Positions 1 through 32,904 of a DNA stretch of 32,904 nt are shown here, piece by piece. A program made the position numbers and the translations under genes. Below the pieces are notes generated by a model that did no database searches, had not been told where the DNA came from, and was given only the letters and a program-made list of their open reading frames with translations. Origin of the DNA: an uncultured SAR86 cluster bacterium (GTDB lineage Bacteria > Pseudomonadota > Gammaproteobacteria > Magnimaribacterales > AG-339-G14); NCBI GenBank assembly GCA_902562135.1, contig CACESE010000012.1:1-32904 (forward strand). Direction: 5' to 3'. The first letter of the stretch is position 1. The number at the start of each line of letters is the position of its first letter.

Positions 1-509
1 GATTTTATGATCTCTTCAGGATCAACGCTTAAAGGATTTGAATCAATTAAAGAAATGAAAATATCATTTGGGCGTTCATTAATTTTTGGGATTTTTGAAA
101 AAGGTCTAGTTTTCAAGACAGTCCATAATCCAGACTTGACCAAAATGTTTACAACGTCCTCCTCAGAAAGATCGGATAAATTTTGAGAAGATATAAAATC
201 AAATTGCTCTTGATCGTCTTGTTTTTTTTCAATAATCAAAGATAGAAAGGCTCTTCTTTCACCTCGATTAATACTTGAAACAACTCCTGATACTGGAGCT
301 GTAAAAATCACTCCTGGGTTTTTTTTGTCTTCAAATAATGGTTGCCCTTTAATTACATTTTCATTTTCCTGAACCAACATGGTTGGTTTCATGCCATGGT
401 AATCCTTTCCGAGAACCCCGATAGACTTCGATGCAGCTTCGTGAACAATTGAAGTGTCAGGTTTACCTTTGATAGGTATTTCTAGTCCTTTTTTTATTTT
501 AAAAACCAT
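1..509 (-). CDS. nqrA: Na+-translocating NADH:quinone reductase subunit A (5' part, runs off left edge)
   Basis: This is the N-terminal 169 residues of NqrA, the subunit of the Na+-pumping NADH:quinone oxidoreductase that sits at the cytoplasmic face of the inner membrane. The start is the ATG at 509-507, giving MVFKIKKGLEIPIKG. The translation has the family's biotinyl-lipoyl-like N-terminal features: GKDYHGMKPTM, then GQPLFEDKKNPGVIFTAPVSG, then INRGERRAFLSL. The frame stays open to base 1, so the C-terminal part and the remaining nqr genes lie outside the window. It follows the gap stop codon by 21 bases on the same strand and is probably cotranscribed with it. No convincing Shine-Dalgarno is visible. 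The family call is very secure; the operon link is inferred. Confidence 0.95.
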   Translation of the reverse strand, partial: MVFKIKKGLEIPIKGKPDTSIVHEAASKSIGVLGKDYHGMKPTMLVQENENVIKGQPLFEDKKNPGVIFTAPVSGVVSSINRGERRAFLSLIIEKKQDDQEQFDFISSQNLSDLSEEDVVNILVKSGLWTVLKTRPFSKIPKINERPNDIFISLIDSNPLSVDPEEIIK

Positions 510-530
510 TGCTTGCAGAGACTAATGTGT

Positions 531-2015
531 TTAAAGAAAATTTGGTAACTTTTTGTATTTAATACCGGCCATTCTTTTAACAACTTTGATAAGTTGAGCG
601 CAATATCCAATTTCATTGTCATACCAAAGATAAATGATGGCATTCCGACCGTTACATTTTGTAGCTTGTCCATCAATAACCCCAGCATATCTTCCTCCGA
701 CAATGTCTGAAGATACAACCTCGGCAGACTGGGTGAAGTCGATTTGGTCTTTCAATAAACTATGAAACGCAGTCTGTTTTAAAAATTCCACAAATTTTTC
801 TTGATCTGAAGGTTTTTTTAGATAAAGGCTCAATATTGCTAATGAAACATTTGGAGTTGGAACTCTTATCGCATTTGCGCTAAGTTTTCCTTCCAAATTA
901 GGCAATATTTGAGAGACAGCGTTGGCTGCGCCGGTTTCGGTTATTACCATATTAAGTGCTGCTGCCCTACCTCTTCTTGATTTTCTATGATAATTATCTA
1001 TGAGATTTTGATCATTGGTATAAGAATGAATTGTTTCTACATGACCATTATCTATCTCAAATTCATTATCAACAGCACTTAGAACAGGAACTATTGCATT
1101 TGTAGTGCATGAAGCCGCACCAATAATCTCATCTTTATCATCAATTTCATCATGATTCACTCCATAAACTATATTTTTTAATTCTTTTTTTACTGGGGCT
1201 GTAAACAAAACTTTTTTTACTTCCTTATTTTTTAAATGTTTCTCTAAACCTTCTTTTGTAGAAGACATGCCTGTGTTGTCTATGACGATGGCATCAGAAA
1301 TCCCACAACTTGCATAATCAACATTGTCAGGGCTGTCAGCTGAGATAAACTTAACAATATTTCCATTCATTATTAAGGCGTTTTCTTGCTCGTCCACTCT
1401 TATAGTGCCTTTAAACCTTCCATGCACAGAATCCTTTCGCATAAGCTCAGCTCTTTTCAACAAATCTTCCTCAGAACCTGATCTTGTCACAACTGCTTTT
1501 AGGCAGAGAGTCTCCCCAGCTCCTGTATCTTCAAGTAATAACCTTGTAAAAAGTCTTCCAATCCTTCCAAATCCATATAAAACAAGATCTTGAGATTTAT
1601 CTAAAATCGGTTGATGAACTCCAATAACTTCTCTAACTTGTTCTTGGACAAATTCTTCTAAAGCCATTCCTTTTGAATCAAACATAAAACCTGCAGCTAA
1701 AATACCAATATCTAGCTGACAAGGTCCTAGATCGATAGAATCTAGACATTCTAAAACTTTAGAAGTCTCAAACTCACTTAATTCATTTCCTTCTGCTTCT
1801 CTTACTTTTCTATGTAGTTGCATTATCTCAATGACCGATAATGTCATTAGAGGTGATCCATAGAGTAATATGCGTACGTTTTTCCTATGCATCTTGCCAA
1901 TGATAGGTATTGCGGATTCAATTAAAGACTGTCTTTCAATCCAGTTATCTAAATAATTGTCTGGTTTATCTCTTTTTCTTTTGTCTGGGTTAGTATCAGA
2001 CTTGATCTCTGTCAT
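531..2015 (-). CDS. gap: Glyceraldehyde-3-phosphate dehydrogenase, long form with N-terminal extension
   Basis: NAD(P)-dependent GAPDH, which interconverts glyceraldehyde 3-phosphate and 1,3-bisphosphoglycerate in the cytosol. At 494 residues it is about 150 longer than classical GapA. Residues 1-140 form a helical extension, and the GAPDH core starts at about 143 with the nucleotide-binding GFGRIG (148-153). The catalytic Cys is Cys303 in ASCTTNAIVP, and its partner His330 lies in HSYTNDQ. RRGRAAALNMVITETGAANAV (347 onward) and WYDNE near the C-terminus complete the fold. Such long forms next to mfd occur in Pseudomonas-type gammaproteobacteria (recalled, not searched). The ATG is only 3 bases after the stop of the acyl-CoA dehydrogenase small subunit, and nqrA follows, so this looks like a mid-operon gene. 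Cofactor preference and main direction (glycolytic or gluconeogenic) cannot be read here. Confidence 0.95.
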   Translation of the reverse strand: MTEIKSDTNPDKRKRDKPDNYLDNWIERQSLIESAIPIIGKMHRKNVRILLYGSPLMTLSVIEIMQLHRKVREAEGNELSEFETSKVLECLDSIDLGPCQLDIGILAAGFMFDSKGMALEEFVQEQVREVIGVHQPILDKSQDLVLYGFGRIGRLFTRLLLEDTGAGETLCLKAVVTRSGSEEDLLKRAELMRKDSVHGRFKGTIRVDEQENALIMNGNIVKFISADSPDNVDYASCGISDAIVIDNTGMSSTKEGLEKHLKNKEVKKVLFTAPVKKELKNIVYGVNHDEIDDKDEIIGAASCTTNAIVPVLSAVDNEFEIDNGHVETIHSYTNDQNLIDNYHRKSRRGRAAALNMVITETGAANAVSQILPNLEGKLSANAIRVPTPNVSLAILSLYLKKPSDQEKFVEFLKQTAFHSLLKDQIDFTQSAEVVSSDIVGGRYAGVIDGQATKCNGRNAIIYLWYDNEIGYCAQLIKVVKRMAGIKYKKLPNFL

Positions 2016-2018
2016 TTT

Positions 2019-3146
2019 TTAAAGAGAGGAATATCTTTTTAAATGGTAATCAGAATTCCCGAAAATAGTTCTTATAGTTGTTAATCTTTTGAAGTAATGA
2101 CCTATACTCATTTCTTCGGTAACACCCATTCCTCCATGGAGTTGAATAGATTCTTCGCCAATTAACTTTGCAGCACTTCCTATTTGAAATTTTAGTGCCG
2201 ACACCGCTTTAGACGAATCTGGAGCATTATCGTTCATTTTTGCAGCCGCCATAAGCAACAAAGATTTAGTTTGTTCATGAACCATAAAAGTATCAACCAT
2301 TCTATGTTGCAAGGCTTGGAATTTACTTAAAGTTTGACCAAATTGTTCTCTTGTTTTGGTGTACTCAAGAGTAAGCTCATTCATTTTTTGCATTATGCCA
2401 ACAGCTTCAGCTGAAATAGCCAGAGTCGCTAAATCTATGACTTGAGAAATTGTTTTGAAAGCCTTTCCTTCGTCTCCAATCAGATTTGATTTGGGAACTG
2501 ATACATTTTCTAAAGTTACCTCTGAGGCTTTTGATCCATCAACATTTGAGTAATCTCTGGAACTTAATCCTTTCGAGTCTTTATCTATAATCAACAGAGA
2601 GATGCCATCTTCATCAAGTTGACTGCCAGAAGTACGACAAGAAACTATAAATTTATCTGATGCTGGACCATTCATCACAACAGCTTTATATCCATCAATA
2701 ATGTAGTTATCCCCTTCAAGTTTTGCAGAAGTAGTCACATCATTTAAGTCAAACCTACTTTGTGGTTCTGTAAAAGCAAAAGACATTTGTAGTTCGCCTG
2801 AAAACAATTTAGGCAAAATTTCTTTTTTTTGGTCGTCGCTTCCTAGCTTGCTTAATAGATTACCCGCTAAAACAATATTTGGGATGTAAGGCTCAACGAT
2901 TAAACCTGTTCCGAAGGCTTCCAAAATAACCATCAAATCTACTGGACCTCCATTAAAACCACCATCTCCTTCTGGGAAAGGCATAGCCAATAAACCGAAT
3001 TCACCGAATGTTTTCCAGTATTCCTTGCTAAAACCATCCTCTGACTTGACCAATTTTTCTCTGACATCAAAGGGATAGTCTTTGGCAATAAACTGGGTTA
3101 TCAGCTCCTGAACTTGTTTTTGTTCTTCAGAAAGTGCGAAATCCAT
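2019..3146 (-). CDS. Acyl-CoA dehydrogenase, small (non-catalytic) subunit, PimD-like
   Basis: Flavoprotein of the acyl-CoA dehydrogenase superfamily (375 aa) with the usual N-terminal helical, central beta and C-terminal helical layout. The FAD-contact motifs are present: TREQFG (265-270) and LHGGMGVTEE (336-345). The catalytic base is absent from both places where the family normally carries it. The helix-G position reads IDLATLAIS with no Glu, and the MCAD-type position near the C-terminus reads IFGNSDYH with no Glu. Together with the adjacent larger paralogue, this matches the split alpha2beta2 acyl-CoA dehydrogenases (FadE26/FadE27 of Mycobacterium, PimC/PimD of Rhodopseudomonas), in which one subunit supplies the base and the other much of the FAD site. 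The large-subunit stop is 9 bases upstream. The substrate is unknown: dicarboxylyl-CoA, steroid side chain or branched acyl-CoA are all possible. Confidence 0.9.
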   Translation of the reverse strand: MDFALSEEQKQVQELITQFIAKDYPFDVREKLVKSEDGFSKEYWKTFGEFGLLAMPFPEGDGGFNGGPVDLMVILEAFGTGLIVEPYIPNIVLAGNLLSKLGSDDQKKEILPKLFSGELQMSFAFTEPQSRFDLNDVTTSAKLEGDNYIIDGYKAVVMNGPASDKFIVSCRTSGSQLDEDGISLLIIDKDSKGLSSRDYSNVDGSKASEVTLENVSVPKSNLIGDEGKAFKTISQVIDLATLAISAEAVGIMQKMNELTLEYTKTREQFGQTLSKFQALQHRMVDTFMVHEQTKSLLLMAAAKMNDNAPDSSKAVSALKFQIGSAAKLIGEESIQLHGGMGVTEEMSIGHYFKRLTTIRTIFGNSDYHLKRYSSL

Positions 3147-3155
3147 AGGTAATGT

Positions 3156-4349
3156 TTATAGGCCTAATACAGCTTTAGCAATAACATTTCTTTGAACTTC
3201 GTTACTACCGCCGTAAATTGATACTTTTCTGAAATTAAGATAATGAGGCATGACCGTAGCAGCAAAATCAGGACCAATCCTTTTTTCATTAGAAGCAAGG
3301 TCGGATTCACTCATAAATGGATGAGCATAGTAGCCAAGAGCCTCCACGAATAATTCAGAAAGGGCTTGTTGAAGGTCTGTTCCTCCAATTTTTAAAATAG
3401 ATGATTCAGGGCCTGGGTGACCACCTGCAGACATAGCGGCTAAAGTTCTTAATTCTGTGAATTCTGCAGACAATAGATCTATTTCTAATTTGTTTAATTT
3501 ATCCATGAATAAATCATCATCTTTCAAGAAACCATCATTTAAAGGAAGTTCATCGGCAATTTCTCTCAACCTTTTAATTTCTCTCTTAAGATGCGGTATT
3601 CCTCCAATCCCAGTTCTTTCATGTGCCAATAGGAATTTTGCAATACTCCAACCTGCACCCTCTTCACCAATTAAATTTTCTGCAGGCACCTCAACGTTAT
3701 CTAGATAGACCATGTTAACTTCGTGGGAACCATCAATTGTAATGATAGGTTTGACTTCAACTCCCGGACTCTTCATATCAATTAGCAGAAAACTTATACC
3801 TTCTTGTTTAATTCCCGATGAATCCGTTCTTACCAAACAAAATATCCAGTCGGCATGTTGAGCCATAGTTGTCCAAGTTTTTGTACCATTGACAATATAT
3901 TTGTCACCTTTCTTCTCGGCTTTAGTCTTTAGAGAAGCTAAGTCTGAACCAGAACCAGGCTCTGAATATCCCTGACACCACCAAACATCATTGTCTCTAA
4001 TTGCTGGTAAAAATCTTTCTTTTTGCTCTTCAGTACCAAAAGTATAAATTACTGGACCACACATGCTAACGCCAAACGGCACTATATTAGGAGTATTAAA
4101 AGCAGCAAGTTCGTTTTGAAAAATATGTTTTTGAGTAATGGACCAACCAGTACCACCATGTTCTTCAGGCCAATTGATAGCGAACCATCCTTTTTTGCTC
4201 AAAACTTTTTGCCATTTTAGATGGTCTTCTCTTTCTAAAGGGATTCCATTATCCATTTTTCTCTTCACATCGGCAGGATAATTCTTTTCTAAAAAGGTTC
4301 TTACCTCTTCTTGAAATTTTAGATCTTCTGGTGAAAAAGATAGATTCAT
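3156..4349 (-). CDS. Acyl-CoA dehydrogenase, large (catalytic) subunit, PimC-like
   Basis: Acyl-CoA dehydrogenase superfamily protein (397 aa) that introduces an alpha,beta double bond into an acyl-CoA and passes electrons to ETF. Recognisable parts are WPEEHGGTGWS (60-70), the flavin-site QGYSEPGSGSDLASL (126-140) and TKTWTTMAQHADW (156-168). The likely catalytic base is Glu244 in AHERTGIGG, the helix-G position also used by isovaleryl- and long-chain acyl-CoA dehydrogenases. The alternative MCAD position reads YGGSNEVQ and has no Glu. The TRxQFG FAD motif is missing here but present in the small subunit, so the two genes complement each other. This is the first gene of a minus-strand run into the small subunit, gap and nqrA. 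It is divergent from mfd across an 89-base gap that should hold its promoter. Substrate not determinable. Confidence 0.92.
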   Translation of the reverse strand: MNLSFSPEDLKFQEEVRTFLEKNYPADVKRKMDNGIPLEREDHLKWQKVLSKKGWFAINWPEEHGGTGWSITQKHIFQNELAAFNTPNIVPFGVSMCGPVIYTFGTEEQKERFLPAIRDNDVWWCQGYSEPGSGSDLASLKTKAEKKGDKYIVNGTKTWTTMAQHADWIFCLVRTDSSGIKQEGISFLLIDMKSPGVEVKPIITIDGSHEVNMVYLDNVEVPAENLIGEEGAGWSIAKFLLAHERTGIGGIPHLKREIKRLREIADELPLNDGFLKDDDLFMDKLNKLEIDLLSAEFTELRTLAAMSAGGHPGPESSILKIGGTDLQQALSELFVEALGYYAHPFMSESDLASNEKRIGPDFAATVMPHYLNFRKVSIYGGSNEVQRNVIAKAVLGL

Positions 4350-4438
4350 TTTTTATACCTCACAATTAAAATTTGAATAAATTCTGAAAAATGTATTATA
4401 CACTCAGTTCAATCTATCCAAAGTAGAATCTTCTTCAT
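4350..4438. promoter_or_regulatory. Divergent promoter region between the acyl-CoA dehydrogenase operon and mfd
   Basis: These 89 AT-rich bases separate two divergent start codons, so promoters for both directions must lie here or within the flanking genes. Toward mfd, TTGAAT (4373-4378) and TATTAT (4394-4399) could be -35 and -10 elements, but the 15-base spacing is short. No Shine-Dalgarno precedes the mfd ATG. The position is well supported; the individual boxes are weak. Confidence 0.4.
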
Positions 4439-7360
4439 ATGCATAGAATTTTAGATAAGAAAAAAAGCTTGGTTATTTGTCAAGACAGCTCCAAATTAGG
4501 AATTGTATCTAGATTCATAAAAACAAATTCTGATAGACCCTTTTCTATATTTAAAGAATTTGAAACTTTACCTTATGATCATTTTTCTCCTCATTTAGAT
4601 AATCTTTCCAATAGAATTGAAACCCTTTCAAAAACTAATAGTGACGAAATATTAGTTCTCACAACCACAAATGCACTCATACAGCCATTGTTCGACAAAA
4701 CCTCTGTTAATAATTTTTCTTACATTTTTGAAATAAAAAAAAGTCTAGACAGAGACGATTTAATAAAAAAATTAGACATTTCAGGTTATAACGCATCTGA
4801 AATTGTTTCTTCGAGAGGAGAATTTGCAATTAGAGGCTCTGTTATAGATATTTTTCCAATAAATTCAAAAAATCCAATAAGAATTAATTTAGAAGACAAT
4901 TTTATTGAGTCTATTCGGACTTATGATAAAGATTCTCAACTTGGCATCCACAAAATAAATAAATATGAATGCAAGGCTTCAAAAGGATTTACTCTAGATC
5001 ATGATTCCATAAAAATTTTTAAAAAAAATTGGAGATCAAACTTTAGTAATGATGGAAAAATTTTTGATGATGTTTCAAAAGGTAGATTTCCAGAAGGGAT
5101 AGAATCTTACTTTCCTCTTTTTTATAAAGAAAAACCTAAATTTGATGATTTTTTTTGTGATTTTGATTTATTTTCTTTTGGTAATTTGGAACATTCAACG
5201 AAATCATATTGGCACATCATCAATCAAAGATATGAAGAATTTATAAACAATCTTGATCGTCCACCACTAACCCCTTCTATTTTATTTAATGATCCAAAAG
5301 AATTTCTTACAAAACCCTTTACCGAAATAATTGATGAAGGAAAAAAGCAAATAACTATTAGAAAAGATATTCCTGAATCAAATAACCTTCCAAAAATAGA
5401 AAGAGAAACATTTATTCAAGAAGAACAATATGAGTTCAAATTAGAAGCCAAAGTTGTGCATACAAATCATGGAATAGGCATTTTTAAAGGCTTAAAAAAT
5501 TTAAGTAACACTGAATGTTTTGCAATTGAGTACGCTGAAGGCGAGACGTTATACGTTCCAATAAGTTCTATGAATTTGCTGACTCCATATCATGGAAATA
5601 ACGAGATTAAGCTAGACTCTTTGAGAAAAAATAATTGGAAACAAAAAAAAGAAAAAACTAGAAAAAAAGCTTTTGATATTGCTGCTGAATTATTGGAAGC
5701 CGAAGCATCGAGAAAAATTGATAAATCCATCCCTCTCATCTTAGAACAAAAAGAATTAGAAATTTTCTCCAAGGGATTTGGCTTTCAAGAAACGCCAGAT
5801 CAAACAAGTGTCATAGCAGAAATTAGAAATGATCTCGCCTCCGAAAAACCACAAGATAGACTAATTTGCGGTGAAGTAGGATTTGGAAAAACTGAAATTG
5901 CACTAAGAGCTGCCTTTATTTGTGCTCAAAATAAAAAACAAGTTGCTGTGCTAGCTCCAACAACGATCCTTGCGAGACAGCATTATGATTTATTTTGTGA
6001 AAGATTTTCAGATACTAATTTAAAGATTGAATTTATTTCAAGGGAAAAAAATATCAACGAGAAGCGTGAAATTTTAGATAATCTTGAATTAGGCAATACT
6101 TCTATAGTAATTGGAACTCACGCACTTTTAAGCGATCAACTTGTTTTTTCTGATTTAGGATTACTTATTATCGATGAGGAACATAAATTTGGAGTAAGGC
6201 AAAAAGAAAAACTCAGAAAATACTCAAAGGGAATTAATACTATCTCGTTGTCTGCTACCCCAATTCCTAGATCTTTAAATCTGGCTTTATCCAAAGTAAG
6301 AGATATATCAATCATTAGTACTCCTCCTCCTGGAAGAAAAGCGGTTGAAACTTTGGTAGCAACTTATGCAAAAAGTCTTGCAAAAGAAGCGATCGAAAGA
6401 GAATTTACAAGATCTGGGCAGATATTTTATTTGGTAAATAATGTTTCTCGTCTTGAAGAAAAATTAAAAGAATTAGAGAAGATAGTACCGGATGCAAAAA
6501 TTAAAATAGCTCATGGGCAGATGGCACCAAAAGAACTAAAGAGTGTAATGTTAGATTTCTTAAATAAAAAAATTGATATTTTACTTTGTACTACAATCAT
6601 TGAAAGTGGAATAGATATTGCGAATGCTAATACTCTTATCATTGAAGGAGTTGAGAATTTTGGTCTATCTCAACTGCATCAAATAAGAGGTAGAGTAGGA
6701 AGGTCTAATAGACAGGCCTATGCCTATTTCTTTATAACTCCCGATGTAACTCTTACAAAAAATGCTTCAGCCAGACTGGAGGCTCTAAAATTCAGTGATT
6801 CACTAAACTCAGGATTCAATTTAGCAATGAGAGATTTAGAAATTAGAGGAGCAGGTGAAATTTTAGGAGAAAAACAAAGCGGATTGATTGACTACGTTGG
6901 TTTGAGTTTATTTTCTTCAATGATAAATAGGTCTATTAAACTCCTAGAGGGGATAGATGAGACGCACGAAGAATTCGAAGTGAAAATAGGAGAAAATGGA
7001 TTCATTCCAGAAACCTTCATTCCACAGACCGAAGTAAGATTGGAAATTTATAAAAAATTTTCTTCCGTTAAAAATACAGAGAACCTAAATCAGCTTGTAA
7101 AAGAAATAGAAGATAGGTTTGGAGCTTTACCTGAAGATATTAAAATTTTAGTGAATTTGACGTGCATAAGAATTGAATCTAGTAAGCTGCTGATTACAAA
7201 AATAAAAGGCGACAACAAAAAATGCACTCTTTCTTTGAGTGATAACTCAAATTTGATATCTAAAAATTCATCTGTAAGAGAAATATCTATCAATTATCCT
7301 GAAAAAATTTATTCCAAGTCAGAATTTCTTTTAAATAAGTTAAAATCTTTTAGTAATTAA
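4439..7360 (+). CDS. mfd: Transcription-repair coupling factor Mfd, apparently lacking domain D3
   Basis: DNA translocase that removes RNA polymerase stalled at lesions and recruits UvrA. At 973 aa it is about 175 shorter than E. coli Mfd (1148 aa). The UvrB-like N-terminal module is present (ETLPYDHFSPHLDNLSNRI from 42; GEFAIRGSVIDIFP from 127). The RNA-polymerase-interacting domain begins near 338 (VVHTNHGIGIFKG). The motor carries Walker A GEVGFGKTE (478-486), the DEEH box (579-582), SATPIPRSLN (605 onward) and RGRVGRSNRQAY. A D7-like C-terminal domain follows (TEVRLEIYKKF and DRFGALP). About 110 residues corresponding to D3, between the UvrB-like module and the RNAP-interacting domain, seem to be missing; a further 30 or so are absent at the N-terminus. 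An in-frame TAG at 4424-4426 fixes the start close to 4439. csiV follows immediately. Confidence 0.95.
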   Translation: MHRILDKKKSLVICQDSSKLGIVSRFIKTNSDRPFSIFKEFETLPYDHFSPHLDNLSNRIETLSKTNSDEILVLTTTNALIQPLFDKTSVNNFSYIFEIKKSLDRDDLIKKLDISGYNASEIVSSRGEFAIRGSVIDIFPINSKNPIRINLEDNFIESIRTYDKDSQLGIHKINKYECKASKGFTLDHDSIKIFKKNWRSNFSNDGKIFDDVSKGRFPEGIESYFPLFYKEKPKFDDFFCDFDLFSFGNLEHSTKSYWHIINQRYEEFINNLDRPPLTPSILFNDPKEFLTKPFTEIIDEGKKQITIRKDIPESNNLPKIERETFIQEEQYEFKLEAKVVHTNHGIGIFKGLKNLSNTECFAIEYAEGETLYVPISSMNLLTPYHGNNEIKLDSLRKNNWKQKKEKTRKKAFDIAAELLEAEASRKIDKSIPLILEQKELEIFSKGFGFQETPDQTSVIAEIRNDLASEKPQDRLICGEVGFGKTEIALRAAFICAQNKKQVAVLAPTTILARQHYDLFCERFSDTNLKIEFISREKNINEKREILDNLELGNTSIVIGTHALLSDQLVFSDLGLLIIDEEHKFGVRQKEKLRKYSKGINTISLSATPIPRSLNLALSKVRDISIISTPPPGRKAVETLVATYAKSLAKEAIEREFTRSGQIFYLVNNVSRLEEKLKELEKIVPDAKIKIAHGQMAPKELKSVMLDFLNKKIDILLCTTIIESGIDIANANTLIIEGVENFGLSQLHQIRGRVGRSNRQAYAYFFITPDVTLTKNASARLEALKFSDSLNSGFNLAMRDLEIRGAGEILGEKQSGLIDYVGLSLFSSMINRSIKLLEGIDETHEEFEVKIGENGFIPETFIPQTEVRLEIYKKFSSVKNTENLNQLVKEIEDRFGALPEDIKILVNLTCIRIESSKLLITKIKGDNKKCTLSLSDNSNLISKNSSVREISINYPEKIYSKSEFLLNKLKSFSN

Positions 7361-7366
7361 TTGACT

Positions 7367-8146
7367 ATGAGACAAATCTTAATCGTTTTAACATTTCTAA
7401 TTTGCCCTTCCCTTTTTTCTGAAAACGAAGATTATATTTATAGAGTTGATCTCATTCTTTTTAAATTTTTACCAAATTTAAATACAAATGAAGAATTCGA
7501 TTTGCCTAATTTTAATTTTGTTGAAGATCTAAAGACACTTTCATCAATGTCATACCCAGAATTTATTGAACCCATTTCGCTTGATTTAAACTATGACTAC
7601 AGCGAATTATTTATTGAAGTTGATTCTCCAGCAATGATAGTTGATGAAAACTTAGAATCAGATTCCGTCGTAAAACCAAAAAATAGAGATTTTTTTGAAC
7701 TAGATATCGGCGAAGAATTTTCACTTTTATCTGAGGTAAAAGCTTTTCAAAAAAGTAGGGATTATCGTGTAATAGGTCATTTTTCTTGGTTTCAACCAGT
7801 TGTTGAAGAGGGATTATCCTCGCCACTTTTAATTGATACAGAAGTTTTTAAAGAAAATAAAATTTTTGGAACTTTAAATATATATAAAAAAAGATTTCTT
7901 CATTCCGATTTCAATTTTTATTTGGCTGAAAAAACTGAAGAATTAGATATTCAAGAATTAAAAGTAAAATTAAATAAAGAAAATCTTGAAGAATATGAAA
8001 TCCTAACTAAGGAAGACTCCATGAAAGTAACTTATCAATTAACACAGTCAAGAAAATTAAAATCTGGAGAACTTCATTATATTGATCATCCAAAATTTGG
8101 AATAATATATAGGTTGGTTAAGGCTGAGAAAATTGAACAGTCTTAG
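7367..8146 (+). CDS. csiV: CsiV-family periplasmic protein (peptidoglycan-binding family, formerly DUF2803)
   Basis: Exported protein of about 259 aa. It has a short N-terminal signal sequence (MRQILIVLTFLICPSLFS) followed by YIYRVDLILFKF, typical of the family start. The family's diagnostic C-terminus is clear: LKSGELHYIDHPKFGIIYRLV. CsiV proteins were described in Vibrio as peptidoglycan-binding and are often found beside mfd in gammaproteobacteria, as here. I start it at the ATG at 7367; a TTG at 7361 directly after the mfd TAA would add two residues and is the alternative. No Shine-Dalgarno is visible, and translation probably couples to mfd. Its last 29 bases overlap the 3' end of the convergent sbcB gene. 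The precise role is unknown; the family call rests on the C-terminal motif and position. Confidence 0.85.
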   Translation: MRQILIVLTFLICPSLFSENEDYIYRVDLILFKFLPNLNTNEEFDLPNFNFVEDLKTLSSMSYPEFIEPISLDLNYDYSELFIEVDSPAMIVDENLESDSVVKPKNRDFFELDIGEEFSLLSEVKAFQKSRDYRVIGHFSWFQPVVEEGLSSPLLIDTEVFKENKIFGTLNIYKKRFLHSDFNFYLAEKTEELDIQELKVKLNKENLEEYEILTKEDSMKVTYQLTQSRKLKSGELHYIDHPKFGIIYRLVKAEKIEQS

Positions 8147-9533
8147 ATTTGTAGTGATCTAACAATTTTTGATAAATTTCTTTTTTTTCGGAGTCCTTCT
8201 CTTCTCCCAATGCCAATTCAACCTTATGAATGGCCTGATCAAGTGTTTCACCAGGTGAGTTCCACGGACCTTTTGTAAATAATCTTGATTTAACCAAATT
8301 ATGATAATTTTCTAACATTTCCTCAGTTGCAAATTCAGGTTTCTCATAGCAAATAATTCTTTGGGCTAATTCTCTATATCTCTCATCTTCAAAACCATCC
8401 ACTAGTTTTACTTTTTCATCCCAAGTACTAATCTCAAATCTTTCCATCCATAACTTATCAGCAGGAGAACTAAATCCATCATAAATTTTTTGTTCTACTA
8501 TATTTTTTTCAGCCCAAGTTTTATCATCATCCTCTAGAATTTGAGATAATTTTTGTTTAAATTCTTCATTTTCTTTTATCGACTTTGCGCGAGCAGCTAA
8601 AACTTCAATAGACTCATCTAAAAAACTTTCTGCATTTTTAATTAAGTTTACGTTTATTATGGGTTGAGTTTTATTTATAGCAATTTTTTTAAATGCGCCC
8701 GATCTTCCAATTTGCCCTTTTAACTCTGAATAAGACATTTCAAAAAGATCTTTAGGATCAAAATATAAATCTACTAAAAGCACTTCATTAGTTTTTTTTG
8801 AATTTTGAGCAACAGGAAATACAGGGTAGCTAAAAGGCTGTCCTTTAAATATCTCCGCTAGCATTGAAAATGGCTGCTCATTTAATGATGCTATAAGATC
8901 TTTCTTTTTTGAGGTTCTTATTGCTGATTCCCAAAGTTCAGGTATCTCTTTGGTTATTAACCTAACTAAATTAATCATCAGATAAGAATCTACAACCGCG
9001 TCATGAGCGTTCAATGATGAAATTCCATTCGCTTCAGCAACCATTTCCAATTTGTATCTAAGATTTCCATCATCATCCATGGGTATTTTTATTTTATCCG
9101 AGTAAAAGTTTGCAACTAGGAAAATAATTATCATTAAATCAATTCTCGAAGAACCGTTTGCATTTGTTGTTAAATACGGATCAATTAAATTCCAATAAAA
9201 TTGTCTTCGAAATAATTCTTCGTCAAATTTCATTCCGTTATAAGTGACATGGACTAACTCTTTAGTTTTTCCCCAGCTTAACCATTTATTTTTTAAAAAA
9301 TGCATCATGTCGTAGTGAGACATTCCATCTTCTAAATTATTGGTCTGTTTATGTGTTTCATAAGCGCCTTTGGTTGGAACCACCCAAGGAAGAACTTTCG
9401 AACTTAAATTTAATTCTTCTTCAACATTAAAGTCTTCGTCTGTGAGAACAGACCCAATCTGAATGATTTGAGAAAACCATGTATTGAGACCTGTTGTTTC
9501 GGTATCGTTAAAAACGAAAGATTTTTTTGACAT
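8118..9533 (-). CDS. sbcB: Exodeoxyribonuclease I
   Basis: Single-strand-specific 3'-5' exonuclease (471 aa, close to the 475 of E. coli ExoI) acting in recombination and mismatch repair. The N-terminal DnaQ-like DEDDh fold is complete. Exo I is FNDTETTG (Asp10 and Glu12). The VTYNGMKFDEELFRRQFYWNLIDPY block matches the ExoI-specific GYNNVRFDDE region. SSRIDLM provides the central Asp, and NAHDAVVDSYL provides the His and final Asp. The C-terminal ExoI domains are recognisable from QKIYDGFSSPADKLWMERFE. The gene lies 46 bases downstream of nfuA on the same strand. Its short leader holds a small inverted repeat, GAAGTA (9535-9540) with TACTTC (9546-9551). It converges on csiV with a 29-base coding overlap. 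Confidence 0.95.
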   Translation of the reverse strand: MSKKSFVFNDTETTGLNTWFSQIIQIGSVLTDEDFNVEEELNLSSKVLPWVVPTKGAYETHKQTNNLEDGMSHYDMMHFLKNKWLSWGKTKELVHVTYNGMKFDEELFRRQFYWNLIDPYLTTNANGSSRIDLMIIIFLVANFYSDKIKIPMDDDGNLRYKLEMVAEANGISSLNAHDAVVDSYLMINLVRLITKEIPELWESAIRTSKKKDLIASLNEQPFSMLAEIFKGQPFSYPVFPVAQNSKKTNEVLLVDLYFDPKDLFEMSYSELKGQIGRSGAFKKIAINKTQPIINVNLIKNAESFLDESIEVLAARAKSIKENEEFKQKLSQILEDDDKTWAEKNIVEQKIYDGFSSPADKLWMERFEISTWDEKVKLVDGFEDERYRELAQRIICYEKPEFATEEMLENYHNLVKSRLFTKGPWNSPGETLDQAIHKVELALGEEKDSEKKEIYQKLLDHYKSKTVQFSQP

Positions 9534-9579
9534 CGAAGTAAATTATACTTCAATGAAAATAAATTTTTATAAAAGTAAT

Positions 9580-10164
9580 TTACTTGTAGTAAGCGTTTTC
9601 AGTTTGACTGTGATCGGTTGAATCAATTATCTCAGTCAATTCTGGAATATTATTTCTTAAAGTTTTTTCAACACCATCTCTAAGAGTTAAGTCAACCATT
9701 CCACAGCCTTGACACCCACCGCCAAATCTAAGAACAGCTTTAGTACTCTCTAAAACTTCGACCAAATGCACCTCACCGCCGTGAGAAGCAAGCGAAGGAT
9801 TTATCTCACTGTATAGAAAATAATTTATTTTATCTTCAATGGTGCTGTTTTCATTTAAATTTGGCATTTTTGCATTAGGAGCTCTGATAGTTAGCTGACC
9901 TCCAAATTTATCGGGATGATAATCAACTTTTAAGTCTTCTAAAAAAGGAAGACTTAAATTTTCCAAAAACACGTTAATTTTATCCATTTTGAATAAAACA
10001 TCATCTGCCTCCTCTTCTCCATCCTTACAATAAACGATGCAAGTTTCGGCTTTAGGAGTTCCTGGATCAGAAACGAATATTTTTATATTTGTAGGCTCCT
10101 CTTGCTTTGACAGCAAGTCAAACAGATAATCCTGAGCTGAATCAGTGATATTTAAACTTTCCAT
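9580..10164 (-). CDS. nfuA: Fe-S biogenesis protein NfuA
   Basis: Iron-sulfur carrier that delivers [4Fe-4S] clusters to apo-proteins, especially under oxidative or iron stress. At 194 aa it has the two-domain NfuA layout: a degenerate A-type (IscA-like) N-terminal domain without its cysteine triad (about 1-100), then an Nfu domain. The cluster-binding CxxC is Cys151 and Cys154 in GGGCQGCGMVDLTLRDG, and the C-terminus keeps the family's PELTEIIDSTDHS block. It begins 8 bases after the etfA stop and precedes sbcB. The link to etfBA makes sense because the nearby ETF-quinone oxidoreductase needs a [4Fe-4S] cluster, but that functional link is inference. Confidence 0.96.
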   Translation of the reverse strand: MESLNITDSAQDYLFDLLSKQEEPTNIKIFVSDPGTPKAETCIVYCKDGEEEADDVLFKMDKINVFLENLSLPFLEDLKVDYHPDKFGGQLTIRAPNAKMPNLNENSTIEDKINYFLYSEINPSLASHGGEVHLVEVLESTKAVLRFGGGCQGCGMVDLTLRDGVEKTLRNNIPELTEIIDSTDHSQTENAYYK

Positions 10165-10172
10165 GAATTAAA

Positions 10173-11102
10173 TTATATTTTGCCTTCTAGCTCAGGAACT
10201 ACGTCAAACAAATCTCCGACAAGCCCATAATCAGCAACTTGAAAAATAGGAGCATCTTCATCTTTATTTATGGCAACAATGACTTTACTATCTTTCATTC
10301 CAGCTAAATGCTGAATTGCTCCGGATATTCCAACTGCAATATATAAATTTGGTGCAACGATTTTACCTGTTTGTCCAACTTGATAATCATTAGGTACAAA
10401 ACCTGAATCAACTGCGGCTCTTGATGCACCGATAGCCGCGCCTAATTTATCTGCAATCCCTTCGAGCAAAGAAAAGTTTTCTCCATTTTGCATTCCTCTT
10501 CCTCCAGAGATAATTACATCAGCCGCAGTAAGTTCTGGTCTATCTGATTGAGCTAACTCTTCTTTTATAAATTCAGAAATTCCAGCATCATGAACTTCTT
10601 CCAAAGATACTATATCTGCAGAACCACTTTCAGCTGGTGTAGCATCGAATGCCGTTGTCCTTACTGTAATAACTTTTTTTTCGTCTGCTGTCTTTACAGT
10701 AGCAATGCAATTACCTGCATAGATTGGACGTTGAAAAGTATCAGGTCCTTCGATTGCACAAATATCTGATATTTGACTAACATCTAAAAGTGCAGCAACT
10801 CTAGGCATGAAATTTTTACCACTTGTGGTAGTGGGCGCAAGAATGTAATTGTATTCACCTGAAATTTTAGAAACTAAGGTTGAAATGTTTTCAGCTAAAC
10901 AATGTTCGTACTCATCAGAATCTACTAATAAAACTTTTGAAACGCCTTCAATTTTACTAGAAGCCTCGGCAACGCCAGAACAATCTTTTCCAGCAACTAA
11001 AATATGAACTTCTTCATCTAATTCTTTAGCAGCCGTGACTGTATTTAGAGTAACTGATTTAAGTTCTTCGTTGTTATGTTCTGAAATTACTAATGCTGTC
11101 AT
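10173..11102 (-). CDS. etfA: Electron transfer flavoprotein alpha subunit
   Basis: Large subunit of the soluble FAD-containing ETF heterodimer (309 aa), which collects electrons from acyl-CoA dehydrogenases. The N-terminal half shows the ETF alpha/beta fold ([20 protein letters not shown]). The C-terminal FAD domain carries [19 protein letters not shown], then [20 protein letters not shown] and [19 protein letters not shown], the family signature. Its ATG overlaps the etfB stop codon as ATGA, indicating translational coupling. Together with ETF-QO (divergent at 11963) and the acyl-CoA dehydrogenase pair (2019-4349) it completes a route from acyl-CoA to quinone. Confidence 0.97.
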
Positions 11103-11851
11103 GAAATCACCTTTGCTTCGTTTTTAAGTTTATCGACTAATTCGTCTACGGTTTCCACTATTACTCCGGCTTCTCTTTCAGGAGGTAAAGTAACTTTTAA
11201 AGTAGAAATTCTTGGGGAAATGTCAACTCCAAGATCTGAGGCTTGCATTACGTCTAATGGCTTAGATTTTGCCTTCATGATATTAGGAAGCGATGCATAT
11301 CTTGGCTCGTTCAATCTTAAATCAGTTGTAACAATAGCTGGTAGATTTACCGAAACTGTTTGCAAACCGCCATCTATTTCTCTTGTAACTTCGGCTTTAC
11401 CATCATTAATTGATAATTCGGAAGCAAAAGTTGCTTGGGGATATCCTAATAATGCTGCTAATTTTTGACCTGTCTGATTATTATCTCCATCAATAGCTTG
11501 TTTTCCCATGATGATTAAATCTGGATTTTCTTTTTCTACGACTGCTTTTAGTAATTTAGCAACACCTAACGGTTCTACTTCTGAATCAGTTTCGATGAGA
11601 ATCGCTCTATCCGCACCTAGAGCTAGAGAGGTTCTCAGTTGCTCTTGAGCAGCTGTCGAACCGATAGTTACAGAAATTATCTCTTCTGCCACGCCAGATT
11701 CTTTCAATCTTACTGCTTCTTCAACAGCAATTTCGCAAAAAGGATTTATAGCCATTTTTACATTATTCAGATCAACGCCAGATTCATCTGCCATTGGTCT
11801 TACCTTTACGTTGTAATCAACAACTCTCTTAATTGGAATAAGAATTTTCAT
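11099..11851 (-). CDS. etfB: Electron transfer flavoprotein beta subunit
   Basis: Small ETF subunit (250 aa), which binds AMP and forms the docking surface for partner dehydrogenases. Clear family blocks are [47 protein letters not shown] and the [22 protein letters not shown] nucleotide-binding region. [20 protein letters not shown] matches the conserved recognition-loop region. First gene of the minus-strand unit etfB-etfA-nfuA-sbcB. It starts 111 bases from the divergent ETF-QO start, so a shared control region is likely. A TATAAT box reading toward etfB is present at 11871-11866, without a good -35. Confidence 0.97.
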
Positions 11852-11962
11852 TTATATATATGTATATTATATTTGAATTATTTAAAAAAAACCCCATTCT
11901 AAAAGATATACTGCTTATCAGCAAAGCTTTAGAATATTAAATTATATAATTTGAGGGTATAA
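11852..11962. promoter_or_regulatory. Divergent etfBA / ETF-QO control region with nested inverted repeat
   Basis: This gap separates etfB (minus) from the ETF-QO gene (plus). Its centre holds a nested dyad. The outer arms TTCTAAAAG (11897-11905) and CTTTAGAA (11927-11934) match except for one extra A. The inner arms TGCT and AGCA flank TATC (about 11911-11922). A TATAAT at 11871-11866 points to etfB. A TATACT (11907-11912) and a TATAAT (11945-11950) point to ETF-QO, but neither has a clear -35. GAGGG at 11953-11957 is a good Shine-Dalgarno for the ATG at 11963. The dyad could be an operator for both directions; no known regulator motif was recognised. Confidence 0.45.
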
Positions 11963-13615
11963 ATGAGTGAAGATATAGCTGTAGATTCAATGGAATACGA
12001 CGTAGTAATCGTCGGTGGAGGTCCGTCTGGACTCTCAACAGCCATAAAATTAAAACAATTAGCTGCAGAAAACAATTCTGATCTGAGCGTTTGCTTAATT
12101 GAAAAAGGTTCTGAAATAGGTGCTCATATTTTGTCTGGTAACTGTTTTGAACCAACTGCACTTGATGAATTGATACCTGACTGGAAAGATAAAGGTGCGC
12201 CGCTGAACACACCTGCAACAAAGGATGTTGTTAAATTTTTTATTACAGAAAAATTATCTTTTGGCATTCCATTTGCATCTTTCTTTGCTCCAAATTTTAA
12301 TAATCATGGTAATTATGTAATGAGCTTGGCAAATTTCTGTCGTTGGTTAGCTACACAGGCAGAAAATTTAGGAGTAGAAATATTCCCTGGCTTTACTGCG
12401 GCAGAAGTCATTTACGAAAATGATATAGTTAAAGGAATTTTAACCGGAGAAATGGGTATTTCTAAAGAAGGTGAAAAAAAACCCTCCTACCAACCGGCAA
12501 TGGAATTAAGAGCAAAATATACAATTTTTGCTGAGGGATGTCGTGGTCATCTAGGAAAAAAATTAATTTCTAAATATGCTTTGGATGCAAACTCTGATCC
12601 ACAGCACTACGGGATTGGTTTTAAGGAAGTTTGGGATGTACCAAAAGAAGTTCATTCTGAAGGCACAGTTATGCATTCTTTCGGATGGCCAAGTAAATCT
12701 AACGCAGGATCGTATTGTTATCATGGTGAAAATAATCAGGTTTACTTAGGCATTGTAGTTCCTTTAGATTATTCAAACCCTCATATAAGTCCTTTTGAAG
12801 AGTTTCAACAATGGAAACATCATAAAGATATTAAAAAACTTCTAGAAAATGGGACCAGAGTTGCTTACGGAGCAAGAGCTTTAACCAAAGGAGGATATCA
12901 CTCGAGACCAAAAATGACTTTCCCAGGAGGTATTTTAGTGGGTTGTGATGCTGGATTAATGGTTTTTACAAAAATCAAAGGGACACATACTGCAATGAAA
13001 TCGGGAATGCTTGCAGCAGAGAGCGCTTTTGAAGCAATTACCCAAAATAAAATCGGTCAAGATTTAATTGATTTTGAAGACAGATTGAGATCTTCATGGA
13101 TAGAGACTGATTTATATAAATCAAGAAATATGACTGCCCTTCTTCATAAGTATGGAGCACTAGTTGGCGGAGTAATCATGGCAATAGAGCAATTTTTATT
13201 CAGAGGCAGATTCCCTTTCACTTGGAGACACAAAACTCCAGATTACGCTTGTATGAAAAAAGCTGCTGAATGCGAAAAGATTGAATATCCAAAACCTGAT
13301 GGTGTAATTAGTTTTGATAAATTATCTTCAGTGTTCCTTTCAAACACTAACCATGAAGAAGACCAACCCTGTCATTTAACTTTAAAAGATTCTTCAATTC
13401 CTATTTCAGTGAATCTTTCCGAATACGATGAACCTGCACAAAGGTATTGTCCTGCTGGAGTTTATGAAGTAGTAGAAAAAGATGGAAAAAACAAATTCCA
13501 AATAAACGCCCAAAATTGTGTTCACTGCAAGACATGTGATATCAAAGATCCAAGCCAAAACATAGTTTGGGTGACTCCAGAAGGTATGGGCGGACCAAAC
13601 TACCCTAATATGTAG
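11963..13615 (+). CDS. Electron transfer flavoprotein-ubiquinone oxidoreductase (ETF-QO)
   Basis: Membrane-bound Fe-S flavoprotein (550 aa, normal length) that moves electrons from reduced ETF into the ubiquinone pool. The N-terminal FAD dinucleotide motif is VVIVGGGPSGLSTAIKL. GSEIGAHILSGNCFEP and FGIPFASFF are family blocks, as are GARALTKGGYHSRPKMTFPGG and the second FAD contact VGCDAGLMVFTKIKGTHTAMKSG. The C-terminal [4Fe-4S] ligands are Cys496 (YCPAGVYEV) and Cys519, Cys522 and Cys525 (NCVHCKTCDIKDP), followed by the terminal GMGGPNYPNM. It has a good Shine-Dalgarno (GAGGG, 5 bases before ATG). It diverges from etfBA and converges on the secreted-protein gene with a 15-base gap; no terminator is visible there. 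Often named etfD or fixC-like in annotations. Confidence 0.97.
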   Translation: MSEDIAVDSMEYDVVIVGGGPSGLSTAIKLKQLAAENNSDLSVCLIEKGSEIGAHILSGNCFEPTALDELIPDWKDKGAPLNTPATKDVVKFFITEKLSFGIPFASFFAPNFNNHGNYVMSLANFCRWLATQAENLGVEIFPGFTAAEVIYENDIVKGILTGEMGISKEGEKKPSYQPAMELRAKYTIFAEGCRGHLGKKLISKYALDANSDPQHYGIGFKEVWDVPKEVHSEGTVMHSFGWPSKSNAGSYCYHGENNQVYLGIVVPLDYSNPHISPFEEFQQWKHHKDIKKLLENGTRVAYGARALTKGGYHSRPKMTFPGGILVGCDAGLMVFTKIKGTHTAMKSGMLAAESAFEAITQNKIGQDLIDFEDRLRSSWIETDLYKSRNMTALLHKYGALVGGVIMAIEQFLFRGRFPFTWRHKTPDYACMKKAAECEKIEYPKPDGVISFDKLSSVFLSNTNHEEDQPCHLTLKDSSIPISVNLSEYDEPAQRYCPAGVYEVVEKDGKNKFQINAQNCVHCKTCDIKDPSQNIVWVTPEGMGGPNYPNM

Positions 13616-13630
13616 ATTTAGGTTTTCTGC

Positions 13631-14233
13631 TTACTGGTTCTGATATTTATAGTAACCTTCAACAGGAATCATTAAGTGAGCATATTCAGTTCCTGGAAAC
13701 ATCACATAAGGCTCTCCTTTATTAAAATCTGAAGTAAAGTTTTCTAAGCTTTTAGGATCCTTTGGCATCAACATTAAATGCGGTCCGGATTCAATCCATT
13801 GGCCGGGAGTTGAATCTTTTTTGTCAAGAACACCAGGAACTAAATTATCTTCTCCTACATCGCCATGTAACATCCACATATAAGTATCTCTGGTCAAATT
13901 TGGTTTTTTTCCCTCAGCGTATGCCATCATCCATTTCATGCCCTCATCATCATGACAAGCAGGCATAGCATCATGAGGTGATTTCCAGCCATTTTTAGGG
14001 AAAGGTCTAGGATTTCCATGTTGACAAGTCCAACCATTAGTTCCTTGTCTCAATATTTCTCCATTTCCGCCAATAACTGTAGCAAAATCTCCAATAAAAG
14101 AAGGTGCTGCAGAAGAATAGGTTTTGATTTGCCATTCTGCTGAAGTATGATCATGTGAAGTCGATCCATGATCGTCCAAAGAAAGAATATTCAAACTCAA
14201 AAAGCAACTTGTAATAATTATTAGATATTTCAT
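13631..14233 (-). CDS. Secreted protein of unknown function
   Basis: Predicted exported protein of 200 aa. The start is set by a strong Shine-Dalgarno GGAGGG (14242-14237) just before the ATG at 14233-14231; an upstream in-frame ATG at 14281 would overlap the previous gene and hide the signal peptide. Residues 1 to about 19 form a signal sequence (MKYLIIITSCFLSLNILS). The TSC could be a lipobox, but the hydrophobic stretch continues past the Cys, so ordinary signal peptidase cleavage is more likely. The mature part is rich in His, Trp and Met, with GNGEILRQGTNGWTCQHG, MPACHDDEGMKWMMAYAEGK, YMWMLHGDVGEDN and a closing YAHLMIPVEGYYK. Two mature cysteines could pair. I recognise the general sequence type from uncharacterised proteins but know no function. 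Last gene of the long minus-strand run, 31 bases after the DUF1285 gene. Confidence 0.8.
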   Translation of the reverse strand: MKYLIIITSCFLSLNILSLDDHGSTSHDHTSAEWQIKTYSSAAPSFIGDFATVIGGNGEILRQGTNGWTCQHGNPRPFPKNGWKSPHDAMPACHDDEGMKWMMAYAEGKKPNLTRDTYMWMLHGDVGEDNLVPGVLDKKDSTPGQWIESGPHLMLMPKDPKSLENFTSDFNKGEPYVMFPGTEYAHLMIPVEGYYKYQNQ

Positions 14234-14264
14234 TTTCCCTCCATTGAAATTTATTCTATTTTCT

Positions 14265-14822
14265 TTATTCGAATACTCCAAGACTAAATCTATAATTAGA
14301 GCTCATTAAAAAAAGCTCTTTTTTTTTGTCATCCATTTCAGCCTCTTCAACCAATTGATAAAAAACATTCCTGCTAAGCAAAGCCTCTAAGTTTTTTCTT
14401 ACCAGAACATAAGGGGAAGGCTCATTTGTATTAGAAAGTTCAATTCGCATCGGATGACAATCATTCAAAGGAACTATTTCTCCTACGTTAGTCTTAAATA
14501 AATAAGTATCAATCCCTTTAACAGTCTCTTTGCTATAAGTTGTAATAACGAATGGTTTGTCCTCAACCTCTAATTTAATTTTTTCATGAGGAGTTACTAA
14601 GTAATAATATCCGTCATCATCAAATCTAATCACTGAACTAAATAAATTCACCATTTTTTCTCTGGAAATTAAAGAATTCATAAAATACCACTTTCCATCT
14701 CTAGCAATTTTCATATCAACATTTTCACATAGAGGTGGGTTCCATTTTTCTACTGGAGGAAGTTCTCCTGTATTTTTTTGAGCTTCTAAAATACTTTGAA
14801 AAAGGCTAGCAGTAGTTACCAT
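14265..14822 (-). CDS. DUF1285 family protein
   Basis: Small soluble protein (185 aa) of the DUF1285 family, function unknown. Matching features are PPVEKWNPPLCENVDMKIARDGKWYFMNSLISR near the N-terminus, then MVNLFSSVIRFDDDGYYYLVTPHEKIKLEVEDKPF. The conserved C-terminal block PYVLVRKNLEALLSRNVFYQLVEEAE is also present. No signal peptide or membrane segment. The ATG is 2 bases after the murB stop, so translation is probably coupled. Members are common in proteobacteria; its place at the end of a cell-envelope gene run is suggestive but not evidence of an envelope role. Confidence 0.88.
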   Translation of the reverse strand: MVTTASLFQSILEAQKNTGELPPVEKWNPPLCENVDMKIARDGKWYFMNSLISREKMVNLFSSVIRFDDDGYYYLVTPHEKIKLEVEDKPFVITTYSKETVKGIDTYLFKTNVGEIVPLNDCHPMRIELSNTNEPSPYVLVRKNLEALLSRNVFYQLVEEAEMDDKKKELFLMSSNYRFSLGVFE

Positions 14823-14824
14823 AA

Positions 14825-15796
14825 TTATGAAATGAAAGTTGGTTCATACTCTAATTCAATATTAAATTTTTTACGAATTACGTCTTTAATTTTTTTAGAT
14901 AAATTAATTAGATTTTCCGATTTTTTTGAAAAATTTACTAACACTAATGAGTGTTTTTTTGAAACCCCACAGTCTTTGCCCTGATAACCCTTCATTTTAA
15001 TTTTTTCTATAAGCCAAGCCGCAGAAATTTTATATTGATCTTCTTTGACAAAATAGAATTTTAAGTCCGGATGGTCAGCAAGTAAATTTTCCATTTGAAT
15101 TTTTGATACGACAGGATTTTTAAAAAAACTTCCAACATTTGGCTCTTGTTCTGGGTTTATTAATCTATTTTCTCGGATGTTTAAAATTATTTTCCTCAAC
15201 TCTTCAGCAGAATTTATTTCCATCTTTTCTGGAAGAGATTCGTAAGATAAATTAGGTTTAAAAATTGTACTCAAAGAAAATTTAATCTTGGTAATAAAAT
15301 GATTTGGAAGTTTTTTAAAAATACTCTCTCTGTAACCAAATTTACATTCATGTGCATTAAAGACTTCAATGTTGCCATCAATTAAATTAATAGTCTCAAT
15401 GTATTCTATAAAATTTGAAACTTCTACCCCATAAGCTCCAATGTTTTGAACCGGACAAGCTCCAACACTGCCTGGAATCCCAGATAAATTTTCAAATCCA
15501 TATAATTTTTCTTTAAGACAAACTTTCACTAGATAATCCCAATTTTCACCAGAAGCAGCTTCTACCGAATTTTTATCGATCGATATTCCTGAGAGATTAT
15601 TTTTAACGACAATACCTTTCAAATCGTCAACTATCACAACATTAGTTCCCTCTCCAAGAATCCAAAACTTTTTATTTTCTTCTCTTATTTTCACGGACAA
15701 ATGATAAATATCTTCGAAATCATTTATTTCATAAAAAGAATCACAAGAATATTCAAGTTTTAGTGAGTTGAAGTCTTTTAAATTCTTATTGAGCAT
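14825..15796 (-). CDS. murB: UDP-N-acetylenolpyruvoylglucosamine reductase (MurB)
   Basis: FAD- and NADPH-dependent enzyme that reduces the enolpyruvyl group to make UDP-N-acetylmuramate, the second committed step of peptidoglycan synthesis in the cytosol. At 323 aa it is a type I MurB. The flavin-binding GEGTNVVI and GFENLSGIPGSVGACPVQNIGAYGVE are present. YRESIFKK holds the substrate-binding Tyr-Arg. NPEQEPNVGSFFKNP holds the catalytic Ser, and the C-terminal IELEYEPTFI holds the Glu that completes the site. It overlaps the kdsB 3' end by 11 bases and precedes the DUF1285 gene. Pseudomonas has ptpA between kdsB and murB (recalled); that gene is absent here. Confidence 0.96.
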   Translation of the reverse strand: MLNKNLKDFNSLKLEYSCDSFYEINDFEDIYHLSVKIREENKKFWILGEGTNVVIVDDLKGIVVKNNLSGISIDKNSVEAASGENWDYLVKVCLKEKLYGFENLSGIPGSVGACPVQNIGAYGVEVSNFIEYIETINLIDGNIEVFNAHECKFGYRESIFKKLPNHFITKIKFSLSTIFKPNLSYESLPEKMEINSAEELRKIILNIRENRLINPEQEPNVGSFFKNPVVSKIQMENLLADHPDLKFYFVKEDQYKISAAWLIEKIKMKGYQGKDCGVSKKHSLVLVNFSKKSENLINLSKKIKDVIRKKFNIELEYEPTFIS

Positions 15797-16502
15797 TTTT
15801 TATGAGCTCATTAGCTAGTTTCAAATCCGCGGGGGTATCTATTCCTAAATGCATCTTTGCATTTGACTTAATCATATGAATAGGAATGTCATTATCCAAG
15901 GCTCTCATTTGCTCTAATCTCATTTTTATTTCATTTTCAGATCTAGGGAGATTAACTATTGTTTCTAAAGTACTAAATTTGAAACCATAAATTCCTAAAT
16001 GGATAAATGAACTTTTGTTAGGTTCAATCTCATTTCGATAAAAGTTTTGTGCCAAAGAGTCTTGCAAAACAACTTTTACTTTATTTGGATCAACAAGATC
16101 TCTTTTGTCATTCACCTCAGAAAACATTGAAACCATCTCAACTTTGTCGTCTTGGAATAAATTAAAAATTTGATTGATATCGTTAGGATCAGTAAAAGGT
16201 TCGTCGCCCTGTAAATTTATGACAACGTCGTTGTCATTTAAACCAAGATTTAGAGAAGCTTCATAAATTCTTTCTGTTCCATTGGTATGATCAGCATTTG
16301 TCATTTGAACATCTCCTCCAAAATTTACTACCTCATTAAATATTAATTCTGAATCAGTTGCTATTACAGTTTTGTCAGCAACAGATTTAATCGCTGCTTC
16401 ATAAACCAAATTAATCATAGTTTTGTTTCCAATTAATTTAAGTGGCTTTTCTGGTAACCTTTCAGATTGAAGACGTGATGGGATTAGAACTATTTTTTTC
16501 AA
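15786..16502 (-). CDS. kdsB: 3-deoxy-manno-octulosonate cytidylyltransferase (KdsB), TTG start
   Basis: Activates Kdo with CTP to CMP-Kdo for the inner core of lipopolysaccharide. At 238 aa it is of usual length. The nucleotide-binding start IPSRLQSERLPEKPL, then TVIATDSE, TNADHTNGTERIYEA and VINLQGDEPF are all standard. RLEQMRALDNDIPIHMI and HLGIDTPADLKLANEL close the sequence. The start codon is TTG (16502-16500), overlapping the stop of the msbA-lpxK gene as TTGA. The next in-frame Met (residue 28) would delete the nucleotide-binding loop, so the TTG is well supported. The small ycaR-type gene that often lies between lpxK and kdsB is absent. Confidence 0.96.
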   Translation of the reverse strand: MKKIVLIPSRLQSERLPEKPLKLIGNKTMINLVYEAAIKSVADKTVIATDSELIFNEVVNFGGDVQMTNADHTNGTERIYEASLNLGLNDNDVVINLQGDEPFTDPNDINQIFNLFQDDKVEMVSMFSEVNDKRDLVDPNKVKVVLQDSLAQNFYRNEIEPNKSSFIHLGIYGFKFSTLETIVNLPRSENEIKMRLEQMRALDNDIPIHMIKSNAKMHLGIDTPADLKLANELIKNAQ

Positions 16503-19273
16503 GATTTAATTTTTTTGACAATCTCTTTTTCAAGATTATCGGATATCTGAGCTTCAATTTTTAAGTACCAAAAATTATCATTTAAGTATTCACATTTCAC
16601 TGCGTCTTTTTCTGTCATGACCACTGGCAAGTTGTTCAGTTCCTCAAAATCATTTTTTGAAAAATTATAATGATCCGGAAATATATGTTCGATGACGTCA
16701 AAACCCAAGCTTCTTAGTGAAGAAAAAAAATTATTTGGATTAGATATTCCTGCAACCGCATGTACCATTTTTTGAAAAGGCCAGTCCTGGATATCATAGG
16801 CTCGTTTTGTGTAAATGTTTACCCATGAAATGGGTTTGTATTTCATTAAGTATTCATTATCTTTTCTTTGAGATTCGTTCTTAAAAAAAGAATTAGTGTT
16901 GATTACAAAATCAACTTCCTCAAGTCGATTAACAGGCTCTCTTAGAGGGCCAGCAGGTAATGTTAGTTGATTCCCAAATTTTTTAATTCCATCAACCATT
17001 GCAATTTCAATATCCCTTCCTAGAGCGTAATGTTGCAACCCGTCATCAGTTATCAAAACATCGCAATCAAAATTGTCCAACAAATATTTTGCCGAATTAA
17101 CTCTTTTTGGACCGATCACAACCGGGCAATTTGTTGAGTTAGAAATTATTTTGGCTTCATCTCCCGAATGATAAACGTCCGTATTGGAATCGATGTGAAG
17201 TGGAAATTTTTTTGAAGTACTTTTATAGCCTCTAGAAATTACTCCAGGCTTAAATCCGCTGCGCTTCAAAGTATTAACCAACCAAATTACAAAAGGAGTT
17301 TTGCCATTGCCGCCCACTGTTATATTTCCGACGACAATAGTCTTAACAGAAGGTTTCCAAGAGGTTTTTGACAGCTTTCTCCTTCTGTACTTGGATATAA
17401 GATTAAAAATAATGGATAAAGGGTAAAACAATTTTATCCAAAATTTATTTTTGTACCATGCGTTCTCTATATAACTGCTATGTGTAGACTCCTCTATTTT
17501 AAGTTCAGGTATAAAGACAGGTTTTCTATCTTCAAGTTGAGGCTCCAAGTCTGTGAATTGATTTTTGTATAAATCAAAATATTCACCTTTTCTATTGATT
17601 AAATCTTTATGAGAACCTCTTTCAGAAATCTTACCGTGAGAGAGAACTAAAATCTCATCGGCATTCTCTACGGTTGATAATCTGTGGGCTATAACAATTG
17701 TAGTTTTTCCTTCTTTTAAATTATCTACGGCTTCTTGGACAAATGTTTCTGATTCAGAATCTAAAGCAGAAGTAGCCTCGTCTAAAACTAAAATTGAACA
17801 ATCTTTGAGCAAAGCTCTTGCAATAGCAATCCGTTGTTTTTGGCCTCCAGAGAGTAGAGTTCCATCATCGCCAATTTTTGTATCATATCCCTGAGGAAGC
17901 TTAGTTATGAACTCGTCAGCACAAGCTTGCCTGGCTGCGCTAATAACATCGTCTTTGGAAGCATCAGGTTTTGCAAATCTTATGTTATTTAAAATAGTAT
18001 CATTGAACAAAATGGTATTTTGGCTCACAAACGAGATTTCCGATCTTAAAGACTTAAGACTAAGATCTTTAGTATTGATGCCATCGATTTTAATTTCTCC
18101 ATCTGTAATTTCATAGAATCTTGGAATTAAATTTACCAAAGTGGATTTTCCAGCTCCCGAAGATCCAACGATGGCTAAAGTTGATCCCTTGGAAACTGAA
18201 AAGTTAATATTTCTTAAAGAATCAGTATCCATTTCCTCATACCTAAAATTAACATTAGAAAACTCTATTTCTCCTTGAGAATTACTCAAACTATGAGTTC
18301 CAAAATCCTCTTCATCTTTTTCATCTATTTGATTAAAAATTACTTCTGCAGCTGCCAACCCTCTTTGAATCATGGAGTTCGTGATAGAAAGTTGTCTTAT
18401 TGGCTTAGCTAACATTGCAGCCGCACCAAAAAAGGCAATGAAAGTTCCTGATGACATTTTTGTAATAACTGATGCATCGATGGCAAACCAAGTAATAGTG
18501 GCAAGCGCAATCGATAAAATGACTTGAATCAGTGGCGAAGCAATTGCATTAGTCGATTCCAATTTTAAACTTTGAATCCTATTATGATCACTTGCAGCAA
18601 CGAGTTTTTCAAATTCCGAATTTTGTCTTCCAAACAATTTAACTTCTTTATTTGCGTTTATCGATTCAGAGCTTAGATGGGTGACATCACCCATAGCATT
18701 TTGAATTCTCGTGCTAACTCGCCTCAATCTCTTTCCAGCCAAAAAAACTATTCCTGCTATAAAAGGACTTGTAAAAACTAAAACTAAAGTTAACTGCCAA
18801 TTTAAATAAATTAAATATCCAATAAGCCCAAGTACTATCAAACCTTCCCTAAGTATTATTTTTACGGCTTCCGTTCCGGCTTCACTTACCTGAGAAACGT
18901 TGAAGGTAATTCTAGAAAGAAGATGTCCGCTTGTGTTGGAATCAAAAAACTTTGATGGCAAATTAACAATGCTTACAAAAAGATCTGATCTCAAATCATG
19001 AACCAGTTTGGTAGCTACATAAGCCATAAAATAAGAACCTAAGTAAAAACCAAGACCTCTGACTAATGCTAGAACAACCAAGGCTACAGGAAGGTAAAGA
19101 TATTGCTCAGGTATTGGATTAGAAACAAAATCAACGATTTGTCGAAACCACTCAGCGATAGCAACTTGAGACCCAGCAAAAATGATAAAACCTAAAAAAC
19201 TTATTAAAAAAAATCCATAACTAGGCAGCACATATCCGATTAACCTTGAGTAATTTGATTGTCTTTTAGCCAT
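16499..19273 (-). CDS. MsbA-LpxK fusion: lipid A flippase joined to tetraacyldisaccharide 4'-kinase
   Basis: A single 924-residue frame joins two lipid A proteins that are normally separate adjacent genes (msbA, lpxK). Residues 1 to about 570 are a complete MsbA-type ABC half-transporter. It has six expected membrane helices (first two about 15-40 and 58-85), Walker A GSSGAGKST (370-378), signature LSGGQ (474-478), Walker B ILVLDEA (494-500) and H-loop His530. A linker of about 30 residues follows. From about 600 a complete LpxK begins with its N-terminal membrane-associated helix (KFWIKLFYPLSIIFNLIS). LpxK continues with P-loop VGGNGKT (653-659), SRGY (680-683) and the catalytic DDGLQH (743-748). 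There is no in-frame Met between the linker and residue 810, so a separate LpxK start is unlikely. The LpxK part corresponds to about 16499-17476. MsbA flips lipid A across the inner membrane; LpxK adds the 4'-phosphate at the cytoplasmic face. Start 5 bases after exbD. Confidence 0.93.
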   Translation of the reverse strand: MAKRQSNYSRLIGYVLPSYGFFLISFLGFIIFAGSQVAIAEWFRQIVDFVSNPIPEQYLYLPVALVVLALVRGLGFYLGSYFMAYVATKLVHDLRSDLFVSIVNLPSKFFDSNTSGHLLSRITFNVSQVSEAGTEAVKIILREGLIVLGLIGYLIYLNWQLTLVLVFTSPFIAGIVFLAGKRLRRVSTRIQNAMGDVTHLSSESINANKEVKLFGRQNSEFEKLVAASDHNRIQSLKLESTNAIASPLIQVILSIALATITWFAIDASVITKMSSGTFIAFFGAAAMLAKPIRQLSITNSMIQRGLAAAEVIFNQIDEKDEEDFGTHSLSNSQGEIEFSNVNFRYEEMDTDSLRNINFSVSKGSTLAIVGSSGAGKSTLVNLIPRFYEITDGEIKIDGINTKDLSLKSLRSEISFVSQNTILFNDTILNNIRFAKPDASKDDVISAARQACADEFITKLPQGYDTKIGDDGTLLSGGQKQRIAIARALLKDCSILVLDEATSALDSESETFVQEAVDNLKEGKTTIVIAHRLSTVENADEILVLSHGKISERGSHKDLINRKGEYFDLYKNQFTDLEPQLEDRKPVFIPELKIEESTHSSYIENAWYKNKFWIKLFYPLSIIFNLISKYRRRKLSKTSWKPSVKTIVVGNITVGGNGKTPFVIWLVNTLKRSGFKPGVISRGYKSTSKKFPLHIDSNTDVYHSGDEAKIISNSTNCPVVIGPKRVNSAKYLLDNFDCDVLITDDGLQHYALGRDIEIAMVDGIKKFGNQLTLPAGPLREPVNRLEEVDFVINTNSFFKNESQRKDNEYLMKYKPISWVNIYTKRAYDIQDWPFQKMVHAVAGISNPNNFFSSLRSLGFDVIEHIFPDHYNFSKNDFEELNNLPVVMTEKDAVKCEYLNDNFWYLKIEAQISDNLEKEIVKKIKS

Positions 19274-19278
19274 ACCTT

Positions 19279-19689
19279 TTATTTGAGTTCTGTGGCATTT
19301 ATTTCAACTCTTTCAAAATTATTTTTATTTAGCACATCCATAACCGTTACTAAATATTGATATTTTGTATTTGAATCGGCAGAAATCACAGCAATTTTAT
19401 TATTAGAATGATTTTTATTGATAAAGTCATCAAGGGCGGAATATGAAAACTCTTGCAACAAAGTTCCATTGAGAATAATTTGCTCAGCTGATGTTATTTC
19501 AATTATTAAATTATCTCCTACCATTTCATTTAGCTGATTTGAGTTAACCTTTGGTAGGCTTAAATCCATGGATGTCAATCTATCAAACTGGCTGTTTAGA
19601 ACAAAAAATATTAATAGCAAAAATACGATATCTATTAGAGGAGTAACTTCTAATGATAATTCTGTATTTTTTTTTCTTAAAAATTTCAC
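19279..19689 (-). CDS. exbD: ExbD/TolR-family energy-transducing protein
   Basis: Inner-membrane protein of 136 aa with one N-terminal transmembrane helix and a periplasmic domain. The helix LEVTPLIDIVFLLLIFFVL carries Asp20, matching the essential proton-coupling Asp of ExbD/TolR. The start is a GTG immediately after the exbB stop codon (no gap). With ExbB it forms a proton-driven motor that energises either TonB-dependent uptake or another envelope machine; TonB itself is not in the window. Pseudomonas also has an exbB-exbD pair just upstream of the lipid A genes (recalled). Which system it powers cannot be told from here. Confidence 0.92.
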   Translation of the reverse strand: MKFLRKKNTELSLEVTPLIDIVFLLLIFFVLNSQFDRLTSMDLSLPKVNSNQLNEMVGDNLIIEITSAEQIILNGTLLQEFSYSALDDFINKNHSNNKIAVISADSNTKYQYLVTVMDVLNKNNFERVEINATELK

Positions 19690-20289
19690 TTATTTTGATA
19701 AATAATCAATCAATTTATTAGATTCTTCTTCCAACTCTAGTGCGTAATTTTCAATAATACGGGTAAAGTGGCGATAAAAAATCAACGTAGGAATCGCAAC
19801 TACCAATCCTGCTGCAGTGGTTACCAATGCTTCTGCAATACCGCTTGCAAGAGGACTTACTGAGCTCAAATTTGCCTCTAAAAGATTACTAAAAATATTG
19901 ATCATACCCATGACTGTTCCTAACAGTCCTAAAATAGGAGAAACCGTAGCTATTGTCCCCAACAAAGATAAATATTGCTCCAATCTATTGACTTCAAATC
20001 TTCCAACTTCTTCCGCTTTTAAGCGAAGATTTGCTTTGTCATTATTTTTTTCATTTATTAACTTAGCGAAGATACTACCGAGAACAGAGTCTTTAGACAT
20101 TTTTCTTATTTTTTTTTCTGTTAGAGAGTCGTCAGCTACCAGAGAAATCAAATGTTCTGTCAAATTCTTTGGAATTATTATATCCCTGGCTAGATTCCAA
20201 GTTTTTTCTAAGACAATTGCTAGAGAAATAATGGAAAGCAAAATAATAGGCCAAATTATTACTCCACCAGATAAAATTATATAGCTCAT
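19690..20289 (-). CDS. exbB: ExbB/TolQ/MotA-family proton channel protein
   Basis: Inner-membrane protein of 199 aa with the three helices of the MotA/TolQ/ExbB family. The first is WPIILLSIISLAIVLEKTW (about 13-31). The second is LSLLGTIATVSPILGLLGTVMGMINIF, and the third EALVTTAAGLVVAIPTLIFYRHF. A cytoplasmic loop lies between the first and second. It forms the stator pore with ExbD, encoded directly after it. The start is 6 bases after lolD. The partner (TonB or other) is not seen. Confidence 0.92.
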   Translation of the reverse strand: MSYIILSGGVIIWPIILLSIISLAIVLEKTWNLARDIIIPKNLTEHLISLVADDSLTEKKIRKMSKDSVLGSIFAKLINEKNNDKANLRLKAEEVGRFEVNRLEQYLSLLGTIATVSPILGLLGTVMGMINIFSNLLEANLSSVSPLASGIAEALVTTAAGLVVAIPTLIFYRHFTRIIENYALELEEESNKLIDYLSK

Positions 20290-20295
20290 CGGAAT

Positions 20296-20964
20296 CTATA
20301 TTATGCCTGAATCAATTACTAAGGTCTGATCAGAAATCTTTTTAAAATTTTCATCATGGGTTGCAATTAAAAGGCATGCTTTTTTATCTTTTACGTAATT
20401 TTTAAGCGAATTGATTACTTCTTCAGAAGTACTCGAATCTAAGTCGCCTGTTGGTTCATCCAAAATTACTAAACTAGGAGAATGTACGAGAGATCGTGCA
20501 ATAGCTACTCTTTGCTTTTCACCACCAGATAATTCGCTTGGTTTATGATTGTATCGATGACTTAAACCTAATAAATCTAGAATGTTTCGCGATGACTCGA
20601 TTGCTGCATTCATATTAAAATTGTTCAACAGTAATGGTAAAGAGACATTTTCTTCAGCCGACATTTCGTTTAAGAGGTAATGAAATTGATAAACAAACCC
20701 CATTTCTGTTCGCCTTAATTCTGTAATTTTACTTGAAGTAAGTTCATCATAATCGTTATCCTTAAATTTGATATTTCCAGAAGTTTTTTCTTCAAGTCCT
20801 GCTATGAGGTGTAAAAGAGTCGATTTACCTGAACCGGATCTTCCTGTAATCACGGTGATCTCTCCTTCATGAAGCTCTAAATCTACATCCTTAACAGCTT
20901 CAATAGGTATAGTTGTTGGATCAAAAACCTTGGTCAACTGGCTTACTTTTAAAAGGTTACTCAT
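20296..20964 (-). CDS. lolD: Lipoprotein-releasing system ATP-binding protein LolD
   Basis: ATPase subunit (222 aa) of the inner-membrane Lol ABC transporter that extracts outer-membrane lipoproteins for handover to LolA. Walker A is GRSGSGKST (41-49). The Q-loop region reads MGFVYQFHYLLNEMSAEENVSLPLLL, with the Lol-type FHYLLNE match. The signature is LSGGEKQRVAIARSL, followed by Walker B LVILDEPTGDLD and the H-loop ATHDE. Its ATG overlaps the stop of lolC by 8 bases, indicating coupling. LolA is encoded at the right edge of the window. Confidence 0.96.
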   Translation of the reverse strand: MSNLLKVSQLTKVFDPTTIPIEAVKDVDLELHEGEITVITGRSGSGKSTLLHLIAGLEEKTSGNIKFKDNDYDELTSSKITELRRTEMGFVYQFHYLLNEMSAEENVSLPLLLNNFNMNAAIESSRNILDLLGLSHRYNHKPSELSGGEKQRVAIARSLVHSPSLVILDEPTGDLDSSTSEEVINSLKNYVKDKKACLLIATHDENFKKISDQTLVIDSGII

Positions 20965-22201
20965 TTCTCAATACTTGCGAAGGAAAAATTTTAGACGCTA
21001 ATCTCGCTGGATAAAGACATACGGATATGGTCATTATTAATGAAGACAACATAATGATACTGATCCAGTTCCATCTTATATCTGTAGGAAAATAATTAAT
21101 GAAATACGAATCACGCATCAAAAAACTCAATAACGCTTCCATATAGTCTGTCGACAAAAAATAGGTAACTAATAACCCAATGACAAAACCTATTAATGTT
21201 CCGATTATGGAAATGACAGCACCAAGATAAACGAAAATCTTTTGTATTTCAAAATTCGACATTCCGATAGTCTTTAATATTGCTAATTGAGATCTTTTGT
21301 CATTAATCATCATAATTAACATTGAAATTATGTTGAATGCCGCTACGACTATTATTAAAAAAAGTAATAATCCAACCAAAACTCTTTCCTGCATTATAGC
21401 TTCAAATAAAGAACCATAAACATTAGTCCAATCATCAGAAATTAATAATTGATCAGAGACTGTTTCAGCATCTGTTAAGGCTAATAAGGATAAAGAATTT
21501 GCTTTGAATAGATCATCAAATTTTAATCTAAGGCCAGTTACTTTCTCATCCAAGGACATTAGCAAAGAAAGATCATTAATGTTAATGAAAGCATTTGTCT
21601 GATCTAAATCTGGTGAGCCTACACGGAATATACCCGATACTGTAAAGGTTTTAAGTCTTGGAAAGTATCCTGCAAAAGATGAATTCACATCAGGAATCAT
21701 CAATGCAATTTCATCGCCAAGTCCTGCCCCCAGCAATCTGCTTTGAGTTAAACCCAAAACAATATTAAAGGAATTTTTTTGAAGAGAGTCCATTGATCCT
21801 TGTAACATAAAATCGTTAACGACTGAGACCGAGGCTTCATACTCAGGAAGGACTCCAAAAATTTTTGTTCCAAACACTTCTCCTTGATGAGTTAAAAGAG
21901 ACTGACTTTCTATAAAGGGCGCAATTCCAATAATTTCTTCATTTTTTTTTAATTCAGAATAAATTGTTTCCCAATTTTCAATTGGCCTGATTCCTTGTAT
22001 AGAGGCGTGCGGAATTGTATTTAATATTCTCTCTCTTAATTCACGTTCAAAACCATTCATAACTGAAGTGACCACGATAAGGACTGCCACTCCTAAAGCA
22101 ACACATGTGTAAGACAGAGCTGTAACGAAAGAGAGAAAACCGGTTTTTTTACTCTTAAGAAACCTAATGGCAATTAAAAAAGAAAGATCTTTTAATGCCA
22201 T
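20957..22201 (-). CDS. lolC: Lipoprotein-releasing system permease LolC/LolE family
   Basis: Inner-membrane permease of the Lol transporter (414 aa, family length). Its start is typical: FLIAIRFLKSKKTGFLSFVTALS, then the first helix LGVAVLIVVTSVMNGFERELRERIL. A large periplasmic domain follows (about 50-270), then three more helices (VGLLLFLIIVVAAFNIISMLIM; LGAVISIIGTLIGFVIGLLVTYFLS; WISIIMLSSLIMTISVCLY). The C-terminal block MMINDKRSQLAILKTIGMS is conserved. Only one permease gene is adjacent to lolD; there is no lolE after it. A homodimeric LolF-type arrangement is therefore possible, unless a second permease lies elsewhere. Starts 20 bases after the aldehyde dehydrogenase gene. Confidence 0.94.
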   Translation of the reverse strand: MALKDLSFLIAIRFLKSKKTGFLSFVTALSYTCVALGVAVLIVVTSVMNGFERELRERILNTIPHASIQGIRPIENWETIYSELKKNEEIIGIAPFIESQSLLTHQGEVFGTKIFGVLPEYEASVSVVNDFMLQGSMDSLQKNSFNIVLGLTQSRLLGAGLGDEIALMIPDVNSSFAGYFPRLKTFTVSGIFRVGSPDLDQTNAFININDLSLLMSLDEKVTGLRLKFDDLFKANSLSLLALTDAETVSDQLLISDDWTNVYGSLFEAIMQERVLVGLLLFLIIVVAAFNIISMLIMMINDKRSQLAILKTIGMSNFEIQKIFVYLGAVISIIGTLIGFVIGLLVTYFLSTDYMEALLSFLMRDSYFINYFPTDIRWNWISIIMLSSLIMTISVCLYPARLASKIFPSQVLRNE

Positions 22202-22221
22202 TAGATTTTATTTTGAATCGA

Positions 22222-23673
22222 TTACTTTAGAGTTTGTTCTTTAGTCGATTCAAATTGTTTTCCAGAGTAAGGAGGCATCATAGGTGCTAACAAGTCTGCA
22301 GAAAACTGTCTATAAATTGCTTTGGCATGGCTGAAAGTTTTAAAACCATCAAATCCATGATAATTGCCAATGCCGCTAGGCCCAACTCCCCCGAAAGGAA
22401 GATCTTCTTGTCCTATGTGCCAGATGACATCGTTAATTGTCACTCCTCCAGAGATAGTATTGTTCAGAACTTTATCCTCTCTATCCTTATTTTTTCCAAA
22501 GTAATAGAGTCCTAAAGGGCGATCTTTAGAATTTACATAATCAATTGTTTCTTGAAAATCTTCATATTCCTTTACTGGTAACACTGGACCAAATATTTCT
22601 TCCTTCATAATTTGCATGTCATCAGTTGGATTCATGATTAACGTTGGTGGGATTTTATGGACTTCCTGTTGAGAGAAATCTTCATTGGCAGGATTAATAA
22701 CTTTAACTTCTGCTCCCTTTTCTTTTGCATCTTCGATTAGATCATTAAGCCTGTCGTAATGCTTTTCGTTAATTACGGAAGTGTAATCAGGATTATATTT
22801 CAAAGACTCATAAGATTTTTCAATTGCTTCTTTGGATTTTTCATAAAATTCCTCTGATTTTCCTTTTGGCACCATGACATAATCAGGCGCTAAACAAATT
22901 TGACCAGCGTTCATAGTTTTACCACGCATGATTCTAGTAGTAGCGGATTGCATATCTGCATCGTCATCAACAATTACAGGGGATTTACCACCTAATTCCA
23001 AAGTCACTGGAACTAAATTTTCAGCTGCTGATTTCATTACCAATCTTCCAGTATTTGTGCTTCCAGTAAATAGTAAATGGTCAAATGGTAAAGAACTAAA
23101 AGCAGCTCCTACGTCAGTGCCGCCAGTAAAAACTGCGGCTTCTGCAGAATCAAAAAATTCTTGAAACATTTTTTTTGTAAGTTCTGATGTCTCAGGAGTA
23201 AATTCTGAAGGTTTTATCATAACTCGGTTCCCTGCGGCAAAAATTGTCCCAAGTGGAGCTAAAACCAAATTAATTGGAAAGTTCCAAGGGCTAATTACGC
23301 CTACAGTTCCCAAAGGTTGATACTTAACTTTAGATTTTGCTCCAAGCAAACCCATCAAAGTTCTTATAACAAATGGCTGAGAAGAATTACTTTTTCTTTT
23401 TTCGTCCTTCATCCAATTTTTTACATTTTCTCGAGCATAATTTAAAGAACCAATAGTACTCATTATTTCTGACATGAAGCCTGCTCTTGGATCTCTACTT
23501 CCAAAGTCAGCAGTAATGGCTTCAAGAATTTCTTTATGATATTTTTTGATCATTTCTATAGATCTAGAAAGCCTGTCCTGTCTCAGTTCTAGACTAGGAA
23601 TGCCTTCCTCAACGTAAAGTTTCTTTTGGAGCTTTAAAATATTCTCCATTTCTTGAATTGTTTCATTCGACAT
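22222..23673 (-). CDS. Aldehyde dehydrogenase, coniferyl-aldehyde dehydrogenase-like
   Basis: NAD(P)-dependent aldehyde dehydrogenase (483 aa) oxidising an aldehyde to the carboxylate. Motifs: SPWNFP (128-133), the cofactor-binding FTGSTNTGR (202-210), Glu226 in LELGGKSPVIV and the nucleophile Cys260 in NAGQICLAPDYV. The short class 3-like form and the C-terminal YHGFDGFKTFSHAKAIY resemble enzymes annotated as coniferyl-aldehyde dehydrogenase (CalB). Similar proteins act on long-chain or fatty aldehydes, so the substrate is open. A clear Shine-Dalgarno (AAGGAG) precedes the ATG. Placed between the dienoyl-CoA reductase-like SDR (19 bases upstream) and lolC. Confidence 0.92.
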   Translation of the reverse strand: MSNETIQEMENILKLQKKLYVEEGIPSLELRQDRLSRSIEMIKKYHKEILEAITADFGSRDPRAGFMSEIMSTIGSLNYARENVKNWMKDEKRKSNSSQPFVIRTLMGLLGAKSKVKYQPLGTVGVISPWNFPINLVLAPLGTIFAAGNRVMIKPSEFTPETSELTKKMFQEFFDSAEAAVFTGGTDVGAAFSSLPFDHLLFTGSTNTGRLVMKSAAENLVPVTLELGGKSPVIVDDDADMQSATTRIMRGKTMNAGQICLAPDYVMVPKGKSEEFYEKSKEAIEKSYESLKYNPDYTSVINEKHYDRLNDLIEDAKEKGAEVKVINPANEDFSQQEVHKIPPTLIMNPTDDMQIMKEEIFGPVLPVKEYEDFQETIDYVNSKDRPLGLYYFGKNKDREDKVLNNTISGGVTINDVIWHIGQEDLPFGGVGPSGIGNYHGFDGFKTFSHAKAIYRQFSADLLAPMMPPYSGKQFESTKEQTLK

Positions 23674-23692
23674 AATATTTCTCCTTATTTGA

Positions 23693-24580
23693 TTAAGATC
23701 TCATTTTTTTGTCTTTTTCATTACTTTTTTTAATAGTTTCTCGGATATTTGTCCAGTCTTCATCTTTAAGTTTTCCAAGACTTGAAAAGGTTCCTCCAGC
23801 TGAGAGATATGCTCCGCCATCGATGGCTATCGTTTGGCCGGTAAGATAATCACAACCATCCGCCATTAAAAAAGTGGCTAAGTTTCCCAGTTCGCTCATT
23901 TCTCCGACCCTACCCATTGGATTTGAAGACATCGAACTTTGATCCATTGATCCACCTGTTGCTTCTGTATCGGGGCTTAATCTTGACCAAGCCCCTTCTG
24001 TTGGAAATGGACCTGGCGCAATGCAATTAAGTCTAATGTTATGAGGCCCCCATTCAACTGCTAAAGACTTAGTCATAGCATTAATTCCCGATTTTGACAT
24101 AGCAGAAGGCACAACAAATGGAGAGCCAGTCCAAACCCATGTTGTAGTGATGGAGAGAATAGTGCCAGGCTTATTTAGTTCTATCCACTTTTTACCAACT
24201 GTGTTTGTCATGTTAAAAGTTCCATGAAAAACAATTGAAGCAATTGCATTAAATCCATTTGGAGATAAATCGTTCGTTCTGCTTATAAAATTCCCAGCAG
24301 CATTATTCACTAAACCATCAAGTGGACCTTCATCAAATATATTATTAATTGTTTCTTCTATTGCCAAAGAATCTCTTATATCAAGACTATGCGCAGAAAT
24401 ATTACCCTTTGTTTCATCAGCTAATTCTGTTGCAGTCTTTTGAAGCACTTCATCTCTTCTGCCACAAATAATTACTTCTGCGCCATAAGTTAAAAAATGC
24501 CTAGACATTTCTTTTCCTAGACCGCTACCGCCACCAGTAACTAAAATTCTTTTTCCCTTAAGTAAATTTTTATCAAACAT
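23693..24580 (-). CDS. SDR-family 2,4-dienoyl-CoA reductase-like protein with altered catalytic Tyr
   Basis: Short-chain dehydrogenase (295 aa) resembling the NADPH-dependent 2,4-dienoyl-CoA reductase subgroup (DECR) used to degrade polyunsaturated acyl-CoAs. The cofactor motif is TGGGSGLG (15-22), with CGRR (39-42) suiting NADPH, and NNAAGNF (92-98) follows. Instead of the classical YxxxK it has FVVPSAMSKSG (Ser159 and Lys163), as in DECR, and APGPFPTEGAWSRL matches that group. DECR enzymes place the catalytic Tyr a few residues earlier (recalled as TTYAWTGS). Here the stretch reads TTTWVWTGS, so Trp148 occupies the Tyr position; the DNA codon is TGG. Activity may be altered. Its ATG overlaps the MFS stop by one base (TAATG). 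Confidence 0.88.
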   Translation of the reverse strand: MFDKNLLKGKRILVTGGGSGLGKEMSRHFLTYGAEVIICGRRDEVLQKTATELADETKGNISAHSLDIRDSLAIEETINNIFDEGPLDGLVNNAAGNFISRTNDLSPNGFNAIASIVFHGTFNMTNTVGKKWIELNKPGTILSITTTWVWTGSPFVVPSAMSKSGINAMTKSLAVEWGPHNIRLNCIAPGPFPTEGAWSRLSPDTEATGGSMDQSSMSSNPMGRVGEMSELGNLATFLMADGCDYLTGQTIAIDGGAYLSAGGTFSSLGKLKDEDWTNIRETIKKSNEKDKKMRS

Positions 24581-25809
24581 TAAATCTTCTCCACTATAAA
24601 ATATCTTTTCTGATTTAAAAGTATAAATATTATTAATAAGATTGCTAGAGTAGAAAGTAAAATGTAAGGAATCTCAGGAGAGATTATGTAAAGAGGCATT
24701 ATAACTACTGGTACTAAAATATGTCCTATAGGAAACACCATGTTTAAAAGTCCGTTCGCAGTTCCCTGTTCTGACTTAGAAACAGATAAAGAAAGCATTG
24801 TCACATTTCCTGCTCTTGCCAAACCCATACCAAGACCTTTTAACATTAAACCCAGATATAACCCAGGGATTGAAGATGCTTGAGAAAGAAGAAAGAAACC
24901 TAAAAATACAATCAATAAACCCCATTTGATCAAGCTTAACGGATTAATTCTGTAATTTTGAACAATTACAAGTTGAGAAAACATTGAAGCTAATGCAACA
25001 ATTGAAAATCCAACTGCCACGGTTGAATAGACTTCGGATTGATTGGTGAGAATAACGTCTTTTACAAATATAGAACTAGTCAAAACCAAACCAGCATTTG
25101 AAAGCCCCATGAAAGAGGCAACCACTAATGATGGCCAGACTCTTGAATCAAACATGCTTATTTTTTTTTGCGACTCAATTTTTTCTTCATGGAATTGTTG
25201 ATCTGAGACTCCCATTTGAAAAAAATTATAGAAGCCTAATGAAATTCCTAATAAAGCAATAAATAAAAAAGGTATAAAAAGATTATTATTAAAAACAGAT
25301 AATAAAACTCCTATTAATATTGGACCTGCTACAACACCCATTTGCCATCCTGCATCAAATCGAGCGAAACCTGCTGCTCTAGTTTCTGGAGAGGTTAAAT
25401 CTGCAATTCTTCCTCCAGCTGCTGGCCTTACAGCACTGCCTAATAAGCCATTGATCAATCTTGTAATAATCAGTAAAGGAAGAATCAGAGCAAAAGGAAT
25501 CAAATTTAAAGTCGCTGCAGAAATTATTGCAGCAAATAGAATCATAGAAATTGAAAATCCAAAAATTCCTAAAAGGAAAATCCATTTTCTTCCAAATTTA
25601 TCACTCAAGCTTCCCCAAAAAGGACTAAAAAACATCCATGCGAGTGCTGAAATTGAAAATATTATTCCAACTTCAAATTCATTAAACCCTAGCGATCTTA
25701 CTTCAGCTGGAATCAAAATAAATATTGTTGATTGACCGGCTCCAATACAGGCGATTGCAGCGGCCAAGTACCAGATCGATTTATCGGGCTTTTCAACAAC
25801 GTTAGTCAT
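24580..25809 (-). CDS. MFS transporter
   Basis: Integral membrane transporter of the major facilitator superfamily (409 aa from the ATG at 25809). About twelve hydrophobic helices are visible. The loop 2-3 signature is GSLSDKFGRKWIFLLG, and an inter-domain repeat near LNGLLGSAVRPAAGGRIADLTSPETRAAGFARFDAGWQ resembles the TetA-like drug:H+ antiporter subgroup. A TTG at 25815 would add two residues; the ATG is preferred. It overlaps the preceding unknown gene by 8 bases and the following SDR gene by one. The substrate is unknown: export of a metabolite or toxic compound is possible, uptake cannot be excluded. Confidence 0.9.
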   Translation of the reverse strand: MTNVVEKPDKSIWYLAAAIACIGAGQSTIFILIPAEVRSLGFNEFEVGIIFSISALAWMFFSPFWGSLSDKFGRKWIFLLGIFGFSISMILFAAIISAATLNLIPFALILPLLIITRLINGLLGSAVRPAAGGRIADLTSPETRAAGFARFDAGWQMGVVAGPILIGVLLSVFNNNLFIPFLFIALLGISLGFYNFFQMGVSDQQFHEEKIESQKKISMFDSRVWPSLVVASFMGLSNAGLVLTSSIFVKDVILTNQSEVYSTVAVGFSIVALASMFSQLVIVQNYRINPLSLIKWGLLIVFLGFFLLSQASSIPGLYLGLMLKGLGMGLARAGNVTMLSLSVSKSEQGTANGLLNMVFPIGHILVPVVIMPLYIISPEIPYILLSTLAILLIIFILLNQKRYFIVEKI

Positions 25810-26365
25810 AAGCAAGCATCAAGATGAATAATTCATTTACAGAAGGATTAAATATAAGAAATTCATGAAATTCATTTAACGCATGTGACCATTCATGATC
25901 AAACTCGTATTTTTCTGAAGTTTTTCTAATTTTATTTTGTTTTAAAAAAAAGGTCTTTGAATCTTCTTGAATTATTAAGTTTAAAAAAGATTCTAGTCTT
26001 TTCATTATGTCAGGTGAAATTTTAGGAGTTTGTGGTCTCTCTGAGATTACGATTTCAATCACAAAAGATAAAAAATCAGCTGCATCTATTATTACGAATG
26101 AATTACTATTTAATTTTTTTATAGAAAAAGGTCCATGAAAACCTTTTGCTCTAGCAAACATAAAATCTGTTAGTTGGAAGTTAGCAAATTCTTCTTTGAA
26201 ATAACTATCAATCAAAAAATCATAATTATGTTCATCAAAAACACCTGAATATTTTGATCTCACGATAAGTGCTTGTCCGTGATCATGAAGCCTAAGAAAT
26301 TCCATTCCCTCTAAGGAATAACTATTTTTAGGCGGGTACTTTAAGATTTCTTTTTTATCATCCAT
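25802..26365 (-). CDS. Unknown protein, 187 aa
   Basis: Not recognised. A soluble protein of 187 aa with no signal peptide or clear membrane helix. The N-terminal half is mixed (EGMEFLRLHDHGQALIVRS, then FMFARAKGFHGPFSIKKL and FVIIDAADFLSFVIEIVI). The C-terminal half looks helical and ends LNEFHEFLIFNPSVNELFILML. It is clearly a real gene: it overlaps the trpS stop by 8 bases upstream and the MFS start by 8 bases downstream, in a strictly co-directional block. It has no cysteine and no obvious catalytic motif. Translation is likely coupled to both neighbours. Confidence 0.8.
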   Translation of the reverse strand: MDDKKEILKYPPKNSYSLEGMEFLRLHDHGQALIVRSKYSGVFDEHNYDFLIDSYFKEEFANFQLTDFMFARAKGFHGPFSIKKLNSNSFVIIDAADFLSFVIEIVISERPQTPKISPDIMKRLESFLNLIIQEDSKTFFLKQNKIRKTSEKYEFDHEWSHALNEFHEFLIFNPSVNELFILMLAYD

Positions 26366-27353
26366 GTAAAGGTTTGATCCCTACTTTCTCTCTTACTTCT
26401 TTGATTTTTATTTCTGCTTGGATAATTGCTTTCTTTTCACCTTCAATAAGAATCTCTTCTACTGATTCAGGGCTATTCATAAGTTCATCATATTTTTGCC
26501 TCAAAGGACTCAATTCTTGATTAATTATTTCAAATAGCATTTTTTTTAAATCGCCCCATCCCATGCCTTCTTTAAATAATCTTTTTATGTCCTTAAGTTT
26601 GCTATCTTTTGTGAATGCTTTGAAATATTCAAACAAAATTGAACTTTTAGTATCTTTTTCTTCGCCGGGCAGTAAAGAATCTGTAACTATTTGATTTATT
26701 AGTTTTCGTAATTCATTTTCAGATGAAAAAAGTTTTATGAAATTGTTATAAGATTTACTCATCTTTCTTCCATCTAATCCAGAAAGAAGTGGAGTGTTTT
26801 CAGAAATAATTGGCTCAGGTAAAGTAAAAGTATTCCCATAAGTGTTATTGAATCTTCCTGCAATATCTCTAGTCATTTCGATATGTTGTTTTTGATCGCT
26901 ACCTACTGGCACGAAATCAGCATCAAATAATAAAATGTCAGCTGACATTAGTATTGGGTAATTAAATAACCCTGCATTTATTCCTTTATCTGGATCTGTA
27001 TTTTCGTTTAAATCTACAGCAGCCTTGTAAGCATGCGCTCGGTTCAGCAAACCCTTTGGTGTTACGGCATTTAATATCCAACTCAATTCTAAAATTTGTG
27101 GAATACTTGACTGTCTATAAAAATTAACTTTTTTAGTATCTATTCCACAAGCTATCCAGGCTGCAGCTATCTCTAAAGATGACTTATAAGTAAGCTCAGG
27201 ATCCTGATTTTTTATCAAGGAATGATAATCGGCAAGAAACAGGAAATTATTTTTAAAATTTTTTGATTGTTCAATGGATGGCTTAATAGCACCGATATAA
27301 TTTCCAATATGAGGAGTACCGCTTGTAGTAATACCTGTTAAAAGAATAGACAT
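26358..27353 (-). CDS. trpS: Tryptophanyl-tRNA synthetase
   Basis: Class I aminoacyl-tRNA synthetase charging tRNA-Trp, 331 aa, normal for bacteria. The HIGH-type motif is TSGTPHIGNYIG (11-22), the tryptophan and ATP site includes FLADYHSLIK and DILLFDADFVPVGSDQKQHIE, and the KMSKS loop is GRKMSKSYNN. No Shine-Dalgarno precedes the ATG. A terminator-like hairpin and its U-run end only 12 bases upstream. A TATACT (27365-27360) sits 6 bases before the ATG, the position expected for a leaderless transcript. First gene of the fourteen-gene minus-strand run. Confidence 0.97.
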   Translation of the reverse strand: MSILLTGITTSGTPHIGNYIGAIKPSIEQSKNFKNNFLFLADYHSLIKNQDPELTYKSSLEIAAAWIACGIDTKKVNFYRQSSIPQILELSWILNAVTPKGLLNRAHAYKAAVDLNENTDPDKGINAGLFNYPILMSADILLFDADFVPVGSDQKQHIEMTRDIAGRFNNTYGNTFTLPEPIISENTPLLSGLDGRKMSKSYNNFIKLFSSENELRKLINQIVTDSLLPGEEKDTKSSILFEYFKAFTKDSKLKDIKRLFKEGMGWGDLKKMLFEIINQELSPLRQKYDELMNSPESVEEILIEGEKKAIIQAEIKIKEVREKVGIKPLHG

Positions 27354-27364
27354 ATGATAAGTAT

Positions 27365-27391
27365 AAAAAAAAACACCACTTGAGTGGTGTT
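27365..27391 (-). terminator. Rho-independent terminator-like hairpin just upstream of trpS
   Basis: Perfect 8-bp stem AACACCAC (27372-27379) with GTGGTGTT (27384-27391) around a 4-base loop. On the minus strand it is followed by a run of seven further U residues (27371-27365). This is a strong intrinsic terminator for transcripts coming from higher coordinates. On the plus strand the stem is followed by CTTTTT, so it may also work weakly that way. Its end is 12 bases from the trpS ATG, so it ends a small RNA or attenuates transcription into trpS. Confidence 0.85.
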
Positions 27392-27550
27392 CTTTTTAGC
27401 GAAGTTGAAGGGGCCTAGCGGGCTTCCTAGTGCTGGACTTTACCCCGTGTCCTGCATGTGGTGAAATTTCTTTCAGCTTTTCACCCTTCTCCTTCTTTCT
27501 ACTGTCTTCTTTTTTAGCGTCTCGAGTTGTTAAAACGTCTCTCAGTAGAT
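27365..27550 (-). ncRNA. Candidate structured small RNA or trpS leader RNA, family not recognised
   Basis: About 186 nt lie between a promoter-like pair (27557-27584) and the terminator at 27365-27391. The stretch is visibly more GC-rich in its 3' half than the surrounding DNA, as expected for structured RNA in an AT-rich genome. Possible helices are CTACTG (27548-27543) with CAGTAG (27504-27499), GGTGAAA with TTTCACC (27485-27479 with 27466-27460), and GGAC with GTCC (27452-27449 with 27438-27435). GAAGGG (27489-27484) with CCCTTC (27412-27407) is a possible long-range closing helix; it competes for two bases with the second hairpin. No ORF with Trp codons is present, so it is not a classical Trp leader peptide. 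I could not match it to 4.5S, 6S, tmRNA, RNase P, T-box or cobalamin elements. It is either an independent sRNA or a leader controlling trpS. Confidence 0.55.
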
Positions 27551-27556
27551 AAATAT

Positions 27557-27584
27557 ATATTAGCTAATTTATTTTCTTATGCAA
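27557..27584 (-). promoter_or_regulatory. Promoter for the candidate RNA upstream of trpS
   Basis: On the minus strand, TTGCAT (27584-27579) and TAATAT (27562-27557) are separated by 16 bases and resemble sigma-70 -35 and -10 elements. They predict a transcription start near 27550, just before the first helix of the candidate RNA. The surrounding AT-richness makes chance matches easy, so the support comes mainly from the good fit with the RNA and terminator downstream. Confidence 0.5.
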
Positions 27585-27664
27585 TAGGCAAAATACACTT
27601 TTTTAGATTAAGTTTTCATAAAAAAATTTTTTTTGATTTAAAAAAAGTATTAAAAATTTTTTTT

Positions 27665-27756
27665 TGGCGGAGGGGGTGGGATTCGAACCCACGAAGCCAT
27701 TTCTGACTTGCCGGTTTTCAAGACCGGTGCATTCAACCAAGCTCTGCCACCCCTCC
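27665..27756 (-). tRNA. tRNA-Ser (anticodon UGA)
   Basis: A 92-base class II tRNA with encoded CCA. The 5' end GGAGGGG (27756-27750) pairs with CCCCTCC (27675-27669), followed by the discriminator G and CCA (27667-27665). The anticodon stem-loop CACCGGTCTTGAAAACCGG closely matches the E. coli tRNA-Ser(UGA) anticodon arm and reads UCA codons. The T arm is GTGGGTTCGAATCCCAC, and a long variable arm lies between. It is transcribed toward the candidate RNA and trpS; 80 bases of AT-rich DNA without a clear terminator separate it from the promoter at 27584. Confidence 0.97.
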
Positions 27757-27827
27757 AAAAAAACCTTGATTTTAAAGCATTTGCTTAAGAATAAATATTT
27801 TTTTGGACTTTTTTTACAAGATTTATT

Positions 27828-28610
27828 CTAAAAAAATGCTTTCTTTAAATAATCGCCCATAATTTCTTTAAATTCTTTTCTGGCATAAAGATTTTTTAAG
27901 TGATTATTTGAGTTTGGAAAATCTGTTTCAAAATTTAATGATATTACTTCAAAACCTTGTTTATTTATTAATTCTTTATTATCTCTCTCTCTTAAGAATT
28001 GTGCTAGATCACATACAAATGACACGTCTGCTATTGATAATTCATTTCCTACTATAAATTCATTAGTACTTAACGATTTTTCTATACCATTGAGATAAAA
28101 AAGGTAAGCTGAATTCATTCTCTTATAAAGGTATTCATTCAATTCGTTTATTTCCAATACGTAAACTTGAAACTCTCTTGCAAATACCAAATTTGCATCT
28201 AAAAAACTGTCAATACGAGACTGTCTAAGTATGTCGTTGCCGCCATAAAGGTTATGGTTACTTTTTGATCGAGCAACAGCGCGCATGATACTATTTGATT
28301 CAAAAATACCAACGGATCCATCTGAGTTAAATCCTGCAGGAACAGTTCCAAAAGGATGTCTTGATAAAAATTCATCAGTTTTATAAAGGTCAACCTTAAA
28401 ACCTCTTTTGCTAGAACGTTTATATTGAATTACATCCTTTGAATTGATATCTTCTAGCTTCTTTGCATCAAAGTCCCAAAGCCACTCAGGCAAATTTTTT
28501 GGTTTATCTCCGATAACTTTTACTTTAGCGTTAATTAATTTAGCAGTAATCAAAGATTTCCAAACTCTTGGGTTAGGAAGGTACGAAAAAATTCTGATAT
28601 CTTCCGTCAT
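27828..28610 (-). CDS. Glutathione S-transferase-like protein
   Basis: Cytosolic protein of 260 aa with a GST-like two-domain pattern. The thioredoxin-like N-terminal domain is suggested by the start IRIFSYLPNPRVWKSLITAKLINAKV, then GTVPAGFNSDGSVGIFESNSIMRAVAR, the family's PA/ES glutathione-site segment (about 90-115). The helical C-terminal domain contains FIVGNELSIADVSFVCDL, the usual N-capping and hydrophobic staple region. An insertion of about 35 residues between the first helix and the PA/ES segment makes the N-terminal domain longer than usual. It resembles the GST domain of eukaryotic elongation factor 1B-gamma more than classical detoxifying GSTs, from memory. Start is 3 bases after the VOC gene stop. 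The substrate is unknown. Confidence 0.82.
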   Translation of the reverse strand: MTEDIRIFSYLPNPRVWKSLITAKLINAKVKVIGDKPKNLPEWLWDFDAKKLEDINSKDVIQYKRSSKRGFKVDLYKTDEFLSRHPFGTVPAGFNSDGSVGIFESNSIMRAVARSKSNHNLYGGNDILRQSRIDSFLDANLVFAREFQVYVLEINELNEYLYKRMNSAYLFYLNGIEKSLSTNEFIVGNELSIADVSFVCDLAQFLRERDNKELINKQGFEVISLNFETDFPNSNNHLKNLYARKEFKEIMGDYLKKAFF

Positions 28611-28613
28611 TAT

Positions 28614-29003
28614 CTAAAATACCTTTATTGCACAAATTTTATTTCCCGAAGGATCTTTTAAATAAGCTAAGTACATTCTTATGTCTTCAAATTCTCTTAT
28701 ACCAGGAGGATCTTCAATTGAGACGCCACCATGTTCTAATCCAACTTGATGCCATTTATTTCCAGTTTCCTCGTCAGGAACATTAAAAGCAACTGTGTTT
28801 CCATTCCCTGGAGTGGCAGCATTACCATCGATGGGTTCGGTGATACAAAAGGTATTTTCATTAAAAAAATAAAAGTATCTTTTTTGACCAGTAAGATTTG
28901 GAACAAATACTCCCTTTTTTGCACCTAAAACTCCCAAGAGATTATCATAGAATATTTTTGATTTTTCGATATTATTTGCCCCAACCATAATGTGACTAAA
29001 CAT
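28614..29003 (-). CDS. VOC (glyoxalase/bleomycin resistance/dioxygenase) family protein
   Basis: Small vicinal-oxygen-chelate protein of 129 aa with two beta-alpha-beta-beta-beta modules. It has the typical start FSHIMVGANNIEKSKIFYDNLLGVLG, and ends YLAYLKDPSGNKICAIKVF. His4 could be a metal ligand, but the usual final Glu in the GNKIE-type end is Cys here (GNKICAI). Metal binding may therefore be altered, as in other bacterial members with this ending. Good Shine-Dalgarno AGGAG upstream of the ATG. It forms a two-gene unit with the GST-like gene, suggesting a shared detoxification or small-molecule role (inference). Confidence 0.88.
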   Translation of the reverse strand: MFSHIMVGANNIEKSKIFYDNLLGVLGAKKGVFVPNLTGQKRYFYFFNENTFCITEPIDGNAATPGNGNTVAFNVPDEETGNKWHQVGLEHGGVSIEDPPGIREFEDIRMYLAYLKDPSGNKICAIKVF

Positions 29004-29019
29004 TTTTTTCTCCTAAACG

Positions 29020-29062
29020 ATCTACTTATACTAATTTAAATTTTAAAAAAAAATAAGTAGAT
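29020..29062. repeat. Inverted repeat upstream of the VOC gene
   Basis: ATCTACTTAT (29020-29029) and ATAAGTAGAT (29053-29062) are perfect 10-base inverted arms with a 23-base AT-rich spacer. On the minus strand they lie 17 to 59 bases before the VOC start codon. They could form a hairpin in its leader or be paired operator half-sites. The function is unknown. Confidence 0.5.
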
Positions 29063-29109
29063 TAGAATTTGACAAAATAAAAAATTTAAATTGAGATTAA
29101 AAAGGGAAA

Positions 29110-29139
29110 TTGACATTTTTTGTGAAAAGATGGTACCAA
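29110..29139 (+). promoter_or_regulatory. Possible promoter for the tandem small membrane protein genes
   Basis: A consensus TTGACA (29110-29115) is followed, after 18 bases, by TACCAA (29134-29139) preceded by TGG, an extended -10 pattern. It predicts a start near 29146 and a leader of about 75 bases containing the 12-base palindrome TGAAAATTTTCA (29176-29187). A second TTGACA lies at 29069-29074 without a good -10. The -10 element is weak. Confidence 0.35.
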
Positions 29140-29220
29140 CTATTTTTTTTAAATTGTACGCGCACTCCATTCATGTGAAAATTTTCAATGCAAATACATA
29201 AACTACCTGGGGAGGAAATT

Positions 29221-29439
29221 ATGGAAAATGCAATGAAAATGATAGGTGACTTAGTTTCTGGTTTAACTGGAATCTTGGTTGGTGTTATTGGACTAGGAGT
29301 CGTTGCTGGAATCGTTTTTGGCAATACTTGGTTCTTTGGAGATGTTTTAAATCAGTTATTAGCTGTTATCCAAACTCTTGGTGACAATGGGTTGGTTGGC
29401 TTGCTTGCAGCTGCAATTTTGATTAATCTTCTAAGATAA
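29221..29439 (+). CDS. Small membrane protein A of a tandem paralogous pair, unknown function
   Basis: A 72-residue hydrophobic protein. The ATG at 29221 is chosen because a near-perfect Shine-Dalgarno GGGGAGG (29209-29215) lies 5 bases upstream; an ATG at 29188 lacks one. Two hydrophobic segments are visible: GILVGVIGLGVVAGIVFG (about 18-35) and GLVGLLAAAILINLL near the C-terminus. They flank a short FFGDVLNQLLAVIQTLGDNG stretch. There is no cleavable signal. The spaced pattern GIVFG, FFGD and LGxxGL recurs in the next gene, so the two arose by duplication or belong to one family. The strong ribosome-binding site, unusual in this window, suggests high expression. Function not known; a pore, scaffold or regulatory microprotein are all possible. 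Confidence 0.82.
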   Translation: MENAMKMIGDLVSGLTGILVGVIGLGVVAGIVFGNTWFFGDVLNQLLAVIQTLGDNGLVGLLAAAILINLLR

Positions 29440-29449
29440 ATCTTTGAGT

Positions 29450-29471
29450 CAGGGGTCAGATTTGGCCCCTG
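29450..29471 (+). terminator. GC-rich hairpin between the two small membrane protein genes
   Basis: CAGGGGTC (29450-29457) pairs with GGCCCCTG (29464-29471), an 8-bp stem with one G-U pair and a 6-base loop. It sits 11 bases after the first gene's stop and 15 bases before the second gene's start. It stands out in AT-rich DNA. No proper U-run follows (CTCACCTTT), so it may act as a partial terminator, an RNA-stability element protecting the first message, or a translation control for the second gene. Confidence 0.55.
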
Positions 29472-29486
29472 CTCACCTTTAATAAA

Positions 29487-29714
29487 ATGGATTGGCTTAG
29501 TTTTACCAAAATAAAAGACTTTCTTTATAAAGTCACTGAAGTTTTAACCCTGTTTGTAGCGATTGCAATATTAGTTGGTATTATTTTCGGTCCAGAAACT
29601 TCTTTTTTTGGAGACATTGTTAAAAACTTTTCAAACCTAATGGGTGTACTCGGCCAAGAAGGCTTATTGGCTTTGATATCAATTTTAATAATTGTAGCTA
29701 TTCTTAAAAAATAA
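29487..29714 (+). CDS. Small membrane protein B of a tandem paralogous pair, unknown function
   Basis: A 75-residue hydrophobic protein, similar to the gene before it. A short charged start (MDWLSFTKIKDFLYK) leads into the first hydrophobic segment VLTLFVAIAILVGIIFG. FFGDIVKNFSNLMGVLGQEG follows, then the second segment LLALISILIIVAIL ending in Lys-Lys. Shared with protein A in the same order are GI[VI]FG, FFGD[VI], LG and GL at matching spacing. The start codon has no Shine-Dalgarno, unlike protein A, so B is probably made at a lower level or depends on the hairpin region between them. It ends 9 bases before the convergent gene. Function unknown. Confidence 0.75.
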   Translation: MDWLSFTKIKDFLYKVTEVLTLFVAIAILVGIIFGPETSFFGDIVKNFSNLMGVLGQEGLLALISILIIVAILKK

Positions 29715-29723
29715 AAATCTTTT

Positions 29724-30095
29724 TTAAAATTTATTAATAAATTTTCCAGATAAAAAGCAAATAACCGCCAAAACAACTTCAACAAAAAAAGCATCGGCTG
29801 CAAACATAGCATCATGAAAAATAGTTGCTGCGGCATTAAAAACTAAAGCAATTAAAAAAATAATTCCTGAGGCATAAAGCCACTCTGGTGATTTCGTGAA
29901 AAATCCTAAAAAACAGAAAATACTGGTGGCAAGAAAAAAAGCAGTAAAATCTCTTATGATGGTATTTTTTTCTAAGGGGTCGTTAAAAATCAAACCTAAT
30001 GATTCCGCAGCTGCGTCTGGCATAAGTATCCAGTTTAGCGAAATTATCGCTAGCAAAACCGCTGGCAATAAAGGTAAAAATTTAATTATTTTCAT
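29724..30095 (-). CDS. Small four-helix membrane protein, unknown function
   Basis: A 123-residue integral membrane protein with about four hydrophobic helices: ILFLPLLPAVLLAIISLNWI-like region (5-24), DFTAFFLATSIFCFLGFF (49-66), WLYASGIIFLIALVFNAAATIF (72-93) and FFVEVVLAVICFLSG (103-117). The pattern resembles small uncharacterised membrane families such as DUF4345 or DoxX-like proteins, but I cannot assign one. Its 3' end lies in a 20-base perfect AT palindrome (29726-29745). It sits 13 bases after the sohB stop on the same strand, so it may be cotranscribed with sohB. Confidence 0.72.
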   Translation of the reverse strand: MKIIKFLPLLPAVLLAIISLNWILMPDAAAESLGLIFNDPLEKNTIIRDFTAFFLATSIFCFLGFFTKSPEWLYASGIIFLIALVFNAAATIFHDAMFAADAFFVEVVLAVICFLSGKFINKF

Positions 30096-30108
30096 GTACT
30101 AAATACAT

Positions 30109-31134
30109 TTATTTAAATTTTCTCTTTTCAAAGTACTCTTCTATCGATCCAATAGAATCTTTAATGAGTAATTTAAAAAACTTGTTAAATCTATCAGAAA
30201 TTTTTTCTTTCACTGCGTATTGAATGCTGTAAACATCGTGTCTTTTTGCAAAATCTAGTATGTATTCATCACTTGTTTTCAATTCATCCACCAAACCCAC
30301 CTCAAGAGCTTCTATACCTTCCCAAACTTCTCCGGTAGCAATCTTTGATATATCTAGTTGAGGTCTAAATTTACTAACATGGTTTTTGAATAGTGTATGG
30401 ATATCCTCTAAATCCTCTTTGAATTTCTTTCTACCCTCTTCGGTTGTTTCTCCAAATGGTGTAATTGTTCTTTTAAATTCTCCGGCTGTATGGAGCTCAT
30501 AGTCAATGTCATTTTTCTTTAAAATTTTATGAAAATTAGGAATAGCAGCAACTACCCCAATAGAACCTATCACTGCAAAGGGAGCAGATATGATTTTGTC
30601 AGCTACACAAGCCATCATATAACCCCCTGAAGCAGCAACTTTATCGACGCATGCTGTAAGTTTAATATTTGCATCTCTAATTCTTTGCAATTGTGCAGCA
30701 CATAGTCCATAACCAATAACTGTTCCTCCTCTGCTTTCAAGTCGAAGAATAATTTCTTCACATTTAGTTTCGCTTTTTAGGATTGCATTTATTTCCTCTC
30801 TGAGACTTTCTACACTTGAAGCCTCTATATCTCCCTCAAAATCTAAAACATAGACGGGTTTTTTCTTTCCTTTAGAACCACTCTTTAAAGATGTTTTAAG
30901 TTGTTTCTTTTCAGCTTTAATAAATTTTTTTGTTTCATCTTTATTTAAATTAAGGACTTTCAAAGAATTTGCCATGGCTTTGTATTGCTTTGAAAGATTC
31001 TTAATTTTTAAAGCTCCTGGACTTTCATCTTTATTTTTCAAAGATATAGAAATCAAGAAAATAGGTACAAAAACTAAAATTGCTACTGTTACAGCTTTTA
31101 AAAGAAAAAATAAAAATTCGATAAATATTTCCAT
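30109..31134 (-). CDS. sohB: Inner-membrane serine peptidase SohB (family S49)
   Basis: Membrane-anchored signal-peptide-peptidase-like protease of 341 aa, the SohB length. An N-terminal helix (FIEFLFFLLKAVTVAILVFVPIFLISIS, about 4-31) is followed by a charged stretch and the S49 domain from about 93 (PVYVLDFEGDIEASSVESLREE). The nucleophile is Ser169 in VAASGGYMMACVADK and the general base Lys221 in GEFKRTITPFGE, the Ser-Lys dyad of the family. GSIGVVAAIPNFHKILKK and GEVWEGIEALEVGLVDEL are conserved. SohB likely degrades membrane or periplasmic peptides. It starts 48 bases after the serS stop; no clear promoter there. Confidence 0.95.
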   Translation of the reverse strand: MEIFIEFLFFLLKAVTVAILVFVPIFLISISLKNKDESPGALKIKNLSKQYKAMANSLKVLNLNKDETKKFIKAEKKQLKTSLKSGSKGKKKPVYVLDFEGDIEASSVESLREEINAILKSETKCEEIILRLESRGGTVIGYGLCAAQLQRIRDANIKLTACVDKVAASGGYMMACVADKIISAPFAVIGSIGVVAAIPNFHKILKKNDIDYELHTAGEFKRTITPFGETTEEGRKKFKEDLEDIHTLFKNHVSKFRPQLDISKIATGEVWEGIEALEVGLVDELKTSDEYILDFAKRHDVYSIQYAVKEKISDRFNKFFKLLIKDSIGSIEEYFEKRKFK

Positions 31135-31182
31135 ATAGGTTCTCTAAATTGAAAAAGGATTCTATCAGTATAATTTCAATGC

Positions 31183-32451
31183 TTACAGAATTTCTTGATT
31201 ATTCATATACGATCTTAAAACTTCAGGGATTGTTACTTTTCCACTAGCATCCTGAAAATTTTCTAATATTGCAGCAATCGTTCTTCCTACAGCTAATCCT
31301 GAGCCATTCAAGGTATGGCATAAAATCTTATCTCCATTATCTTCGGTTCTGATTTTTAATCTCCTTGCTTGAAAATCTTTGTAATTACTGCAAGATGAAA
31401 TTTCTCTATATCTATTTTGACTAGGCAGCCAAACTTCTAAGTCGTATGTCAATGATGAACCAAAGCCAATATCTCCGGAACATAATTTTACTTTTCGATA
31501 AGGCAACTCTAGCAACTTGAGAATTGTTTCTGCGTTTGAAGTGAGCTTTTCCAGTTCTTCACTTGATTTGTCAGGGTGAGTAATTTTTACAAGCTCAACT
31601 TTCTCAAATTGATGTTGTCTGATTATGCCTTTTGTATCTAATCCGTAACTTCCTGCCTCAGATCTAAAGCAAGGAGTATGAGCAACATATGATAGGGTTA
31701 GATCGTCAGATTTTAATATTTCATCCTTGTGGTAATTAGTAACCGGCACTTCCGCAGTTGGAATTAAATACATTTCGCCATCGTCATCTGTTATTTGAAA
31801 TTGATCTTCTTTAAATTTAGGTAGTTGCCCTGTTCCAATTAATGAATCTTTATTAACGATAAATGGAACATATAGCTCCTTGTAACCATGATCATTAATA
31901 TGGGTATTCAACATGAATTGAGTAAGAGCCCTGCTTAAAAGAGCTATAGAGTTTTTAAAAATTACAAACCTTGATTTAGAAATCTTTACAGCCGCCTTAA
32001 AATCCATTCCATCATTTAATATTCCTAATTCTTGATGATCTTTGGGTGAAAAATTAAAAGATGGAATTTCTCCGATTTCCTCTAGAATCTCATTATCTTC
32101 TTCTGATTTACCTTGAGGAACAGATGCATCAACTAAGTTAGGAATTGATAATAAAAAATCATCATATTCTATTTTATTGGTTTGAAATTTTTCTTTTACT
32201 TTTTTTAGTTTATTTGAAATCTCTGAAGCTTTAGCTTTTAGATCTTCAATACTGTCTTTATTTTTTTGTGCACTGCCTATCTCCTTGGCGATTGTATTTT
32301 GTTCAGCTTGATAACTTTCCATTTGTACTTGAAGATCTTTTCGATTTTCCTCAAGTTCATTCCATAACGAGGTATCAAAATCAAAAGCCCTTTTAGAGAG
32401 ATTAGATTTTACTTCTTCAAGATTATTTCTTAAGAGATCAAGATCAATCAT
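31183..32451 (-). CDS. serS: Seryl-tRNA synthetase
   Basis: Class II aminoacyl-tRNA synthetase charging tRNA-Ser (422 aa). The N-terminal long coiled coil (about 25-105), which contacts the long variable arm of tRNA-Ser, is evident from the heptad-rich Glu/Lys sequence. The catalytic domain has motif 2 (PCFRSEAGSYGLDTKGIIRQHQFEKVEL) and motif 3 (LNGSGLAVGRTIAAILEN). IPTAEVPVTNYH is a conserved serine-site block. Its ATG overlaps the lolA stop by 8 bases, so the two are coupled. lolA and serS are also neighbours in other gammaproteobacteria, often with rarA between them (absent here). A tRNA-Ser lies at 27665. Confidence 0.97.
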   Translation of the reverse strand: MIDLDLLRNNLEEVKSNLSKRAFDFDTSLWNELEENRKDLQVQMESYQAEQNTIAKEIGSAQKNKDSIEDLKAKASEISNKLKKVKEKFQTNKIEYDDFLLSIPNLVDASVPQGKSEEDNEILEEIGEIPSFNFSPKDHQELGILNDGMDFKAAVKISKSRFVIFKNSIALLSRALTQFMLNTHINDHGYKELYVPFIVNKDSLIGTGQLPKFKEDQFQITDDDGEMYLIPTAEVPVTNYHKDEILKSDDLTLSYVAHTPCFRSEAGSYGLDTKGIIRQHQFEKVELVKITHPDKSSEELEKLTSNAETILKLLELPYRKVKLCSGDIGFGSSLTYDLEVWLPSQNRYREISSCSNYKDFQARRLKIRTEDNGDKILCHTLNGSGLAVGRTIAAILENFQDASGKVTIPEVLRSYMNNQEIL

Positions 32452-32904
32452 TTTTATTGAATATTAGTAAATCTTTAACTTCATGATTATAACTAAAAGC
32501 AGAATCATTGATCTCTAAAGCTGATACCAGATTTTCTAGATAAATAGTTGAATCATTTAGATTGGGCCCTTGAAAAGACAAACTGTTCAAAACTTCGTTA
32601 TTAAAAACTAATTCAACCTTATTTTTTTTGTCTCTGAGAACACATTTTTTATTATTACAAATTTCTATCTCAAAAGATTTACAAAAATTTTTTTTTGATA
32701 AAAGCATTATGCCTGCTGGAATTTGTTCAATCATCTTTTCTCTATCATATCTAACTGTTTGATCTAAATCGAAATCTGTTTGAAAAATATATTTCTCATT
32801 TATTAAGACTTCACTATTCAAAGGGGCGTCTAAACTTATTTTTAAAAAATTAGGCCTTTTTAATTTAATAGTTCCTGTGATTGTCTCGCGATTATCTAAG
32901 GAAA
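32444..32904 (-). CDS. lolA: Outer-membrane lipoprotein carrier protein LolA (C-terminal part, runs off right edge)
   Basis: The frame is open to the right edge, so the Met at 32821 is internal and the N-terminus with its signal peptide lies outside the window. About 152 residues are visible. At the edge the translation gives NRETITGTIKLKRPNFLKISLDAP, matching the LolA block that precedes the hydrophobic lipoprotein pocket, then LNSEVLINEKYIFQTDFDLDQTVRY. The usual LolA beta-sheet pattern continues to the stop. LolA carries lipoproteins through the periplasm from the LolCD(E) transporter (encoded at 20296-22201) to LolB. The assignment rests on this block and on its place before serS; the C-terminal half is divergent. 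Confidence 0.85.
   Translation of the reverse strand, partial: SLDNRETITGTIKLKRPNFLKISLDAPLNSEVLINEKYIFQTDFDLDQTVRYDREKMIEQIPAGIMLLSKKNFCKSFEIEICNNKKCVLRDKKNKVELVFNNEVLNSLSFQGPNLNDSTIYLENLVSALEINDSAFSYNHEVKDLLIFNKND

Follow-up and report, generated by a model that had tools for sequence, protein, structure and literature searches.

An IMES-5 RNA next to trpS in a SAR86 bacterium: a probable stand-alone RNA, akin to IMES-1 and a candidate for self-association through palindromic loops

Introduction

SAR86 bacteria are common in the ocean. The stretch of DNA analysed here (the window; 32,904 nucleotides, contig CACESE010000012.1 of assembly GCA_902562135.1) comes from an uncultured member of this cluster. 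A first-pass annotation, made from the letters of the window only, had pointed out a structured RNA with a promoter and terminator of its own, placed directly upstream of trpS and matched to no known RNA family. It was proposed to be either a leader attenuating trpS or a separate small RNA followed by a leaderless trpS. The locus raises the question of what this RNA is, and whether it belongs to the gene behind it or stands by itself.

Identity and distribution of the RNA

The minus-strand stretch 27400-27547 matched the Rfam family IMES-5 (RF02995) in full length (model positions 1-150) with 128.1 bits and an E-value of 3e-25, the gathering cut-off being 96.1 bits. The RNA is thus not unrecognised, as had been supposed, but an ordinary member of the catalogued marine IMES-5 family of SAR86 bacteria, with the same helices, conserved motifs and kind of host as the Rfam family and no difference in the RNA itself. 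The housekeeping 6S RNA (RF00013) gave no match at the locus. A literature search, with the original IMES reports outside its reach, found nothing on IMES-5, IMES-1 or IMES-2 as RNA motifs. What is newly added to IMES-5 below is a kissing interaction between hairpins P4 and P5, a palindromic loop L1, and the layout of promoter, terminator and leaderless trpS; both the palindromes and the kiss may have been noted before.

The window genome (G000; 0.99 Mb, 76% complete) was compared with 120 relatives, and four SAR86 families are distinguished: its own (f1), a sister family (f2) and two others (f3 and f4). IMES-5 was found above the cut-off in 46 of the 121 genomes, always as one copy, 27 of them in f1 and 19 in f2. 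Thirteen f1 genomes without IMES-5 were also without a true trpS gene, giving weak and distant matches only, which indicates that these assemblies lack the locus. When 84,980 named species genomes were scanned with an IMES-5 pattern, all 34 matches fell in the SAR86 cluster or in Gammaproteobacteria metagenome-assembled genomes without a finer name, and viral contigs gave no match to the pattern.

Arrangement of the locus and the relation to trpS

The promoter-like pair, the structured RNA and the perfect 8-bp terminator with its U-run were present as first described, and promoter, RNA and terminator were kept at all 27 f1 loci. The promoter of the window copy (27557-27584, minus strand) has a -35-like TTGCAT (27584-27579), a 16-nt spacer and a -10-like TAATAT (27562-27557); TTGNNN-N16/17-TANNAT lies directly upstream of IMES-5 in every f1 copy. 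The terminator (27365-27391, minus strand) is a hairpin, AACACCAC-TCAA-GTGGTGTT, followed by the U-run, and an equivalent hairpin and T-run follow IMES-5 in 27 of 27 f1 copies. A strict consensus promoter scan of the locus did not list the IMES-5 promoter, and the consensus scanner saw the terminator hairpin on the plus strand only, so the case for both elements rests on their conservation. With promoter and terminator, the predicted transcript would be about 184 nt long. A 203-nt stretch of the locus folds at -56.2 kcal/mol, against a mean of -39.2 for shuffled sequences (z -4.2; 0 of 200 shuffles). Farther upstream lies a tRNA-Ser(UGA) gene (27665-27756, minus strand; Rfam tRNA at 27668-27756, also called by ARAGORN). 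Between the two, f1 genomes have a conserved TCT(T)AAAA ... CTATTG stretch (window 27585-27625, minus strand) directly upstream of the -35 box, which could serve as an UP element or as the binding site of a regulator.

The gene downstream, trpS for tryptophanyl-tRNA synthetase (26358-27353, minus strand; PF00579, E 2.4e-59), has its ATG at 27353 and is regarded here as a neighbour of the RNA and not as its target. Directly 3' of it, in a position kept throughout f1, is a gene for a 187-aa protein (25802-26365, minus strand) with no Pfam match. All 27 f1 copies show the same order: sigma-70-like promoter, IMES-5, terminator, TATACT, six bases (seven in one copy) and the trpS ATG. The bases between TATACT and the ATG vary among the copies while TATACT is constant; in the window it occupies 27360-27365 (minus strand) and overlaps the terminator by one base, the T that ends the latter and begins the box. 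A TATACT standing 6-7 nt before the ATG fits a -10 box with the transcript starting at or beside the ATG, as in a leaderless mRNA. Most likely, trpS is transcribed from its own leaderless start at this box, and we infer a conserved, compact hand-over from the terminator to the leaderless trpS promoter. A TATAAT-like box also stands 4-9 nt before the ATG of two other window genes (8118-9533 and 9580-10164, both minus strand), and leaderless or near-leaderless starts may be common in this genome.

The two readings first proposed for the RNA fared differently. If IMES-5 were a cis-acting leader attenuating trpS, the terminator would be the control point and the RNA would sense, for example, charged tRNA or tryptophan. 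IMES-5 indeed adjoins trpS on the same strand at all 27 assembled f1 loci, with only 12 nt from terminator to ATG. In f2, however, a convergent gene of opposite orientation, encoding a LigT/ThpR-type 2'-5' RNA ligase, separates IMES-5 from the same-strand trpS; at one such locus (L052) IMES-5 lies at 2098-1949 (minus), the ligase gene at 1360-1944 (plus) and trpS at 1315-305 (minus). Co-transcription with trpS is therefore not conserved, and because of this intervening gene IMES-5 is taken as a stand-alone RNA and not as a trpS leader. The related IMES-1 RNA (see below) adjoins still other genes, namely those for an ETF-QO-like protein and a DUF1285 protein in f2, pyruvate kinase in f3 and pheA in f4. 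Judged from these arrangements, the constant element is the RNA and not its downstream gene. The TATACT box at its fixed distance would also give trpS a start of its own, and the predicted fold of the window stretch offers no alternative antiterminator pairing. Like trp attenuators and T-box leaders, IMES-5 precedes a tryptophan-related gene and has a terminator, but it has no Trp-codon leader peptide, the Rfam scan gave no T-box match at the locus even at E up to 10, in agreement with the first-pass annotation, and in the relatives the RNA is unlinked to trpS transcription. We consider attenuation of trpS very improbable; the other proposal, a separate RNA followed by a leaderless trpS, agrees with all 27 f1 loci.

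Secondary structure

Conservation and covariation in relatives, proposed at the outset as a check on the RNA, were assessed on an alignment of 45 distinct IMES-5 sequences, with shuffling and sliding as controls. The structure was paired in 86.3% of cells, compared with 72.5% after shuffling and 35-49% after sliding, and 326 cells carried two-sided changes, compared with 117 in shuffled and at best 105 in slid alignments. In total, 29 pairs had changed on both sides, and none of 500 shuffles reached the observed values.

According to this analysis, IMES-5 folds into a hairpin P1, a closing helix P2 and three hairpins within P2. P1 (27500-27547, minus strand) has two helices, an internal loop and a 10-nt apical loop, AACUCGAGAC; 11 of its 13 pairs show changes on both sides. 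P2 (GAAG..GAAGGG with CCCUUC..CUUC) is almost invariant in sequence, which suggests that a partner, perhaps a protein, recognises this sequence. Of the hairpins inside P2, two are joined by a kiss of their loops, GGGU of P4 (27442-27445, minus strand) pairing with GCCC of P5 (27420-27423, minus strand; ACCC in most relatives). These loops are paired in 98.9% of cells, and two of their pairs show two-sided changes, from G-C to A-U and from G-C to U-A. The kiss is absent from the structure line of IMES-5 in Rfam. At the corresponding places IMES-1 reads GAGA and UCUC.

A strongly conserved RNA with a single copy in each matching genome could be a substitute for a standard housekeeping RNA, 6S or tmRNA. 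This is hardly credible for SAR86, since a separate 6S RNA was found in 113 of the 121 genomes, including the window genome (G000:C1:97967-98140), and a separate tmRNA in 14 of 14; the comparison covered these two RNAs.

Probable kinship with IMES-1

The IMES-1 model (RF02034; cut-off 81 bits) matched the window copy of IMES-5 from end to end with 32.2 bits (E 2.3e-5), far ahead of other families, and matched IMES-5 of other f1 genomes with E-values down to 2.5e-6. Lying below the IMES-1 cut-off, the window copy is a relative and not a member of that family. Rfam gives no clan for either RNA. The two have the same order of parts: P1 with a palindromic 10-nt loop, GGGUGAAA, the P3 hairpin, CCAC(C), the kissing P4 and P5, and a terminator of their own. 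They differ in genomic neighbours and in P3, which in IMES-1 is longer and carries a second palindromic loop (L2), whereas in IMES-5 it often has a GAAA-type loop, as in the window copy. By sequence and arrangement, IMES-1 and IMES-5 look homologous.

In f2, f3 and f4 together, 65 genomes carried IMES-1 above the cut-off, with at most two good copies in each; a doubtful match of 26 bits (G073:C5) was excluded. Of 274 genomes drawn from the class, only one, a SAR86 genome, had IMES-1 above the cut-off. In viral contigs a short IMES-1 motif gave six matches; none had an Rfam match, and these were taken as chance. Several f3 genomes have two IMES-1 copies, some in tandem about 315 bp apart (L068/L042, at G041:C2:70485-70676 and 70800-70991; L079; L072/L076; L070/L080). 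In many f2 genomes the two RNAs are encoded on opposite strands with about 14 kb between them (in G043:C1, at 826103-826289 plus and 839948-840097 minus), suggesting an old local duplication. In a SerS tree, f1 and f2 grouped together with support of 56/77 and f3 and f4 with 87/95, neither grouping being firm. On a simple reading, IMES-1 would have given rise to IMES-5 ahead of the split between f1 and f2 and would later have been lost from f1.

Palindromic loops and possible self-association

The P1 loop of the window copy reads AA-CUCGAG-AC, and its central hexamer (L1; 27521-27526, minus strand) is self-complementary. The same hexamer is found in IMES-5 and IMES-1 of f1 and f2, while IMES-1 of f3 and f4 has CUGCAG. 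L1 is self-complementary in 44 of 45 IMES-5 and 49 of 49 aligned IMES-1 sequences, the lone exception being CUAGAG in the IMES-5 of one genome (G064); the positional background is about 2% for Watson-Crick pairing and 3-4% if G.U is allowed. In either alignment, L1 is the sole site where nearly all rows are self-complementary. The swap between CUCGAG and CUGCAG is, however, a single change between clades on the IMES-1 tree, and the IMES-5 palindrome hardly varies, so that L1 alone is modest evidence for self-pairing; its conservation could also be explained by the binding of a protein or a target RNA.

Most of the evidence for a dimer comes from the second loop of IMES-1, which IMES-5 lacks. 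L2 is self-complementary in 71 of 71 copies, with ten different hexamers: seven Watson-Crick forms (GUCGAC, GUAUAC, GUUAAC, GCUAGC, GGUACC, GCAUGC and GCCGGC) and three with G.U wobbles (GUCGAU, GUCGGC and GUUGAC). The hexamer changed at least 16 times on a tree built without the L2 hairpin. When the 3' halves were re-dealt among copies, a mean of 25 and a maximum of 36 of the 71 were self-complementary (2000 trials, in which relatedness is ignored). With the register in f3 set by the flanking sequence, 33 of 33 copies fitted, and shuffles within f3 reached 32 because most f3 copies share GUCGAC; the L2 evidence therefore draws its force from the comparison between families. For f2 and f4, the palindrome itself had guided the choice of register; when the folded loops of these two families were examined blind, 34 of 38 contained a strict palindrome, with 0.8 expected. 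Two IMES-1 copies within one genome can differ slightly in L2 (GUUGAC and GUCGAC in G110).

A hexamer cannot pair with itself within one short loop for steric reasons, so pairs of this kind must form between molecules. Predicted duplex energies of the hexamers with their flanks range from -5 to -11 kcal/mol (-9.5 for CUCGAG), compared with -13.9 for the HIV-type GCGCGC in the same calculation. An apical loop kept self-complementary through change, as expected of a kissing-loop homodimeric RNA, was thus found in L1 and in L2 of IMES-1, and by analogy with known RNAs the palindromes changing in step appear to be the signature of such homodimers. Most likely, two IMES-5 molecules would join through their P1 loops, CUCGAG with CUCGAG, and such a dimer may form in the cell. 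IMES-1, having a second palindromic loop, could form chains or rings, and in f2, where both RNAs occur, the common CUCGAG loop would let them join each other.

The P1 loop, AACUCGAGAC, is nearly invariant, exposed and of seed-like length, and IMES-5 could for these reasons be a small RNA that base-pairs in trans with target mRNAs, in which case the palindrome would be incidental. A seed for a target would not require L1 to remain self-complementary through the change between CUCGAG and CUGCAG, nor L2 of IMES-1 to stay self-complementary while switching between ten hexamers, some of them G.U intermediates. Hfq (PF17209) was found in 0 of 14 SAR86 genomes of the four families, with positive controls, and these streamlined bacteria may lack it altogether. 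Pairing with mRNAs is therefore an unlikely role. Pairing of L1 with the T-loop of tRNA had been considered and was dropped, since the CUGCAG of f3 and f4 would not fit.

Taken together, we think it likely, though by no means certain, that IMES-1 and IMES-5 form one RNA superfamily, which within the genomes searched is restricted to SAR86 and which self-assembles into homodimers in the case of IMES-5 and into chains or rings in the case of IMES-1.

Possible function

Our best explanation, held with somewhat more confidence, is that IMES-5 is a stand-alone SAR86 RNA of about 184 nt that dimerizes via L1 and is homologous to IMES-1, with trpS merely the next gene. It would probably be an abundant small RNA whose transcription starts at a promoter and stops at a terminator of its own, and the near-invariant core of P2 and the junction may bind a protein. 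That it works as a dimeric protein-binding scaffold or sponge is offered as a tentative guess.

One protein that could be bound is CsrA, whose core motif is GGA; IMES-5 would then titrate CsrA, working like CsrB or RsmZ. CsrA was found in 59 of 70 genomes of f1 and f2, the families with IMES-5 (in the window genome at G000:C3:26888-27034), and in 0 of 51 genomes of f3 and f4, which have IMES-1 only, and the lack of Hfq in the 14 genomes would agree with such a role. The co-occurrence may nevertheless reflect one phylogenetic split, and GGA was not repeated above expectation as in RNAs of the CsrB/RsmZ type, with 3.2 per RNA versus 4.3 in shuffles for f1 and 4.1 versus 4.5 for f2. We therefore doubt that IMES-5 is a CsrA-titrating RNA.

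Whatever they bind, if the IMES RNAs self-assemble, we know of no natural bacterial RNA as small for which sequence evolution supports such behaviour. RNA-only quaternary structure would then extend beyond very large RNAs, and an RNA of 150-190 nt would be an easy system in which to study it.

Comparison with known systems

Two families listed separately in Rfam, IMES-1 and IMES-5, look like one, with covarying palindromes as in OLE and GOLLD. For those RNAs, Kretsch and others reasoned likewise from covarying palindromes to dimers, and cryo-EM shows the contacts of OLE L9.3 and GOLLD L21a (PMC12286853). The palindromes switch from GC to CG in GOLLD L21a and from GGCC to GAUC or AGCU in OLE L9.3 (PMC12286853). 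The IMES RNAs resemble the homo-oligomeric OLE, GOLLD and ROOL in their putative symmetric kissing loops, the palindromes of which switch together (PMC12286853), but they are not homologous to them as far as tested, are only 150-190 nt long and have one or two candidate contacts, predicted from sequence.

The best studied six-base palindrome flanked by purines is the dimerization initiation site of HIV-1 (PMC7357161). Like the AA-CUCGAG-AC of IMES-5, it is a six-nt palindrome in a purine-flanked apical loop (PMC7357161). It belongs to an unrelated genomic RNA, so that the likeness is one of working only, the IMES dimer being predicted.
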